The notes below the pieces were generated by a model. That model did no database searches and was not told where the DNA came from. It worked only from the letters and a program-made list of their open reading frames with translations. This document shows positions 1-64,000 of a stretch of DNA of 64,000 nt, one piece after another. Within the stretch, counting starts at the first letter, position 1. Each line of letters starts with the position of its first letter. A program made the translations under genes and the position numbers. The stretch is taken from contig NZ_JACVAK010000001.1 in NCBI RefSeq assembly GCF_014851805.1, positions 434,001-498,000 on the forward strand. The letters are read 5' to 3'. Source of the DNA: Pseudoxanthomonas sp. PXM02. GTDB taxonomy: Bacteria > Pseudomonadota > Gammaproteobacteria > Xanthomonadales > Xanthomonadaceae.

Positions 1-1251
1 GATGGCCGCCTTCACGTAGCTCATCGCCAGCGCCAGCGGCATGCCGTGGAAGTGGCCGGCGGAGATCACCTGCTCTTCGACGTGCTCGGACTGTTTGTCC
101 GGGAACACCAGCGGATTGTCGGTGACCGCGTTGAGTTCGATCTCCAGCACGCGACGCGCCTGCTCGACCGCATCACGCACGGCGCCATGCACCTGCGGGA
201 TGCAGCGCAGCGAGTAGCTGTCCTGCGGCTGGTGCTTCTTGCCGCCGCGGAACGGCATGAAACGCAGGTAGAACTTCTCGCGACCGTGGCGCTGGTCGGT
301 CGGCACCCAGTCCCAGCCGATGTCGAAACGCAGCGCCTGCGCCTCGGCGGTGTCCCAGCTGCGCGGCAGCCACGGGCGGAACTTCGGCACCAGGTGATAA
401 GGAATGTCGGCCAGCGTCGAACCGTCGAGCAGATCGCGCAACCGCCCCGCGACGTGCACCTGGCCCGGATGCGGGCGCAGCGCGTGCACTTCCTCGGCGA
501 ACGCGCCCAGGCGGCCGGCGAACGCGTCGATCGTCATCGCGGCAGCGAGGTCGGCGGTATCCAGCAGCTGGTCCAGGCGGTACGTGGCCAGCACGCCCAT
601 CGCCAGCATCTGTGCGGTGCCGTTGTTGAGCGCCAGGCCTTCCTTGTACGACAGGCTGACCGGCGACAGGCCCGCGCGCTTCAGCGCATCAGCACCGGCA
701 ATGCGCTCGCCTTCATAGAACGCTTCGCCGCCGCCCAGCAGCACGATGGCCAGGTGCGACAGCGGCGCCAGGTCGCCCGAGGCGCCGACCGAACCCAGCG
801 ACGGCACCACCGGCACGATGCCGGCGTTGAGCATCGCTGCCAGCGCCTGCAGGGTCTCCACGCGGATGCCGGAATGCCCCTTCAGCAGCGTGTTGATGCG
901 GATGCCGAGCATGGCGCGGACGATCTCCGGCGCCATCGGCTCGCCCACGCACACGGCATGGGTGACGATCAGGTTGTACTGCAGTTCCTCGTGCAGCGAA
1001 CGACCGGACTTCACCGCCCCCGGCAGTTCGTCGCGCAGCGGATGTGCACCGAGCAGCTTGTCGGCGTTGCTGCCGAAGCCGGTGGAGACGCCGTAGATCG
1101 GCTCTTCGCGGCGGACCTGTTCGGCCAGGAAGTCGGCGGCGCGCGCGACGGCCTTCAGCGCGCCCTTGTCCAGTTCGACGCTGGCGCCGAACGCGATCTC
1201 GACCAGCTTGTCGCGGGTCAGCGACTTGCCATCCAGCAGGATCGGCTTCAT
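1..1251 (-). CDS. hutH: Histidine ammonia-lyase (partial, C-terminus beyond window)
   Basis: MIO-type aromatic amino acid lyase that would deaminate L-histidine to urocanate. 417 residues are visible from the start at 1251 (MKPILLDGKSLTRD); the C-terminus runs off the left edge. The Ala-Ser-Gly triad that cyclises to the MIO electrophile is at residues 157-159 (GSVGASGDLAPL). The substrate-selectivity pair is Thr97-His98, close to the Ser-His of known HALs and unlike His-Leu (TAL) or Phe-Leu (PAL). Between LRDLLDGS and QDSYSLRC there are about 50 more residues than in the Pseudomonas enzyme as I remember it. The start lies one base after the hisS stop (TGA-C-ATG), so the two are probably translationally coupled. 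No other hut gene is visible; the rest of a hut operon could lie to the left. Family assignment is firm, substrate inferred. Confidence 0.88.
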   Translation of the reverse strand, partial: MKPILLDGKSLTRDKLVEIAFGASVELDKGALKAVARAADFLAEQVRREEPIYGVSTGFGSNADKLLGAHPLRDELPGAVKSGRSLHEELQYNLIVTHAVCVGEPMAPEIVRAMLGIRINTLLKGHSGIRVETLQALAAMLNAGIVPVVPSLGSVGASGDLAPLSHLAIVLLGGGEAFYEGERIAGADALKRAGLSPVSLSYKEGLALNNGTAQMLAMGVLATYRLDQLLDTADLAAAMTIDAFAGRLGAFAEEVHALRPHPGQVHVAGRLRDLLDGSTLADIPYHLVPKFRPWLPRSWDTAEAQALRFDIGWDWVPTDQRHGREKFYLRFMPFRGGKKHQPQDSYSLRCIPQVHGAVRDAVEQARRVLEIELNAVTDNPLVFPDKQSEHVEEQVISAGHFHGMPLALAMSYVKAAI

Positions 1252-1252
1252 G

Positions 1253-2665
1253 TCAGCGCCCCGCCAGTACGCGGGCCTGTTCCAGCTCGACCTTCAGGCT
1301 GCTGGCCAGCTCCTCGCGCTTCACTTCGAACTGCTGCTCGCGCACCAGGTCCTTGACCGTCACCGCGCCGCGCGCGAGTTCCTCCTCGCCCGCCAGCACC
1401 ACGAAACGGATGCCCGCACGCGAGGCGTACTGGAACTGCTTGGCCAGCTTGCGGCTTTCCATCTGCACTTCGGTGTTGATGCCGGCCGCGCGCAGGCGGC
1501 GCGCGATATCCAGCGATTCGGCCAACTGGCCGTCGTCCATCAGGGCGACCATCGCCTGCACGCTGCTTTCGTCGCTACCCGCGATCAGGCCGGCTTCGCG
1601 CAGCTGCCAGAACAGGCGGGTCAGGCCGATCGAGATGCCAACACCCGGCAGCTTCGACTTGGTGTAGTGGCTGGCAAGGTCTTCGTAGCGGCCGCCCGAG
1701 CAGATCGAGCCGATCTGCGGGTAACCGTCCAGCTGCGTCTCGTAGACGGTGCCGGTGTAGTAGTCCAGGCCGCGCGCGATGGAGAAGTTCAGGCAGTACG
1801 CGCTCTCGGGCACGCCCAGCGCCTTGACCAGCTCCAGCACCTCGCGCAGTTCGGCGATGCCCTGGTTGAAGGTCTCGCTGCCCTGCCCCAGCGCATCGAG
1901 CTTGGCCAGCGCGTCGGCGTGGCCGGTGCTGCGCATGGCGACGAACTCGAGGATACGGTCGACGCCCTCGACCGACATGCCGAAGCCTTCGCCAGTCAGC
2001 GTTTCGCGCACGTAGTCGGCGCCGCGCTTGTCCAGCTTGTCGACTTCGCGCAGCACCAGCGCCTGCTGCTCGCCGTCGGTGACGCCCTGCGCTTCGAAGA
2101 AGCCGCGCATCAGCTTGCGGTTGTTCAACTGGATGGTGAACTCGCCGATGCCCAGTTCGCTGAAGACGGCGTGGATGACGGCCAGGATCTCGGCGTCGAA
2201 GCGAACGCTCAGTGCGTCCTTGCCGATGACGTCGATGTCGCACTGGTAGAACTCGCGGAAGCGGCCGCGCTGCTGGCGCTCGCCGCGATAGACGCGCTGG
2301 ATCTGGTAGCGGCGGAACGGGAAGGTCAGTTCGTGTTCGTGTTCGGCCACGTAGCGGGCCAGCGGCACGGTCAGGTCGAAGCGCAGGGCCAGTTCGGGCA
2401 GGCCTTCGCCTTCCTTGGCCAGGGCGCCGGTGGACTGGACGAAGTAGACCTGCCGTTCGGTCTCGCCGCCGGACTTGGTCAGCAGGGTCTCGGACAGTTC
2501 GAAGACCGGGGTTTCCACGGGCAGGAAGCCGAAGCGCTCGTAGTTCCGGCGGATGGTGTCCAGCATGCGCTGGAACGCGATCTGCTCGCGCGGGAGCAGC
2601 TCCATGACGCCAGGCGGGGTACGGGGCTTGATCAAGGGAGACTCCGGCTTTCGTGAACGGGCCAT
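1253..2665 (-). CDS. hisS: Histidyl-tRNA synthetase
   Basis: Class II aminoacyl-tRNA synthetase that charges tRNA-His in the cytoplasm. 470 residues, longer than the roughly 425-residue E. coli form. Class II motif 2 is at about residues 116-148 ([14 protein letters not shown] then [12 protein letters not shown]). The histidine-binding signature [12 protein letters not shown] is at 298-309 and is followed by CSGGRYEDL. The C-terminal part (about 370-470) is the anticodon-binding domain. The ATG at 2665 fits the expected N-terminus. It is the first gene of a transcript continuing into the histidine ammonia-lyase with a one-base gap. The tRNA-Pro gene upstream is on the opposite strand. Confidence 0.97.
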
Positions 2666-2743
2666 TTTACTTTCGTTGGCGTATCCGCCGCAGCCTTTCC
2701 CAGCCTGTTGGCCTAACTTTCGCTAGAGGATGCTGTCGGGGGC

Positions 2744-2772
2744 TTGCCCGGGCCGGGTCGCCCACCTATAAT
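2744..2772 (+). promoter_or_regulatory. Promoter of tRNA-Pro
   Basis: A -35-like TTGCCC (2744-2749) and a consensus -10 TATAAT (2767-2772) are separated by 17 bases. The -10 lies 12 bases before the tRNA 5' end, the right geometry for a stable-RNA sigma-70 promoter. Confidence 0.8.
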
Positions 2773-2784
2773 TTCGCGCTCAGT

Positions 2785-2861
<77 letters not shown>

Positions 2862-2882
2862 ATAGATTCAAGGCTTTAAGAA

Positions 2883-2910
2883 AAAGCCGCCCCAGTGGCG
2901 GCTTTTTTTT
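2883..2910 (+). terminator. Rho-independent terminator after tRNA-Pro
   Basis: Stem AGCCGCC / GGCGGCT with a five-base loop (CCAGT), preceded by an A-run and followed by eight T. It ends tRNA-Pro transcription. The A-run on the other side means it could also act on the convergent gene. Confidence 0.9.
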
Positions 2911-2936
2911 GTGCGTGCAGGGCAATGTGCCCACCA

Positions 2937-3767
2937 TTATTGCTTTAGGGGAATCACCAAGTACTGCTTGGGAAGCAAATCCTCAGGGAACCGAGGAAAT
3001 TCTCCACCCCCTTCTACCCAGCGTGGTAGGAATTTCCGAATCGCTTTGATCACCCAAACATCTGGGTCAAACTCGGCATGCAGTATGTGCTCGGCCGCAG
3101 CGTAGCCCAATTCTTCAATCCGTCCGTAGTCGTGCTTGACCGCGAAGTCACCCATACAAGCCTCGACCGCGCATGCGAGTGTTAGCGACGCCACCACGCA
3201 ATCCGTGAAGTCAGATGGATAGAGGCTGAAATGGTCAAGGGTTGAGTGCGCGACACCCTTGTTTGCCATCCGCCTTACGAGCTCCATTTTCTCGAACAGC
3301 CGGTGAGCTGGCACCGAAGCTATCCCGGCCGGAGGCGCCATGATGCGACAGTACTTCTCCAAGTAGACAAGATAGCTAAGACGCTGCGCAGCATCTGGCA
3401 TCGCCGTGGAGTGAACTTCCAAATATGCGTTGAACGCCAAACGAGTATCAGGATCAGCCAATCGCCGACCAATCTGACAACTCCCAAGGGAGCTTTTGTC
3501 GCGATCGTGCAGCGCACGCAACTCAAGCACCAACCCATTCAGTAGCGTTCGGCGAAGAACAAACTTAGCGTCCTCAGGCATCGGCTTGGCCGACATCTCG
3601 TGAGCTTCCTTACTCTCAAGAGCACTGAATAAGCACCATGTATAGAGAACATGGGATGCTCGGACCGCATACCACCGGATTGATTGAATAAGAAGGCCCA
3701 GCGCGTCAGCGCCATTCTCTGCGCGGAACGTCCTGTAGTCGTCTCTAGGCTCGCCAAACTGGAACAT
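2937..3767 (-). CDS. Orphan protein with HEPN/AbiU2-like motif, function unknown
   Basis: 276 residues, predicted mostly alpha-helical, with no signal peptide. I do not recognise the family with confidence. Around residues 164-175 the run ELVRRMANKGVAHSTLD resembles the R-N-K-x3-A-H motif of HEPN nucleases of the AbiU2/AbiV type, but the usual Arg directly before Asn is Ala here; the nearest Arg residues are two and three positions earlier. If HEPN, the active site is altered or the motif is shifted. The start at 3767 is supported by GGGTGGAG just upstream. GC content is visibly lower than in neighbouring genes, and it stands alone between tRNA-Pro and proA, typical of an acquired gene. No partner gene of a toxin-antitoxin or phage-defence pair is adjacent. 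Confidence 0.6.
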   Translation of the reverse strand: MFQFGEPRDDYRTFRAENGADALGLLIQSIRWYAVRASHVLYTWCLFSALESKEAHEMSAKPMPEDAKFVLRRTLLNGLVLELRALHDRDKSSLGSCQIGRRLADPDTRLAFNAYLEVHSTAMPDAAQRLSYLVYLEKYCRIMAPPAGIASVPAHRLFEKMELVRRMANKGVAHSTLDHFSLYPSDFTDCVVASLTLACAVEACMGDFAVKHDYGRIEELGYAAAEHILHAEFDPDVWVIKAIRKFLPRWVEGGGEFPRFPEDLLPKQYLVIPLKQ

Positions 3768-3896
3768 GACTCCACCCTACCAGTCGCAATAAGCCTGGGA
3801 AAATCTCGCTAAAACTCAACAGTGCTTTACACGCCGCATGAGGCTCCGTCAGAAGCATAGCTTGGGAACTCCAACATCAGGACTCGCCCAAGAGCC

Positions 3897-5162
3897 TTAG
3901 GCCAGCAAATCCGGATGTCGTACCTGCCCCTCTCCGCGCACCACAAACCGCTCCACCGTCAGTGCTTCCAGACCCATAGGGCCATACGAATGCAGGCGCG
4001 TGGTCGAAATCCCGATCTCCGCACCCAACCCCAGTTCGCCGCCGTCCGAGAAGCGCGACGAGGCATTGACCATCACCACGGCTGACCGCAGTGCGTTGAG
4101 AAACTTCTCCGCATGGACGGGATTGCGAGTGACGATGACCTCGGTATGGTCCGACGTATAGCGACGGATATGCGAGATGGCAGCATCCAGGTCGTCGACT
4201 ACTCCAACCGCGATCACCAGATCGAGGAACTCGGCGGCAAAATCGTCGTCCGTCGCACTGGTCGCATCCGGCATCAGCGCCATGGCTGCCGCATCCGCCC
4301 GGACCTCGACGCCGCGCGCGCGTAGCGCCTCGGCCGCACGCGGCAGGAAGGTCGGTGCGATATCGCGGTGGACCAGCAGCGTCTCCAGCGAATTGCAGGC
4401 GGACGGACGCGACACCTTGCCGTCCAGCAGCAGCGCCAGCGCCAGATCCTCGTCCGCACCCGCGTCCACATACTGGTGGCAGACGCCCTTGTAGTGCTTG
4501 ATCACCGGCACGCGCGCGTGTTCCGCGACAAAGCGGATCAACCCCTCGCCACCGCGCGGGATCACCAGATCGACGATATCGCTGAGCTGGATCAACTCCA
4601 GGATCGTCTCGCGGCGCAGATCCTCGACCAGCGTCAGCACCGCGTCCGGCAAGCCGGCTTCGCGCAACGCGCGCTTCAAGGCCGCCGCGATGGCGGTGTT
4701 GGAATGGATCGCCTCCGAGCCGCCACGCAGGATCACCGCGTTGCCGGCCTTCAGGCACAGCGCCGCCGCATCCGCCGTGACGTTCGGGCGCGCCTCGTAG
4801 ATCATCGCGATGACGCCCAGCGGCACCCGCACGCGTTCGACATGGATGCCGTTAGGACGATCGTAGGCGCGGGTCACCTGCCCGACCGGATCCGGCAGTT
4901 CCGCCACTTCACGCACCGCGCTGGCAATGCCCTGCAGCCGCGCACTGTCCAAGCGCAGGCGATCCAGCATGGCGCTACCGATGCCTTTGGCTGCAGCCGC
5001 CTCGACGTCCTGCGCATTGGCCGCCAGGATCAGCGCCTCGTCGGCCAGCAATGCGTCGGCCATCGCCTGCAGCAGCGCATTCTTCGCCTCGGTCGGCAAT
5101 GCCGCGATGGCGTGGGCCGCATCGCGGCATTGCAGGGCTTGCTGGGTGATCTGGCCGGTCAT
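3897..5162 (-). CDS. proA: Gamma-glutamyl phosphate reductase
   Basis: NADPH-dependent reduction of glutamate-5-phosphate to glutamate-5-semialdehyde, second step of proline synthesis. 421 residues from the ATG at 5162 ([10 protein letters not shown]), the usual ProA length. The frame stays open upstream to 5402, but that stretch overlaps proB and has no ProA character. The catalytic cysteine is Cys256 in [11 protein letters not shown]; substrate-binding segments IYEARPNVT and [12 protein letters not shown] are intact. It lies 19 bases after the proB stop and is the last gene of the long arg-pro transcript. Confidence 0.97.
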
Positions 5163-5181
5163 GGGGTTTCCGTCTGCGTGC

Positions 5182-6330
5182 TCACACCAGGACCAGGTCG
5201 TCGCGATGGACGACGTTCTCGCCGTAGGTGTAACCGAGGATGCCTTCGATGTCGCGCGAGTGGCGGCGCGCGATGCGGCGGATATCGACCGCCGAGTACT
5301 GGCTGACACCGCGCGCGATACGGCGGTCGCCGGCCTCGTCGCGCAGCACCAGCTCGACCATGTCGCCACGGCGGAAATCGCCTTCCGCCGTCGCCACGCC
5401 ACCGGGCAGCAGCGACGCGCCCTTCTGGCTCATCGCAGTCGCCGCACCGGCATCGACCACGATGGCCCCCGATTCGACGGGCACGTTGCGCAGCCAGTAC
5501 TTGCGTGCGGCCAGACGGTTCTGCGCCGGGCGAAAGCGCGTGCCAAGCAGCGCGCCGCGCGCCAGCGTGGAGACGGTCGCGGCCTGTGTGCCGTTGAACA
5601 GGAAGGTCTCGATGCCGGCTGCCGCTGCCTTGGCCGCGGCTTCCAGCTTGGTATGCATGCCACCGGTACCGACGCCGCTGCCAGCGCCGCCGGCCATGGC
5701 GAAGAACTCCGGCGTCAGCGCCTCGACATCCAGGATCGGGCGCGCATCGGCGTGCGTGCGCGGATTGGCGGTGTAGAAACCATCGATGTCCGTGGCGATG
5801 AACAGCGCATCGGCGTCGATCAGCGCTGCGACGACCGCAGCGAGATTGTCGTTGTCGCCGAGCTTCAGTTCATCGACGGAGACGGTGTCGTTCTCGTTGA
5901 CGACGGGCAACGCACCCAGCGCCAACAGTTCCTGCAGCGTGGCGCGCGCATTGAGGTAACGGCGGCGGTTGCGCAGGTCGTCATGGGTCAGCAGCACCTG
6001 CGCCACGGGACGGTCGAAGAACCGTTGCCACAGCGCGATCAGCTGCGCCTGCCCCAGCGCGGCCAGCGCCTGCCGTTCTGCCATCGCCACGCCGGCCTGC
6101 GGCTTGCGGTGCAGCAGCCCGCGCCCCGCGGCCACGGCGCCGGACGACACGATCACCACTTCGCGCCCGGCGGCGATGCTGGACGACACGAACTGCGCCA
6201 GATTCAGCGCATGGCGCGGGCTCAGCCCCTCGCCCTCGGCTGCCAGCAGGCTGCTGCCCACCTTCAGCACGGCGCGACGCCAGGCCGGCAACGGTTGTTC
6301 GGAGAACGGAAGCGGCGTGGCGTGCGTCAT
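5182..6330 (-). CDS. proB: Glutamate 5-kinase
   Basis: ATP-dependent phosphorylation of L-glutamate, first and normally proline-inhibited step of proline synthesis. 382 residues. The N-terminal amino-acid-kinase domain (about 15-270) shows [37 protein letters not shown] and [12 protein letters not shown]. The C-terminal PUA domain (about 290-380) is present, so this is the long two-domain form. Nine bases follow the YciI-like gene stop before its start. Its place behind the arginine genes puts both glutamate-consuming kinases on one transcript. Confidence 0.97.
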
Positions 6331-6338
6331 GGGTCAGC

Positions 6339-6596
6339 TCAGCGTGTGTTCCATTCGTAGACGGTGAGATCGGACGTGCCGGTCAGCGCCAGGGGATCGC
6401 GTTCCGCGATCGCCCGCGCCTCTTCCAGCGACGCGACATTGACCAGCACGTAGGCCCCGCCGCTCTTGTCGCTGAAGCCGCCGGTCATTTCCAACTGGCC
6501 AGCAGCGCGCAGTTCATCCAGGAACGAAAGATGCGGCGCGATGACGGCGTCATCGAACGACGGACGACGCATCGCCATGACGAGGTAGCGGATCAC
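6339..6596 (-). CDS. YCII-related small protein
   Basis: 85 residues with the ferredoxin-like YCII fold signature: [12 protein letters not shown] at the start, [15 protein letters not shown] in the helix, [25 protein letters not shown] near the end, and a conserved His and Asp. YciI-type proteins are small dimers with proposed hydrolase or dehalogenase-like activity; the physiological role is unknown. The start overlaps the argH stop by four bases, so it is probably translated with argH. A role in arginine or proline metabolism is suggested only by position. Confidence 0.8.
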
Positions 6597-7885
6597 AGGG
6601 CGTCCCAGCGGGCGAGCAGTTCGTCCAGGCGCAGATCGGCGGCCGCGCCAGGCGAGACGCGCGCGGCTAGGCTGCCTTCCGGCGTACGTCCCTGCCCTGC
6701 GCTGTCGGCCGATGCGGCGGCGGCCTTGTAGGCTTCGCGGAACGGCACGCCCGCGACCGCGGCTTCGACCGCAACGTCGGTGGCGTACATGCCGGAATCG
6801 ATCGCGGCGCGCAGTTTGTCTTCACGCCAGCCCAGGTTGGCCAGCAGCGCCGGCAGCAGTTCCAGCGCCGGCAGGCCGCGGCCGAAGCCGTGGAAGATCG
6901 CGCCCTTGCTGGCCTGCAGGTCGCGGTGGTACCCCGACGGCAGCGACAGCAGTTGTTCGATCTCCATGCGTGCGGCGGCGACGCTGGCGTGCGTGGCGCG
7001 CATCAGCTCGATGACGTCGGGATTGCGCTTGTTCGGCATGATCGAGCTGCCGGTGGTGTACTGCGCCGGCAGCGCAACGAAGCCGAATTCGGCGCTGGTG
7101 AACAGCGACAGGTCCCAGGCGATGCGGCGCAGATCCAGCGTGGCGGCGCCGAGCGCTTCCAGCGCGGCCAGCTCGAACTTGCCGCGCGAGAGCTGCGCGT
7201 AGATCGGACTGACCTGCATGCGCGCGAAGCCGAGCGCCGTCGTGGTGTGCTCGCGGTCCAGCTTGAGGTTGACGCCGTAACCGGCGGCGGTGCCGAGCGG
7301 ATTGGCATCGACCAGCTTCAGCGTGTCGCGCGCGCGGATCGTGTTGTCGATAAAAGCCTCGGCCCAGCCCGCCCACCACATGCCGGCCGACGAAACGACG
7401 GCGCGCTGGATGTGGGTATAGCCGGGAATCGGCAGGTCGCGTTCGGCTTGCGCGCGGTCCAGCGCGACTTTGGCGATCTCGCGCGACAGCACGGCCACGC
7501 GCGCCAGCTTCTCCTTCAGCCACAGGCGCGTGGCGACCAGGATCTGGTCGTTGCGGCTGCGGCCGGTATGGATCTTGCGGCCGGCATCGCCCAAGCGTTC
7601 GGTCAGGCGCGCTTCGATGGCGGAGTGGCCGTCCTCGAAACGCTCGTCGAGCACGAAGTCGCCGCGACGGAAGTCATCGGCGAGGACCGCCAGTTCGCGC
7701 TTCAGCCCGGCCAGTTCGTCGCCCGACAGGATGCCGGTGCGCTGCAGGCCTTCGGCATGCGCCGCGCTGGCCTGGATATCGTGCAGGAAGAACTCGCGGT
7801 CCAGCACCACATCGTCGCCAGCCAGGAAACGCTGGATCTCCGCGTCCACCGCCACGCCGGGCTTCTGCCACAACAGGTCGCTCAT
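6593..7885 (-). CDS. argH: Argininosuccinate lyase
   Basis: Splits argininosuccinate into arginine and fumarate. 430 residues from the ATG at 7885 ([10 protein letters not shown]); the frame extends upstream to 8377, but that part overlaps argC. Fumarase-superfamily motifs: [11 protein letters not shown] at about 104-114, GYTHIQRA at 155-162, and the signature [12 protein letters not shown] at 279-290 with the catalytic serine. It overlaps argC by ATGA, so coupling is likely. The length is slightly below the roughly 460 residues of E. coli ArgH, with a short C-terminal domain. Confidence 0.97.
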
Positions 7886-8844
7886 GCCGTCGTCTCCTGC
7901 GGAATGCTCTCCAGCTCGTCGAAGCCGAAAGCAAGATTGAGGTTCTGCATCGCCTGCGTCGCCGCGCCTTTGAGCAGATTGTCCAGCGTGGCGACCACGA
8001 CCAGCCGCTTGCCGCCCGGCGCCAGGGTGAAACCGCCGATCTCGACGCCGTGCCTGCCGGCGATCCGGCTGACCCACGGCGCTTCGTCGAGGATGCGGAT
8101 CAGCGGCTCGGACGCGTAGCGCTCGCGGTACAGCGTGCGGACGTCGTCGATCTTGATCGCCTGCTGAAGCCAGATATTGACCGTCATGGTGATGCCGCGG
8201 AAATGCGGTGCCACGTGCGGCATGAATTCCACCGGCACACCGAGCTGCCGGCTGACCTCGCGCTCGTGCATGTGGTCGGTCAGTGCGTACGGCATCAGGT
8301 TGTCGCGCAGCAGCTCGGTGTTGTTCTTGTCCGACGGCGAGGTGCCCGCCCCGGAGTAGCCCGACACGCCGAAGCACTGCGGTGGCCCCGCCAGTCGATC
8401 GAGCAACGGCGCAATGGCCAACTGCATAGCCGTGGCGTAGCAGCCGGGATTGCTGATGCGCTTCTGTCCTGCGTACTTCCCGCGGGTCAGTTCGGGCAGG
8501 CCGTAGTACCAGTGTTCGTCGAAGCGGAAGTCGGCCGACAGGTCGACGACGACCGTGTCCGGCGCCTGCGCATCGATGGCCGCGACCAGTTCGGCAGCCT
8601 TGCCGTTCGGCAGCGCCAGAATGACGGCATCGGCGCCCTTGCCACCGACCTGCTCGTGGCTCAAGGTCTCGTAGCGCAGCTCGCCCTCGAATCCGGGGAT
8701 GTGGTCACTGACCTTCTGCCCGACGAGCTCGCGCGAGGACACGAAGGCCAGTTCCAGCTGCGGGTGGCGGGCGATCAGGCGGATCAGTTCCGCGCCGGTG
8801 TGGCCGCGGGCACCGACGATGCCGACGGTCTTCTTGCTGCTCAT
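7882..8844 (-). CDS. argC: N-acetyl-gamma-glutamyl-phosphate reductase
   Basis: NADPH-dependent reduction of N-acetylglutamyl phosphate to the semialdehyde. 320 residues from the ATG at 8844 ([17 protein letters not shown]); the open frame further upstream belongs to the overlapping GNAT gene. The Rossmann glycine motif is at 8-16; the catalytic cysteine is Cys135 in [25 protein letters not shown] and HVAPHFRGI are typical of the family. It overlaps both neighbours by ATGA (GNAT upstream, argH downstream), tight coupling within the operon. Confidence 0.97.
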
Positions 8845-9464
8845 GGGGATTCCTGTGCGTGCTGCGCCAGCCGGGCCTGCAGGTTGCGTTTCACCGCGGG
8901 CCACTCACTGTCGATGATGGAAAAGACGACGGTATCGCGCGGCGACCCGTCGGCGTGGCGCTTGTGGTTGCGCAGCACGCCGTCCTGCTTGGCGCCCAGA
9001 CGGGCGATGGCCGCGCGCGAGCGATGGTTGAACCAGCTGGTCTCGAACACCACGCTGATGCAGCCCAGGGTTTCGAAAGCATGCGTCAGCAGCAAGAGCT
9101 TCGTCTCGGTGTTGACGCCGGTGCGCTGGACGTCCGGCGCATACCAGGTGTAGCCGATGCTGAGCTTGGGCACGTCCGCTTCCAGCCCGTAAAAGCGCGT
9201 ACTGCCGACCACGCGACCGGCCGCATCCCGCACCACGAACGGCAGCACGCGGCCGTCGGCCTGTGCGGCCAGCACGGCATCCACGTAGCCCTCCGTGTCT
9301 TCCGCCTTCGGCACCTGGGTGAACCACAGCGCGGCTAGCGTATCGCCCGCCAACGCGTCGCGCAGGCTGTCGACATGGTCGCGCGACATAGGCTCCAAGC
9401 GCGCATGCCGGCCTGCCAGGACCGGGACCTGCTGCCACGCGACGGGAAGTGAGGCCGAAGTCAT
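8841..9464 (-). CDS. GNAT acetyltransferase, RimJ/RimL type, inside the arg operon
   Basis: 207-residue GCN5-related acetyltransferase. The core shows [18 protein letters not shown], then [29 protein letters not shown] (acetyl-CoA-binding strand and helix), then [28 protein letters not shown], a layout of RimJ/RimL-like N-acetyltransferases. It starts one base after the argB(A) stop and overlaps argC by four bases, so it is embedded in the operon. The fused ArgA/B already carries a synthase domain, so this enzyme is not needed for the standard route. Its substrate is unknown. Confidence 0.88.
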
Positions 9465-9465
9465 G

Positions 9466-10785
9466 TCAGTCCTTCAGCGTCGGCAAGCGCGTGCGGCAAT
9501 GCGCGACGCAGCGTTCGATGTCGCCAAAGTCCTCGATGCCGTACCAGAACACCTTCCACTTCTCCTGCTTGTAGCAGCCGTCCGATTCGGCGTAGTAGAA
9601 GATATTGACCTGGTTGTTGTGGCGCGAACGCCAGAACAGCTGCGGATTCTCCTCGCGCATCACGTGCCAGACCGCGCGACCCAGGCCTTCGCCCTGGGCA
9701 TCGTCCAGCACCGCGAACTTGTCGAGGTAAGCGAAGCCCTCTTCCTGCGTCAGGATCAACGCGGTGCGGTAGTTCTCGCTGATATAGACGCGGTAAGGCG
9801 TCGTCCGCTCGAAGTAGTCCGGCAGCAGCGTGCGGCCGAAGCTGGATTCGATCAGCGTTTTCAGGCGTGGCAGGTCCACGCCGTCCCAGCCGTTCTGGAA
9901 GCGCAGCACGCGTTCGCCGCGGCGTACGAGCGTGCCGGAACCGCGATGGGTGAACAGTTCCTTCGCAAGTTCTGCCGGCTTGGTGATAGACACCGACGAG
10001 GTCAGCGGCAGGCGATCCAGCAGGTCCTTGATCTGTTCGATCTTCACCCGCATGCCGCCGTTGATCCACGGCTGCGCCATCAGCTCGTCGTACTCGGTGG
10101 ACAGGTTGATCGAATCGATCACCCTGCCCTCGGCGTCCAGCAGGCCGCCGGTGCCGGTGAGGAAGATGATCTTGTACGGCTGCAGCACCTGCACCAGTTC
10201 GTTGGCGGCGAAGTCGGCATTGATGTTGAGGATCTGCCCGCCGACGGTCTCGCCCATGCTGGCGATTACCGGGATCGAACCCGCCTTCAGGCTGGCCTCG
10301 ATCGGCGCCTGATTGATGCGGGTGACGTCGCCGACCAGACCGTAAGTCGCCTGGTCCTTGTACTCGGCTTCGAACACGCCCGACACGATGGACGTCGCGC
10401 GTGCGCCGACCTGCTGCAGCGCTTCCACCAGCGCCAGGTTCTGCTGCAGGAACACCTTGCGCACGATGGCCAGGACTTCCGGCGTGGTCACGCGCAGGCC
10501 GTTGACGGTCTGCTTGGTGATGCCGGCGGCCGTCATCTCTTCGTCCAGCTGCGGGCCGGCGCCGTGCACGACGATCGGCGTCAGGCCGACTTCCTGCAGG
10601 AACGTCAGCGACGACGTCAGCGCTTCCAGATCGTCGCGCAGGACTGCGCCGCCGACCTTCACCACCGCGAAGCGCTTTGCATCCAGCTGCGAGAAGCGCT
10701 TGACGTACTGCGAGATCTCCTTCGCGCTGGCCATGCTGGACAGCAAGCGGATGATGGTCTGGCGGGTTTGCTTGTTCGATTCCAT
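9466..10785 (-). CDS. argB: Bifunctional N-acetylglutamate kinase / N-acetylglutamate synthase
   Basis: First two arginine steps in one protein, as known for xanthomonads. 439 residues from the ATG at 10785 ([11 protein letters not shown]). The amino-acid-kinase domain (about 1-285) has [39 protein letters not shown] and [16 protein letters not shown]. The C-terminal GNAT domain (about 295-439) has the vertebrate-like NAGS signature: [33 protein letters not shown] and [18 protein letters not shown]. This domain order is the NAGS/K type. The start is preceded by an 80-base gap containing a GC-rich palindrome. Arginine feedback inhibition is expected for this family but cannot be read from the sequence. 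Confidence 0.96.
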
Positions 10786-10798
10786 GTCTTCTTGCTTT

Positions 10799-10860
10799 CG
10801 TAAGGCGGGCCTCGGCCCACCGTCATCGATGTTGTGCATGACGAGCCAAGGCCCGCCATG
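10799..10860. repeat. GGCGGGCC/GGCCCGCC palindromic repeat upstream of argB(A)
   Basis: The gap between argE' and argB(A) holds GGCGGGCCTCGGCCCACC (10804-10821) and, inverted, AGCCAAGGCCCGCC (10845-10857), which can fold into a long hairpin in the message. The same family occurs before argG at 13338-13400. Confidence 0.7.
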
Positions 10861-10865
10861 CATAG

Positions 10866-11948
10866 TTATTCGAGAATTCGGACCACGCTGTCGGCGTAGC
10901 GCTGCAACTGCTCCAGTGATACCCATTCGTCGGCCGTATGCGCCTGGGCGATGTCGCCCGGACCGTAGACGAACGCGGTGAGACCGGCGGCCGAGAACAG
11001 CGAGGCCTCGGTCCAGAAGTCCACGGCATTGCCGATCGGCAGGCCGAGTTCGTCCGCGAGATCGCGCGCCGCCAGACGGCGCTCTTCCGCACGGGCAACA
11101 TCCCCGGACGGCAGCGACGGACCGCGGAAGGTCTCCTCGTACTCGGCCAGCGCATCGGCATTGGCGAAACTACGGAACGTGGCGTGCAACTGATCCATGT
11201 CCTGCGACGGCAGCGGGCGGAAGCCGAAGCGGACTTCCGCACTCGGCGCGATCATGTTGGCCTTGATGCCGCCTTCGACCCGGCCGATGTTGAAACGCAG
11301 CCCGGTCAGCCCGCCGAAGCGCAGATGATGCTGGTCCTGCACGAAGTCCAGCGCCGTCGTACCCCAGCGCATCGCGTTGTGCAGCGCGCTGAGCGACAGC
11401 GCGTTCTCGGCCGACGCATGACCCGCCTGACCAGTGAAGGCCATACGCACGGCACTGATGCCGCGATGCGCGAGCACCGCTTCGCAGCGGGTCGGCTCAG
11501 CGATGATCGCTTCGCCGAAGCCGTGGTCACGCGCCAGGAACGCCGCGATGCAGCGTGCATCGTTGGCTTCCTCGTCCGTGGTGAACAGGAAGGCCGCATC
11601 GCCCTTGGTCACCTGCGCGGCGGCCACCAGCGCCGCCGCCGCACCCTTGATGTCGCAGGCGCCGAGGCCGATGGCGCGATCGCCGTCGATCCGCAGCACA
11701 TGCGGACTGGCGGTCCACGCCGGCGACGACGGCACCGTGTCCAGGTGCACGTTGAACACCCGCTTCGGCTGACCGCGCACGGCGAAGAACGACACCGCGC
11801 CCGCGCCGTGATCGATCACTTCGATAGCGAAGTCCGGAAGCTGCGTGCGCAGATAGTCGAATATCCCGTCCGTGCCGATGTCGCGCGGCGGATTGCGGGT
11901 ATCGAACGACACCAGCTTTTCAAGGTGTTGGAGAACGGATTGCAGCAT
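10866..11948 (-). CDS. argE: N-acetylornithine/N-acetylcitrulline deacetylase (M20 family)
   Basis: Zinc-dependent M20 deacetylase. In xanthomonads it removes the acetyl group from acetylcitrulline after carbamoylation by ArgF'. 360 residues from the ATG at 11948 ([21 protein letters not shown]). Metal ligands are visible in [32 protein letters not shown] (catalytic Glu pair) and IIAEPTRCE; the lid domain shows GQAGHASA and the C-terminal His is in AQAHTADEW. The upstream in-frame extension to 12011 is within a repeat element and is not convincing. It lies between argG and argB(A), so the whole acetylated branch is in one transcript. Confidence 0.94.
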
Positions 11949-11983
11949 TGCGTGTCTTGTCCGTGATCGATCAACGTTCCGTT

Positions 11984-12098
11984 CGTCATCCCGGCGAACG
12001 CCGGGATCCATCTCGCTTCTGCCTTTTAAGTTTCCGGCAGATCAACCTGGATTCCAGCTTTACCAGCCATACGGCTGTTGAGATCCGCTGGAATGACG
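11984..12098. repeat. CGTCATCCCGGCG-type intergenic repeat
   Basis: Between argG and argE'. A perfect inner hairpin ATCCCGGCG-AA-CGCCGGGAT is followed by CTGGATTCCAGC and closes with CTGGAATGACGGG, so the outer CGTCAT/ATGACG ends are inverted. Repeats of this type are scattered in many proteobacteria. A related copy lies at 28845-28950. Confidence 0.75.
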
Positions 12099-12115
12099 GG
12101 ATTTCTTCCCTCGGC

Positions 12116-13321
12116 TCAGCGATTGATCTCGGCCCACAGGGTCGAGCTCATGCCGAACAGCTTGATGAAGCCTTCCGCTTCTTCCACACCCCAGTCGGCC
12201 GACTGCGCGTACGTCGCGCCCTTGGCGTTGAGGATGTGCGGCGACTTCACGGCCACCGCATCGACGCGGCCACCGCGGGTCTCCAGCACCACTTCGCCGT
12301 TGACGATGGACTGCGACGACTGCAGGAATGCTTCCAGGTCGGCCTTCAGCGGGTCGTGGTAGAAACCTTCGTACACCAGTTCCACCCACTTGCGCGCGAC
12401 CTCGGGCTTGAAGCGGTTCTGCTGCTTGGTCAGCACGGTCTCCTCCAGCGCGCGGTGCGCGGCCAGCAGCGACACCAGGCCGGGCGCTTCGAACACGATG
12501 CGGCCCTTCAGGCCGATCACGGTGTCGCCGGTGTACACGCCACGGCCCACGCCATACGGTGCGAACAGGGCATTCAATTTCGCCAGCAGCGCGGCGCCGG
12601 CAACCGGCTGGCCGTCCAGGCTGACGGCTTCGCCGTGCTTGAAGCCGATCGTCACGCGCAGCGGTTCCACCGGCCACTCGGCACGCGGTGCGCACCAGCC
12701 ACGCGCGCCTTCGCCCGGCGCTTCCCACTTGTCGATCTCGCCGCCGGACATCGTCAGGCCCAGCAGGTTCTCATTGATCGTGTAGCTCTTCTGCTTGGCG
12801 CGCACGCCGAAGCCGCGCTCTTCCAGGTACGCCTGCTCGTAGGCGCGGGTCTGGGTATGCTCCTTCTGGATCTCGCGGATCGGCGCCACGATGCGGTAGT
12901 CACCACTGGCTTTGACCGCCAGGTCGAAGCGCACCTGGTCGTTGCCCATGCCGGTGCAGCCGTGCGCGATGGCATTGGTGCCCAGCTCGGCGGCGCGCTT
13001 CAACGCGGCGTCGACGATCAGGTAACGGTCGGACACCAGCAGCGGGTACTGGCCCTGGTAGCCCTCGCCCGCCCACACGAACGGTTTGACGAAGCCGTCC
13101 CAGATCGCGGGACCGCCATCGACGGTGACATGGCTGGCCACGCCCAGTTCGGCGGCGCGCTGCTCGATGAAGGCGCGCTCTTCGGCATCCACACCGCCGG
13201 TGTCGGCGAACACGGTATGCACGTTCCAGCCGCGCTCCTTCAGATAGGGCACGCAGAAGCTGGTGTCGAGGCCGCCGGAAAAGGCGAGGACGATGTCTTT
13301 GGAGTCGTGAGGCGTGGTCAT
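12116..13321 (-). CDS. argG: Argininosuccinate synthase
   Basis: ATP-dependent condensation of citrulline and aspartate. 401 residues from the ATG at 13321 ([17 protein letters not shown]); upstream in-frame sequence is intergenic repeat. The PP-loop ATPase motif AFSGGLDTS is at about 13-21; [12 protein letters not shown] and the citrulline/aspartate-binding segments are typical. It is the second gene of the arg operon, about 80 bases after argF', with two palindromic repeats in the gap. Confidence 0.96.
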
Positions 13322-13333
13322 CTTGGAACTCTC

Positions 13334-13404
13334 GTAGGGTGGGCCTTGGCCCACCGGATGGGGGTGTGATGCAGGTAGGAGCAGCGGGCCTGGGCCCGCC
13401 TTAC
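13334..13404. repeat. Pair of GC-rich palindromes between argF' and argG
   Basis: Two adjacent palindromes: GGTGGGCCTTGGCCCACC at 13338-13355, preceded by GTAG, and GCGGGCCTGGGCCCGC at 13385-13400, preceded by GTAGGAGCA. Both can form tight hairpins in the arg transcript. They belong to the same family as the repeat at 10799-10860. Confidence 0.75.
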
Positions 13405-14402
13405 TTGATGAGGGCCGCCATGATGGCCTTCTGCACATGCAGGCGGTTTTCGGCTTCGTCGATGGCGATGCACTGCGGCGAATCCATCACGCCGTCGGTG
13501 GCCTTGACGTTGCGACGCAGCGGCAGGCAATGGCTGAAGACGCCGTTGTTGGTCAGCGCCATCTTCCGCTCGTCGACGATGAAGTGCTTGTACTGGTCGC
13601 GGATCGGCTTCTCGGGCTCCCAGTTGCCGAAGAACGGCAGCGCGCCCCAGCTCTTGGCGTACACGACATCGGCACCAGCGTAGGCGCTGTCGATATCGTG
13701 GCTGACCTGCAGCGAACCGCCGCTCTCGGCGACGTTCTGCTCGGCCCAGCCCATGTAGCGCTCATCCAGCACATAGTCCGGCGTCGGGCACAGCAGGGTC
13801 ACGTCCATGCCCATGCGCGTGGCAATGGTCAGCGCCGAGTTGGCTACGGCGGTGTTCAGCGGCTTGGGATGGTAGGTCCAGGTGAGCACGTACTTCTTGC
13901 CGCGCAGGTCCGACGTGCCGAAGTGCTCCTGCAACGCCAGGGCATGCGCCAGCTCCTGGCAGGGATGGGTGATCGTCTCCATGTTGATCACCGGCACCGG
14001 CGAGTACTTGGCGAACGACTTCAGCACGATGTCCTCGCGGTCGTAGGCCCAGTCGACGAACTTCGGGAACGCGCGCACGCCGATCAGGTCGACGTAGCGG
14101 CCCAACACCTTCGCCACCTCGGCGATGTGCTCTTCTGTGTCGCCATCCATCACCGTGCCCAGGTTGAACTCGATCGGCCACGCATCCTTGCCCGGCTGCA
14201 GCACCACCGCATGGCCACCCAACTGGAACGCGCCCAGCTCGAAGCTGGTGCGGGTGCGCATGGAGGGATTGAAGAACACCAGCGCGATGGACTTGCCCTT
14301 CAGCGCGTCGCCCAGCTTGTTCTGCTTGTAGAGGGCGGCCTGCGTCAGCAACGCATCGAGGTCGCTACGGCTCCAGTCCTGCGTGTTCAAGAAGTGCTTC
14401 AT
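13401..14402 (-). CDS. argF: N-acetylornithine carbamoyltransferase
   Basis: Transfers carbamoyl to N-acetylornithine to give N-acetylcitrulline, the variant pathway of Xanthomonas and Xylella. 333 residues from the ATG at 14402 ([15 protein letters not shown]), with AGGA ten bases upstream. The carbamoyl-phosphate loop is SMRTRTSF at about 48-55. The Glu that sets acetylornithine specificity (Glu92 in X. campestris) is in MDGDTEEH, here Glu90. The conserved Lys reported as carboxylated (Lys302 there) is in [16 protein letters not shown] and FSHCLPL are intact. First structural gene behind a probable attenuator. Confidence 0.97.
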
Positions 14403-14449
14403 TACGGCATCCTGGTTTCGGGAATGTGGCAAAACGGACTTCAGAAACG

Positions 14450-14474
14450 AAAAAACCCAGCCTCTGGCTGGGTT
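14450..14474 (-). terminator. Intrinsic terminator in the arg leader
   Basis: On the minus strand: AACCCAGCC (14474-14466), loop AGA, GGCTGGGTT (14462-14454), then a T-run to 14450. A nine-pair stem plus U-tract, 48 bases before the argF' ATG and 35 bases after the leader-peptide stop. Position and the competing segment at 14510-14504 point to an attenuator rather than a simple gene-end terminator. Confidence 0.85.
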
Positions 14475-14509
14475 TCCGGTGAACAGGCGACGACGTCCGG
14501 GGTACCCAG

Positions 14510-14602
14510 CTAGATGCAGGATTCCGGTCGACGCGCACGCGACGTCATGCTCGAGGCCTGGGAGGCCGCGCTGTCAGCATGGGCGTGTGCGTTCATCTTC
14601 AT
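14510..14602 (-). CDS. Arg leader peptide (30 codons)
   Basis: Small ORF starting with M-K-M-N-A-H-A-H-A and ending R-A-R-R-P-E-S-C-I. The Arg codons are CGT, CGT and the rare-type CGA at codons 22, 24 and 25. An in-frame ATG six codons further upstream (14620) is also possible. No convincing Shine-Dalgarno sequence precedes either start, the weakest point of the call. The ORF lies 74 bases after the stop of the upstream exported-protein gene and directly before a terminator hairpin that precedes argF', the layout of amino-acid leader peptides. Confidence 0.6.
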   Translation of the reverse strand: MKMNAHAHADSAASQASSMTSRARRPESCI

Positions 14603-14649
14603 GGGCGCGAATGCTCGCATGTGCTGCGGCGCAGCGCAAGGCCGGATTC

Positions 14650-14665
14650 GGTTGCGTGTGCAACC
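14650..14665. promoter_or_regulatory. 16-bp interrupted palindrome upstream of the arg leader
   Basis: GGTTGC-GTGT-GCAACC, perfect six-base arms. It lies about 48 bases upstream of the leader-peptide start and 11 bases after the preceding gene. It could be an operator or a 5' leader hairpin. It does not match the classical ArgR ARG box. Confidence 0.4.
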
Positions 14666-14675
14666 GTGCACAGAA

Positions 14676-15179
14676 TCAGGGACCGCTCGCCGTGGGTTGG
14701 GCAGGCGCGATGTAGGGCACCACCGAGATACGGATGCGCAGGCGGTTGCCGGGATCTTCGGCCAGACGCGAGCGGTACTTCACGCCCTTGTAGATGTAGT
14801 CCACGTCATAGGCGATCGGGCGCTGGAACTCGCGCTCGATCGGCACCGTGCGGCAGTTGACCTTCATCGTGGAGGGCGGTGCCAACGGCGCCGACGGCTC
14901 CGGCTCGTCGCCACCGAACCAGCCGCGCACCGAGTTGACCATCCGGTTCCAGCGACCCTCGTCCTTCGCCGGCGCGGGCACCTCGGCCTTCGGCGCGGGC
15001 ACTTCGTCGCAGCGCTGCTCGGTGCGGGTCGCCCGCAGGGTCTGGTACACCGGCTCGACGCTCAGCACCTGCGCATAGTCCAGACGGACGTTCTCCGTCG
15101 GGATCACCCGCTCCTGCGCCACGACAGAGGTGGCAAGCAGGCAGCAGGACAGGAGAAGGGCGGTGCGGAGGCGGAGCAT
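14676..15179 (-). CDS. Exported protein of unknown function (UmoD/YcfJ-like C-terminus)
   Basis: 167 residues from the ATG at 15179 (MLRLRTALLLSCC), a clear Sec signal peptide ending near ATSVVAQ. The mature part begins ERVIPTENVRLDYAQVLSVEPVYQ, has a Pro/Ala-rich middle with a Trp-Phe segment, and ends with YDVDYIYKGVKYRSRLAEDPGNRLRIRI. That last stretch resembles the C-terminus of glycine-zipper proteins such as YcfJ/UmoD, but no glycine zipper is present. Two cysteines (EQRCDE, KVNCRTV) may form a disulfide. Longer in-frame starts upstream lack support. It may supply the promoter for the arg leader downstream. Confidence 0.75.
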   Translation of the reverse strand: MLRLRTALLLSCCLLATSVVAQERVIPTENVRLDYAQVLSVEPVYQTLRATRTEQRCDEVPAPKAEVPAPAKDEGRWNRMVNSVRGWFGGDEPEPSAPLAPPSTMKVNCRTVPIEREFQRPIAYDVDYIYKGVKYRSRLAEDPGNRLRIRISVVPYIAPAQPTASGP

Positions 15180-15321
15180 GTGGCCTGTAGGTGGGATCCC
15201 GGTGTCACAGTTTAGGGACGGCGCCTTGAGTGGGGCTGAACATCGGCCTCCCGAGCGGTCGCCGGACCCTCGCATGCGGCTCAGGCGTTAGAATTCCACG
15301 GCTCTCCCCTGCCCTGTCCCC

Positions 15322-16710
15322 ATGACCCTGCGCCTGCACAACAACCTCACCCGCCGGGTCGAGGACTTCGAACCGCTCGGCCCGATCCCCACGATGTACG
15401 TCTGCGGGCCCACCGTCTACAACTACGTCCATATCGGCAATGCGCGTGGCCCCGTCGTGTTCGGCGTGCTGGCGGCCCTGCTGCGCCGCCGCTTCGGCCA
15501 ACTGCGCTACGCCCGCAACATCACCGACGTGGACGACAAGATCAACGCCGCGGCCAAGGACCTGGGCGTGGCGATCTCGGCCATCACTGACCGCTACGCC
15601 GCCGCCTACCGCGAGGACATGGCCGGCCTGGGCGTGACCGGTGAGTTCGCCCCGGACATCGAACCGGCCGCCACCGACCACATCGGCCACATCATCACGA
15701 TGATCGAGCAGCTGATCGCTGGCGGACACGCCTACGCCGCCGAAGGCCACGTACTGTTCTCGGTGGGCAGCTTCGCCGAGTACGGCAAGCTCTCGCGTCG
15801 CGATCCCGAGGAAATGCTGGCGGGCGCCCGCGTCGAGGTCGCCCCGTACAAGCGCGATCCGGGCGACTTCGTGCTGTGGAAACCTTCCACCCCGGATCTG
15901 CCGGGCTGGGACTCGCCCTGGGGCATCGGTCGCCCGGGCTGGCATATCGAATGCTCGGCGATGGCCGCCGCCCACCTGGGCGAGACCATCGACATCCATG
16001 CCGGCGGCGTGGACCTGCAGTTCCCGCACCACGAGAACGAAGTGGCGCAGAGCGAGTGCGCGCACAAGCATGCCGACGGCTCGCACAAGACGTTCGCCCG
16101 CTTCTGGGTGCACAACGGCATGCTCAACTTCGGCGGCGCCAAGATGAGCAAGTCGCTGGGGAACATCGAGAAGGTCCACGACCTGCTGCAGCAGCATCCG
16201 CCGGAAGGCCTGCGCTATGCGTTGCTCTCGGCCCACTACCGGCAGCCGCTGGACTGGTCCGAGGCGCTGGTGGAGCAATCTAAGAACACGCTGGACCGGT
16301 TGTACGGAACGCTGCGCGACCTGCGCGATATCGACGCCGTCGCTGTGACGCCGCAGTTCATCGAAGACATCCTGGACGACGACCTCAACACCCCGCAGGC
16401 GCTGGCCGAAGTGGCCCGTATCGCTGCCGAGGCACGCAAGGCGACGGACGAGGGGGAGAAGCAGCGACTGAAGAGCGAACTGCTCGGCGCGGGTCGGGTG
16501 CTAGGCCTGCTGCAGCAGGATCCGGCCGAATGGTTCGGTCGCGGTACCTCCTCCGACGACGATGCCCGCATCCAGGCGCTGATCGACGAACGCGTGGCAG
16601 CGAAGCAGTCCCGCGACTTCGCGCGCTCCGACGCCATCCGTGACCAGCTGGCCGCCGAAGGCATCCTGCTGGAAGACACGCCGCAGGGCGTGCGCTGGAA
16701 GCGGGCGTGA
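15322..16710 (+). CDS. cysS: Cysteinyl-tRNA synthetase
   Basis: Class I synthetase charging tRNA-Cys. 462 residues. The zinc ligand Cys28 lies in [16 protein letters not shown], which contains the HIGH-equivalent HIGN at 37-40. Other zinc ligands are in GWHIECSAM and [15 protein letters not shown] is near residue 275. The C-terminal helical domain ends [30 protein letters not shown], as in typical CysS. Monocistronic; a repeat element follows. Confidence 0.97.
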
Positions 16711-16714
16711 TGCC

Positions 16715-16852
16715 CTCCCTTTCCTGCTCCCTCCGGGAGAAGGTGGCGCGAAGCGCAGGATGAGGGTTTGGCGCAGTCCCGATGCCCGTGCCTGATGGAC
16801 TTCGCCGCACCCTCTCCCCAACCCCTCTCCCGGCGGGAGAAGGGCTCTAGAG
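16715..16852. repeat. CTCTCCC/GGGAGA-rich intergenic repeat
   Basis: Fills the cysS-sufE gap. It contains CTCCCTCCGGGAGAAGGTGGCGCGAAGCGC and, 80 bases on, CACCCTCTCCCC then AACCCCTCTCCCGGCGGGAGAAGGGCTC, with inverted CTCCC/GGGAG arms. This is a dispersed repeat type common in xanthomonads; no gene is seen in it. Confidence 0.65.
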
Positions 16853-16868
16853 ACAGATAGAAAGCCCC

Positions 16869-17306
16869 ATGACCGACACGATCTTCCCGCTCGAACCCAC
16901 CGCCGCCGACGCGCAGGCGGCGATCAAGGACGAATTCGCCTTCTTCGGCGATTGGTCCGAACGCTACCAGTACCTGATCGACCTGGGCCGGAAGCTGCCG
17001 GCCTTCCCCGATGACTGGAAGCGCGAGGAGCATCGCCTGCTTGGCTGCCAATCGATGGTCTGGATCGTGCCCAGCGGTGATGCGGCGAAGCTGGATTTCC
17101 ATGCGGTCAGTGATTCGGCAATCGTCTCGGGGCTGATCTTCCTGGCTCTGCGCGTGTACTCCGGGCGTCCGGCTGCGGAAATCCTGGCCACGTCGCCGGA
17201 TTACATCGCCGATATCGGGCTCGCGAAGCACCTCTCGCCCACCCGCTCGAACGGACTGGCGTCGCTGCTGGCCTTCATCCGCGAGACGGCCGCGAACACG
17301 AAGTGA
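16869..17306 (+). CDS. sufE: SufE-family cysteine desulfurase sulfur acceptor
   Basis: 145 residues. SufE accepts persulfide sulfur from a cysteine desulfurase (SufS/CsdA) and hands it to an Fe-S scaffold. The acceptor cysteine is Cys60 in EHRLLGCQSMVWIV; the N-terminal FFGDWSERYQYLIDLGRKLP is the SufE hallmark. No suf genes are adjacent. The stop codon overlaps the GTG start of the next gene (GTGA), so the MFS protein is probably co-translated. SufE and CsdE cannot be told apart from sequence alone. Confidence 0.92.
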   Translation: MTDTIFPLEPTAADAQAAIKDEFAFFGDWSERYQYLIDLGRKLPAFPDDWKREEHRLLGCQSMVWIVPSGDAAKLDFHAVSDSAIVSGLIFLALRVYSGRPAAEILATSPDYIADIGLAKHLSPTRSNGLASLLAFIRETAANTK

Positions 17307-18544
17307 GCGGAACCGGCACGCCTTCCGCGTTTTCACTGCTCCGCAACCGCGGTTATTCGGCGGTACTCGCCTACCGCATCTGCGCGCTGCTGTCGTACCA
17401 GATCGTCGCGGTCACCGTCGGCTGGCATATCTACGAACTGACCCGGGACACGTTCTCGCTGGGTCTGGTCGGTCTGGCCGAAGTACTGCCGTTCTTCTGC
17501 GTCGCACCGTTCGCCGGCTACCTGGTCGACCACCTGCCGCGTCGACGCGTCGGCATCGTCGCCTGCGCGGCGCTGGCGACTACGGCGGTGATCCTGGTGG
17601 CCGTGTCCGCAGGTTGGCTGCCCTTCCAAGGAACGTGGCCGATCTATGCGGCCATCGCGCTCACGGGCATGGCGCGCTCGTTCCTGAGTCCTGTCTACAA
17701 CGCGTTGTTCGCGAAGGTGTTGCCGCGCGAGGACTTCGTGCGTGCGGCGGGCCTGGGCAGCGTGATCTTCCAGGCGGCGCTGGTCACCGGTCCCGCGCTG
17801 GGCGGCCTGCTGGTCGGTTTCGGCGGCAAGACGCTGTCCTACGCGATGGCGGTGGTGTTCGCGCTGGCGGCCGCCACCGTGCTGGCGCGGCTGCGGGTGG
17901 AAGAACCCGGTCCGCCGGCGGTCAGTCTTCCAGTGTTCGCGAGCATCGCGCAGGGCGCCCGTTTTGTCCTGAACAACCAGATCATGCTGGGCGCGATGGC
18001 GCTGGACATGTTCTCGGTGCTGCTGGGCGGCGTGGTGGCGATGCTGCCCGCCTTCATCCACGACATCCTGCACTACGGCCCCGAAGGCCTGGGCATCCTG
18101 CGCGCGATGCCGGCGGCGGGCTCGGTCTGCGTCGGCCTGTGGCTGGCGCGGCATCCGCTGCAGAAGCATGCCGGTCGCGTGCTGCTGTTCGCGGTGGCGG
18201 GCTTCGGCCTGGCGGTCATCGCCTTCGGCCTGTCGCGCAGCTTCTGGCTGTCGGCCGTCATCCTGCTGTTCTACGGCATGTGCGACGGTGTGTCGGTGGT
18301 GGTGCGCTCGACCATCCTGCAGCTGTCGACGCCGGACGAAATGCGCGGGCGCGTCTCGTCGATCAACGGCATCTTCGTCAGTTCGTCGAACGAACTCGGT
18401 GCGTTCTACGCCGGCACCATGGCCAAGCTGCTGGGGCTGGTGCCCGCCGTGATCCTGGGCGGTTTCGCGATCCTGTCGGTCGCGGGCGTGACCGCATGGA
18501 AGACGCCACGATTGCGGCGACTGGACCTGCGCGACTTGCAGTGA
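17303..18544 (+). CDS. MFS transporter (MFS_3/EntS-like)
   Basis: 413 residues with about 12 hydrophobic segments. N-terminal RNRGYSAVLAYRICALLSYQIVAVTVGWHIYELTRDTFSLGLVGLAEVLPFF and DHLPRRRVGIV (motif-A-like loop) match the MFS_3 group containing the enterobactin exporter EntS. The start is GTG overlapping the sufE stop. MSTPDEMRGRVSSIN-type sequence (LSTPDEMRGRVSSING) near residue 350 is also typical. The substrate is not predictable. Confidence 0.9.
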   Translation: MSGTGTPSAFSLLRNRGYSAVLAYRICALLSYQIVAVTVGWHIYELTRDTFSLGLVGLAEVLPFFCVAPFAGYLVDHLPRRRVGIVACAALATTAVILVAVSAGWLPFQGTWPIYAAIALTGMARSFLSPVYNALFAKVLPREDFVRAAGLGSVIFQAALVTGPALGGLLVGFGGKTLSYAMAVVFALAAATVLARLRVEEPGPPAVSLPVFASIAQGARFVLNNQIMLGAMALDMFSVLLGGVVAMLPAFIHDILHYGPEGLGILRAMPAAGSVCVGLWLARHPLQKHAGRVLLFAVAGFGLAVIAFGLSRSFWLSAVILLFYGMCDGVSVVVRSTILQLSTPDEMRGRVSSINGIFVSSSNELGAFYAGTMAKLLGLVPAVILGGFAILSVAGVTAWKTPRLRRLDLRDLQ

Positions 18545-18562
18545 CCGCGTCGGCGCGCTGCG

Positions 18563-19018
18563 TCAGCGGCGTGCAACCCATTCGTCGTACAGACCCTGCT
18601 CGCCTTCGGGCCTGAGAACCTGCAACTGCAGCGTCAGATGCTGCTCGGGCGCCCGCGCCATCTCGCGATACACCTCAGCGGTGGACAAGCCATAGGGCTC
18701 GCCGTCTTCGTTGCCGTAGGCGTACCAGGCCTGCGAAATGCCGCACAGGTGCATCGCGGCCAGGCACATCGGACAGGGATGACCACTGGCGTAGACGACG
18801 CAGCCGTCCAGACGCGGCGCGCCCAACGTGCTCGCTGCCGCGCGGATGGCAAGCAGCTCCGCGTGTGCGGTCGGATCGTGGTCGCGATGGATGCCGTTGG
18901 CCGCGTGTGCGACCACCTCGCCCGCCCTGGCCACGACCGCACCGAACGGACGGCCACCGTCGGCGATGTTGGCACGTGCCAGCGCCACGGCCTGGCGCAT
19001 GAAGTCTTCGTGCTGCAT
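18563..19018 (-). CDS. Nucleoside deaminase, guanine-deaminase type
   Basis: 151-residue cytidine-deaminase-fold enzyme. Zinc and proton-shuttle motifs: HAE at 52-54 (PTAHAELLAIR) and PCPMC at 81-85 (GHPCPMCLAAMHLCG). The C-terminal YREMARAPEQHL and length resemble guanine deaminases (GuaD) more than the tRNA adenosine deaminase TadA, which has a different Arg-rich C-terminus. The last residues YDEWVARR are unusual. Convergent with the MFS gene upstream and alone on its strand. Confidence 0.85.
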   Translation of the reverse strand: MQHEDFMRQAVALARANIADGGRPFGAVVARAGEVVAHAANGIHRDHDPTAHAELLAIRAAASTLGAPRLDGCVVYASGHPCPMCLAAMHLCGISQAWYAYGNEDGEPYGLSTAEVYREMARAPEQHLTLQLQVLRPEGEQGLYDEWVARR

Positions 19019-19049
19019 GTGGCCTCCTGTGCGACGTACTCCAGAGACA

Positions 19050-19072
19050 CAAAACCCCGCCGGAGCGGGGTT
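19050..19072 (-). terminator. Terminator of the dksA-like gene
   Basis: Minus strand AACCCCGC-TCCG-GCGGGGTT followed by TTGTG, 26 bases past the stop of the dksA-like gene and just before the deaminase start. The T-run is short. Confidence 0.7.
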
Positions 19073-19097
19073 CTGTGGTGTGCGTCAGCGGCGGGGT

Positions 19098-20231
19098 TCA
19101 GTCGCCCTGCTGCTTCTGCATGTGTTCCCAGCGTTCCTGGGCGTCGATGGTGCGCTCGGCGGTGAGGCGCGCCTCAAGACGATCCAGGCCGATCTCTTCG
19201 CCGGTATCGACGCAGTAGCCATAGTCGCCCGCTTCCAGGCGCTTGAGCGTGCTGTCGATCTTTCCGATCAGCTTGCGGTAGCGGTCGCGGGTACGCAGTT
19301 CCAGCGAGTTCTCGGTCTCGCGGGTCGCGCGCTCGGCTTCGTCGCCAATGTCGCGGACTTCGTCCTTGAGGTTCTCGATGGTCTGCTTGGACTCTTCGAC
19401 CAGGTCCGCACGCCACTGCAGCAGCCGCTGGCGGAAGTACTCCAGCTGCAGCGTGCTCATGTATTCCTCGTCGGACGAGGGCTTGTAGCCGGTCGGCACG
19501 ATCGGACGACCGGTGGCTTCGTCGGTCTTGTAGGGCACTTCTTTCACCTTGCCGCGCACGACCGGCGCCGCAGGGCGGGCAGCCACGGCGACCGCGACCT
19601 TGCCCACGGGGCGGGCAACGGCGGGACGGGGGCTCACGGGCGCTTCGACGGCGGTAGAGGCTTTGGCGTTCTTGGTATTCGGTTTCGGGGCTGGCACAGG
19701 CTTCGGGGGGGACGGAACCTTGGCGGCGGGCGCCGGAGCCGGGGCAGCCGCCTTGGGGGCGGGTGCAGGCACAGGAGTCTTGGTCGCAGCCGCGGTGGGG
19801 GCGGACTTTGCCGGAGCCGGCTTCGCGGCAGGCTTCGGAGCGGGGGCAGGAGCGGGTTTCGCGGCCTTGGCCGGCGCCTTCACCGGAGCCGCCTTGGCGG
19901 CAGGTGCGGGCTTCTTGGCAACTGCGGGCTTGGTCGCCTTGGCGACCGCCTTCTTGACCGGTGCCGCCTGCTTCGCCGCGGGCTTGGCCGCCGGCTTCTT
20001 CGCCGGGGCAGCCTTCTTCACCGGCGCCGCTTTCTTGGCGGCCGGCTTCTTGGCGACAGGTTTGGGAGCCGCTTTCTTCGCTACCGGCTTGGGAGCCGGT
20101 TTCTTGGCGACAGCCTTCTTCGCGACAGGCTTCTTGGCGACGGTCTGAGCGGGTTTCTTGGCGGCCTTGGCGGCCTTCTTCGCAGGTTTCTTTGCAGCCA
20201 CGAACAGCGCTTCCTTGTTCTTCCCGAGCAT
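19098..20231 (-). CDS. DksA/TraR-family protein with long Lys/Ala/Pro-rich N-terminus
   Basis: 377 residues in two parts. Residues about 1-220 are low-complexity, built from PAKKA, KPVAKK and PAPA repeats, like the histone-H1-like AlgP tail. Residues about 235-377 are DksA-like. The coiled coil carries the tip motif D-x-x-D-x-A ([13 protein letters not shown]), which acts in the RNA polymerase secondary channel in DksA. The globular end reads [31 protein letters not shown], where only one of the four zinc cysteines remains, as in zinc-independent DksA2-type proteins. The N-terminus could bind nucleic acid or polyphosphate (inferred). The ATG at 20231 starts the charged repeat; [15 protein letters not shown]. 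Confidence 0.85.
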
Positions 20232-20296
20232 CGGGAAAGCGCGCTTTTATAGCCTACCCGGGAGGCAGCGGCAACCCGACGCGGTATCATCGGGCC

Positions 20297-20557
20297 ATGC
20301 TCGCCCGCCTGCTCATCCTGCTGCTGAAGGGCTACAAGCGCTTCATCAGCCCACTGCTGGGACCGCGCTGCCGCTTCGTCCCGTCGTGCTCGGAGTACGC
20401 CATGGAGGCGATCGGCCGGTTCGGCCCGCTGAAGGGCGGCTGGCTGGCGGTCCGCCGGATCGGCCGCTGCCACCCCCTGCATCCCGGCGGACACGATCCT
20501 GTACCGTCGTGCGATCACGACGCCTCCTCTTCCCCCTGCCCCTCCAGGAACCGCTGA
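20297..20557 (+). CDS. yidD: Membrane protein insertion efficiency factor
   Basis: 86 residues. Starts [22 protein letters not shown] and carries the YidD signature [36 protein letters not shown] with its conserved cysteines. YidD is a small membrane-associated factor that supports YidC-dependent insertion. It usually sits between rnpA and yidC near the origin. Here it precedes pyrC, with its stop overlapping the pyrC start (TGATG), so it has been relocated to an unrelated operon. The C-terminal tail after GGHDPVP is variable. Confidence 0.93.
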
Positions 20558-21903
20558 TGCCCGCTACCGTCATCGTCAACGCCCGTCTGGTCAATGAAGG
20601 CCGCGTCACCGAGGGTGACCTGCGCATCGAGAACGGGCGCATCGCCCGCATCGCCGCCGAAATCCGCCCCGAAGGCGGGGAAACGGTCATCGACGCCGCC
20701 GGGCGCTGGCTGCTGCCCGGCATGATCGACGACCAGGTGCACTTCCGCGAACCCGGCATGCCGCACAAGGGCGACATGGCCACCGAGTCGGCCGCGGCCG
20801 TGGCCGGCGGCCTGACCACCTTCATGGACATGCCCAACACCAGCCCGCCGACGCTCGACGCGGCCGCGCTGGAAGACAAGTACCAGCGCGCCAAGGGCCG
20901 CGCGTGGGGCAACTACGGCTTCTACATGGGTGCCAGCAACGACAACCTGGAAGCGATCCGCACGCTGGATCCGAAGACGGCGCCGGGCATCAAGGTGTTC
21001 ATGGGCGCGTCCACCGGCAACATGCTGGTCGACAACCCCGAGACGCTGGACGCGATCTTCCGCGAGGCGCCCACGCCGATCATCACCCACTGCGAAGACA
21101 CGCCGACCATCGACGCCAACCTGGCGGCTTTCCAGGCAAAGTACGGCGATGCGCTGAGCGCCGAACACCACCCCGACATCCGCAGCCGCGAGGCCTGCAT
21201 CAAGTCGACGCAGCTGGCGATGTCGCTGGCGCGCAAGCACGGCACCCGCCTGCACGTGCTGCATATCTCCACCGCCGACGAACTGGCGCTGTTCACGCCG
21301 GGCCCGCTGATCGCCGCCGACGGCACGCGCAAGAAGATCACGGCTGAAACCTGCATCCACTTCCTGCGCTTCGACCGCGCCGACTACGCCGCGCTCGGCA
21401 ACCTGATCAAGTGCAATCCCGCGATCAAAGACGCCAGTGACCGCGAAGCCCTGATCAGGGCGCTGGTGGACGACGTGGTGGACGTGCTGGCCACCGACCA
21501 CGCACCGCACACGCTGGAAGAGAAAGAGAAGCCCTACGTGCAGGCGCCGTCCGGACTGCCGCTCGTGCAGTACGCGCTGGTGGCCGCGCTGGAACTGGTG
21601 CACGAGGAGCGCATGGACGTCACCCGCGTCGTGCAGAAGTTCGCCCATGCGCCGGCGCAGCTGTTCGACGTGAAGGAGCGCGGCTACCTGCGCGAAGGCT
21701 ATTTCGCGGACCTGGTGCTGATCGACGACGAGCCGTTCACCGTCAGGCGCGAGGACGTGCTGTCGAAGGTGGGCTGGTCGCCGTTCGAAGGCCGCAGCTT
21801 CCGCTCGCGCATCGGCGCCACCTGGGTCAATGGCCGCATGGTCTGGAATGGCGAGCACCTGGTCGGCACGCCCAACGGCCAGCGCCTGGAGTTCACGCGT
21901 TGA
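20557..21903 (+). CDS. pyrC: Dihydroorotase (class I-like)
   Basis: Cyclises carbamoyl aspartate to dihydroorotate in pyrimidine synthesis. 448 residues from the ATG at 20557 ([12 protein letters not shown]), with AGGA ten bases upstream. Amidohydrolase features: the carboxylated-Lys segment GIKVFMGASTGNML, metal His in IITHCED and HVLHISTA, and catalytic Asp in LATDHAPHTLEEKE. The first metal motif reads DDQVHFREPG, so Gln replaces the first His of the usual D-x-H-x-H. This Gln form occurs, to my knowledge, in a Bacteroidetes-like subgroup. Followed by the M23 peptidase with a TTGA overlap. Confidence 0.9.
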   Translation: MPATVIVNARLVNEGRVTEGDLRIENGRIARIAAEIRPEGGETVIDAAGRWLLPGMIDDQVHFREPGMPHKGDMATESAAAVAGGLTTFMDMPNTSPPTLDAAALEDKYQRAKGRAWGNYGFYMGASNDNLEAIRTLDPKTAPGIKVFMGASTGNMLVDNPETLDAIFREAPTPIITHCEDTPTIDANLAAFQAKYGDALSAEHHPDIRSREACIKSTQLAMSLARKHGTRLHVLHISTADELALFTPGPLIAADGTRKKITAETCIHFLRFDRADYAALGNLIKCNPAIKDASDREALIRALVDDVVDVLATDHAPHTLEEKEKPYVQAPSGLPLVQYALVAALELVHEERMDVTRVVQKFAHAPAQLFDVKERGYLREGYFADLVLIDDEPFTVRREDVLSKVGWSPFEGRSFRSRIGATWVNGRMVWNGEHLVGTPNGQRLEFTR

Positions 21904-22754
21904 AGTTGGCGGTCGCGGCGCTGTTCGCCGCTGTCTGTGCCGGCTGGATCCCGCTGGTCGCCGCACAGGACACGGTCCCGGCGGCGCCAGTGCCGCAGGA
22001 AGAACGCGTCGTGTTCCCGGCCAGCGTGTCCCAGGGCGCGCTGATCTTCGGCAAAGTGCCGCCCGGCAGCCAGGTGCGTTACCGCGAACGCCTGCTGCGC
22101 ACCACCGCGTACGGCACCGTCGTGTTCGGCGTGGGCCGTGACGAGCCGGGCCCGTTGAAGGTCGATGTCACCACGCCGTCGGGGCGCACGGAGTCCGTCA
22201 GCCTTGCAGTGACCCTGCGCGACTGGCCGACAGAGCATGTCAACGGCGTGCCGCCGAAGACCGTCAATCCGCCACCGGAGATTGCCGCGCGCATCCAGCG
22301 CGAACAGGCCCTGGTCACCGCTGCGCGCGTGCGCGACGACGAACGCGCTGACTTCGCCCTGCCCTTCCAGTGGCCCGTGCAGGGCCGCATCAGCGGCCGC
22401 TTCGGCAATGCCCGCGTCTACAACGGCCAGCCCGGCGCCGGCCATTCGGGCATGGACATCGCGGCACCGAACGGCACGCCGGTGAAGGCGCCTGCCGGCG
22501 GCATCGTCACGTTCGCATCACCGGATCTCTATCTCACCGGCGGCACCGTGCTACTCGACCACGGCCACGGCGTGAGCTCCAACTTCCTCCACCTGTCGCG
22601 CATCGACGTGAAGGTCGGCGACCGTGTCGAACCGGGCCAGACCATCGGCGCGGTCGGCGCGACCGGGCGTGCGACGGGGCCGCATCTGCATTGGGGGATG
22701 AACTGGTTCGATACGCGTATCGATCCGCTGCTGGTGCTGGAACGCGGGAAGTAG
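21900..22754 (+). CDS. Exported M23-family metallopeptidase (LytM domain)
   Basis: 284 residues with a signal peptide (KLAVAALFAAVCAGWIPLVAAQ). The start is TTG at 21900, overlapping the pyrC stop. An N-terminal beta-rich region (about 35-110) is followed by the LytM domain, with zinc ligands in GHSGMDIAAPNG (about 182-193) and GPHLHWGMNWF (about 260-270). Such enzymes cut peptidoglycan cross-links in the periplasm or activate amidases; here the zinc motifs look complete, so catalysis is likely. The 3' end is echoed by a degenerate copy 129 bases downstream. Confidence 0.9.
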   Translation: MKLAVAALFAAVCAGWIPLVAAQDTVPAAPVPQEERVVFPASVSQGALIFGKVPPGSQVRYRERLLRTTAYGTVVFGVGRDEPGPLKVDVTTPSGRTESVSLAVTLRDWPTEHVNGVPPKTVNPPPEIAARIQREQALVTAARVRDDERADFALPFQWPVQGRISGRFGNARVYNGQPGAGHSGMDIAAPNGTPVKAPAGGIVTFASPDLYLTGGTVLLDHGHGVSSNFLHLSRIDVKVGDRVEPGQTIGAVGATGRATGPHLHWGMNWFDTRIDPLLVLERGK

Positions 22755-22833
22755 AAGTAACCGCCAACAGTTCACCATCCGGGCGCGTTGCGACGCGTTC
22801 TGGTTCCCGGGCGCGGAAGGCTCCAGGTGGCGC

Positions 22834-22889
22834 GGTTCAATACACGCATCGATCCGCTGCTCATCCTCGAACGCGGGAAGTGGCGGCCT
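22834..22889 (+). pseudogene. Remnant of a duplicated M23 peptidase 3' end
   Basis: 22834-22881 repeats 22705-22752, the final 16 codons of the M23 gene, with about seven mismatches in 48 bases. The encoded peptides are FDTRIDPLLVLERGK in the gene and FNTRIDPLLILERGK in the copy. The copy reads on to a TAG at 22887-22889. No other part of a second peptidase gene is visible, so this looks like the tail of a deleted tandem paralogue. Confidence 0.65.
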
Positions 22890-23802
22890 AGAGTCGACCC
22901 AAGAAATGGCTGGCGGGGCTGTCGGCCAAGTCCCGCGGCCGGACCAGCTTGGGATTCGGCGGCCCGATGTCGGGCCACACCACGCCCATCAATCCATCCA
23001 CCGCGTTCGCGCCTTCGGGGTGGACGGCGTCCAGTCCCAGTTGCGCGCGCAGCGCGGTGATCGACGCATCCAATGCGGGATCGTCGAGTTCCAGTGCGTC
23101 GACCGTATCCCACACGGGCGCGCCAGCCACAATCGCTTCGACGCCGACCGCGTTCTGCTCCAGCACCTTATGCTTGGGCTTCAGCATCTCGCGCACTTCT
23201 TCCTGCAATTTGCCGTAGTCGACATCGGGAAACGGCAGGCCGCTGGCTTCGCCAAGCACGATCGGGCGCGCGAGGCGACGGGCAGGCACCGTGTCCGCAT
23301 CGGCGAACGCACGGTAGGCGAACTCGCTGCAGAGCATCCTGCCGGAATCGGCACGGATCGCGTGCTCGGTGGCTTCACGGATGAGCCAGCGCAGCCAGAC
23401 CGGCAGATGCCGCGGCTTGCCGCGCAGCGCGACCAGCAGACCGATCGTCACCAGGTCGTCCTGCGCGAATGTCGTGCCGATCATTGAGCGCGCGTGACGG
23501 AGCACGGCCGCCCGATCATCCACGCTCAACTCGCCGCCGTCCGCAGCGAGCGAGCGATAGGCGTCCACGAACACCACCGGGCCGTCCGGCGCCAGGCGAT
23601 CCGCCAGTGGACTCTCCTTCACGGCAGGTCGTATGCCCTCGATCAGCAGGCCATCCGCCGACACCAGCGACACATGGCTGTAGGTGCTGTCGCCGAACCA
23701 GGCGATCAGCTTGGACAGCTGGCTCTTGCCGAGCATCAACAGCAGGTCGCCGACCTGCAACTGCTCGACGGGAAAGCGTGCGGTGACGGGCTGCGGATCC
23801 AC
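22888..23802 (-). CDS. Permuted papain-like peptidase of the YiiX/YebB type
   Basis: 304 residues, probably cytoplasmic or membrane-peripheral. The N-terminal DLLLMLGKSQLSKLIAWFGDSTYSHVSLVSADG places the His of the permuted NlpC/P60-like fold (His45) first, and the Cys follows in GRMLCSEFAYRAFADA. The order His then Cys is diagnostic of the permuted YaeF/YiiX clan. The start is GTG at 23802, directly after the diguanylate cyclase stop, so the two are co-transcribed. The C-terminal 100 residues have no recognised domain. Substrate unknown. Confidence 0.8.
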   Translation of the reverse strand: MDPQPVTARFPVEQLQVGDLLLMLGKSQLSKLIAWFGDSTYSHVSLVSADGLLIEGIRPAVKESPLADRLAPDGPVVFVDAYRSLAADGGELSVDDRAAVLRHARSMIGTTFAQDDLVTIGLLVALRGKPRHLPVWLRWLIREATEHAIRADSGRMLCSEFAYRAFADADTVPARRLARPIVLGEASGLPFPDVDYGKLQEEVREMLKPKHKVLEQNAVGVEAIVAGAPVWDTVDALELDDPALDASITALRAQLGLDAVHPEGANAVDGLMGVVWPDIGPPNPKLVRPRDLADSPASHFLGRL

Positions 23803-25476
23803 TCAGGCATCTCCTGGTTGCGGGAAAAGGTCGCCGGTGACGCGGTCACGCCCCGCCGATTTGCTGGAATACAGCGCCACGTCGACACGCTCCAGCAGGC
23901 GCTCGAAGGTTTCGCCGGAAGCTAGCTGCGCCACGCCAAGGCTGAGGCTGGTGTCGATGACGCGGCCGTCGATGGTCAAAGGCCGGTTGTTCACGGCGGC
24001 ACGGAGGTGTTCCGCCACGATCAGGGCGTTGTCGAATGTCGTGTCCGGCAGGATCACCAGCATTTCATCGCCACCATACCGGCCAAGGAAATCGCGCTTG
24101 CGCAGCTTCCCGCGCGTACGGGTCGCCACCAGTCGCAGACTCTGGTCACCCACCGGGTGGCCGTGCTCGTCGTTGATCCGCTTGAAATGGTCGATGTCGA
24201 AGAACACCACCGACAACGGCGATCCCTCCGCGTGGGCAAGTTCCACTTCACGTTGCAGCTGCTCGATGATCGCAGTGCGCGACAGCAGGCCGGTCAGTGT
24301 GTCGTGCGCCGCCAGCCGGCTGGCATGGTCGCGGTCGCGACGCAGCTGCTGCATCCGGTCGGCCAGACCCACGGTCAGCACCAGACCCGCCAGCGCGAAG
24401 CCCAGCGGAAATGCGTGGATCATCCATGGCGGTCCCACCCACCAGCCAAGCAGTTCGCCCACCCGTGCGGCCGTCAACAGCATCATCGGCAGCCAGGACA
24501 GCAGCAGGAAGAACGCAGGCCGTTCGTTGCGCAGGGTCCCTCTCACGCTGGCCAGCAGCACACTCGCGGTCGCCACCAGCAACACCACATTGCCGATCTT
24601 CGCCACGAGCGTGCTGGTGCTGACCAGCGATGCCAGCACCAGCCCCGCCAGCAGCAGGTTGCATACGCGCAGCACGCGCAGGATCACCGGACCGCGCTGG
24701 GCCAGGTCCAGGTAGAACGCCAGGAAAGTATTGCTGGCGATCACCGCCAGCATGCCCGCCACCCGCGACATGCGCGGATCCGAACCCAGCACATGGCCGA
24801 AGACTTCGAAGCTGCGCAGCTCTCCGCCCGCCAGCGCGAGGAACAGCGCCTGCGACAACAGCGTCAGCGCCAGGAAGCCGTAACTGCGTTCGCCCAGACC
24901 CACGCAGAAGCCCAGCGCCAGCACCGCCAGCACGCCCATCGCGCCCAGCACCATCGCGCGCCAGGCCACGTGTTCCAGATCCTGCCGATGGACCTCGCGC
25001 AACGGCTGGATCGACAGCGGCATCGGCGTACCGCCGATGGAGGTGACGCGCAGATAAAGGGGCTGGCCGGCACGGAGCCCGTCCGGCAGCGGGAACGCCA
25101 ACGCCCGTGCGGAGAACGCCAGATCGGCGTTCTCGCCGAACAGGCCGCGCACGATCGGCTGGCCGTGGCCGGTCCACAGTTCGATCCGGTTCTGGTACGG
25201 CGCGCGCACCACCAGATGCGGCTGCAATGCCGCATCCACGTCGACAGGACTGGTCACGCGCCACCATCGCGGCGCGGTATCGGGTTCGAAGATCACGCCG
25301 TCCCTGGCGACAGCGAAGTCGGCATCACGTCCGCCGGACACGACCTGCTGCGCGGGCGCATCGGCTGTGAGCCGCGCCAGCGAAAGCGTTTTAGCATGGG
25401 TGGGCATCGCCCACCCGATCAGGCAGCACCAGAGCAACCAGACTCCGGTCAGGCGCCGTGGATTCCCCATATCCAT
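23803..25476 (-). CDS. Membrane diguanylate cyclase, 7TMR-DISM plus GGDEF
   Basis: 557 residues. A signal peptide (WLLWCCLIGWAMPTHA) is followed by a periplasmic beta-rich sensor (about 30-165), seven hydrophobic segments (about 170-375) and a cytoplasmic GGDEF domain (about 390-550). The layout fits 7TMR-DISM receptors that sense small ligands and make c-di-GMP. The active-site signature is RYGGDEM at 466-472, with Met for the final Phe. The inhibitory I-site RxxD is present (RKRD, five residues before GGDEM). DIDHFKRINDEHGHPVGD is normal. Likely active and feedback-inhibited. Confidence 0.88.
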   Translation of the reverse strand: MDMGNPRRLTGVWLLWCCLIGWAMPTHAKTLSLARLTADAPAQQVVSGGRDADFAVARDGVIFEPDTAPRWWRVTSPVDVDAALQPHLVVRAPYQNRIELWTGHGQPIVRGLFGENADLAFSARALAFPLPDGLRAGQPLYLRVTSIGGTPMPLSIQPLREVHRQDLEHVAWRAMVLGAMGVLAVLALGFCVGLGERSYGFLALTLLSQALFLALAGGELRSFEVFGHVLGSDPRMSRVAGMLAVIASNTFLAFYLDLAQRGPVILRVLRVCNLLLAGLVLASLVSTSTLVAKIGNVVLLVATASVLLASVRGTLRNERPAFFLLLSWLPMMLLTAARVGELLGWWVGPPWMIHAFPLGFALAGLVLTVGLADRMQQLRRDRDHASRLAAHDTLTGLLSRTAIIEQLQREVELAHAEGSPLSVVFFDIDHFKRINDEHGHPVGDQSLRLVATRTRGKLRKRDFLGRYGGDEMLVILPDTTFDNALIVAEHLRAAVNNRPLTIDGRVIDTSLSLGVAQLASGETFERLLERVDVALYSSKSAGRDRVTGDLFPQPGDA

Positions 25477-25540
25477 TCCGCCGAGCAGTCAGCGGCGGAG
25501 CTTAACGCGTCCCTGCGGGGAAATGTTAATCGAGCAAAGA

Positions 25541-26479
25541 TCAGTCGTTGTTGCCACTGACGCGTGCGACGGCATCATGCGGATGCAGGCTTTCGTAGTG
25601 CGCCACGGTGGCGTCGTAACGGGCCACGCGCGCGTCGGTGGAGAGCACGGACGCCACGCGGCGGGCGGCGTCTTCGCAGAACATCAGGTTCTCGGCGTTG
25701 AGACGCGCGAACGCCTGTTCGTCGACACGCTTCACCGCCGTCTGCACGGGCGTACCCAGCGCGGCTTCGATGGCGTCGACCAGTGCGACGAGCGGCAGGT
25801 CGTCGAACTGCGGACGCAGTTCCACCCGTACGCTGGCGCGGCTGCGCTGTGCATGCGGCGTCGCGGCCAAGCCGCGTTCGGAGGCCAGCCAGTCGTGCAC
25901 GGCATCGACCGACAGCGCTGGCGCCGTGGTGAAGTCCCGGGTGAAACGTTCGGCATTCGCCTGCCGCGAGAGCGCAGCGGACGCCGGGCAGGTGCTGGAA
26001 TACTCGACCGCGAACGAGAGCGCCAGATTCAGGTGACCGTCGACCAGCGTCGCTTCGATCTCCACCGGGTAGCGCTTCCAGCCGGCGTAGTCGCTCTCCA
26101 GCGCCTTGCGCTGCAGCAGGGCTTCGTAACGGATCTTCAGGCGCGCACTCGTCGCCAGCCCGGACTGCGACGCCACGCTGTCCTGCAGCAGGTGCCGCAG
26201 GCCCGCCGGCGTGATCGCTTCTCGCGCCAGTCCGTCCTGCAGCTGCAGGTACAGGCGCGACATGTGGATGCCGCGCGCATCGGCATTGGCCAGGTTCACC
26301 GAGAGGTCGATGCTGGCCGCCACCTGCAGCTGCCCGCCCTGCCCGTCGGCGATACGTACGGGCAGCGCGATGTTTTCCATGCCCACCCAGTCCAGAGGGC
26401 GCGCCAACGGCACGCGCTGGAAGGCGACATCGGGGAGTTCGGCGCGGGGCGCCACGGGAAGCGAAGGAGCCATGGTCAT
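25541..26479 (-). CDS. folE2: GTP cyclohydrolase FolE2 (type IB)
   Basis: Converts GTP to 7,8-dihydroneopterin triphosphate for folate or queuosine synthesis. 312 residues in the FolE2 pattern: DWVGMENIALPV, ARGIHMSRLYLQL, the catalytic Cys164 in YSSTCPASAALS, ATPHAQRSRASV and RLNAENLMFCEDAARRV. FolE2 can work with metals other than zinc and often backs up zinc-dependent FolE. No convincing Zur box was found upstream. Stands alone with short flanks. Confidence 0.95.
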   Translation of the reverse strand: MTMAPSLPVAPRAELPDVAFQRVPLARPLDWVGMENIALPVRIADGQGGQLQVAASIDLSVNLANADARGIHMSRLYLQLQDGLAREAITPAGLRHLLQDSVASQSGLATSARLKIRYEALLQRKALESDYAGWKRYPVEIEATLVDGHLNLALSFAVEYSSTCPASAALSRQANAERFTRDFTTAPALSVDAVHDWLASERGLAATPHAQRSRASVRVELRPQFDDLPLVALVDAIEAALGTPVQTAVKRVDEQAFARLNAENLMFCEDAARRVASVLSTDARVARYDATVAHYESLHPHDAVARVSGNND

Positions 26480-26585
26480 GCACGGGGGAGTGGATGCCGC
26501 GCATTGTACGCCTTGCCCCGAATCTCCAGATGAAACAGTCCGTTACGACCGATTCCTGCGGCTATCGCAACGATATGCCAAGGCT

Positions 26586-27287
26586 TCAGTCGCCGCGGGC
26601 GGCGCGCCAGCCTGTGAACAGCAATCGCGCCTGTCCGGGTAGCGGCGCGGGCGCTCCCTGACGGGCGTGACGATGCAGGCGTGCCCGCGCATAGGCGGAC
26701 AGGATGCGGCGCTCACGGGCGCCATGGCGCGGGTTGCCCCAGGCCTGCTGCAACGTCATGGCCCAGCCGCGCAGACCTGCTTCCGCGCCCGCGTCACGCC
26801 CAGGTACTGCCGCACTACCCGCTTCTGCCAGGCGCGTCGCGAGCATCTGCGCGATCACTGCACGAGGCGTCGGCGCCCGTCCCAGGACCGCGCCCTCCAC
26901 GGCAGCCACGGCGTCGCCGTACGCCGCGAGTGCGGCGAAGGCCGCCTGCTCATCGACCGGCTGCGTCCGGGCAGCGACGAGCGTGGGCAACGCGTCCGCA
27001 AGCTGTCCCCAGGCTGCGCGCTCCGGCTCAAGGCGCCTGCCCAACGGATGGCGCGAGCGCTGGTTCGCCCAGCCGCGCAGCTCTTCGCTCCACCATGCCA
27101 GCTTGGCGTCCGCCGGCAGCGGATCGCCACTGACGTTCAGGACGTCATCGAACTCCTGCAGCAGCGCGAACCACGCCACGGCGATATCCCGGCGCGCGGG
27201 CGCCACGAAAATCTCCGCCACCGACCACTCGGGCCAGCGCGCGCGCCATTTCTGCAGGAAGCTGTCGAGGGCGGCGGAATCGGACAT
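26586..27287 (-). CDS. Squalene/phytoene-synthase-like protein with degenerate active site
   Basis: 233 residues from the ATG at 27287 (MSDSAALDSFLQKWR); upstream in-frame sequence lies in a REP element. Helical isoprenoid-synthase character shows in AWFALLQEFDDVLN, ADAKLAWWSEELRGWANQRSRHPLGRRL and RRILSAYARARLHRHAR. The canonical DxxxD substrate motifs of phytoene or squalene synthases are not evident, so prenyl transfer is doubtful. NDUFAF6-like family members are similarly degenerate. No carotenoid genes are nearby. Function unknown. Confidence 0.7.
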   Translation of the reverse strand: MSDSAALDSFLQKWRARWPEWSVAEIFVAPARRDIAVAWFALLQEFDDVLNVSGDPLPADAKLAWWSEELRGWANQRSRHPLGRRLEPERAAWGQLADALPTLVAARTQPVDEQAAFAALAAYGDAVAAVEGAVLGRAPTPRAVIAQMLATRLAEAGSAAVPGRDAGAEAGLRGWAMTLQQAWGNPRHGARERRILSAYARARLHRHARQGAPAPLPGQARLLFTGWRAARGD

Positions 27288-27303
27288 CAAGTTCTGGGGC
27301 GAT

Positions 27304-27404
27304 GTGGGAGCGACGTAAGTCGCGATGGAGTTGCAGGTGAATGCCAAACGAACGCGCCAGGATCAACGCCATCGTCGACCGATCGCGACTTACGTCGCTC
27401 CCAC
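27304..27404. repeat. REP-type inverted repeat (GTGGGAGCGACGTAAGTCGCGA)
   Basis: Two inverted arms, GTGGGAGCGACGTAAGTCGC (from 27304) and its complement ending at 27404, enclose about 55 bases. Each arm is itself a hairpin (GCGAC-GTAA-GTCGC). The right arm supplies the last codons and the TAA stop of the phosphatase gene. A related element lies at 61991-62055. Confidence 0.85.
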
Positions 27405-28085
27405 AAGATGGCGAAGCGAGGGCCATAGCGCCGGGTCAAGCAGTTCCGCCGGCCGTTCCGCGATCACATCGGCGCCCCATTCGGCGGGATCCTCGTGCGC
27501 CTGCCGATAACCCCACAGCGCGGCGATCGACGGCATGCCTGCGGCGCGCGAGGCCTGGATGTCGCGCTCGTCGTCGCCCACGTAGACGCAGTCGGCGATC
27601 GCGATGCCGATGCGTTCGGCGGCGACCTGCAGCGGCAGCGGATGCGGCTTCTTCTCGGTCAGCGTGTCGCCACCGATCAGCACCGCGCAGCGCGTCTCCC
27701 ACCCGAGTTGAGGAAGGATGTCGCGGGCAAGGTATTCCGGCTTGTTGGTGACGATGCCCCACGTGGTACCCGCCGATTCGAGAGCCTCGAGCATCTCGGC
27801 AACCCCGTCGAACAGCACGCTGTGGCGGCCGAGTTCTTCCTGGTAGATCGTCAGGAATTCCGGCACCAGCGCTTCGCGCGTGCCCTGCTCCATCTCGGGG
27901 AACGCAGCGGCGAGCATCGCGCGTGCGCCCTTGGACACGTGCGGGCGCAGCACCTCCAGCGTCATCGGTCCGATATCGCGCGAAGCGCGCATCCGGTTGG
28001 CGGTCGCCAGCATGTCAGGCGCGCTGTCCAGCAGCGTGCCGTCCAGATCAAACAGTGCGGCGCGCGGGAATGTCGCAGCCGTCAC
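27390..28085 (-). CDS. gph: HAD phosphatase, phosphoglycolate / MurNAc-6-P phosphatase type
   Basis: 231 residues from the GTG at 28085, which overlaps the ubiG stop (GTGA). HAD motifs: [37 protein letters not shown] and [18 protein letters not shown]. Annotated as phosphoglycolate phosphatase in many genomes. In Pseudomonas the gene directly behind ubiG is mupP, the N-acetylmuramate 6-phosphate phosphatase of cell-wall recycling, so that role is equally plausible here. The C-terminal residues V-G-A-T and the stop come from a REP element. Confidence 0.87.
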
Positions 28086-28801
28086 GGCTTCACCGCGCTG
28101 GCGAGGTAGTTCACGTCGGTACGCGAGGTCAATCGCGCACGCTGCCGCCACGGTTCGTAGGCCAGGCCGGTGACGTCCTGCAGTTGGAAGCCCGCCTCGC
28201 GCAGCCACGCAGCCAGTTCCGACGGGCGGATGAATTCCTTGTAGTGGTGCGTGCCCTTCGGCAGCAGTCGGGCGATGTACTCGGCGCCGACGATGGCCAG
28301 CGCAAACGCGGCCGGCGTGCGGTTCAGCGTGGACAGGAACAGCTGGCCACCCGGCTTCAGCAGCGTGTGGCAGGCACGGATGATCGACAGCGGATCCGGC
28401 ACGTGCTCCAGCATCTCCATGCAGGTGACCACGTCGAAGCTGCCCGGCCGTTCTTCCGCCAGTGATTCGACCGAACGCAACTGGTAGTCGACCTGCACGC
28501 CGGACTCCAGCTTGTGCAGCCGCCCCACCTTCACCAGTTCCGGCGCCAGGTCGATCGCGGTGACCTGCGCACCTTCACGCGCCAGCGCCTCACTGAGCAG
28601 GCCGCCGCCACAGCCGACATCCAGTGCGGTGGCACCGGACAGGCGCACTCGGTCGCGCACGTACGCCAGGCGGACCGGATTCAAGACATGCAGTGCCTTT
28701 TGCGGGCCGTCCGGATCCCACCAGCGATTGGCGAGCGCGCCGAACTTGTCGAGTTCGGCCTGGCTGAAGTTGTCGTCGAGGGGCGAAGTCGTGGTCGTCA
28801 T
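28082..28801 (-). CDS. ubiG: Ubiquinone O-methyltransferase
   Basis: SAM-dependent methylation of both hydroxyl groups in ubiquinone synthesis. 239 residues. [29 protein letters not shown] is the UbiG N-terminal hallmark. The SAM motif is [18 protein letters not shown], followed by [30 protein letters not shown] and [17 protein letters not shown]. Translationally linked to the HAD phosphatase downstream. Confidence 0.96.
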
Positions 28802-28844
28802 GCCGCCATTGTAGAGCGGCAGACCCGGCGAGGCGCCACTCGGT

Positions 28845-28950
28845 CGTCCCAGCGAACGCTGGGACCCATCTTGATCTTGCGTGGGGCAGCGCCGGAAACA
28901 ATAAACCCGACATGCACATGGATCCCGGCGTTAGCCTGGATGATGCCGTC
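28845..28950. repeat. Second CGTCCCAGCG-type intergenic repeat
   Basis: A hairpin GTCCCAGCG-AA-CGCTGGGAC (28846-28865) is followed 50 bases on by GGATCCCGGCG and CTGGATGATG. It is related to the element at 11984-12098 and fills the ubiG-amidohydrolase gap, overlapping the 3' end of the amidohydrolase by a few bases. Confidence 0.6.
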
Positions 28951-30289
28951 AGGACAGGCGGATACCCGCGATCCGCTCGCGCCACTGCCGCGCGTTGGCG
29001 ATGACGCCATCGATGTCGATCTCCACCAGCACGCGCTGGCGCAGCTTCTGCCGGCCGGCGATCCAGACATCGCTGACCTGCTGCCGGCCGGTCGCATAGA
29101 TCAGCTGCGACACCACGTGATGCAGCGGCTGGGTTTCCAGCACGGACAGATCGACGCAGACCAGGTCGGCGTCCTTGCCCGGCTCGATGGAACCGATACG
29201 GTCGTCGAACCCGATGGCCTTGGCGCCACCCAGCGTGGCTGCGCGCAGAGCGCTGAAGGCATCCAGCGCGGCGGCATCCTGCGCCACCGCTTTGGCCAAC
29301 AACGCCGCCGTGCGGGTTTCGCTGAACATGTCCAGATCGTTGTTGCTGGCGCAGCCGTCCGTGCCGACCGCCAGCGTCACGCCCGCGCGCTCCAGGGCAC
29401 AGGCCGGACAGAAGCCGGACGCCAGCTTGAGGTTCGATTCCGGGCAATGCACCACGCTGACGCCCCGCTCGGCGCAGAGATGGATCTCCGCCTCAGTGAG
29501 CTGGGTCATGTGGATGGCGATCAGGCGATCGTTGACCAGTCCGAGGCGGTCGAGTCGCGCGATCGGGCGCTGACCGTATTTCTCCAGCGACTGTTCGACT
29601 TCCTGCGCGGTTTCGTGCAGATGCAGGTGTACCGGCACGTCGAGCTGGTCGGACAGCATGCGGACGCGCTCGAAATTGGCGTCGTTCACCGTGTACGGCG
29701 CGTGCGGTGCGAACGCGGTGGCGATCAGCGTGTCGTCGCGCCACTGGTCGTGCACTTCGCCGGCCTTCTCGAAGTACTCGTCGTCCGAGGACGCCCATGC
29801 CGTCGGGAAGTCGATCACCGGCAGGCCGACGCGCGCACGGAAGCCGTAATGCTTGTAGGTCGCGGCCTGCACGTCCGGGAAGAAGTAGTTCTCGTTGACG
29901 CAGGTGGTACCGCCGCGGAGCATCTCGGCAATCGCCAGGGTGATACCGTCGGCGACGAAGTCGGGACCGATCACCGCACCCTCGATCGGCCAGATGTGCT
30001 CCTGCAGCCAGACCTTGAGCGGCAGGTCGTCGGCCACGCCGCGCAGCAGCGTCATCGGGTTGTGCGTATGCGCGTTGACCAGGCCGGGAATCAGCGCAGC
30101 GTCGGGACGCGAAACGGTTTCGCGCGGCAGGAAGCGCTGGCGCGCGTCAGCCACCGGCAGGATCGCGACGATGCGGCCGCCGGTCACGGCGACCGCGTGG
30201 TCTTCCAGCACGACGCCGTGCGGGACGACCGGCACCACGAAGCCGGCTTCGATCAACAGGTCGCAGGCTTCGGGAATGCGGTCAGTCAT
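28949..30289 (-). CDS. TRZ/ATZ amidohydrolase, MTA/SAH deaminase type
   Basis: 446 residues from the ATG at 30289 (MTDRIPEACDLLIEAG). Cytosine-deaminase-like amidohydrolase: metal site NAHTHNPMTLLRG, GGTTCVNENYFFPD, FAPHAPYTVND, HLHETAQEV, HCPESNLKLASGF and GTDGCASNNDLDM. This pattern fits 5-methylthioadenosine/S-adenosylhomocysteine deaminases and TRZ/ATZ hydrolases. The SAH-producing methyltransferase UbiG is next door, but no methionine-salvage gene is present, so the substrate is inferred. Eleven bases precede it from the small membrane protein gene's stop on the same strand. Confidence 0.87.
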   Translation of the reverse strand: MTDRIPEACDLLIEAGFVVPVVPHGVVLEDHAVAVTGGRIVAILPVADARQRFLPRETVSRPDAALIPGLVNAHTHNPMTLLRGVADDLPLKVWLQEHIWPIEGAVIGPDFVADGITLAIAEMLRGGTTCVNENYFFPDVQAATYKHYGFRARVGLPVIDFPTAWASSDDEYFEKAGEVHDQWRDDTLIATAFAPHAPYTVNDANFERVRMLSDQLDVPVHLHLHETAQEVEQSLEKYGQRPIARLDRLGLVNDRLIAIHMTQLTEAEIHLCAERGVSVVHCPESNLKLASGFCPACALERAGVTLAVGTDGCASNNDLDMFSETRTAALLAKAVAQDAAALDAFSALRAATLGGAKAIGFDDRIGSIEPGKDADLVCVDLSVLETQPLHHVVSQLIYATGRQQVSDVWIAGRQKLRQRVLVEIDIDGVIANARQWRERIAGIRLS

Positions 30290-30300
30290 GGGGCCTCGGC

Positions 30301-30510
30301 TCAGAATCCCAGCGAGTAGCTCAGGCCGATGGCGCCGGCGCCGAACAGCAGCCAGCACAGCAGCATCAGGGCCAGGGCACGTCCGTAGCCCAGCCGCGGC
30401 ACGCTGGGGAACAGCCGCGGCAGGGTCGCGTTCCAGCACAGCATCACGCCCAGACCGGCGATCAATACGCCGACGGCCCAGACGCCGAGATAGAGCGCGA
30501 GCTGTTCCAT
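30301..30510 (-). CDS. Small membrane protein downstream of efp
   Basis: 69 residues from the ATG at 30510 ([14 protein letters not shown]), with two transmembrane segments (about 4-25 and 46-67) and a short basic loop. The start overlaps the efp stop by one base (TGATG), so it is co-translated with EF-P. Function not recognised. Confidence 0.75.
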   Translation of the reverse strand: MEQLALYLGVWAVGVLIAGLGVMLCWNATLPRLFPSVPRLGYGRALALMLLCWLLFGAGAIGLSYSLGF

Positions 30511-31076
30511 CACTTCACGCGGCTGACGTATTCGCCGGTGCGGGTGTCGACCTTGATGACTTCTTCCTGTGCCACGAACAGCGGCACGCGCACGACGGCG
30601 CCGGTTTCCAGCGTGGCCGGCTTGCCGCCCGTGCCGGCGGTATCGCCCTTCACGCCCGGGTCGGTCTCGGTGATCTGCAGTTCGACGAAGTTCGGCGGGG
30701 TCACCTGGATCGGATTGCCGTTCCACAGGGTCACCACGCAGTCTTCCTCGCCCTTCAGCCACTTCTCGGCGCCGCCCATGCCGTTCTTGTCGGCCTGCAC
30801 CTGTTCGAAGGTCTCCTGCTGCATGAAATGCCAGTACTCGCCGTCGGTGTACAGGTACTGCATGTCGGTATCCACCACGTCCGCCGCCTCGACCGAGTCG
30901 GTGCTCTTCATGGTGATTTCCTGCACGCGGCCGCTCTTGATCAGGCGGTACTTCACGCGGGTGAACGCCTGGCCCTTGCCCGGCTTGACGTACTCGGTGT
31001 CGTTGATGACCGCCGGTTCGTTGTTGATCAGGATCTTCATCCCGTTCTTGACGTCGTTCATGCCGTAACTGGCCAT
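30510..31076 (-). CDS. efp: Elongation factor P
   Basis: Relieves ribosome stalling at polyproline stretches. 188 residues from the ATG at 31076 ([12 protein letters not shown]), with GGAG upstream. The modification loop reads KPGKGQAF with Lys34 at the tip, the residue beta-lysylated by the EpmA/EpmB system. The three beta-barrel domains and the end [13 protein letters not shown] are normal. epmB lies divergently upstream, so enzyme and substrate genes share a 103-base control region. Confidence 0.97.
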
Positions 31077-31128
31077 GCTGCTGCTCCTGGAGGTAAGGCG
31101 TACCCGCCGCGCGAGGCGGCCGGCCGGA

Positions 31129-31165
31129 TAGAATGTGGGAACCCGCCGGACCCGGCGGGTGCTTG
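31129..31165 (+). promoter_or_regulatory. Promoter and leader hairpin before epmB
   Basis: A -10-like TAGAAT at 31129-31134 is followed by ACCCGCCGG-AC-CCGGCGGGT (31141-31160) and GCTTGTTTT. The hairpin would sit at the very 5' end of the epmB message, 20 bases before the ATG, and looks terminator-like. Confidence 0.45.
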
Positions 31166-31179
31166 TTTTCAGACCCGAC

Positions 31180-32199
31180 ATGATAACCGCAGCCCCCGAA
31201 CCCCGACAGCCCGCCCCGCTGGCCGCGCCCCGCTGGCAGCAGGCCTGGCGCGATGCCGTGCGTGATCCGCGCGAGCTCCTGTCGCTGCTGGGGCTGGACG
31301 CGCTGGCTGGCCGGGTATCCGACGAGGCCGCGGCACAGTTTCCGTTGCGAGTACCGCGCGGCTTCGTGGCCCGCATGCGGCACGGTGATCCCCACGACCC
31401 CCTGCTGCGCCAGGTGCTGCCGCTGGATGACGAAATGCAGCCCGCGGCCGGCTACGACCTGGACGCCGTGGGCGACGGCGCCGCCCGCACCGGCACCGGC
31501 GTGATCCAGAAGTACCGCGGCCGCGCCCTGCTGGTGGCCACCGGCAGCTGCGCCATCAACTGCCGCTACTGCTTCCGCCGCCACTTCCCCTATTCGGACG
31601 AAACCGCCGCGCGCGAGGGCTGGCGCGAGGCCGTGGACCTGATCCGCGACGACAGCAGCGTAGAGGAAGTGCTGCTGTCCGGCGGCGACCCGCTGTCGCT
31701 GTCGAACACCAAACTGGCTGAACTGACCGACGCCCTGGTCGAGGCCCCCCACCTGCGCCGCCTGCGCATCCACAGCCGCCTGCCGGTCGTGCTGCCCGAG
31801 CGCATCGACGACGGCCTGCTGGCCTGGCTGACCGGCCTGCCCTGGCCGGTCACCCTGGTGATCCATGCCAACCACGCCAACGAGTTCGACGGCACGGTCG
31901 ATGCCGTGCTCGGCCGTCTGCGCGGCGCCGGGGTGCACCTGCTGAACCAGGCGGTGCTGCTGCGCGGCGTGAACGACGATGTCGACAGCCTCGCCGCGCT
32001 CAGCGAACGCGGCTTCGCGGCGGGCGTGTTGCCGTACTACCTGCACCAGCTCGACCGGGTGGCGGGCGCGGCCCATTTCGAAGTGGACGACGCCCGGGCC
32101 AAGGTGCTGCATGCCGCACTGGCCGCGCGCCTCTCCGGCTACCTCGTTCCGCGCCTGGTGCGTGAAGTCGCCGGCGACACCGGCAAGCGCCCGCTCTGA
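31180..32199 (+). CDS. epmB: EF-P beta-lysylation protein EpmB (lysine 2,3-aminomutase)
   Basis: Radical-SAM, PLP-dependent enzyme converting alpha-lysine to beta-lysine for EF-P modification. 339 residues from the ATG at 31180 ([23 protein letters not shown]). The 4Fe-4S motif is [15 protein letters not shown] (about 124-138). [12 protein letters not shown] and [11 protein letters not shown] are typical, and the PLP-binding Lys is expected in [12 protein letters not shown]-adjacent sequence. The protein is the short bacterial EpmB rather than a catabolic KamA. EpmA is not in the window. Confidence 0.95.
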
Positions 32200-32296
32200 C
32201 GCGCCGGCCGCAGGCCGTGTGCGCATCTGCGACGGCTGCATTGGACTCGTCACACGCGTTCAGGTATTAAACGCGCACCCCTCGCGGACACGCTGC

Positions 32297-34372
32297 ATGC
32301 AGATCGGCAAAGACACCACGCTACGACTGACCCTGGTGGACGACAGCGCGGAAGACGCGGAAGCCATCGTCTCCACGCTGCGCAATGGCGGCATCGCCGT
32401 ACGCCCCCTGCGACCGGTCGACGCGGGCGAACTGGGGCAGATGGTGGCCGGCCAGCCGATGGACCTGCTGCTGGCGTCGCGCAGTGCCAAGGGCATTCCG
32501 CTGGCCACGGTACTGAGCCAGGTCGATGCCAGCGGCAAGGACATCCCGGTCATCGTGCTCGCAGATGCGATCAGCGAGGCCGACCTGCTCGCCGACCAGG
32601 CCGCCGGTGCGCGCGCCATCGCCTTGCGTGGCCGCCCGGAGCACGTGCTGACCGTCCTGCGCCGTGAATGGGCCGACCTGGATGCGCGCCGCTCGCAGCG
32701 CAGGCTGGAAAGCCAGATGCGCGAGACCGAGCGCCGTTGCGATGCGCTGATCTCGTCCTCGCGCGACCCGATCGCCTACATCCACGAAGGCATGCACATC
32801 CGTGCCAACGACGCCTACCTGGAGATGTTCGGGTTCGAATCGTTCGAGGACGTGGAAGGCCTGTCGCTGCTGGACCTGGTGGGCTCGCAGTACGTCAACG
32901 ACTTCAAGGCCCTGCTGAAGAAGCTGAGCAAAGGCGAACCGCCGCCGCCGCGCTTCGAACTGGAAGCCCGTAGCATCGATGGCGACAGCTTCCCCGCCAC
33001 ACTGGAATTCGCCACCGCCACGTACGAGGGCGAAGCCTGCGTGCAGGTGGTGTTCCGCCGCCGCGAGGAGTTCGATCCCGAACTCGCCCGCGAGGTAGAA
33101 GACCTGCGCCAGCGCGACATGGTCACCGGCCTGCTCAACCGTCCCACCTTCCTGCGCGAACTGGAGAACGCCGTGGCCCAGGTGGCCCGCGGCGAAGACC
33201 AGTACGCCCTGCTGCTGATCGAACCCGATCACTACCAGCGCCTGCTGCAGGACATCGGCATCGATTCGGCCGACGCACTGGCCGCCGCGCTGGCGGCACG
33301 CCTGTCCGAGAAACTGGACGAAGGCACCCTCGCCGCCCGTTTCGGCGAACGCACCTTCGCGGTCCTGCTGCGTGGCAACCATGCGCAGACCGCCACGCTG
33401 GCGGAGAAGCTGCGGGCGTCCTATGCCTCGCACGTGTTCAACGTCGGCGAGCGCTCGGCCTCGGTCACCGCGAGCATCGGTGGCGTGCAGATCGGCGAGA
33501 AGATCGCCAGCGTCGGCCCGGTGCTGACGCGTGCGACCGACGGCCTGCAGACCGCGACCAACCTGGGCGGCAACCGTATCGAGATATTCGATCCCGGTGC
33601 GGTGGACCGCGCCGAGGAAGAACGCGTCCAGAACTGGATCAAGCGCCTGCAGGAAGCGCTGCAGGACGGCAGCTTCCGCCTGCACTACCAGCCCGTGGTC
33701 AACCTGCAAGGCGAGCCGGGCGAAGTCTACGAAGCGCTGCTGCGCCTGGAGTCCAACGGCGAAGTCGTGCCGCCGCAGTCGTTCATCGGCATCGCCGAGG
33801 ACAACGGCCTGCTGGACGCGATCGACCGCTGGGTGGTCAACCGCGCCATCGAGGTGCTGGCCGAGCGCAAGCGCGCCGGCCGCGATACCCGCCTGGTGGT
33901 GAAGGTCAGCCCGGCGTCCTTCGCCGACAACCGCCTGCTTGATCTGATCGCCCGGCAGCTCGCCGCGCACGACGTGCCCGGCGACCGCCTGTGGCTGCAG
34001 ACACCGGAAGCCAAGGTCTTCACCCATCTGCGACAGGCGCAGGCCTTCCAGTCCGCCGCGGCCAAGCTGGGCTGCCACGTGGGCCTGGAGCATTTCGGCG
34101 CCGGCCTGGATTCGTTCCAGCTGCTGTCGCACTTCCAGCCGACCTTCCTCAAGATCGACCGCGTCTTCAGCGAGGACCTGGGCAAGAACACCGAACACCA
34201 GCAGAAGATCCGCGAAATCTCCGAACGTGCGCAGGCGCTGGGCATTCTGACCGTCGCCGAACACGTGCAGGACGCGGCGACGATGGCGTTCCTGTTCACC
34301 GCCAGCCTCGACTACGTGGAAGGCAACTTCCTGGCCGCGCCCGGTCCGGCGATGAATTACGACTTCAGCTGA
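32297..34372 (+). CDS. fimX: FimX-type c-di-GMP receptor (REC-PAS-GGDEF-EAL, degenerate)
   Basis: 691 residues, the same length as Pseudomonas FimX, which controls type IV pilus assembly at the cell pole. Receiver-like domain 1-125 (LTLVDDSAEDAEAIV; no clear phospho-acceptor environment), PAS about 145-255, degenerate GGDEF about 270-430 (GGDEF replaced by FGERTF), and EAL domain about 440-691. The EAL triplet itself remains (YEALLRLE), but the metal-binding DDFGTGYSS is LEHFGAGLDSF and the ExxxTE region is altered (LQTPEAKVF). A nucleotide-binding, non-catalytic EAL domain is expected. Confidence 0.92.
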   Translation: MQIGKDTTLRLTLVDDSAEDAEAIVSTLRNGGIAVRPLRPVDAGELGQMVAGQPMDLLLASRSAKGIPLATVLSQVDASGKDIPVIVLADAISEADLLADQAAGARAIALRGRPEHVLTVLRREWADLDARRSQRRLESQMRETERRCDALISSSRDPIAYIHEGMHIRANDAYLEMFGFESFEDVEGLSLLDLVGSQYVNDFKALLKKLSKGEPPPPRFELEARSIDGDSFPATLEFATATYEGEACVQVVFRRREEFDPELAREVEDLRQRDMVTGLLNRPTFLRELENAVAQVARGEDQYALLLIEPDHYQRLLQDIGIDSADALAAALAARLSEKLDEGTLAARFGERTFAVLLRGNHAQTATLAEKLRASYASHVFNVGERSASVTASIGGVQIGEKIASVGPVLTRATDGLQTATNLGGNRIEIFDPGAVDRAEEERVQNWIKRLQEALQDGSFRLHYQPVVNLQGEPGEVYEALLRLESNGEVVPPQSFIGIAEDNGLLDAIDRWVVNRAIEVLAERKRAGRDTRLVVKVSPASFADNRLLDLIARQLAAHDVPGDRLWLQTPEAKVFTHLRQAQAFQSAAAKLGCHVGLEHFGAGLDSFQLLSHFQPTFLKIDRVFSEDLGKNTEHQQKIREISERAQALGILTVAEHVQDAATMAFLFTASLDYVEGNFLAAPGPAMNYDFS

Positions 34373-34398
34373 CGCCTGCCGTTCGCTTCCGCAAAAAG

Positions 34399-34424
34399 AA
34401 AAACCCGCCGTGAGGCGGGTTTTT
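34399..34424. terminator. Bidirectional terminator between fimX and htpX
   Basis: AAACCCGCC-GTGA-GGCGGGTTT with T-runs on both sides, 28 bases after fimX and 22 bases after the convergent htpX stop. It serves both genes. Confidence 0.9.
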
Positions 34425-34445
34425 CGTTGGCCAGACTCGGCGCGA

Positions 34446-35327
34446 TCAGGCGAACGTGCCCTGCTGCGCGCGCAATGCGGCAATGCGTTCTTCCAGCGGC
34501 GGGTGGCTCAGGAACAGCTTCTTCATGCCCTGGCCGATGCCACCGGCGATGCCGAAGGCTTCCACCTGCGCCGGCAGCGTGCTGGGGCGCTGCTGCTGGT
34601 TGAGGCGCTCCAGCGCAGCGATCATCTTCTGGCGGCCCGCGTACGTGGCGCCACCCTGGTCGGCGCGGAACTCGCGGCGACGCGAGAACCACATCGCGAT
34701 CATCGTCGCGAACAGGCCGAACACCACTTCCAGCGCCATCACGATGATGTAGTAGGCGAAGCCGCGGCTTTCGCCTTCGCGGTTACCCGACAGGAAGCTG
34801 TCGACGATGCCGCCCACCACGCGCGCCAGCACGATGACGAAGGTGTTCAGCACGCCCTGCAGCAGCGCCATGGTCACCATGTCGCCGTTGGCGACGTGGG
34901 CGACCTCGTGGCCCAGCACGGCCTCGGCCTCGTCCTGCGTCATCGAACGCAGCAGGCCGGTGGACACGGCGACCAGCGCATTGTTGCGATTGGCGCCGGT
35001 GGCGAAGGCGTTGATCTCCGGCGCGTCATAGATGGCGACTTCCGGCATGCCGATGCCGGCGGCCTGCGCCTGGCGCTGCACGGTGGCCACCAGCCAGCGC
35101 TCGGTGTCGTTGCGCGGCTGCTCGATGACCACGGCGCCGGTCGCGCGCTTGGCCATCCACTTGGAGGTCAGCAGCGAGATCAGCGAGCCACCGAAACCGA
35201 AGATCGCCGCGAACACCAGCAGTCCGCCCATCTGGTTGGAATTGACGCCCAGCAGGGACATGACGACGCTGGCCAGGGCCAGCACGGCCAGGTTGGTGGC
35301 GAGGAACAAAGCGACGCGCGTAAACAC
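34446..35327 (-). CDS. htpX: Protease HtpX
   Basis: Inner-membrane M48 zinc protease for misfolded membrane proteins. 293 residues from the GTG at 35327 ([12 protein letters not shown]), with GGAG nine bases upstream; longer frames upstream overlap gluQ. Transmembrane segments at about 4-25 and 30-55, the zinc motif [11 protein letters not shown] near residue 140, two more membrane segments (about 150-210) and the third ligand in [11 protein letters not shown]. The C-terminal [16 protein letters not shown] is standard. Divergent from gluQ. Confidence 0.95.
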
Positions 35328-35449
35328 GACAGGGATCTCCGGGGGATGAGTGGTATGCAAACGGTTACGACCGCAGAATTGCGGCTGCGCCCGCTTGAAT
35401 TCAAGCGACTCCCTGACTGCGTGGTTCAGCTTTCCTTTCTTTCTGACGA

Positions 35450-36367
35450 ATGAGCGACACCGTTCCCTCCCTCTATCGCGGTCGTTTCGCGCCTTCGCCC
35501 ACCGGGCGATTGCATGCCGGATCACTCGTTGCCGCGCTCGGCAGTTGGTTGCTCGCGCGGCATCACGACGGTACGTGGCTGGTGCGGGTGGACGACCTCG
35601 ATCCGCCGCGCGAAGTGCCCGGCGTGGCGCAGCAGCAACTCGCCACACTCGCTGCGTTCGGGCTGGTGTCCGACGAGCCCGTGATCTGGCAGAGCAAGCG
35701 CCACGACGCGTATGCCGATGCGCTCGCCCGCCTACTGGATGACGGCAGCGCCTTCGAATGCCGGTGCAGCCGCAGCGATCTGGCGGCGGTCGGCGGTATC
35801 CATCGCACCTGCGTGGCCAGCGATCGCACGCGTCCGCCGGCCGTCCGTCTGCGCGTGCCCGACGGAACACGCATCGCCTTTCATGACGGCCTGCAGGGCG
35901 AGGTCGTGCAGGACGTCGACCGCGAGGTCGGCGACGTGGTGCTGCGCCGCGCCGACGGTTACTGGGCCTACCAGTTGGCGGTGGTGGTGGACGATGCCGC
36001 GCAGGGCATCACCGACATCGTGCGTGGCGCCGACCTGCTCGATTCCACGCCCCGGCAGATCCTGCTGCAGCGCGCGCTGGGCGTGCCGACGCCGCAGTAC
36101 CTGCACCTGCCGCTGATCGTCGATGCCCAGGGCGAGAAGCTGTCCAAGTCGATGGCGGCCCTGCCCATCGACGACGATGCACCGCTGCCTGCCCTGCGCG
36201 CGGCCTGGGAGGTGCTGGGACAGCCGCCCGGCGCCACCGCGGGCCTGTCGACGGTCGATGCCGTGCTGCAGGCGATGACCCGGGAATTCCGCCCCGATCG
36301 TCTGCCAAAAGTGAGCTCCGTGACGTTCGCTGCAGCGCACAACAAAGGTGTCGCAGGCGCTGTCTAG
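35450..36367 (+). CDS. gluQ: Glutamyl-Q tRNA(Asp) synthetase
   Basis: Attaches glutamate to queuosine in tRNA-Asp. 305 residues, GluRS catalytic domain without the anticodon-binding domain. [24 protein letters not shown] (HIGH-equivalent HAGS), [11 protein letters not shown], four zinc-like ligands in [10 protein letters not shown], and [14 protein letters not shown] (KMSKS equivalent KLSKS). A -10-less short gap separates it from phaB, 45 bases downstream, so they may be independent. Confidence 0.95.
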
Positions 36368-36412
36368 AATCGGGTGGCCGTCGGGCTGCGACGGTCCAAG
36401 GAGATTCCCCAC

Positions 36413-37153
36413 ATGACATCGCGCGTCGCCCTGGTCACCGGCGGCACCGGAGGTATCGGTACCGCCATCTGCAAGAAGCTGGCCGACATGGGCCACAAGG
36501 TCGCCACCAATTACCGGAACGAAGAGAAGGCGCGTGCGTGGCAGGCGCAGATGAAGGCCGACGGTTACGACTTCGCACTGGTCAAGGGCGACGTGACCTC
36601 GCCGGACGAAGCACAGGCCATGGTCAAGGAAGTAGAACAGACGCTCGGTCCGGTCGAAGTGCTGGTCAACAACGCCGGCATCACCCGCGACGGCACCTTC
36701 CACAAGATGTCCGCCACGCAATGGGGCGACGTCATCAACACCAACCTCAACTCGGTGTTCAACGTGACGCGCCCGGTGATCGACGGCATGCGCGACCGCA
36801 AGTGGGGCCGCATCATCCAGATCAGTTCGATCAACGGCCTGAAGGGCCAGTACGGCCAGGCCAACTACGCCGCCGCCAAGGCCGGCATGCACGGCTTCAC
36901 CATTTCGCTGGCGCGCGAGAACGCCAAGCTCGGCATCACCGTCAACACCGTCTCGCCCGGCTACGTGGCCACCGACATGGTGATGGCGGTGCCGGAAGAA
37001 GTGCGTGCCAAGATCGCCGCCGACATCCCCACCGGCCGCCTCGGCAAGCCGGAGGAAATCGCCTACGCGGTGGCCTTCCTGGTGGACGAACAGGCCAGCT
37101 GGATCACCGGCTCCAACCTGGACATCAACGGCGGCCACCACATGGGCTGGTAA
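36413..37153 (+). CDS. phaB: Acetoacetyl-CoA reductase (first copy)
   Basis: NADPH-dependent SDR that makes 3-hydroxybutyryl-CoA for polyhydroxyalkanoate. 246 residues from the ATG at 36413 (MTSRVALVTGG), with AAGGAG nine bases upstream. Cofactor motif TGGTGGIG, NNAG, catalytic Ser and Tyr-x3-Lys in QISSINGLKGQYGQANYAAAKAG, and the PhaB-type NYRNEEKARAW segment. It is the first of two paralogues that flank phaR. A hairpin follows the stop. Confidence 0.92.
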   Translation: MTSRVALVTGGTGGIGTAICKKLADMGHKVATNYRNEEKARAWQAQMKADGYDFALVKGDVTSPDEAQAMVKEVEQTLGPVEVLVNNAGITRDGTFHKMSATQWGDVINTNLNSVFNVTRPVIDGMRDRKWGRIIQISSINGLKGQYGQANYAAAKAGMHGFTISLARENAKLGITVNTVSPGYVATDMVMAVPEEVRAKIAADIPTGRLGKPEEIAYAVAFLVDEQASWITGSNLDINGGHHMGW

Positions 37154-37183
37154 GGCCCGCGCTGCCACCCGCTGCCGTGTCCC

Positions 37184-37233
37184 ACGACGCCCCGCAAGGG
37201 GCGTCGTCCGTTCCGATGCTGCGCAGCATTTTT
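37184..37233 (+). terminator. Hairpins after phaB
   Basis: A GC-rich stem ACGACGCCC-CGCAA-GGGCGTCGT (37184-37207) is followed by the palindrome ATGCTGCGCAGCAT and four to five T (to 37233). Together they probably end the phaB transcript. Confidence 0.6.
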
Positions 37234-37328
37234 CCTTCGCTGAACAGGGCTGCCCTGCCTTGTGGCCTGTTGCAAGGGCTGTTGCGCTGCGTCATGCTGC
37301 CGTCATACGCGTTTAGAGCGAAGACTCA

Positions 37329-37832
37329 ATGGCTGCGATCCGCATCATCAAGAAGTACCCCAACCGTCGGCTGTACGACACCGAGATCTCCAGCTACATC
37401 ACCATCGAGGACGTCCGCCAGCTGATCGTCGACGGCGAGGACTTCGAAGTTCGCGACGCCAAGACCGGCAACGACCTGACCCGCACCGTCCTGCTTCAGA
37501 TCATCAGCGAGCAGGAAAACGATGGCGAACCGGTCCTGTCCACGCAGCTGCTCAGCCAGATCATCCGTTTCTACGGCGACTCGCTGCAGGGCTTCATGGG
37601 CAACTACCTGGAGCGCAGCATGCAGCTCTTCATGGAGCAGCAGCAGCAGTTCCGCAGCCAGATGGGCAACCTGCTCGGCCAGACGCCGTGGACCATGATG
37701 AACCAGCTCACCGAGCGCAACATGGAGCTGTGGCAGGAATTCCAGCGCAACCTGACCGGTGGCATGGGCCGCCCGACCACGGTCAAGCCGAAGGACACCC
37801 CGCGCGAGACGCCGAAGACGCGAGCGCGTTGA
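37329..37832 (+). CDS. phaR: Polyhydroxyalkanoate synthesis repressor PhaR
   Basis: 167 residues. The N-terminal PHB/PHA accumulation regulator DNA-binding domain IRIIKKYPNRRLYDTEISSYITIEDVRQLIVDGEDFEVRDAKTGNDLTR is unmistakable. Residues about 75-145 are Gln/Met-rich helices (LFMEQQQQFRSQMGNLLG) for granule binding or oligomerisation; the tail is basic and disordered. PhaR represses phasin and PHA genes when granules are absent. Flanked by two acetoacetyl-CoA reductase genes and followed by a strong terminator. Confidence 0.95.
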   Translation: MAAIRIIKKYPNRRLYDTEISSYITIEDVRQLIVDGEDFEVRDAKTGNDLTRTVLLQIISEQENDGEPVLSTQLLSQIIRFYGDSLQGFMGNYLERSMQLFMEQQQQFRSQMGNLLGQTPWTMMNQLTERNMELWQEFQRNLTGGMGRPTTVKPKDTPRETPKTRAR

Positions 37833-37852
37833 TATCCACTGTAGTGAAACCC

Positions 37853-37883
37853 GGCCCGCGCCCCGTTGCGCGGGCCTTTTTTT
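37853..37883 (+). terminator. Terminator after phaR
   Basis: GGCCCGCGC-CCCGTT-GCGCGGGCC followed by seven T, 20 bases past the phaR stop. Confidence 0.93.
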
Positions 37884-37906
37884 GAGCCGCGATACAGGAA
37901 TTCCGC

Positions 37907-38647
37907 ATGACGCAACGCATCGCCGTGGTGACCGGGGGCATGGGCGGGCTGGGACTGGCGATCTGCCAGGCACTGGCCCGTGCCGGCCGCAAGGTGATCG
38001 CCGCCGACCTGCCCGCTTCGCCCGAGCGGCTGGACCACTTCCGCACGCAGACCGCGTCGCTGGACATCGAGACCGCCGCCGTCGACGTGGCCGACTTCGA
38101 GGCCTGCGCGGCCTTCGTGCAGGACGTCGAAGCCCGCCACGGCGCGCTCGACATCCTGGTCAACAACGCCGGCATCACCCGTGACGCCACCCTGCGCAAG
38201 ATGGACAAGACGCAGTGGGACGCGGTGATCGGGGTGAACCTGGACAGCGTGTTCAACCTCTGCCGCCATGCGGTGGACGGCATGCAGGCGCGCGGTTTCG
38301 GCCGCATCGTCAACATCAGTTCGGTCAGCGGCCAGACCGGCAACTTCGGCCAGGTCAACTACGCCGCTGCGAAGGCCGGCCTGCACGGCTTCTCGATGTC
38401 GCTGGCGCGCGAAGTCGCGCGCAAGGGCGTCACCGTCAACAGCGTCTCGCCCGGCTACGTGGAAACCCCGATGACCCGTGCGATGCCCGACGACGTCCGC
38501 GACCGCACCGTCGCCTCGGTGCCGGTGGGCCGCATCGGCCAGCCGGACGACATCGCGCGCGCGGTCGCCTTCCTGACCGCTGACGACGCCGGTTACATCA
38601 CCGGCGCCAACCTGCCGGTCAACGGCGGCCTGTTCATGAGCTTCTGA
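37907..38647 (+). CDS. phaB: Acetoacetyl-CoA reductase / SDR (second copy)
   Basis: 246 residues, same length as the first copy and clearly paralogous: TGGMGGLGLAIC, NNAGITRDATLRKM, ISSVSGQTGNFGQVNYAAAKAGLHGF, SPGYVETPM and GANLPVNGGLFMSF. The N-terminal cofactor region differs (IAADLPASPERL for NYRNEEKAR), which suggests a different NAD(P)H preference. Starts 24 bases after the phaR terminator and continues toward a small membrane protein gene. Confidence 0.9.
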   Translation: MTQRIAVVTGGMGGLGLAICQALARAGRKVIAADLPASPERLDHFRTQTASLDIETAAVDVADFEACAAFVQDVEARHGALDILVNNAGITRDATLRKMDKTQWDAVIGVNLDSVFNLCRHAVDGMQARGFGRIVNISSVSGQTGNFGQVNYAAAKAGLHGFSMSLAREVARKGVTVNSVSPGYVETPMTRAMPDDVRDRTVASVPVGRIGQPDDIARAVAFLTADDAGYITGANLPVNGGLFMSF

Positions 38648-38691
38648 GCGCCGGATCGCCGACGCTCCCCGACACGACCCAAGGACACACG

Positions 38692-38862
38692 ATGAAACTC
38701 ACTCCTCCCACCTTCGGCGTCTGGCTGATCGCGCTGCTGCTCGGCGGCGGCGGCATCGCCGCGAAGTTCGGCTACATCCCGGTGCTCGCCCCGCACGCCT
38801 TCTGGCTGGTGGTCGCCGGCTTCGGCCTGCTGGTCGCCGCGACGCTCTTCAGCAAGCTCTGA
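38692..38862 (+). CDS. Small membrane protein (56 aa)
   Basis: 56 residues: a start MKLTPPTFGVWLIALLLGGGG with the first membrane segment, and a second segment at about 36-52 (AFWLVVAGFGLLVAATLF). The ATG is preceded by AAGGA. It lies 45 bases after the second phaB copy, so co-transcription is likely. Function unknown. Confidence 0.75.
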   Translation: MKLTPPTFGVWLIALLLGGGGIAAKFGYIPVLAPHAFWLVVAGFGLLVAATLFSKL

Positions 38863-38873
38863 ATCCGGCGCAG

Positions 38874-38898
38874 GCTCCCGGCATCCATTGCCGGGAGC
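38874..38898. terminator. Hairpin between converging genes
   Basis: GCTCCCGGCA-TCCAT-TGCCGGGAGC, a perfect ten-base stem without a T-run, just past the 56-aa gene and before the convergent phage-tube-like gene stop. Confidence 0.6.
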
Positions 38899-38936
38899 AC
38901 GCCCGGGACACGCCGCGCAATCGCGCGGACTGAGCC

Positions 38937-39386
38937 CTACTCCATTTCCAATCGCTCGAACCCGAGTTCCAGGGTTTCGAACAGCGTGTCCGCCACCTGC
39001 GCCTGCATCGTCGAGTAGTGATAGGCCACCGGCCGGGCCCGCAGGAAACGCCAGGTCATCACCGTCGTGGTCTGCTGCTCGTCGAGCAGCTGGATGCGGA
39101 TGTCGCGCAGCGCGTTGCCACCGTTGCGGGCTTCGTCCCACCACCGGTACCAGGACAGCGAACCGATCGCGCCGCGGCGCAGCACCAGGTTGCCGTAGTG
39201 GCTCAAGGTGATCAGCTTCTCGGCCTCTTTCACGCGGTCGTTGCCGGTGCGGTATTCGTTGACCTGCAGCCGGGCATCGGGAAACACGACCTCGGCCACG
39301 CCCGCCTCCGGGCCATCGGTGTTGCCGTCGCCGAGATCGACGAGGAAGTTCATGCCGGGATAGGGACGATCACGCAGTACGGCCAT
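38937..39386 (-). CDS. Phage T4 gp19-like tail-tube family protein (orphan)
   Basis: 149 residues. The pattern NFLVDLGDGNTDGPEAGVAEVVFPDARLQVNEYRTGNDRVKEAEKLITLSHYGNLVLRRGAIGSLSWYRWWDE, then IRIQLLDEQ, then TWRFLRARPVAYHYSTM and LETLELGFERLEME fits the conserved phage-tail-region/gp19 tube family. In contractile injection systems such proteins form the inner tube. No sheath, baseplate, spike or ATPase gene is present here. To its 5' side lies a 21-bp repeat array. Fold assignment good; function as an injection tube doubtful for a lone gene. Confidence 0.72.
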   Translation of the reverse strand: MAVLRDRPYPGMNFLVDLGDGNTDGPEAGVAEVVFPDARLQVNEYRTGNDRVKEAEKLITLSHYGNLVLRRGAIGSLSWYRWWDEARNGGNALRDIRIQLLDEQQTTTVMTWRFLRARPVAYHYSTMQAQVADTLFETLELGFERLEME

Positions 39387-39521
39387 GGGCAGGTTCCATG
39401 TGAGGGAGGGAGGTCGCCCGCAAAGCAGCAGCCGACGTTTATTCCAACGCAGGGACGCCGTGCCAGAGGTCAGTCATGTGATGTCACCGTGCGGCGTGCG
39501 CGCTGCCCGCGCGCGTCACCA

Positions 39522-39943
39522 AAGCGAGATGGCACTCGAAGTGCCATCGATGGCCCTCGGAGTGCCACGCGCAAGGCCCGGAATGCCAGACGCCGGGCTC
39601 GGAGAGCCAGCGCTGGCTTTCCGAGAGCGAACGCTGGCATTCGGGAATGCCATCGTCGGGATTTACTGTGAGACAGATGATTTTCCGAATCCCATCGTTG
39701 GCACATTGAAAGCCATCGTCGGGTTTCCGAAAGCCATCGTTGGCTTTCAATGTGAGAAGCGCGGGGCTCTTGCGAGCCATCGCTGGCTTTCCGAGCCCCA
39801 TCGTCGGCTTTCAATGTGAGACGCGTGGCTTTCCGAGCCCCGTCGTTGGCTTTCAATGTGAGACTCGCGGCATTCCGAGTGCCATCGATGGAGCTCCGAG
39901 TGCCAGCGATGGCGCTCGGAATCCCATCCGGGCTGATGAATGT
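39522..39943. repeat. Tandem array of twenty 21-22-bp units with palindromic cores
   Basis: From 39522 to 39943 the DNA divides without gaps into 20 units, 18 of 21 bp and two of 22 bp (starting at 39627 and 39754). The consensus core is GCCATCGNTGGC followed by TTTCCGAGT or TTTCAATGT. Exact palindromic cores include GCCATCGATGGC at 39543 and GCCAGCGCTGGC at 39606. In the right half, units ending TTTCAATGT alternate with units starting GAGAcgcg, giving a 42-bp higher-order period. Base composition is lower-GC than the flanks. There are no unique spacers. Because 21 is a multiple of three, long frames stay open on both strands, but frame slips make coding unlikely. Confidence 0.9.
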
Positions 39944-39969
39944 GAGGCGGGACTTCCGCCCCGGGTGAT

Positions 39970-40320
39970 CTAGGCCGTTGCCGCCTGCCCGATCCAGAGA
40001 CGGTTGCCGTCCGGATCGTCGATGCGGAATTCGCGCATGCCGTAGAACGTGTCGTCCAGGTCGGGCACGTCCAGGCCGTTGTCGCGCGCCTGCCGATGGA
40101 ACGCCACCAGGTCGTCGGGATACAGGTACAGCACCGCGCCCCGCGGCGCGTCGGCCACGACGTTGATGGACTGGTCCAGCATCACCCGGCAGTCGCCCCA
40201 GCACAGCTTTGCCCAGCCCCAGTCGTCGCGACGGTCCTCGACGGTGAAACCGAGCTTTTCGTAGAAGTCGATCGCCCGCGGCAGATGGCGGACGGGTTGC
40301 ATGGGAATGATGCGGGGCAT
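39970..40320 (-). CDS. VOC-family (glyoxalase/bleomycin-resistance-like) protein
   Basis: 116 residues, one vicinal-oxygen-chelate module pair: MPRIIPMQPVRHLPRAIDFYEKLGFTVEDRRDDWGWAKLCWGDCRVMLDQ then GAVLYLYPDDLVAFHRQARDNGLDV and MREFRIDDPDGNRLWIGQ. The end motif (FRIDDPDGNRLW) is typical of the bleomycin-resistance group. It could bind or modify a small hydrophobic or metal-chelating compound; the substrate is unknown. The 21-bp repeat array begins directly after its stop. Confidence 0.88.
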   Translation of the reverse strand: MPRIIPMQPVRHLPRAIDFYEKLGFTVEDRRDDWGWAKLCWGDCRVMLDQSINVVADAPRGAVLYLYPDDLVAFHRQARDNGLDVPDLDDTFYGMREFRIDDPDGNRLWIGQAATA

Positions 40321-40326
40321 GGGGGC

Positions 40327-40809
40327 TTACTCCGGAAAAACCTTCATGAGCGAGGTCGAGTCCACGCTCAAGGCCTGCCCCAGCGTGTCTGCGAACAAGG
40401 CCAGGCATGAGGGATCGGTGACGAAGTGGGCGCTGCCCGACAGCGTGCCGATGGAGAACCCGAGGCTGCCGACGGGCTTGCCGGCATCCGCGATCACGCG
40501 CTCGACCGGTCCGAAGCGGAGACAGAACGACTGCCCGGCTTCTGCCAGTTCGAACGACGCATCCAGGCGCGATGACACGAGGGCCGCCAAGGGGCTGTCC
40601 AGCCAGGCCACCACGTGGCGATGCAAGGCATCGAGCGCTTCCGCCGTCAGCACGAAACCGCCCACGCTCGCGGTGAACGGCCGGGCACCGCCACCGCTCC
40701 AGTGCTCGTCCACCAGCACGAGCGTGCAATCCCATGCGGCAGCGCTGCGCGGCGTCAATCGCATCGTCAGTTGCGATACACCGCGATTCGATCTGAGTAC
40801 GGCGTCCAT
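40327..40809 (-). CDS. Conserved hypothetical protein
   Basis: 160 residues without signal peptide or membrane segments. Mixed alpha/beta: LTPRSAAAWDCTLVLVDEHWSG, GFVLTAEALDALHRHVVAWL, then SFCLRFGPVERVIADAGKPVGSLGFSIGTLSG and a helical C-terminus. I do not recognise the family. It lies six bases upstream of the VOC gene on the same strand and 21 bases downstream of another small gene, so the three form a likely operon. Confidence 0.6.
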   Translation of the reverse strand: MDAVLRSNRGVSQLTMRLTPRSAAAWDCTLVLVDEHWSGGGARPFTASVGGFVLTAEALDALHRHVVAWLDSPLAALVSSRLDASFELAEAGQSFCLRFGPVERVIADAGKPVGSLGFSIGTLSGSAHFVTDPSCLALFADTLGQALSVDSTSLMKVFPE

Positions 40810-40830
40810 GCGATCTCCTCCCTGGTGGCG

Positions 40831-41193
40831 TCAACCTGCGGTTTCGTCGCCCTGACGCAACGCGATGATCAGGGGTTTCAGTTCACGCCAAGGGTATCGG
40901 CGGTCCTCCGGCCAGGGAAGCCGGAAAAGTGGCCTGCGTTTGCGCGCCACGATGGACGCCACCAGCCAGTCCGCGTCGAAGCCTTGCCAAACCCCGGCCA
41001 CCGACCACAGGTTCGCGTGGACGACGGGATGTACTTCATCGAACAGGATCCGCCGCAGCTCGGCGATGCTGAAGGGCGAGCGTGCGCAGTGTCCGGCGAT
41101 GCGATCCCAGTCCGGCACGGTGTCGAGGTAGAGATCGCTCAGGGCGATCCAGAGGGGGCGGCGGATGTCGAGTTCGCTTGCTGAGAATCTCAT
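40831..41193 (-). CDS. Conserved hypothetical protein (DUF7079-like)
   Basis: 120 residues from the ATG at 41193 (MRFSASELDIRRPLWIALSDLYLDT), with GAGG nine bases upstream; a TTG at 41208 is less likely. The motif RRPLWIALSDLYLDTVPDW, then LRRILFDEVHPVVHANLW and WLVASI fits a small family of unknown function seen next to immunity-type or regulatory genes. No catalytic residues are evident. Confidence 0.65.
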   Translation of the reverse strand: MRFSASELDIRRPLWIALSDLYLDTVPDWDRIAGHCARSPFSIAELRRILFDEVHPVVHANLWSVAGVWQGFDADWLVASIVARKRRPLFRLPWPEDRRYPWRELKPLIIALRQGDETAG

Positions 41194-41224
41194 CCGGCGC
41201 CTCAACACCGTGGGCCATGGGAAC

Positions 41225-41355
41225 GTAGGATGGGTGGAGCGAAGCGGCTTTCAACGGTGAAGCCGGTCTACCCATCACGCGGATCGTTCGACGTCGAGAG
41301 AGATGCATAGACCGGCTTCGTCGTTGGAAGCCTCTCGGCTCTATCCATCCCAAGT
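41225..41355. repeat. MITE-like inverted repeat, copy 1
   Basis: GTAGGATGGGTGGAGCGAAGCG then GCTTTCAACGGTGAAGCCGGTCTA, with the latter inverted as TAGACCGGCTTCGTCGTTGGAAGC at 41308-41331, and closing CTATCCATCCC. Copy 2 lies at 41851-41954; both flank a 435-bp lipoprotein gene. No coding capacity. Confidence 0.7.
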
Positions 41356-41371
41356 GGCGCCCCCCCCCGCA

Positions 41372-41806
41372 TCAGGCCGGACGGCACATCCGCTCCGGCA
41401 TCACGTCGCGCGGAACCGGCAACGCCAGTCGCTGCTGCAGCGCATCGAATGCGGGCTTCGCCAGCGGTCCCTGCACGCCATCCTGCTTTCTTCCATCCGG
41501 AACGTATGCCCTCTTGTCCACGATGAAGTAACCGATCTCAGCCGGTCCTCCGGACGCGACGCGCTTCAGCGTGACGTAGCGCGCGTTGGACGCGACGGCG
41601 AACACGCAGGCCTCCACCACGTGCGCGGAAGCATTCCTGTCCATCTTGTAGGCAAGATGGGCGGTCGAAGGCATGTCGATCCAGAGCACGGCGAAGCGAT
41701 CGTCATGCCAGCGCACATCGGAATCGACGAGCCCACAACTCATGAGCATGGTCGATGCTGTGAGTGTGGCGAACGCAATGCCGCGAACGGCTGAAAGTCG
41801 GATCAT
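41372..41806 (-). CDS. Small lipoprotein, function unknown
   Basis: 144 residues. The signal sequence IRLSAVRGIAFATLTASTMLMSC ends in a lipobox (LMSC), so Cys24 is probably lipidated. The mature part contains VRWHDDRFAVLWIDMPSTAHLAYKMD and a C-terminal PVPRDVMPERMC with a second cysteine. No family recognised. It is bracketed by two copies of a MITE-like repeat. Confidence 0.65.
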   Translation of the reverse strand: MIRLSAVRGIAFATLTASTMLMSCGLVDSDVRWHDDRFAVLWIDMPSTAHLAYKMDRNASAHVVEACVFAVASNARYVTLKRVASGGPAEIGYFIVDKRAYVPDGRKQDGVQGPLAKPAFDALQQRLALPVPRDVMPERMCRPA

Positions 41807-41850
41807 GGCAATCCGTTTACGTCGATGACCGATCTATATGCAGGAACGCA

Positions 41851-41954
41851 GGATGGGTGGAACGGAGCGACATTCAACGGAGAAGCCGGTCTATCCATCG
41901 CTCTCGACGCTCATTGGCCACATGATGGGTATCGCTCCGCTCCACCCATCCTAC
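41851..41954. repeat. MITE-like inverted repeat, copy 2
   Basis: GGATGGGTGGAACGGAGCG then ATTCAACGGAGAAGCCGGTCTATCCATC, in the same orientation as copy 1 (41225-41355). It closes with GATGGGTATCGCTCCGCTCC and ACCCATCCTAC, the inverted complement of the start. It overlaps the region just past the stop of the 79-residue gene. Confidence 0.7.
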
Positions 41955-41969
41955 GAAAGGGCGCGCGGA

Positions 41970-42209
41970 TTACGCCTCCGCCCACACCACATCAATGCCT
42001 TCCGACTCGCCCACCGCGCCACGCAGCAGCGCGATGAAGCCGGCGCTCGCGCCGAGGCTCTCCAGCGCGTCGATGGCGGTGTGTTCGACGTAGTAATCCT
42101 GGTCCGTCGAGGACTCCTCTTCCATGTGGTCGACCAGCAGCTGGAAGTCTTCCTGCGAGATGGTGCCCAGCGTGCGGCCGGTGTCTTTTTCCGTCAGACG
42201 AATGCTCAT
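41970..42209 (-). CDS. Small acidic conserved protein
   Basis: 79 residues from the ATG at 42209 (MSIRLTEKDTGRTLGTISQEDF), with AAGGAG eleven bases upstream. Rich in Asp and Glu (DHMEEESSTDQDYYVEH), no membrane segment. The frame extends further upstream, but that part overlaps the SRPBCC gene region. The family is common in xanthomonads, function unknown. Confidence 0.65.
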   Translation of the reverse strand: MSIRLTEKDTGRTLGTISQEDFQLLVDHMEEESSTDQDYYVEHTAIDALESLGASAGFIALLRGAVGESEGIDVVWAEA

Positions 42210-42243
42210 GCGGTCCTGCTCTCCTTGAAGGATGGAATGAAGC

Positions 42244-42789
42244 TTATTGCGAAGGGGGTGATGCCAGCGGTGCGCCGAGGAACGTCGCGAGGCCGCCCAG
42301 TTGCAGGCCCTGCACCTTGTCCACGACGGGTGCGAACTTGCCGATGTCATCCGGTGTATAGCCGCCGGCGCGATACCACAGCGTGATGCGGGTGCCGGTG
42401 TTCTCCTCGGCGAAGCGCCATTCCAGCGCACCGCTCAGCCCCATGCCCTGCAACGGGCCCAGGCCGCCGGTCATGCGCATCAGCTTGCCGGGATCGGTGA
42501 AGGTCACCGTCATGTGCCAGGCCTGCTGCGCGCCGTTGATTTCGCAGAAGCAGCCGCCGGCCTTGTCGCTGATCGACAGCTTCGACGCGTCGCCCCACCA
42601 CGTGTGGTCGGCCGGCCACCAGCGGCCGACATCGTTCACCAGCGCGGCGTAGGCGACCTGCGGCGTTGCCGGCACCCACACCGAGTTTTCAATGGTGAAA
42701 CCCTCCGGCTTCGCGTCCTTGATCTCGGCGTAAGCCGGTGTTGCCACCAGCGCCACCAGCAGCAGCGCGTTGCGCAGCCGCTGCTTCAC
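42244..42789 (-). CDS. Exported SRPBCC-fold protein
   Basis: 181 residues from the GTG at 42789, overlapping the M48 peptidase stop (GTGA). Signal peptide KQRLRNALLLVALVATPAYA. The mature part has START/Bet v1-like features: FTIENSVWVPATPQVAYAALV, DVGRWWPADHTWWGDASKL, LQGMGLSGALEWRFAEENTGTRITLWYRAGG. Proteins of this fold bind hydrophobic ligands. Operon with the M48 peptidase; role unknown. Confidence 0.8.
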   Translation of the reverse strand: MKQRLRNALLLVALVATPAYAEIKDAKPEGFTIENSVWVPATPQVAYAALVNDVGRWWPADHTWWGDASKLSISDKAGGCFCEINGAQQAWHMTVTFTDPGKLMRMTGGLGPLQGMGLSGALEWRFAEENTGTRITLWYRAGGYTPDDIGKFAPVVDKVQGLQLGGLATFLGAPLASPPSQ

Positions 42790-43700
42790 TGCGCCGCCGC
42801 CTGTGCGCAGAACTTCTGGCGGTATTCCTTCGCCTTCGGCATCAGCGCGGTGAGGTTCTGGATGCGCGTGCCCGGATTCGGGTGCGTGGACGAGAACTCC
42901 GGCGGCGCCTGTCCGCCGCTGGCTTCGCTCATGCGCTGCCACAGCGGCACGGCTTCCTCGGGATTGAAGCAGGCCGCGGCGGCGAGCATCAGGCCCACTT
43001 CGTCGGCCTGCGTCTCGTGCTCGCGCGCATACGGCAGCAGGTAGCCGTAGCCCATGGCGGCCATCACCATCTGCTGTTGTTGCGGATCCATGCCGCTCAT
43101 CGCGCCGGCCATCTGGCCGATCTGGGTGAGCTTCTGCTGCGACATGCGCTGCGCACCGTGACGCAGCAGCGCGTGGGCGATCTCATGGCCCATCACCACG
43201 GCCACGGCGTCGGCGTTCTGCGCGACGGGAATCAGCCCGGTGTAGACGGCCATCTTGCCGCCGGGCAGGCAGAACGCGTTGGCCTGTTCGGACTCGATGA
43301 CGTTGACGTCCCAGTCGAAGGTCTTCCAGTTGCCGCTGGGCTGGGTGCCCTTCTCCGCCGCGATGGCGGCTTCGACTTCGGGGATCTTCGCGATCAGGCG
43401 CTGCGCGATGGTGCGCACCTGCTGGGCGATCTGCGAGTTGGGATCGACCGGGCGCTCCTGCTGCAGGATCTCCTGGTAAGCCTGCAGGCCGAGGGCCTTT
43501 TCCTCTTCCACGCCGATCGAGTTGTCGATCAGCACCTTCTCGCCGGTGTAGGGATCGACGACGCGGTTGCTGAAGTAGTAGCAGCCGCCGTAGACCAGGA
43601 AGCCCAGCAGGATCAGCCAGCGCAGGTTGCCCAGTCCGCCACCACGGCGTCCGCCGCCGCCCTGCCCGTACTGCGAGCGACCGTAAGGATCTTGCCTCAT
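42786..43700 (-). CDS. M48-family metallopeptidase, membrane-anchored
   Basis: 304 residues from the ATG at 43700. A Gly/Arg-rich disordered N-terminus (about 1-25) leads to one membrane anchor (about 28-45, LRWLILLGFLVYGGCYYF). The zinc motif HEIAHALLRHG is near residue 170, the third ligand is in YAREHETQADEVGLML, and the end has STHPNPGTRIQNL as in LoiP/YcaL-type periplasmic peptidases. Probably involved in envelope protein quality control. Confidence 0.9.
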   Translation of the reverse strand: MRQDPYGRSQYGQGGGGRRGGGLGNLRWLILLGFLVYGGCYYFSNRVVDPYTGEKVLIDNSIGVEEEKALGLQAYQEILQQERPVDPNSQIAQQVRTIAQRLIAKIPEVEAAIAAEKGTQPSGNWKTFDWDVNVIESEQANAFCLPGGKMAVYTGLIPVAQNADAVAVVMGHEIAHALLRHGAQRMSQQKLTQIGQMAGAMSGMDPQQQQMVMAAMGYGYLLPYAREHETQADEVGLMLAAAACFNPEEAVPLWQRMSEASGGQAPPEFSSTHPNPGTRIQNLTALMPKAKEYRQKFCAQAAAQ

Positions 43701-43717
43701 CACCCTCTCCCTGGCGG

Positions 43718-45589
43718 CTAGATGCCGCGCACGACGCGGAAGCCCACCCGCGCATTAGTCATATCCGAATCCGAGGACGAACGCCATGCGGCCCGAGCCT
43801 GCGCCGGGGAACTGGCCCAGGAGCCGCCCCGCACCACCCGCGAACGGCAGCCGGGATTGAACCACGCCGCGCCGTCGGCCGGTGCACGCCGGTAGCTGGC
43901 ATGCCAGCAGTCGCCGACCCATTCGCTGGTGTTGCCACCCAGGTCCTTCAGGCCGAAGGCGTTGGCGCGGAAGCGGCCCACCGGTGCCGGTCCCCAGTAG
44001 CCGTCGCCGTAGCCGACGAAGGCGTTGTTCCAGGTGCGCCCGCTGGGCGAGGTGTCGTTGCCGCCGGTCAGGTTGCCGACCCCGCGCGGTGGCTGGCCGT
44101 TGCCCCACGGGTAGCGGCCCTGTTCACCGGCGCGCAGCGCGTACTCGAACTCGGCCTCGCTGGGCAGGCGGTAACCGTGGCCGGTCTGCCCGGCCAGCCA
44201 TTCGGCATAGGCTTCGGCGTCGTACACGCTGACGTGCAGCACCGGCATGTCCTCGCTCGCGGGCTGACCGGCGTAGTCGGAGCGCCAGTCCACCCCGCTG
44301 CGGCGGACGAAGTTGCCGCTGCGCTCGTCGTAGACCACGGAGTGCCCGCGACGCGTCGCGCGCGGGCGGTACTGGGTGGCTTCGACGAAGCGGCGGAATT
44401 CGCCCACCGTCACCGCATGCCGCGCCATCGCGAAACCGCGATCGAAGCGCACGTAATGCGCGGGCTTCTCGGCGTCGGCCGCGCCGTTCTCGTCGTCGGC
44501 GGCGCCCATCAGGAAACCGCCGTGCGGCACCACCACCATCTCCGGGCCACGACCGCCGTAGTGCAGGCCATCGGTGAAGGCCTGGCCGGGACGGAACTGG
44601 CCGTAGTACGTGGCCAGGTCGATGCGCTGGCGGAAATCGGCGGCCACGCGGTTGCCGGGTTCGGCAATGCGCAGCACTTCGGTCAGTTTGATGCGGGCAT
44701 CCTTCAGGCCCAGTGGCGTCGCCATGTCGCGCACGCCGGCATCGCGCAGTTCGACGATCCGCGCCAGCCGGACGGCTTCCACGCGTACGCGCGCATCGGC
44801 GACGGTCTGCGCGTCTTCACGGACCTCGGCAGCGTGGTTCAGCCAGCGCAACGCGGTGGGGAAATCGCTGGCGACCGCCGCGTCCTCGGCGTAACGGATC
44901 ATCGCGCTCTCCACCGCCGCGACGCCCTGCATCGCGCGTGGCTGGCCGGGCTTCCACTTGAGCACTTCGCGGAAGCCGGCCAGTGCCCCGCCCCCGGCCT
45001 CGCCCAGCCGGCCTTCGCGCAGGGCGCGCTCGCTGGCAACGTTCAGGCGGGTGAGCTGGTCGGCTTCGTCCACCTTGGCCAGATACGCGGTGACCGCGGG
45101 ATCGCCCGGCGCCACCGTGCGCGCCACCGCCGCAATCTGGCGCGCGCGGCGCAGCGCCTCGGTGCGGTCTTCGGCGTGCCGCACCGCCTGCGCGCCCTGG
45201 TCCAGCAGGCGGTCGAGGCTGCGGCCCAGTCCGGCTTTCGCCCGCGCATCGCCGGCATCGACGCGCAGCAGCGCGAGGTACAGGGGAATGGCATCGTCGG
45301 GGCCTTCGAACAGGCGTCCTTCGGACAGCGCCTGTGTGGCGCGCTGGTGTGCGTCGGCGACGCCATCGGCCGCGAGCGCCACCGCAGGCGGGCGCCAGTT
45401 CAATTCGTCCACGGCGCTGTCATCGCCGGTGACGGTGACGCTGGGCATGCGGATCGCATCGGCGTCCGTGCTGGCGTCATCCACATTCGCCGCATCGCGC
45501 GAACAGCCGACGAGCCACGGCAGCGACAACAACAAGGCGGCGAGAATCGCGCGCAAACACCCTCCGTGATGGGAGCAACCGGCCCCCAT
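43718..45589 (-). CDS. Formylglycine-generating-enzyme-like lipoprotein with TPR-like N-terminus
   Basis: 623 residues. The signal ends in a lipobox (LPWLVGC), so it is anchored in the outer or inner membrane. Residues about 75-330 are Ala-rich helical repeats. The C-terminal FGE/sulfatase-modifying domain (about 350-620) has MVVVPHGGFLMGAADDENGAADAEKPAHYVRFDRGFAMARHAVTVGEFRRFV, GYRLPSEAEFEYALRAG, LKDLGGNTSEWVGDC and VVRGGSWASSPAQARAAWRS. The two redox cysteines of true FGE are not evident, and no sulfatase gene is nearby, so a PvdO-like or non-enzymatic role is possible. Confidence 0.85.
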   Translation of the reverse strand: MGAGCSHHGGCLRAILAALLLSLPWLVGCSRDAANVDDASTDADAIRMPSVTVTGDDSAVDELNWRPPAVALAADGVADAHQRATQALSEGRLFEGPDDAIPLYLALLRVDAGDARAKAGLGRSLDRLLDQGAQAVRHAEDRTEALRRARQIAAVARTVAPGDPAVTAYLAKVDEADQLTRLNVASERALREGRLGEAGGGALAGFREVLKWKPGQPRAMQGVAAVESAMIRYAEDAAVASDFPTALRWLNHAAEVREDAQTVADARVRVEAVRLARIVELRDAGVRDMATPLGLKDARIKLTEVLRIAEPGNRVAADFRQRIDLATYYGQFRPGQAFTDGLHYGGRGPEMVVVPHGGFLMGAADDENGAADAEKPAHYVRFDRGFAMARHAVTVGEFRRFVEATQYRPRATRRGHSVVYDERSGNFVRRSGVDWRSDYAGQPASEDMPVLHVSVYDAEAYAEWLAGQTGHGYRLPSEAEFEYALRAGEQGRYPWGNGQPPRGVGNLTGGNDTSPSGRTWNNAFVGYGDGYWGPAPVGRFRANAFGLKDLGGNTSEWVGDCWHASYRRAPADGAAWFNPGCRSRVVRGGSWASSPAQARAAWRSSSDSDMTNARVGFRVVRGI

Positions 45590-45665
45590 GAGAGAATGCC
45601 GGCGGAGACGGGACCTTAGGTTATTGTCCCCTGACTGAGCAAACGACGCATCACGCGGAGATTAC

Positions 45666-46775
45666 GTGCCCCATTGGATCGACACCCCCGCCGCGCTGGA
45701 CGCGCACCTGCAACGCCGGCCGACGCGCATCGGCCTGGATACCGAATTCGTCCGCGAGCGCACCTTCTGGCCGCAGCTCGCCCTGGTACAGATCGCCCTC
45801 GACGACGATGTGCTGCTGGTCGATCCGCTGGCCCCGGGCATGACCGACGCGCTGCGACCGTGGCTGCTGGACACCTCGATCACCAAGGTCATGCACAGCG
45901 CCAGCGAGGACCTGGTGGCGTTCAAGGTCGCCTGCGACGCGCTGCCCACGCCGCTGTTCGACACCCAGATGGCGGCCGCCATTGCCGGCATCGCGGCCGG
46001 CATGGGTTACCAGAAGCTGGTAGAGCGCGTCACCGGCGTGACGCTGGCCAAGGGCGAGACGCGCTCGGACTGGCTGCGCCGGCCGCTGAGCGAATCGCAG
46101 CTGCATTACGCCGCCGACGACGTGCGCTATCTGTTCGCGGTCCACGATGCGTTACAGGCGGAGCTGGCCGCCACCGGACGGCAGGCGTGGGTGGAAGAAG
46201 ACTGCGCGCGGTTCGTCGAGAACGCCGCGCACGATGACGGCGAGCGCTGGCCGCACCTGTCGATGCGCAGCGCGCAGTTCCTCGACGTGGAAGGACAGCG
46301 GCGCCTGGTGCGCCTGCTGCGCTGGCGCGAGACGCAGGCGCGTGCCAGCGACAAGCCGCGCAGCTGGATCCTGGACAACGAACTGGCGGTCGCGCTGGCG
46401 CGCACGCCGCCGATCGACAAGGCCGCGTTGCTGCGCCTGTTCGACACCCAGCCGAAGGCACCGCGCAAGCTGGCCGACGCGATCTGGCAGGCGCTCGATA
46501 CGCCGCTGGAGGACGAAGCGGCGATGCCGGTCTCCCGCAATGCCACCGACAGCGACAAGGCCCAGCTCAAGCGGCTGCAGGATGCGGTCTCCGCGCGCAG
46601 CGCGGAACTCGGCCTGCCCGATGGCGTACTGGCGTCGCGCCGCTACCTGGAAGCGCTGCAGGAATCCGGCCAGTGGCCGGCCGCGCTGTCCGGCTGGCGG
46701 CACCGCGAACTGGCCCCGACGCTCGACCCCATCCTTGCCCGTTCAGGCTTGGCACCGGCGCCTGCCGCGGGCTAG
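45666..46775 (+). CDS. rnd: Ribonuclease D
   Basis: 3'-5' exoribonuclease for tRNA 3' maturation. 369 residues from the GTG at 45666, with CGGAG six bases upstream. DEDD exonuclease domain: [22 protein letters not shown] (catalytic DxE), [11 protein letters not shown], and [16 protein letters not shown]. One HRDC domain is clear (about 210-290, [23 protein letters not shown]); the C-terminal remainder fits the second. The -10 of the following tRNA overlaps its stop codon. Confidence 0.95.
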
Positions 46776-46778
46776 AAT
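46749..46778 (+). promoter_or_regulatory. Promoter of tRNA-Ala
   Basis: -35-like TTGGCA (46749-46754), 18-base spacer, -10 TAGAAT (46773-46778), 14 bases before the tRNA. It lies at the 3' end of rnd, overlapping its TAG stop. Confidence 0.65.
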
Positions 46779-46792
46779 GGCGCCGCTCTTGT

Positions 46793-46868
<76 letters not shown>

Positions 46869-46878
46869 TCCAACAGGA

Positions 46879-46906
46879 AAGGCCAGGCGAATGCCTGGCC
46901 TTTTTC
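46879..46906 (+). terminator. Terminator after tRNA-Ala
   Basis: GGCCAGGC-GAAT-GCCTGGCC followed by five T and a T-rich run; 12 bases past the tRNA. Confidence 0.92.
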
Positions 46907-46930
46907 TTTATGCCCTCCCCCATCTCCCAA

Positions 46931-46962
46931 AGAAAAACCCGCCGGCATGACACCGGCGGGTC
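46931..46962 (-). terminator. Terminator of the maltodextrin TonB receptor gene
   Basis: Minus strand ACCCGCCGG-TGTCATG-CCGGCGGGTTTTTC, 27 bases past the receptor stop. Confidence 0.88.
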
Positions 46963-46988
46963 TGGGAGAACTTGCGTGTCGCGATGGA

Positions 46989-49748
46989 TCAGAACTTGTA
47001 GCTGACACCCAGCAGGTAGCTGCGGCCCCACTCGACGTACTCGAGCGGACGGTCCTTGCTGCCGGCGTAGGTCTGGTACGCCTCGTCGGTCAGGTTGCTG
47101 GCCTGGAGCAGCACGCTCAGGCCACCCAGCGCATGCCCTTCCGGGAACGAGTAGCTGACCTGCGCGTCGGTGATGTTCTCGCCGACCACGTAGCGCAGCG
47201 TGCGGTTGCCGTTGAAGTTGCCGATCTCGCCGATGAAGTCGGAGCGACGACGCTGGTTGATGCGCGCCTCGAAGCCGTTCTTCTCGAAGTACACCGTCAG
47301 GTTGTAGACCCGCTTGGACAGACCCGGCAGATCGATGTCACCGGCGCCGACGCTGGACGCGCTTTCCGGATCCCGGATCTGGATGTTGCTGTCGTTGAAG
47401 GTGGCGCTGGCTATCGCACCGAAACCCTGCAGCGCATCACTGAACATGTCGAACGGCAGCGATGCCGTCAGCTCCAGGCCCTGCAGCGTACCGCCCTCGC
47501 CGTTCACCGGACGCGAATAACTGCCGGTCGGGTTGACGCCGACACCGGGGAAGTTCGGATGCGGCGGAATGTCAGACGTGTACGCGGACAGGTCGTAGAA
47601 CGGATCGGTCTGCGTGTAGATGTAGGTCTGCAGATCCTTGTAGAAGTACGCCGCGGCGACGTAGGCCTTGGTGCCGAAGTACTTCTCGTAGGACACGTCG
47701 AACGCGTAGGCGCGCCACGGATCCAGCAGCGGGTTACCGCCGCTGGCATAGCTGTTGCGCAGGCCGGTGCCGTTGTTCTGGTCCGGACCGTCGGACGCGG
47801 TCACTTCCAGCGAAGCACGCAGCTGGTCGACGCGCGGACGCGCCACCTGCTTGGCCAGCGCGACGCGCAGGGTCTGCTCGTTGTCGAAGCCGAACGCCAG
47901 GTTCATGCTCGGCAGCACATCGGTAAAGGTCTTGCCCATGTGGATCGGCCGCGGATCGCTGCCGCCCGTGAGGCGGATCGCATCGGAGGACTGGTCGACG
48001 CGCTGGACCTGTACACCGGCGTTACCGCGCACGCTGACGTTGCCCCACTCGGTGTCGAGGTTGCCGCGCACGTAGGCGGTGGTGGTCTTCTCGCGTACGT
48101 CCCACGCCTTGGCGACGAGATACGGGAACGCGCTGTCGCTCGGCTCGAAGGTCATGTAGCGCGCGACGGCGGCGGGCACGTTCCAGGACGGGATGTAGCC
48201 GATGCCGGCGAAGCTCAGGTCGACCGGACGGTACTGCAGGTCCGACCCGATCGCGGTGATGCCCTGCGCGCCGAGGTTGATGTTGCCCTCGGGCTGGCGC
48301 TTGTTCTTCTCGCGGTCGGCGTAGTTGAGGCCGACATCGATGTCCGAGAAGAAAGCCGGCGACGGGAAGGAGGCCGCCAGCTTCGCGGTGCGGAGCTCGT
48401 CGACGACGTTCGGCACCTTGCCGTAGCCCGAGCCGTAGATCGTGCCGGTCAGGTACAGCGATTCCGGATTGGAATAGTCGCGGCCCGGATTGATCTGCGA
48501 GAACCCGTTGTTGCGGATCTGCAGCTGCAGCGTGTCCAGCTGCGGTGCCGGCAGCATCTGCGTGTTGTTCTCGAGGTTCAGCTCATCGCGCTTGGCGCGC
48601 GACCAGCCGATGTCGGCGATGATGCGCGCCTGGCCAGCGGTGAACTCGTTATTCCAGCCGAACGCGTTGATCTCGTCTTCGCGCTTGTTGTACATGCCGC
48701 GCACCAGCGGATACACGTTGCCGACCGTGCCACCGGTGAACGTGTTGTTGCCGTTGATGGCCGGATTGGTGACCTGCAGGCGGCCATAGCCACCGTTGTA
48801 GTCGCCGATGTGCACTTCGAACTGGTTGGCCGTATCGACCTGCTCGGCTTCCGAATGGAACAGGTCCAGCGTGCTGGTCCAGGCATTCGAAGGACGGAAC
48901 TGCAGGGTGGCCATCACGCCATCGCGCTTGATCTCACCGGTACGGCGGAGCGCCTTGATGCCGTCGGAATAGAACGTGCCGGCCGGCACACCCGGGCGCC
49001 AGTTGTCGCCGATTGCCTGCCACGGCTCGTACAGACCCACCTGGTTTTCTTGGATCGGCGTGGTGGCGTGCGAATAGCCGATCGAGAAGCCGAAGGTGCG
49101 CGCTTCGTTCTGGGTGATGTAGCTGGCGTTGATGCGTTCGCCGTAGGCGGAGGAATCCGCCGCGGCGCCCAGCGAGTTGCGCTGGCCCCGCACACCGATG
49201 GCGCCCACCGGCGCGTCGAAGCTGAGCGGACGCACGGTCTGCATGTCGAGCGTGCCGGACAGGCCCTGCCCGATCAGGCCGGCGTCGGGTGTCTTGTAGA
49301 CGGTCACGCCGCTGACGAGTTCCGAGGGGTACTGGTCGAACTCGACGCTGCGGTTGTCGCCGGTGCTGACCATCTCGCGGCCGTTGAGCAGCGTGGTGGA
49401 GAAGTCGGGCGAAAGACCACGCACGCTGATCACCTGCGCACGGCCACCAACGCGCTGGGCGGCCACGCCCGGCAGACGACCGATGGATTCGCCGATGCTG
49501 ACGTCGGGCAGCTTGCCGATGTCTTCGGCAGACACCGCTTCGACGATGGAGGTGGAATCGCGCTTGACGGAAATCGCGCTTTCGATGCCGCGACGGATGC
49601 CGGTGACGACGACGGTATCGAGTTCGGTCGCGTCGGTCGCGGGCGCCTGGTCGGTGGCGGTCTCGGCGGTCTGGGCGTTTACGCCCGTCGCGGTGAGCGC
49701 GATGGCGGACGCCAACGCCGCGCTAAGCAGGTTGCGCTTGAGTTGCAT
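46989..49748 (-). CDS. TonB-dependent receptor, probably for maltodextrins
   Basis: 919 residues from the ATG at 49748 ([26 protein letters not shown], signal peptide). The N-terminal [54 protein letters not shown] is the plug of the carbohydrate-type (Caulobacter MalA-like) receptor family; the 22-strand barrel ends with YLLGVSYKF. It imports ligands across the outer membrane with TonB-ExbBD energy. Context (alpha-glucosidase, maltose-type transporter, amylase) and a shared 17-bp operator suggest maltose and maltodextrins as ligands. The operator is about 140 bases upstream. Confidence 0.9.
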
Positions 49749-49883
49749 GTTCCCCTCTCCAAGGACGTTGTATGCGATGAACCGGGTGCGTCGCACGCTG
49801 CGATCGCCCGGGTCTGCCATGCCGGGACGGGTGCCCCGGAATGTGCGGCCATGGTAGTAGCGTGCGCAGTCGCACAATTCGCG

Positions 49884-49900
49884 CTGCATACGTATTCATG
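49884..49900. promoter_or_regulatory. LacI-type operator upstream of the TonB receptor
   Basis: CTGCATACGTATTCATG, with the near-palindromic core TGCATACGTATTCA centred on ACGT. The identical 17-mer occurs in inverse orientation at 51790-51806. A LacI-family gene lies at 60848-61885. The rest of the 49749-50068 gap holds no gene. Confidence 0.75.
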
Positions 49901-50068
49901 CATATTTCCGAGGGCGTCCGTAACACGCGTTCCATACGGAAAAACAGGCATCGGAACGGCTTCGCCGTCATGCCTGCGCACGATTCATGAATGTCGAAGA
50001 ACGGCTTCGCATCGCGCACCGGCGACGGTGCACGGTCGATGCGCGATGCGGCCCGTCGCGTCGGTGCG

Positions 50069-51685
50069 TCAGACCATCAAGGCGAAGTGCACGCCGCGCG
50101 GCGGCAGCGACACGGTCCGGCCATCGGACGTTGCGCTCGACAATCCATGGCCGTCGAGCACGGAGGCCACCATCCCGTCCGGCGCGCTCCACTGCACCGG
50201 TTTTGCGGACAGATTGAACGCCACCAGGAGGCGTTGACCTTCGGCCTCTCGCACGAACGCGAGCACGGGCTCCGGCGCGTCAAGAAAGCGGATGCTGCCG
50301 CTACGCAGCGCCGGTTGCAGACGCCGCCACGCAAGAAAGCCGCGCACGGTGTTGAGCACCGACGAGGGATCGGCATCCTGCTTCGCCACGTTGATGGCGC
50401 GATGTTCCGCGGGGATCGGCAGCCAGGGATTCCCGTTGCTGAAACCGGCCTGCGCCTCGTCATTCCAGGGCATCGGCGTGCGGCAGCCGTCGCGACCCTT
50501 GAAGTTCGGCCAGAACGTCTTGCCGTAGGGATCCTGCAGTGCCTCGTAAGGCACATCGGCTTCGGGCAACCCCAGTTCCTCGCCCTGGTACAGGCAGACG
50601 GAGCCCCGCAGCGAGCACACGAGCGCCACCAGCTGCGCCGCATGCGCGGGCGAGGATTCGCCATCGCCCCAGCGGGTCACGGCGCGCTGCACGTCATGGT
50701 TGGACACGGCCCAGCAGGGCCAGCCTTCGACCATCGCTGTTTCCAGCCGCTCGACCGTGGCGCGGATGTAGGCCGCGCTGCCGTCTTCGGTGAGCAGCTC
50801 GAAGCTGTAGCCCATGTGCAGGCGCTGGTCGGTGACGTACTCGGCGGTGGTCGCCAGCGAGTCCTCCGACGAGATCTCGCCCAGTGCCGCCGCGTCCGGA
50901 TACCGGTCCAGCAGGCCGCGCAGGCGTTCTAGGAACGGCACGTTCTCCGGCTGCGTGTTGTTGTAGTAGTGGTACTGATACGCGTAGGGATTGTCGGGGC
51001 TGAAGCCGCGGCCCACGCGCTTCTCCTTCGGCTTGGGCGGATTGTCGCGCAGCTGCGCGTCGTGGAAGCAGAAGTTGATCGCGTCCAGGCGCAGGCCATC
51101 TACGCCGCGATCCAGCCAGAACTGCACGTTGTCCAGCGTGGCCTGCTGCACGGCCGGGTTGTGGAAATTCAGGTCCGGCTGGCTGGCGAGGAAGTTGTGC
51201 AGGTAGTACTGCTCGCGGCGCGGCTCCCAGCGCCACGCGATGCCGCCGAACAGCGACATCCAGTTGTTGGGGGGCGTGCCGTCTTCCTTCGGATCGGCCC
51301 ACACGTACCAGTCGGCCTTGGGATTGTCGCGGCTCTCGCGGCTTTCCTTGAACCACGCGTGCTCCACCGAACAGTGGCTCAGCACCTGGTCGATCATCAC
51401 CTTGACGCCCAGCGAATGCGCCTTGGCGAGCAGGCGATCGAAATCGGCCAGCGTGCCGAACAGTGGATCGACATCGCGGTAGTCGGCGATGTCGTAGCCG
51501 AAGTCGGCCATCGGCGACTTGAAGAACGGCGAGATCCAGATGGCGTCCACGCCCAGGCCGGCGATGTAGTCGAGCTTCTCGACGATGCCCGGCAGATCCC
51601 CTACGCCGTCCCCGTTGGTGTCCAGGAAGCTGCGGGGGTAGATCTGGTAGATCACCGCGCCGCGCCACCAGTTGTTGTTCTTCAT
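50069..51685 (-). CDS. Alpha-glucosidase, GH13 (XgtA-like)
   Basis: Hydrolyses alpha-glucosidic bonds of maltose-type sugars and can transglucosylate. 538 residues, cytoplasmic (no signal). GH13 catalytic residues: nucleophile Asp201 in GLRLDAINFCFHD, acid/base Glu270 in ALGEISSED and Asp331 in VSNHDVQRA. These positions agree with the Xanthomonas XgtA and Halomonas HaG enzymes. Opposite direction to the transporter gene; the 373-base gap between them has the shared operator. The receptor gene follows about 320 bases downstream on the same strand. Confidence 0.95.
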   Translation of the reverse strand: MKNNNWWRGAVIYQIYPRSFLDTNGDGVGDLPGIVEKLDYIAGLGVDAIWISPFFKSPMADFGYDIADYRDVDPLFGTLADFDRLLAKAHSLGVKVMIDQVLSHCSVEHAWFKESRESRDNPKADWYVWADPKEDGTPPNNWMSLFGGIAWRWEPRREQYYLHNFLASQPDLNFHNPAVQQATLDNVQFWLDRGVDGLRLDAINFCFHDAQLRDNPPKPKEKRVGRGFSPDNPYAYQYHYYNNTQPENVPFLERLRGLLDRYPDAAALGEISSEDSLATTAEYVTDQRLHMGYSFELLTEDGSAAYIRATVERLETAMVEGWPCWAVSNHDVQRAVTRWGDGESSPAHAAQLVALVCSLRGSVCLYQGEELGLPEADVPYEALQDPYGKTFWPNFKGRDGCRTPMPWNDEAQAGFSNGNPWLPIPAEHRAINVAKQDADPSSVLNTVRGFLAWRRLQPALRSGSIRFLDAPEPVLAFVREAEGQRLLVAFNLSAKPVQWSAPDGMVASVLDGHGLSSATSDGRTVSLPPRGVHFALMV

Positions 51686-51789
51686 CGATGCACCCGTCGC
51701 AATGCGTAACGCACCCCTCCGGTGCGCTCGGCGGGCGCCACTATTCCATGGGCTGTCGGGATGCGCGCAGGCTGTTCGTCATCGGCGGG

Positions 51790-51806
51790 CATGAATACGT
51801 ATGCAG
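51790..51806. promoter_or_regulatory. LacI-type operator between alpha-glucosidase and transporter
   Basis: CATGAATACGTATGCAG, the exact reverse complement of the site at 49884-49900. It lies 104 bases upstream of the alpha-glucosidase start and 253 bases upstream of the transporter start. The remainder of the 51686-52058 gap shows no gene. Confidence 0.75.
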
Positions 51807-52058
51807 ATGACGGCTGGCGAAATCACCGCAACGATCACCGAGCACTGGAGCGGCGTCGTACTGATCCGCCTGAAACGTAGGTGCAGCAAGGGTTTTCTGG
51901 ATGGCTGCGCGTGATGGAGACGCATCGGCGCAGCCGCATGAGCACGCGTGCATTGTTTGCGGTGCAGCATGGAATCGGCCGCGCTTGTCGGCAAGATGCC
52001 GCGACGCTCACAACCGCGTGCGCGCATTCCGTCCGCACCGCACCGCCAGGGAAACCGC

Positions 52059-53444
52059 ATGACCGCCAAGCCCCGCCTGTCCTTCTGGCAGATATGGAAC
52101 ATGTCGTTCGGCTTCCTGGGCATCCAGTTCGGTTTCGCGCTGCAGGGCGGCTTCATGTCGCGCATCTTCCAGACGCTGGGTGCGGAGAAGGATGCGCTGC
52201 CGCTGCTGTGGATCGCCGCGCCGCTGACCGGCCTGCTGGTGCAGCCGGTGATCGGCTACTTCAGTGATCGCACGTGGCACCCGCGACTGGGACGCCGTCG
52301 CCCCTACTTCCTTGCGGGTGCGATCCTCAGTTCGATCGCGCTGGTGTTCATGCCGCACTCGCCGACCCTGTGGATCGCGGCCGGCCTGCTGTGGGTGCTC
52401 GATGCCAGCATCAACATCAGCATGGAACCGTTCCGCGCGCTGGTGGCGGACAAGTTGCCGGAAAGCCAGCGCTCCTACGGTTTCATCCTGCAGACGCTGA
52501 TCATCGGCATCGGCACCTGGGTCGCCAGCAACCTGCCGTGGTTCATCACCCAGCTGGGCGTGTCCAACGAGGCCGGACCTGGCATCGTGCCGCCGTCGGT
52601 GAAGATCGCGTTCGCCATCGGCGCGTTCGTGTTCATGGCCAGCATCCTGGTGACCATCCTGACCACGCGCGAGTACCCGCCGGAAGACATGGAACGGTTC
52701 CGGGCGGAGAAGCAGGCGCAGGGCAATGTCGCCAGCGAGATCTTCCGCCATGTGATCCATATGCCTGCGCAGATGCGCCGGCTGGGCGTGGTGCAGTTCT
52801 TCAGCTGGCTGGCGTTCTTCGCGATGTGGAGCATGGCGACGCCTGCGCTGACCGAGCACGTATTCAAGGCGCCTGCGCCCGATCCGGCCGCTTTCGACAT
52901 GGCCGTGCCCGCACAGGCCGCGGCGTTCACGAGCGCGAACGCGGCCTTCCAGAACGCCGCCGACCTGGTCGGTTCGTACATGGGCTACTACGGTCTGTCG
53001 TCGATGCTGGTGGCCTTGCTGCTGAGCTTCTACGCGGCGCGGTTCCCGCTGAACCGCAAGGCCGTCCATGCGGGCTCGCTGGTGCTGGGCGGCATCGGCT
53101 TCCTGTCCATGTGGTTTGTGCCGCATCCGTCCTGGCTGATCGGCTCGTTCGCGCTGGTCGGCGTAGCGTGGGCCAGCATCCTGTCGATGCCGTACGCCCT
53201 GCTGTCCAGCCACGTGCCGGCCGACAAGATGGGCATCTACATGGGCATCTTCAACATGTTCATCGTGGTCCCACAACTCGCCGCCGCGACGCTGCTCGGC
53301 CCGGCGCTGCGCAATTTCTTCGGCAACGACGCCATCTTCGCGCTGGTCATCAGCGGCGTCAGCCTGCTGCTGGCCGCGCTGGCCCTGGCCGCCGTGCATG
53401 AGACCGCCGACGCTCCCGATCCCGTTATGCCGCAGGTGCATTGA
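52059..53444 (+). CDS. SLC45/GPH-type sugar transporter (maltose or sucrose symporter)
   Basis: 461 residues from the ATG at 52059 (MTAKPRLSFWQIWNMSFGFLGIQFGFALQ). About 12 membrane segments. Typical family motifs: GLLVQPVIGYFSDRTWHPRLGRRRPYFLAGA and the distinctive SMEPFRALVADKLPESQRSYGF. These match the SLC45-like disaccharide/H+ symporters found in xanthomonad maltose and sucrose loci. It overlaps the amylase gene start by one base, forming an operon. Upstream frame to 51948 lacks support. Confidence 0.9.
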   Translation: MTAKPRLSFWQIWNMSFGFLGIQFGFALQGGFMSRIFQTLGAEKDALPLLWIAAPLTGLLVQPVIGYFSDRTWHPRLGRRRPYFLAGAILSSIALVFMPHSPTLWIAAGLLWVLDASINISMEPFRALVADKLPESQRSYGFILQTLIIGIGTWVASNLPWFITQLGVSNEAGPGIVPPSVKIAFAIGAFVFMASILVTILTTREYPPEDMERFRAEKQAQGNVASEIFRHVIHMPAQMRRLGVVQFFSWLAFFAMWSMATPALTEHVFKAPAPDPAAFDMAVPAQAAAFTSANAAFQNAADLVGSYMGYYGLSSMLVALLLSFYAARFPLNRKAVHAGSLVLGGIGFLSMWFVPHPSWLIGSFALVGVAWASILSMPYALLSSHVPADKMGIYMGIFNMFIVVPQLAAATLLGPALRNFFGNDAIFALVISGVSLLLAALALAAVHETADAPDPVMPQVH

Positions 53445-55123
53445 TGAACCGTCCACTGATTCGTCCCCTCACCGCCGCCCTGCTCGTCGCGGCGTGCGCG
53501 GCAGGTCCCGCCTTCGCCGCTGACGAGTTCTACGGCACCACCGAACCCTTCGCGAAGGAAGCGGTGTACTTCGTGCTGACCGACCGCTTCGTCAACGGCG
53601 ATCCGTCCAACGATCATCGCGACCAGGGCGGGAAGAACCCGACCTTCGACCGCCCCACGCCCGGCGCACCGGCGGGCCAGACCGACAACGTCGGCTACCT
53701 CGGTGGCGACTTCAAGGGCGTGCTGGACAACGCCGGTTACATCCGCGACCTCGGTTTCACCTCGGTCTGGGTCACACCGATCATCGACAACCCGGACGAA
53801 GCCTTCACCGGCGGCGAGGAAGTGAAGTGGGCAGGCATGTTCACCGACCGCGGCAAGACCGGCTACCACGGCTACTGGGGCATCAACTTCTACAAACTGG
53901 ACGAGCACCTGCCCAGCGATGGCCTGGATTTCGCCGGCTTCACCGCCGCGATGAAGGAACAGAAGCTGGATGTGGTGCTGGACATCGTCGGCAACCACGG
54001 CTCGCCGGCCTACTCCATGCCGACGATGCAGCCGCAGTACGGCAAGGTCTGGGACAAGGACGGCAAGCTGATCGCGGACCATCAGAACCTCGACCCTGAC
54101 AAGCTCGACCCGCGTCGCAAGCCGATGCATGCGTTCTACAACACCGGTGGCGGACTGGCGCAGCTGTCCGACTTCAACGAGAACAACCCGGCGGTGATGG
54201 AGTACCTGATCGGCGCCTACGAACAGTGGATCGACCAGGGCGCGGCCGCGTTCCGCGTGGATACCATCGCCTGGATGCCGCATGCGTTCTGGAAAGAGTT
54301 CGCCGACCGCATCCGCGCGAAGAAGCCGGGCTTCTTCATGTTCGGCGAGAACTTCAACTACGACGCCGCCAGCATCGCCGGCCATACCTGGACGCGCAAC
54401 GGCAGCTACAGCGTGCTGGACTTCCCGCTGAAGGCCAAACTCACCGACGTCTTCGAGAAGCCCGGCACCAGCTACGAGGAAATCGGCAAGGCGCTGTATC
54501 TGGAGGACGGCCCGTACGCCAATCCGTACGACCTGATGACTTTCTACGACAACCACGACATGGCGCGCATGAAGGCCAGCGATGAAGGCTTCATCGATGC
54601 GCACAACTGGCTGTTCACCGCACGCGGCATCCCGGTCATCTACTACGGCTCGGAGACGGGTTTCGAACGCGGCCATGCCGAACACGCCGGCAACCGCAAC
54701 TACTTCGGCCAGGACCGCATCGACGCCGCGCCGCAGAGCCCCATCTTCGGCCCGCTCAAGCGCATCGCCACCCTGCGCCGCGACACGCCGGCGCTACAGC
54801 GCGGCCTTCAGCTCAACGTCCGCCTGAAAGGCAACCAGGCGATCTTCTACCGCGTGCTCCAGCACGAAGGCGTCACCCAGACGGCGCTGGTGCTGCTGAA
54901 CAAGGGGGACGCGCCGGCCAGGCTGTCGGTGTCCGAATACCTGGAAGCCGGAACGTGGCGTGATGCGTTCACCGGCAAGACCCAGCGCGTGCGCAACCGC
55001 CTGCAGGCGGAGGTACCGGCGCATGGCGTACGCGTGTTCCTGCTCGACGCACCGGTCACCCGTGCCGATACACGCGCCCGCCTTGCGGACCTGATGGCGC
55101 GCAAGACGACGGACCCGAAGTAA
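53444..55123 (+). CDS. Exported GH13 alpha-amylase / cyclodextrinase-like enzyme
   Basis: 559 residues from the ATG at 53444, a signal peptide ending near GPAFAADE. GH13 catalytic residues: Asp273 in FRVDTIAWMPH, Glu302 in FMFGENFNYD and Asp372 in FYDNHDMAR. The opening VYFVLTDRFVNGDPSND is CGTase-like, and the C-terminal domain is short with no starch-binding domain. It would act in the periplasm or outside, generating maltodextrins for the receptor and transporter. Cgt-type annotation is possible but product specificity cannot be read. Confidence 0.92.
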   Translation: MNRPLIRPLTAALLVAACAAGPAFAADEFYGTTEPFAKEAVYFVLTDRFVNGDPSNDHRDQGGKNPTFDRPTPGAPAGQTDNVGYLGGDFKGVLDNAGYIRDLGFTSVWVTPIIDNPDEAFTGGEEVKWAGMFTDRGKTGYHGYWGINFYKLDEHLPSDGLDFAGFTAAMKEQKLDVVLDIVGNHGSPAYSMPTMQPQYGKVWDKDGKLIADHQNLDPDKLDPRRKPMHAFYNTGGGLAQLSDFNENNPAVMEYLIGAYEQWIDQGAAAFRVDTIAWMPHAFWKEFADRIRAKKPGFFMFGENFNYDAASIAGHTWTRNGSYSVLDFPLKAKLTDVFEKPGTSYEEIGKALYLEDGPYANPYDLMTFYDNHDMARMKASDEGFIDAHNWLFTARGIPVIYYGSETGFERGHAEHAGNRNYFGQDRIDAAPQSPIFGPLKRIATLRRDTPALQRGLQLNVRLKGNQAIFYRVLQHEGVTQTALVLLNKGDAPARLSVSEYLEAGTWRDAFTGKTQRVRNRLQAEVPAHGVRVFLLDAPVTRADTRARLADLMARKTTDPK

Positions 55124-55126
55124 ACC

Positions 55127-56707
55127 TCAGCCGCGGCGCGGCGACGCCCACACGCTGTTGGGCTCGCCGATGTCCGCGCGCTTGCGGGTGACCCGCGCCA
55201 ACCATGCGAATCCGGCCGCCATCGCCAGGGCGCCCGCATCGATCGCGAACAGCGCGGTGTGGCCGGCCGCGGTGCTTTGCCACAGCCAGGCATCGGTCAT
55301 CGCACCGTGCACCACCGGAATCAACGCGGTGACCACGGCAGCGACACAGAGCAGTTCCACGGCAGCGCGGATTGGTGGACGCAGCGCCGCCCAGGCGAGG
55401 CACGCTGCCCAGGTACCGAAGCACGCGGCCTTGATGCCGGTCGCCACGTCGATGCCCCACGCAGCGCCGTGTGCCTCGAGCAGCTGCGACGCGACGAATG
55501 CCGCGGAAATCGCCACGCAGACACCGATGCAGAAGCCGACCGTCGCCTTCGCCATCCATACCTGCGCGGTGCCCTGCTCCGACTGGCGCTTCTTGCGGCG
55601 CGACTCGATCCACAGCAGGTTGCCGGAATAGAACAGGAACGCCCCGCCGACACCCAGCAGGAAGTAGAGCCACTGGAGCCACGCATTACCGTATTCGCCG
55701 AAGTGCAGCAGGTAGGCGATCGACAGCGTGGCGTGGTTGACGTCGCGATTGCCCGGCAACTGGCTGGCGACCAGTTCGCCGGTATTCGCGTTGAGCGCCA
55801 CGGCACCCAGGGCGCCCAGCGTGCGCGGCGCCTCGCCGGTGATTTCGACCACGGCATTCGCATCGCCGGCGTGCGTGAGCTTCAGGTAGGCGGGTTCGAA
55901 CGCGGCCAGACCCTGCTTCCTGGCTTCTTCCTGCGCGCGCGCATGCCACATCGCCAGGCCGCCCAGCGTCTGCGACTTGCCCGCCGCGGCCATCTGCGGC
56001 GCGGTATCCAGCGCGGCCGGCATCGCTTCCATCAGCTTGCCGCCGTAGATCAGCGGATTGAGCGCCAGGGCCACCACCAGCGCCAGGCACAGCAGCGCGC
56101 CGGTGGCGGCGAACATGATGTGCATGGGCAGGCCGAGCACACCGATGAGGTTGTGCGCGTCCTGCCAGAATCGCTTGAGGTTGCGGCCCGGCCGCAGCGC
56201 GAACAGGTCCTCGACCAGCTTGGGCAGGTGGATCACGACACCGGACACCAGCGCCACGCCGTACAACAGACTGACGATGCCCATCAGGTAGATGCCGGCC
56301 ACCGGAATGCCCAGCGAGTAATGCAGCGCGTTGACCAGTTCGGCCAGCGCCGCCGCAGGCGGTTCCGTGCTGCCGTCGAGGTCACCGGGCGTGGCGTAGT
56401 ACCAGGTGCCCTTGGCGTCCGGCCAGTAGACCAGCGGCTGCGCCGACTCTTCCCCCGGGAACATCATGCCGATCCAGTTGCGGGCATCGGGGTGGCGCGT
56501 CAGTGTTTCGTCCAGCAGGCGTTGCGCGTCGTCCAGCGTACCCACGGGCTGCTCCACCGCATGCGGCGACTGCCAGACCATCAGGTCGTGATGGAAGACG
56601 GTGATCGCACCCGCATAGAAGGCGACGAACAACGCAAAGCCGGCGACCAGCCCGACCCAGGTGTGCAGAGTGGTGAAGGTGCGCAGCGTGGACGACTTCA
56701 GCTTCAA
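55127..56707 (-). CDS. PepSY-associated membrane protein (iron-uptake reductase type)
   Basis: 526 residues with four or more membrane segments (TLHTWVGLVAGFALFVAFYAGAITVFHHDL; IYLMGIVSLLYGVALVSGVVIHLP; GLPMHIMFAATGALLCLALVVALAL; YGNAWLQWLYFLLGVGGAFLFYSG). A periplasmic PepSY domain lies at about 60-135. Members of this family are often fused to or adjacent to siderophore receptors and may reduce ferric siderophores. It closes the iron cluster and shares its strand with the genes upstream. Confidence 0.88.
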   Translation of the reverse strand: MKLKSSTLRTFTTLHTWVGLVAGFALFVAFYAGAITVFHHDLMVWQSPHAVEQPVGTLDDAQRLLDETLTRHPDARNWIGMMFPGEESAQPLVYWPDAKGTWYYATPGDLDGSTEPPAAALAELVNALHYSLGIPVAGIYLMGIVSLLYGVALVSGVVIHLPKLVEDLFALRPGRNLKRFWQDAHNLIGVLGLPMHIMFAATGALLCLALVVALALNPLIYGGKLMEAMPAALDTAPQMAAAGKSQTLGGLAMWHARAQEEARKQGLAAFEPAYLKLTHAGDANAVVEITGEAPRTLGALGAVALNANTGELVASQLPGNRDVNHATLSIAYLLHFGEYGNAWLQWLYFLLGVGGAFLFYSGNLLWIESRRKKRQSEQGTAQVWMAKATVGFCIGVCVAISAAFVASQLLEAHGAAWGIDVATGIKAACFGTWAACLAWAALRPPIRAAVELLCVAAVVTALIPVVHGAMTDAWLWQSTAAGHTALFAIDAGALAMAAGFAWLARVTRKRADIGEPNSVWASPRRG

Positions 56708-56717
56708 CGGACGACTC

Positions 56718-56981
56718 CTACTGCACCCAGTGCAGGTGGCGCAGCAGTGCCAACGCCGCCAGCCCTGCTATCGAGGCCAGGGTGTAGACCACCCAGGCAC
56801 GCGCGCCGCTGCGGAACTGGAAGCCTGCGCAGAACACGCCGACCCAGACCGGGAAGAACACCAGACCGCCCGCCACCAGCGTGGATTGCCACGGCCCCGG
56901 CAGCAGCCAGCTGACCAAGCCGACGATGGCGGCGGAAAGAAAAAAGCCCGGCACGATGCCGGCCGTCGCACGTGCCCACAT
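56718..56981 (-). CDS. Small membrane protein, DUF3649-like iron-cluster component
   Basis: 87 residues with three hydrophobic segments. SAAIVGLVSWLLPGPWQSTLVAGGLVFFPVWVGVFCAGFQFRSGARAWVVYTLASIAGL fits the small DUF3649-type protein regularly found beside PepSY proteins in iron loci. It overlaps the next gene upstream by one base (TGATG), so translation is coupled. Function unknown. Confidence 0.75.
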   Translation of the reverse strand: MWARATAGIVPGFFLSAAIVGLVSWLLPGPWQSTLVAGGLVFFPVWVGVFCAGFQFRSGARAWVVYTLASIAGLAALALLRHLHWVQ

Positions 56982-57265
56982 CAGGCTTCACCCCGCTTGC
57001 CGTCATCAACCCGCATACCCGCGATGTACGGCAGCGCGATCATCGAGAACATCCAGCTGCCGAGCATGGCGCAGAAACCGGAACCGGCGCCGAGTACCCG
57101 CGTCCACAGCAGCAGCGATGCGATAGCCAGCACCGCGCCACTCCAGATGCCAATACGTCCCAGCCGACGCAGGGCGGCCCAGCGGCAATGGCGCGAGCCC
57201 GCATAAAGCCCTGCTGCCGACAGCGCCGCCGTCAGCGCGGCCGCCATGCTCAACCATCCGTCCAT
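56981..57265 (-). CDS. Small membrane protein, DUF3325-like iron-cluster component
   Basis: 94 residues with two to three membrane segments: AAALTAALSAAGLYAGSRHCRWAALRRLGRIGIWSGAVLAIASLLLW, then SGFCAMLGSWMFSMIALPYIAGM. It fits the DUF3325-like protein next to DUF3649-like and PepSY proteins. Starts 28 bases after the MFS stop. Role in siderophore metabolism inferred from context. Confidence 0.75.
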   Translation of the reverse strand: MDGWLSMAAALTAALSAAGLYAGSRHCRWAALRRLGRIGIWSGAVLAIASLLLWTRVLGAGSGFCAMLGSWMFSMIALPYIAGMRVDDGKRGEA

Positions 57266-57293
57266 CAGATTCCCATCCAGAACATGATTCTCT

Positions 57294-58577
57294 TCAACGC
57301 CGGTAGCACCACAGGAAGGTGCAGACCAACGTAAGACCCATCACGGGCACCGCTGCCAACGAGATGGCCGTCAGCAGATCGTCTGCCAGCAGGTACTGCG
57401 AGAGGCCGCCGGATAATACCGGACCCACTGCGCAGAATGCCGCGATCATGAAGCTGTAGCCCGCGAACGCGCGTGCACGCATATCGGCTGGGGCCAGGTC
57501 CTGCAGCATGGTGGGCAGCAAGGCATTCGCCACGCAGGTCGCCAGCAGGAATGCACCCGTCAGTGCCAAGGCCGTGGAGGCCGAGGGCGCGAATGCCAGC
57601 AGTCCGGCACACGGCAGCGCGACCGCCGTCGCCACGCCCATGATGGCGGGCCGTACGCGCGGCCCCAGACGTTCGCGCAGCGAACGATCGATGATCCATG
57701 CGATCGGCAGGCTCGCCATGTTGCCGACCAGGATCAGCACGCCGAGGGTATGCCCCACCCCGTTGATGTCGACGGCGAAGCGTCGTGCGACCGCCATGGC
57801 GATCATCGGCGTGACCGCCTGCACGGCCACCGCTACCCCGCCCGCGGCACCGACGAAGAGCAATACCTGCCAGAGGCGTTCGCGCACGAAGCCGGCGAGC
57901 GACGAGGAGTGGACGTCGCTGGCAACAGGCAACTTTCGCCGGGGATCCCGGGTAAACGCACCCAGCAGCACTAGCGGCACACCGGCCAGCGCCAGCAACA
58001 ACATCGCGCGCCGCCAGGGTTCGAGGTGCCCCAGCCCGACAGCATCGCCCAGTTCCGTCGCCAGATGCAGCAGGTCACCACCGAGGTAGAAGCCCGCACT
58101 GGCACCCGTCGCCATCAACGCCGCGAAACCGAGGTTTGCGCCCACGCGCCATCGTTCGCCGACCAGGTCGGGGATCAGCGAGTAGACGATGGGAATCATC
58201 GCGAACTCGGTGATGCCCGCGGCCGCACGACCGGTGAAGAACAGCGGGAAGTTCGGTGCCAGCGCACCCAGCAGCGTCAATGCGGCCCACGTGCCGATCA
58301 GCGCCAGCAGGATCATCTTGCGCGAATAGCGGTCCGCCAACCGCGCCAGCGGCACGGCGAGCGCGCTGGCGATCAGGATGCCGGCAATGCCGTGCAGAGC
58401 ACCGATGACGGCATCGCCGACACCGAACGTGTCGCGGATCGCCGGCGACAGAATCGACTGCAGCCCACGGTCGCTCATCTGCACCCCAGCGGTGATGCCG
58501 AGGAAGCCGACCGTGGCCAAACCAGCCCAAGGCCATGCCACCCGGGACCGGGTCGGCATGGCGAGGGCTTCATTCAT
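57294..58577 (-). CDS. MFS transporter in the iron cluster
   Basis: 427 residues, about 12 membrane segments. Motif A-like loop LARLADRYSRKMILL and a second-half loop IIDRSLRERLGPRVRPAIM. The spinster/sugar-phosphate MFS subtype is possible. It lies between the siderophore receptor and the DUF3325-like protein and could export or import a siderophore, inferred only from position. Starts 35 bases after the receptor stop. Confidence 0.85.
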   Translation of the reverse strand: MNEALAMPTRSRVAWPWAGLATVGFLGITAGVQMSDRGLQSILSPAIRDTFGVGDAVIGALHGIAGILIASALAVPLARLADRYSRKMILLALIGTWAALTLLGALAPNFPLFFTGRAAAGITEFAMIPIVYSLIPDLVGERWRVGANLGFAALMATGASAGFYLGGDLLHLATELGDAVGLGHLEPWRRAMLLLALAGVPLVLLGAFTRDPRRKLPVASDVHSSSLAGFVRERLWQVLLFVGAAGGVAVAVQAVTPMIAMAVARRFAVDINGVGHTLGVLILVGNMASLPIAWIIDRSLRERLGPRVRPAIMGVATAVALPCAGLLAFAPSASTALALTGAFLLATCVANALLPTMLQDLAPADMRARAFAGYSFMIAAFCAVGPVLSGGLSQYLLADDLLTAISLAAVPVMGLTLVCTFLWCYRR

Positions 58578-58612
58578 GGCGGCGAGCTACGTGTGACGGC
58601 GCTTGAGGCCGC

Positions 58613-60718
58613 TTACCAGACGTACCGGGCGGTAGCCGTCACCGAACGCTCATAACCGTAGTAGCACCAGTACACGGCGTTGCACGCACTGATGTATTCC
58701 TTGTCGCCGACATTCTGCACGTTCAGCTGGAAGCGCCAGTTGGAGAAGTCGTAGTGCACGGCCGCGTCGAACAGGGTGTACGACGGGGTTTCCCACAGGT
58801 TCGGCGCATCGCCGTAGTGCTTGCCGGTGTAGCGCACGCCTGCACCGAAGCCCAGCCCGGAGAGTGCGCCACTGGTGATGGTGTAATCACCGCCGGCGGA
58901 GGCCGAATGCTTGGGCTGCAGCGCGATCTGCTTGCCCAGCGTGGCCGGATCGTTACTCTTCGTGACTTCCGAGTCGATGTACGCGTATGCGCCATACACG
59001 CTGAGGCCTCGCCCCACGTTCCAGCGGCCCTCCAGCTCCACGCCGCGCACCTTGGTCTCGCCCTGCTGGATCGACGCCAGCGGATGGGTCGGGTCCGGGT
59101 CGACGGTCAGCGTGTTCTCCTGCGTCACCTCGTACAGCGCCAGGGTGGCCAGTACCTTGCCATTCGCCGGCTGGTACTTGAGGCCAGCCTCGATCTGTTC
59201 GCCCGTCGTCGGCACGAAGGCATTGCCGAACCAGTCCGCACCCACGGTGGGCTGGAACGACTGCGACCAACCCACGTACGGCGCCAGGCCATTGTCGAAC
59301 ACATAGTTCACGCCGACGCGAGCGGAGAACTTGTCGTCGCTCTGATGGCCGCCATTGGTGTCGGTGCCGACCCAGTCCTGGCGTCCGCCTACCGTGAACA
59401 CCCAGCGATCCAGCTTGATCTGGTCCTGCACATACAGGCCCAACTGCGACTGCGTCTGGCGAGTGCTGGCGGTGGTGAGAGGATCGAAGTTCGGCGCCAG
59501 GTTCGGCATCGAGCCGTACACCGGGTTATAGGCGTCGAGACCCGTCGCAGCAAAAACGAAGTTGGAATCGTAGTTCCACTCGGCACGACGGTAGTCCAAG
59601 CCGGCCAGCAGCGTGTGTTCCGCGCGACCGGTGCTGAATTTCCACTGCAGGTTGTTGTCCAGGCCGAACGTCTTTTCGTCTTCGCGGGTGGACCACAGGT
59701 AACGGAACAGCGTGCGCTGGTCGGCAAGCAGGCCGAACGTACCCACGGTAACGGCGGGTTCGACTTCCGAATCCATCAGGCGTGCGCTCTGGTTGAACTC
59801 CACGCCACCGCCGAAATCGTGGCGGAACTCGTAGCCCAGCGACTTCAGCGTCTTGATGTAGTCGTTTGCGTTCGGCTCGCCCGTGTAGAGGCTGGGGCTG
59901 ATCCTGCCGTTCGGGTTCGGCAGCAATGTGCCTGCTGCGGGCAGGAAGCCGGCACCGGCCTTGGTGTCGGCCTTCTGGTAGCGCGCCAGCACCGTCAACT
60001 CATTGGCTTCGTCCGGTTTCCAGGTGATGGCGGGCGCGAAGTAGTAGCGGTCGTCATGGATGTAGTCGACCGGCGTATCGCTGTTGCGACCCAGCGCGGT
60101 CAGTCGATACAGCAGCGTGCCGCTTTCATTGAGCTTGCCACCGAAGTCGACCGCAACCTGTCGCAGGTCGTCGCTACCCAACTGCACTTCCACTTCGCGC
60201 AGCATGTCTTCGGTCGGACGCTTGCTGACGTAGTTGACCAGGCCGCCCGGGGGCATCGCGCCGTAGTTCACCGATGCCGGCCCCTTCAGGACCTCGATCT
60301 GTTCCAGACCGTAGGGTTCGATGCGGGTGATGCCTGTTCCCGAGCCTTCCGGCAGTGCCAGGCCGTCCATGTAGCGCGCCGGCGTGAAGCCACGGACAAG
60401 CAGCCAGTCGCTGCGGCTATCGCTGCCGTAAGCGCCGCCCTGGGCGCCGGCAGTGAACCACACGGCCTCCTCAACGCCATGGATGCCACGATCCTGGATG
60501 TCGCGCGAAGTGACCACCGAGATGGATTGCGGAATCTCCTTCAGCGATGTCGCCGTCTTGGTCGCAGTGCCGGTGTCCTTGGGAATCGGTGCCTGCACCT
60601 GGACCGCATCCAGCGTGGTGGCGTCATCGGTGGCCGCCTGGGCCAACGCAAGCCCGGGGGTCGCCAGCGCGACGGCAATGGCCAGGCTGAGGGAACGGAA
60701 GGAGGTGGTGCGGGTCAT
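58613..60718 (-). CDS. TonB-dependent siderophore receptor
   Basis: 701 residues from the ATG at 60718 (MTRTTSFRSLSLAIAVALATPGLALAQ, signal peptide). Plug domain of the siderophore class: LDAVQVQAPIPKDTGTATKTATSLKEIPQSISVVTSRDIQDRGIHGVEEAV, then RGFTPARYMDGL and EVLKGPASVNYGAMPPGGLVNYVSKRP. It ends in the aromatic Trp of TARYVW, as required for barrel assembly. A Fur box precedes the start, so iron repression is likely. The substrate could be a hydroxamate or xanthoferrin-like siderophore. Confidence 0.93.
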   Translation of the reverse strand: MTRTTSFRSLSLAIAVALATPGLALAQAATDDATTLDAVQVQAPIPKDTGTATKTATSLKEIPQSISVVTSRDIQDRGIHGVEEAVWFTAGAQGGAYGSDSRSDWLLVRGFTPARYMDGLALPEGSGTGITRIEPYGLEQIEVLKGPASVNYGAMPPGGLVNYVSKRPTEDMLREVEVQLGSDDLRQVAVDFGGKLNESGTLLYRLTALGRNSDTPVDYIHDDRYYFAPAITWKPDEANELTVLARYQKADTKAGAGFLPAAGTLLPNPNGRISPSLYTGEPNANDYIKTLKSLGYEFRHDFGGGVEFNQSARLMDSEVEPAVTVGTFGLLADQRTLFRYLWSTREDEKTFGLDNNLQWKFSTGRAEHTLLAGLDYRRAEWNYDSNFVFAATGLDAYNPVYGSMPNLAPNFDPLTTASTRQTQSQLGLYVQDQIKLDRWVFTVGGRQDWVGTDTNGGHQSDDKFSARVGVNYVFDNGLAPYVGWSQSFQPTVGADWFGNAFVPTTGEQIEAGLKYQPANGKVLATLALYEVTQENTLTVDPDPTHPLASIQQGETKVRGVELEGRWNVGRGLSVYGAYAYIDSEVTKSNDPATLGKQIALQPKHSASAGGDYTITSGALSGLGFGAGVRYTGKHYGDAPNLWETPSYTLFDAAVHYDFSNWRFQLNVQNVGDKEYISACNAVYWCYYGYERSVTATARYVW

Positions 60719-60800
60719 GGGGTCGGCTCGGAGACGGCCGGTGCCCGTGTCGCCGCCTACCGGTCGACATCGAGCCGCGGGCACCGCCCGCCACCAGCCA

Positions 60801-60821
60801 AAATAAGAATCATTCTTATTT
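60801..60821. promoter_or_regulatory. Fur box upstream of the siderophore receptor
   Basis: AAATAAGAAT followed by C and the mirror ATTCTTATTT: a perfect 21-bp palindrome except the central base, fitting the GATAATGATAATCATTATC-like Fur consensus. It lies 83 bases upstream of the receptor ATG. The 60719-60847 gap holds no gene. Confidence 0.9.
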
Positions 60822-60847
60822 TATGGCCGGCACCCCTGTTCAGGCAA

Positions 60848-61885
60848 TCACTTGGAACCTGTTGACCCCCGCAGGGCCAGCCTTACGGGGATGGTCTGGC
60901 TGTCGGCCGGCTCGCCGTTGATGAGGGCCAACAGGCTCTCCACCAGCAGCGCGCCCGCCCGCTTGGTGTCCTGCTGCACCGTGGACAGGCCAGGATTGAC
61001 GAAACTCGCCAGCGGGATGTCGTCGAAGCCGGCCACCGCCACATCCTCCGGCACGCGCAGCCCCCGCTCCAGCAAGGCCTTCATCGCACCGACGGCGATC
61101 AGGTCGCTGGCGCCGAAGACCGCATCGAAGGCGACGCCCCGCGCCAGAAGCTCGCAGGCCGCGTCGTGTCCGGACTGCTCGGTGGTGATCGCGTCCACCT
61201 GCAGCGCAGGGTCGGCCGCCAGCCCCGCGGCTTCCAGTGCCTGCCGATGACCGAGATAGCGCTCGAAGAACTCGGGATAGTGATTGGATGCATGGCCGAG
61301 GAACGCGATGCGCCGGCGCCCCCGATCGATCAGGTGCGCCGTGATGTCGTGCCCGCCCTGGGTGTTGTCGCAGCCGATCGACACGCCCGGCGTATCGGGC
61401 TGCACGGCGCCCCAGCGGACGAAGTGCGTGCCCTGCTCGACCAGCCGCTCAAGCCGGCTGCGTGATTCCAGGTAGTCGCCGTAGCCCAGCAGGATGATGC
61501 CATCCGCCTTCTTGCTGTCCTCGTAATCCGCCTGCCAGTCGTTGGACAGCTGCTGGAAAGAGATCAGCAGGTCGTAGCCACGCAACGCGCAGGCGCGCGT
61601 GATGCTGCCGAGCATGGACAGGAAGAAGGGATTGATCGCCGACTCGTCCGGCGTGGGGTCCTCGAAGAACAGCAGCGCCAGCGTGCCGGAGTGCTGCCGG
61701 CGCAGGTTGGAGGCGTTCTTGTCCACCTTGTAGTTCAGCTGCTCGGCGATGGCGAGGATGCGCTTGCGCGTCTCTTCGTTGACCATCGGGCTGCCGCGCA
61801 ATGCGCGCGACACGGTGGGCTGCGATACGCCCGCCAGGTGGGCGATATCCAGCGAAGTGGCCTTCCCTTTGATGGGCGCGATCAC
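60848..61885 (-). CDS. LacI-family transcriptional regulator (probable maltose regulator)
   Basis: 345 residues. The HTH is at about 10-30 (TSLDIAHLAGVSQPTVSRALRGSPMVNEETRKRILAIAEQLNY), with the hinge NASNLRR. The sugar-binding domain includes FFLSMLGSITRACALRGYDLLISFQQ, DGIILLGYGD, RRRIAFLGHASNHYPEFFERYLGHRQALEAAG and VPEDVAVAGFDDIPLASFVNPGLSTVQQD. It is the only LacI regulator in the window, and the two 17-bp operator-like sites in the maltodextrin locus are its likely targets. It is separated from that locus by the iron cluster. Confidence 0.93.
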   Translation of the reverse strand: MIAPIKGKATSLDIAHLAGVSQPTVSRALRGSPMVNEETRKRILAIAEQLNYKVDKNASNLRRQHSGTLALLFFEDPTPDESAINPFFLSMLGSITRACALRGYDLLISFQQLSNDWQADYEDSKKADGIILLGYGDYLESRSRLERLVEQGTHFVRWGAVQPDTPGVSIGCDNTQGGHDITAHLIDRGRRRIAFLGHASNHYPEFFERYLGHRQALEAAGLAADPALQVDAITTEQSGHDAACELLARGVAFDAVFGASDLIAVGAMKALLERGLRVPEDVAVAGFDDIPLASFVNPGLSTVQQDTKRAGALLVESLLALINGEPADSQTIPVRLALRGSTGSK

Positions 61886-61990
61886 GGGCGGCGTCGGAAA
61901 CGGTGGGCAGGAGGGCCGATGATGACATGCCCAACCATCGGCGGCGATCCGAGGCCACGAGCAGGTGTGCGAGGCGAGCCAGGTTCGTCG

Positions 61991-62055
61991 GTAGGAGCGA
62001 CGTAAATCGCGATGAGGCTTTACCTCAGGCCTGTCGCGACTGGCGTCGCTCCCAC
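61991..62055. repeat. REP-type inverted repeat (GTAGGAGCGACG)
   Basis: GTAGGAGCGACGTAAATCGCGA and its inverted partner GTCGCGACTGGCGTCGCTCCCAC enclose a small TGAGGC/GCCT hairpin. It belongs to the same family as 27304-27404 and starts with the GTAG tetranucleotide typical of REP elements mobilised by RAYT transposases. Fills the LacI-OsmC gap. Confidence 0.85.
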
Positions 62056-62068
62056 GACAGCCTCGCGG

Positions 62069-62551
62069 TCAGGTGCCGCCTTGCTCCGTCCGCGTAGCCC
62101 CATGCAGTTGCACGCCCTCGGCGTCAGTAATACTCACGGAAACATCGATGCCATGTCGAACGCTTTCGGTCACCACGCAGAAGTTCTCGAACTGGGCCAG
62201 GATCCGCTCCAGCGACGCATGCGCCGTCCCGGCCTCGGCAAGCCGGATGTCGGCATGGATGTGCCCCACGCGCAGCCGCCCCTGCTCGTTGCGCACCAGC
62301 TCGGCGCTCGCGTGGGTGACCAGCTTGCCCGGGCCGTTCTTGAACTTGCGCAATGCGAACAGCAGGCTCGCCGACAGGCAGTTGGCTACGGCCGAGAGCA
62401 GCAGGCGGGTCGGATTCGGCCCCTCGCCCTTGCCCAGCGGCTCGGACTCGTCGGTCATCAGGTCGGCGATGGTGGTTTCGTCGAAACGGATGCGAAAGGC
62501 GTAGTCGTCTTCCTGCTCCAGTGTCAGGCGGATGGTCTGCGTGTCGCTCAT
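62069..62551 (-). CDS. OsmC-family peroxide reductase-like protein
   Basis: 160 residues with the OsmC/Ohr fold: PLGKGEGPNPTRLLLSAVANCLSASLLFALRK contains the first conserved Cys, and LERILAQFENFCVVTESVRHGIDVSV contains the second Cys in the family position. Such proteins reduce organic peroxides through two cysteines. Divergent from the persulfide dioxygenase gene by about 110 bases. Confidence 0.9.
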   Translation of the reverse strand: MSDTQTIRLTLEQEDDYAFRIRFDETTIADLMTDESEPLGKGEGPNPTRLLLSAVANCLSASLLFALRKFKNGPGKLVTHASAELVRNEQGRLRVGHIHADIRLAEAGTAHASLERILAQFENFCVVTESVRHGIDVSVSITDAEGVQLHGATRTEQGGT

Positions 62552-62660
62552 GGCGATTCCCCGATTGGTCCCGACGCCATCATCGCATCGCCCGGCGACC
62601 GCGGCTTGGCTTTACGTGCGAAGCCTTAGAATGCCCATCGACATCGTAGCCGGAAGCCCC

Positions 62661-63521
62661 ATGGCCACCCCTGCCCTGCATGCCTGGTTCGACGAGGCGA
62701 CCAACACCATCACCTACGTGATCTGGGATGCCTCTACCCGGAAAGCAGCGATCATCGATCCGGTGCTGGACTACGACCACCGTTCCGGCCGCGCATCGCA
62801 TCGCGCCGCCGACACCTTGCTGGGCTTCGTCGCCGATCACGACCTGACGGTGGACTGGATCCTGGAAACGCATGCGCACGCCGACCATCTGAGCGCCGCG
62901 CCGTACCTGAAAGACAGGACCGGCGCACCCATCGGCATCGGCGAACACATCACCGACGTGCAGCGCACGTTCGCGCCGGTATTCGGCCTGGACGACGTCT
63001 CCGGCGACGGCCGCGAGTTCGACCGCCTGTTCCGCGATGGCGACGTGTTCCCGCTGGGGGACCTGCAGGTCGAGGTGCTGCACACGCCCGGGCATACGCC
63101 GGCCTGCGTGTCCTACCGCATCGGCGACGCGGCGTTCGTCGGCGACACGCTCTTCATGCCGGACTACGGCACCGCACGCGCCGATTTCCCCGGTGGCGAC
63201 GCGCGCACACTGTACCGCTCGATCCAGAAACTGCTGGCGTTGCCCGCCGATACGCGCCTCTACCTCTGCCACGACTACAAGGCGCCCGGCCGCGATCACT
63301 ACGCGTGGGAAACCACAGTCGCCGACGAGAAGACCGGCAACGTGCACGTGGGCGGTGGCGTGGACGAGGACAGCTTCGTGGCGATGAGGGAAGCGCGCGA
63401 CGCGACACTGTCGGCACCCGCGCTGCTGCTGCCGTCGCTGCAGGTCAACATCCGCGCCGGTCGCCTGCCGGAACCGGAAGACAACGGGCGTCGCTACCTG
63501 AAGATTCCGCTGAAGCTCTGA
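62661..63521 (+). CDS. ETHE1-like persulfide dioxygenase (MBL fold)
   Basis: 286 residues from the ATG at 62661 (MATPALHAWFDEATNTITYVIWD). Metallo-beta-lactamase motif THAHADHL at 70-77 (His71, His73, Asp75, His76), LHTPGHTPACVSY, FVGDTLFMPDYGTARADFPGGDARTLYRSIQKLL and LCHDYKAPGRDHYAWETTV. This is the ETHE1/Blh family of iron-dependent sulfur dioxygenases that oxidise glutathione persulfide in H2S detoxification. In Xylella and relatives, Blh is controlled by BigR; no bigR is seen here. Confidence 0.93.
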   Translation: MATPALHAWFDEATNTITYVIWDASTRKAAIIDPVLDYDHRSGRASHRAADTLLGFVADHDLTVDWILETHAHADHLSAAPYLKDRTGAPIGIGEHITDVQRTFAPVFGLDDVSGDGREFDRLFRDGDVFPLGDLQVEVLHTPGHTPACVSYRIGDAAFVGDTLFMPDYGTARADFPGGDARTLYRSIQKLLALPADTRLYLCHDYKAPGRDHYAWETTVADEKTGNVHVGGGVDEDSFVAMREARDATLSAPALLLPSLQVNIRAGRLPEPEDNGRRYLKIPLKL

Positions 63522-63528
63522 GGGCCGG

Positions 63529-64000
63529 TCAGCCGCCCGTCGCGGGCATGACGGGGTGGGCCGCAACACCAGTGCCGCAGTCCGCTTCGAGCAGGCGCGA
63601 CTGCTTGAGCCAGCCTGGATCGGGGTAGTAGGCGAACAGGAACGATCCCCCGCGGATGCTGTCGATCAACGGCTGCGCCACCGCCGAGCGCACCGCCGGG
63701 CACCCGAGGCTGCGGCCAAGGCGTCCCTGCGCGCGCACCAGCGCATCGCTGACGTAGGGCGCACCATGGATGACGATGGCGCGTTCGCGCGCCCTGTCGT
63801 TGAAGCCCGGTTCCAATCCCTGCAGGCGCAGCGAATAGCCGTTGGCACCCCGGTAGGACTCCTGGGTGACGAAGGCGCCCAGGCTGGACATGTAGCTGCC
63901 GGTCGCATTGGAGAACCGCGTGGCCAGGTTCTCGCCGGTGTTGCGTCCGTGCGCGACCCGCTCCTCGAACAACAGGCGCGCCTTCTCCAGATCGAATACC
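63529..64000 (-). CDS. Murein L,D-transpeptidase (YkuD-type), 5' end beyond window
   Basis: About 157 C-terminal residues are visible; the gene runs off the right edge. The frame reads VFDLEKARLLFEERVAHGRNTGENLATRF, then SSLGAFVTQESYRGANGYSLRLQGLEPGFNDRARERAIVIHGAPYVSD and the active-site Cys in RLGRSLGCPAVRSAVAQPLI. This matches the L,D-transpeptidase catalytic-domain family, which cross-links peptidoglycan or attaches lipoprotein. Convergent with the persulfide dioxygenase gene by seven bases. Confidence 0.88.
   Translation of the reverse strand, partial: VFDLEKARLLFEERVAHGRNTGENLATRFSNATGSYMSSLGAFVTQESYRGANGYSLRLQGLEPGFNDRARERAIVIHGAPYVSDALVRAQGRLGRSLGCPAVRSAVAQPLIDSIRGGSFLFAYYPDPGWLKQSRLLEADCGTGVAAHPVMPATGG

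Follow-up and report, generated by a model that had tools for sequence, protein, structure and literature searches.

The sequence upstream of argF' in Pseudoxanthomonas sp. PXM02 raises the question of whether the arginine genes that follow it are governed by an attenuator. Amino-acid attenuators are textbook regulation and are well known for the his, trp, leu, ilv and thr operons. An earlier reading of the same letters (the original prediction) had proposed classical attenuation at this place, with a 30-codon ORF carrying CGT-GCG-CGT-CGA near its end, a nine-pair hairpin plus U-run just before argF', and seven bases, GCTGGGT, at the leader stop codon that are complementary to the 5' arm of this hairpin. 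We looked at the locus in the window, that is, the whole stretch of 64,000 nucleotides that was analysed, and compared it with related loci. In the 200 nt before argF', the elements follow one another on the minus strand in the order TTGCGC-N17-GAGCAT, leader ORF, GCTGGGT and terminator, as listed here.

14634..14639, minus strand: predicted −35 element TTGCGC of the leader promoter (TTGC-type hexamer with a 17-nt spacer in relatives; missed by the consensus scan)
14611..14616, minus strand: predicted −10 element GAGCAT of the leader promoter, with TGC before it, ending 8 nt before the leader ATG
14510..14602, minus strand: leader ORF of 30 codons plus TAG, probably leaderless; translation MKMNAHAHADSAASQASSMTSRARRPESCI then stop, with the C-terminal end ...TSRARRPESCI
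14528..14539, minus strand: control codons CGT-GCG-CGT-CGA (R22, A23, R24 and R25 of the leader ORF)
14524..14527, minus strand: 5' arm CCGG of stem P1 (codons 26-27), which a ribosome on the Arg codons would cover and whose partner in the lowest-energy fold is 14500..14497
14497..14500, minus strand: 3' arm CCGG of stem P1, after the stop (lowest-energy fold and pairing in relatives)
14504..14510, minus strand: antiterminator arm A, GCTGGGT, a 7-bp complement of T1 that covaries with it
14475..14466, minus strand: terminator 5' arm T1, AAACCCAGCC, common to the antiterminator (terminator scan, covariation)
14462..14453, minus strand: terminator 3' arm T2, GGCTGGGTTT (terminator scan), with an AGA loop between T1 and T2
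14450..14455, minus strand: predicted U-run of the intrinsic terminator (sequence and terminator scan)

The ORF was recovered as predicted (14602..14510, Arg cluster at codons 22-25). Arm A overlaps the leader stop, the first G of GCTGGGT being the last base of TAG, and its complementarity to the ACCCAGC of T1 extends over 7/7 bases, a score reached by none of 60 shuffles of the region. The hairpin and its U-run also stood, with a corrected count of at least ten Watson-Crick pairs; the hairpin lies 47 nt upstream of the argF' ATG and is the only terminator-like site in 14350-15350 (one found, 0.4 expected in shuffles). The fold of the whole 171-nt leader is unremarkable on its own (z −1.5, 18 of 200 shuffles being at least as stable), and the case therefore rests on comparison. 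A T-box or riboswitch was also considered and dropped, no such match being present in 13000-16000 at E values up to 5; the Rfam matches in this interval are Xoo5 and, below threshold, rnk_pseudo and a CRISPR repeat.

The genes that follow the leader on the same strand are, in order, argF', argG, argE', the acetylglutamate kinase gene, argC, argH and proB; the arg genes were assigned as follows.

13401..14402, minus strand: argF', N-acetylornithine carbamoyltransferase, first gene of the cluster (NCBIfam NF003384, 643 bits, cut-off 288)
12116..13369, minus strand: argG, argininosuccinate synthase, start tentative (NF003385, 795 bits; the match begins at residue 23)
10866..11996, minus strand: argE', acetylornithine deacetylase, start tentative (NF006439, 617 bits)
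9466..10830, minus strand: argB-type acetylglutamate kinase with a C-terminal extension, start tentative (NF003386, 849 bits)
7882..8862, minus strand: argC (TIGR01850, 342 bits)
6593..7900, minus strand: argH (TIGR00838, 282.5 bits, cut-off 279.5)

Since these genes are co-oriented downstream of the leader, a single switch could set most of arginine synthesis; we infer that the argF'-to-argH cluster forms one transcript.

The original prediction had proposed aligning the argF' upstream regions of many Xanthomonadaceae, with an eye to the Arg codons among other things, and had made its case depend on whether the ORF and the GCTGGGT/ACCCAGC pairing are kept in relatives. For the window's family (f1), the loci were fetched by ArgF' similarity and not by the leader, and the best 80 were kept (at least 91% ArgF' identity); they are mostly named Xanthomonas, Stenotrophomonas, Pseudoxanthomonas, Luteimonas and Lysobacter. 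In 81/81 loci (these 80 plus the window), argF' is preceded by a leader with its Arg codons, an antiterminator arm at the stop and a terminator, so that the ORF and the pairing are both conserved, the latter with covariation (see below). The sequence MTSRARR is found in 80 of these leaders and ITSRARR in one. In most f1 loci the ORF ends in ...AG-stop, making GCT GGG coding, and in the window's group the stop comes before it. The start of arm A relative to the stop is −7, −6 or +2 to +4 in the 82 f1 loci counted, meaning that a ribosome at the stop would cover arm A in f1. The distance from the last clustered Arg codon to arm A is 20-21 nt in 80/82 f1 loci and 55/59 loci of family f12, and 6-25 nt elsewhere. 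In this sample L144 is the window itself, and the unnamed f1 loci L143, L145, L146 and L177 may repeat named species. An 18-base pattern run over the order matched 78/79 f1 genomes and was dropped as a count, the reversed control having matched many too.

Two side observations were made on the f1 loci. A record titled Bacillus subtilis SK7B5 (L056) carries a Stenotrophomonas-like argF' locus with the leader, and is probably mislabelled or contaminated. Many Xanthomonas and Stenotrophomonas loci (L018, L022 and L030, for example) have a stretch like AAAGTTTCAACCGCAA after the terminator and before argF'; a second promoter is conceivable there, and the stretch was not seen in the window's group.

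We then looked at the other families. In f12, a 27-base leader motif occurs once each in 95 of 97 genomes (reversed control, 0/97), and the remaining two genomes, fetched by ArgF' (L178, L180), keep MTSRARR with different codons after it; argF' lies downstream of the leader in the f12 loci fetched. A 24-base form of the motif gave five matches among 369 genomes drawn from the class, four in f1 and one in f12. The ArgF' search showed that the design reaches families where the f1/f12 motif does not: of the 51 argF' loci of f2-f10 with readable upstream sequence, 46, in eight of these families, have a terminator preceded by a short ORF in which Arg codons are clustered. The Arg clusters of these divergent leaders include RRRR, RRRSRR and RRARRTRR; examples picked by eye are ELRRRRTCPKQGWVEAV (f4), NPRRRRVLQSTAG (f6), GRRARRTRRPLLAG (f7), VRRLRRIIHVPGC (f8), LLRRRSRRP (f9) and VVRRRPRPRIYAGR (f10), the weakest being MLRRSG of L215. 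No leader was found in the other five of the 51 loci (L186 in f5; L191, L213, L214 and L216 in f9), nor in the six f11 loci (L192, L193, L239-L242), where the enzyme is a different one (38-42% identical). Judging from these upstream sequences, the attenuator design appears to span most of the families seen of the order to which Xanthomonas and Stenotrophomonas belong.

The resulting set holds 191 loci, whose leaders and terminators were motif-anchored or chosen by hand. It omits L033 (terminator missed), L176 (no start chosen), L209 (leader by eye), the five loci without a leader and the six f11 loci; L201, L223, L231 and L238 had no usable upstream sequence, and L194-L196 were paralogues or gave no hit. 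L142 and L173 are one f12 locus counted twice, so that the 62 f12 loci are really 61. Upstream of L187 the leader occurs twice in tandem with N between the copies, possibly an assembly artefact or a tandem copy. In f12 (e.g. L128), the GTCG that follows the stop has two potential partners, CGAC at the Arg codons and CGAC just before the terminator; the latter is, by eye, frequent in f12 rows and would make a second possible alternative pair.

The two arms of the antiterminator change together, as GCTGGGT/ACCCAGC, GCCGGGT/ACCCGGC and GCCAGGTT/AACCTGGC. In 77/84 f1, 52/62 f12 and 24/45 f2-f10 loci, no more than 3 of 60 shuffles of the region equalled the A:T1 score; the pairing was weak in f2 (0/3 beyond shuffles), f3 (3/8) and f9 (3/10). 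At the third pair, most f1 loci have U-A and most f12 loci C-G, the terminator pair changing with it; both sides are changed in 35 of 86 sequences, where slid partners give 0-4 such cells. The changed cells and the covariation score of A:T1 exceed all 500 shuffles; the number of covarying A:T1 pairs, which is one, is not above them (490/500 reach one), and the covariation mostly reflects one ancestral change. Further cases are L164 (an f12 locus with the U-A form), L067 (f1, TCGGGTT/AACCCGG), the f8 forms and f10. Permuting T1 arms among the 137 loci whose arms have 7 bases lowered the mean number of Watson-Crick pairs from 6.94 to 6.42, with 6.55 as the highest of 500 permutations; kinship is left out of account in this control. 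Arm A is read in different frames at different loci (AG-stop, GWV, PGC), meaning that bases and not residues are kept. For the terminator, 100% of T1:T2 cells are paired, with changes on both sides at four pairs, and for P1 96% of cells are paired in 50 f1 sequences, with one pair changed on both sides in two sequences. A persistent-looking hairpin inside the ORF (columns 13-30 of A1) shifts its register between lineages and was not counted.

We looked at the predicted behaviour of the switch under different ribosome positions. The RNA that was folded lay downstream of the ribosome, beginning 13 nt beyond the A-site codon's first base and stopping where T1 ends, in 36 of the 84 f1 loci (random choice plus the window), 35 of the 62 f12 loci and 45 others. 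With the ribosome on the Arg cluster, the predicted A:T1 pairing was 0.99 in f1, 0.94 in f12 and 0.81 in the others, compared with 0.00, 0.00 and 0.02 when it stood at the stop. With arm A chosen beforehand for pairing best with T1, the information lies in the ribosome position at which the switch closes: this is 3-4 codons past the last clustered Arg in f1 and f12, and earlier in some other families. In some f2-f10 leaders the last clustered Arg lies only 6-12 nt from A, so that a ribosome there would cover A. Applied to E. coli, this script reproduced the curve for thr and part of it for his, and missed trp (wrong arm picked).

In the window, the energies of the A..T1 segment and of the terminator are nearly equal (−17.6 and −16.9 kcal/mol). 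With the whole terminator in the calculation, the antiterminator was favoured on R22 (0.91, terminator 0.09) and R24 (0.84, terminator 0.15), and the terminator on R25 (0.94), at the stop (1.00) and without a ribosome (0.99). The GC core of the terminator on its own gave the opposite result on R25 (antiterminator 0.98), and in these models R25 appears borderline. Without a ribosome and before T2, A:T1 reached 0.98 in the window, a mean of 0.83 in f12 and 0.32 in f1; A:T1 being already favoured there, a role of P1 in holding A is not supported in the window or in f12.

In the folding model, stalls at many upstream codons also free arm A (means mostly 0.4-0.8). The leader could then be a general translation sensor, answering any slowing of its ribosome, for instance through poor leaderless initiation, with its arginine specificity being incidental. 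We hold this to be very improbable, because Arg is the most enriched residue across divergent leaders and the rare codon CGA is over-used in them. The highest number of Arg in any 10 codons averaged 4.53, compared with 1.61 in dinucleotide shuffles (z 13.4), in the 40 of 51 f2-f10 loci covered by this test, the other 11 having no terminator by the automatic rule. Met (z 9.2) and Asn (z 6.7) came next, an enrichment that partly reflects ORFs being commoner in real loci than in shuffles. CGA makes up 29% of the leader Arg codons in f1, compared with 1% in f1 argF', and 29% in f4-f10, compared with 7% in argF' of the same families. It is the last clustered Arg in 84/84 f1 leaders and in 60/62 f12 leaders; in f12 the fetching pattern fixes CGA, and the unselected figure is 95/97 genomes.

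The arginine codons are not the only part of the leader that is kept. In 157/157 leaders of f1, f2, f3 and f12 the residues T, S, R, A, R and R are identical, and M is present in 156. This alignment was anchored on MTSRARR, which was also encoded in the pattern used to fetch most of the f12 loci; unselected for it are 81 f1, 11 f2/f3 and 2 f12 loci, fetched by ArgF', and the 95/97 f12 count. All the ArgF'-fetched loci of f1, f2/f3 and f12 have MTSRARR, apart from one M to I change. Substitutions in the leader fall mostly at the wobble positions around it, as in coding sequence, most of these positions being variable (T 1.49 bits, A 1.26 bits). In the window, MTSRARR lies at 14548..14528. To judge from these sequences, its retention is more than codon-based attenuation, which needs the Arg codons alone, would require: it may reflect a function of the peptide within the ribosome, or else an overlapping constraint that escaped this analysis.

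The peptide could accordingly be read directly, MTSRARR acting as a nascent-chain arrest sequence that responds to arginine, or to an intermediate of the pathway, and the RNA switch serving as its output. The identity of T, S, R, A, R and R in all 157 leaders of this motif-anchored set despite variable wobble positions speaks for such an arrest, as does the fact that codon counting alone needs no M, T, S or A. We nevertheless find it unlikely: six other families (f4 and f6-f10) keep Arg clusters without MTSRARR, the geometry works in folding with bare codon stalling, and an arrest on Arg codons caused by high arginine would switch a biosynthetic operon on when its product is plentiful.

The leader has a homologue among published RNAs. 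Rfam RF02242, Xoo5, matches the window with 43.3 bits (E 5.9e-7), below the gathering threshold of 50 bits, the match beginning 4 nt inside the leader ORF. The threshold was reached in 9 of 15 other f1 loci tested (3/3 and 6/12) and in 0 of 18 loci tested from other families. We conclude from this sequence similarity that the leader RNA is homologous to the Rfam 'sRNA' Xoo5, though the window itself falls below the Rfam rule. According to the accessible part of the original report, Xoo5 of X. oryzae was detected by Northern blot and 5' RACE as a 124-nt RNA (Liang 2011, PMC3039613), with Northern bands of ~130 and ~100 nt and a cloned 3' end at 124. There it sits before PXO_00353, named N-acetylornithine carbamoyltransferase in Table 4, and its level is unchanged without Hfq. 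Seven sRNA deletions, by implication including that of Xoo5, reportedly left growth and flanking-gene expression unchanged, and a general remark states that some 5'-UTR clones may be riboswitches or attenuators; the terms argF, leader and arginine have no match in the text of PMC3039613 as accessible. For Xoo5 of X. oryzae and L018:2233-2356, the cloned 3' end and the bands are shorter than the ~158 nt predicted for termination at the hairpin. Another 'sRNA' of the same report, Xoo1, lies between a regulator gene and thiC and was previously annotated as a riboswitch (PMC3039613, accessible part); it too may be a cis leader.

The Xoo5 model has 124 positions, and its first base falls 2 nt before the leader ATG in all nine f1 loci above threshold. 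From the equal length, 124, we infer that the model's 5' end coincides with the RACE end. A 5' end so close to the ATG makes a leaderless start probable, and no Shine-Dalgarno sequence is then expected; the switch in the window's family probably starts without a ribosome-binding site. The original prediction had listed the missing Shine-Dalgarno sequence as a weak point; the probable leaderless start would explain its absence. AGGAGG-like matches (4-5 of 6) occur near the ATG in 53/84 f1 loci; the idea that the '−10' is a Shine-Dalgarno sequence in some f1 species was rejected, many of these matches being, as we read them, the −10 hexamer itself, which precedes the Xoo5 5' end. In 80/84 f1 loci the distance from the end of the best −10 to the ATG is 6-10 nt; it is 6-7 nt in 20/45 f2-f10 loci and 24-27 nt in 42/62 f12 loci, so that f12 leaders are probably not leaderless.

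The second weak point of the original prediction was the want of a clear promoter, and a promoter downstream of the hairpin had been named as something that would make the leader irrelevant. A consensus scan of 14350-15350 indeed found no promoter anywhere, neither downstream of the hairpin nor at the proposed leader promoter, while relatives show a predicted promoter of the TTGC-N17 type directly before the leader ATG. Since the scan was blind even to the proposed leader promoter, its silence on a downstream one is weak.

A promoter after the hairpin would suit a quite different reading, in which Xoo5 is a trans-acting sRNA, the hairpin does no more than end Xoo5 itself or the transcript of the upstream gene, and argF' is transcribed from elsewhere. 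Xoo5 was, after all, published and filed in Rfam as an sRNA and is short on Northern blots (PMC3039613, accessible part). This reading has to accommodate a leader that is kept before argF' while its sequence diverges to Arg runs, that shows coding-type substitution and whose arm A is tied to T1 by covariation, as well as the level of Xoo5 being unchanged without Hfq (same source), and we give it very little credence.

Control by ArgR would call for an ArgR in the genome. The C-terminal domain (PF02863), used as the only model in this search and matched in 8/14 positive controls, was found in 0/25 f1 and 0/22 f12 genomes (G000 included), that is, in none of the 47. Among ten genomes of other families it was found in one, G011, the sole f11 genome searched, on the same contig as its argF. 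Five argF' loci of f5 and f9 are without a leader, and G005 and G009 gave no ArgR hit either. The leader may point to the way in which arginine genes are regulated in genomes that gave no ArgR hit.

Altogether, a leader ORF precedes a biosynthetic gene, codons for the end product lie near its end, an intrinsic terminator (seen in sequence and pairing) stands before the first gene, an antiterminator shares the 5' terminator arm, though weakly in f2, f3 and f9, and by computation a ribosome at the stop masks arm A and one on the control codons does not, with R25 borderline. The classical attenuation of the original prediction is supported by conservation, covariation, ribosome geometry and predicted energies, and we think it very probable that a ribosome-mediated, arginine-specific transcription attenuator controls argF'-argG-argE'-argB-argC-argH. 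In the proposed mechanism, transcription would begin some 2 nt ahead of the leader ATG, and the leaderless RNA would take up a ribosome. When charged Arg-tRNA is ample, the ribosome would reach the stop and cover arm A, T1:T2 would form and transcription would end before argF'. When charged Arg-tRNA is short, it would stall on CGT-GCG-CGT-CGA, the free arm A would pair with T1 and the arg genes would be made. P1, formed by Arg/Pro codons and bases after the stop, may hold A back in the absence of a ribosome. Translation, stalling, termination, the response to arginine and the role of P1 are all presumed here from sequence and folding.

On the attenuator reading, an Rfam 'sRNA' that was an orphan becomes a leader open to testing. 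The leaders, which range naturally from Arg runs to a conserved peptide, also allow one to ask when codon counting becomes peptide sensing. As a speculation that we rate as distinctly unlikely, an ancestral Arg-run attenuator may have turned, in the four MTSRARR families, into a sequence-specific nascent-chain sensor, acting in f1 on leaderless RNA, with no ArgR detected, and convergent with the fungal arginine attenuator peptide.

The original prediction knew of no attenuator described for arginine, and in the open-access literature, most subscription papers lying outside this scope, we likewise found none for bacterial arginine biosynthesis. The arginine attenuator peptide of Neurospora is, as proposed here, a leader peptide regulating arginine synthesis; unlike the window's leader, it belongs to a eukaryote and acts by nascent-peptide arrest of translation. 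Close in design is the thr attenuator of E. coli, where the leader thrL ends in GAG-stop, the antiterminator arm overlaps the stop and pairs with the 5' terminator arm, and the computed stall curve is that of the window; its codons are Thr and Ile and its genes are different, and the likeness meant is one of design. Xoo5 (RF02242) is a homologous RNA, described as an sRNA in the accessible part of PMC3039613. The mycobacterial polycysteine leaderless short ORFs (Canestrari 2020, going by its title) likewise have control codons and form cysteine-responsive attenuators, but they respond to cysteine and are termed translation attenuation in what is accessible of PMC13236596. In Salmonella, orf34 of speF senses arginine by ribosome pausing at two consecutive Arg codons that alters RNA structure, but it precedes a polyamine gene and its outputs are Rho and RNase G, with no intrinsic-terminator attenuator of arginine synthesis in the accessible part of PMC6386406. 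In S. aureus, the leader peptide rbfL senses arginine limitation through rare Arg codons and, unlike the leader studied here, acts on a biofilm regulator by blocking its ribosome site, no terminator switch being described in the accessible part of PMC13009471. By its predicted working the window's leader resembles the classical attenuators and, as far as these partial sources go, the nearest bacterial cases, speF and rbfL, have Arg codons but other outputs and other genes.
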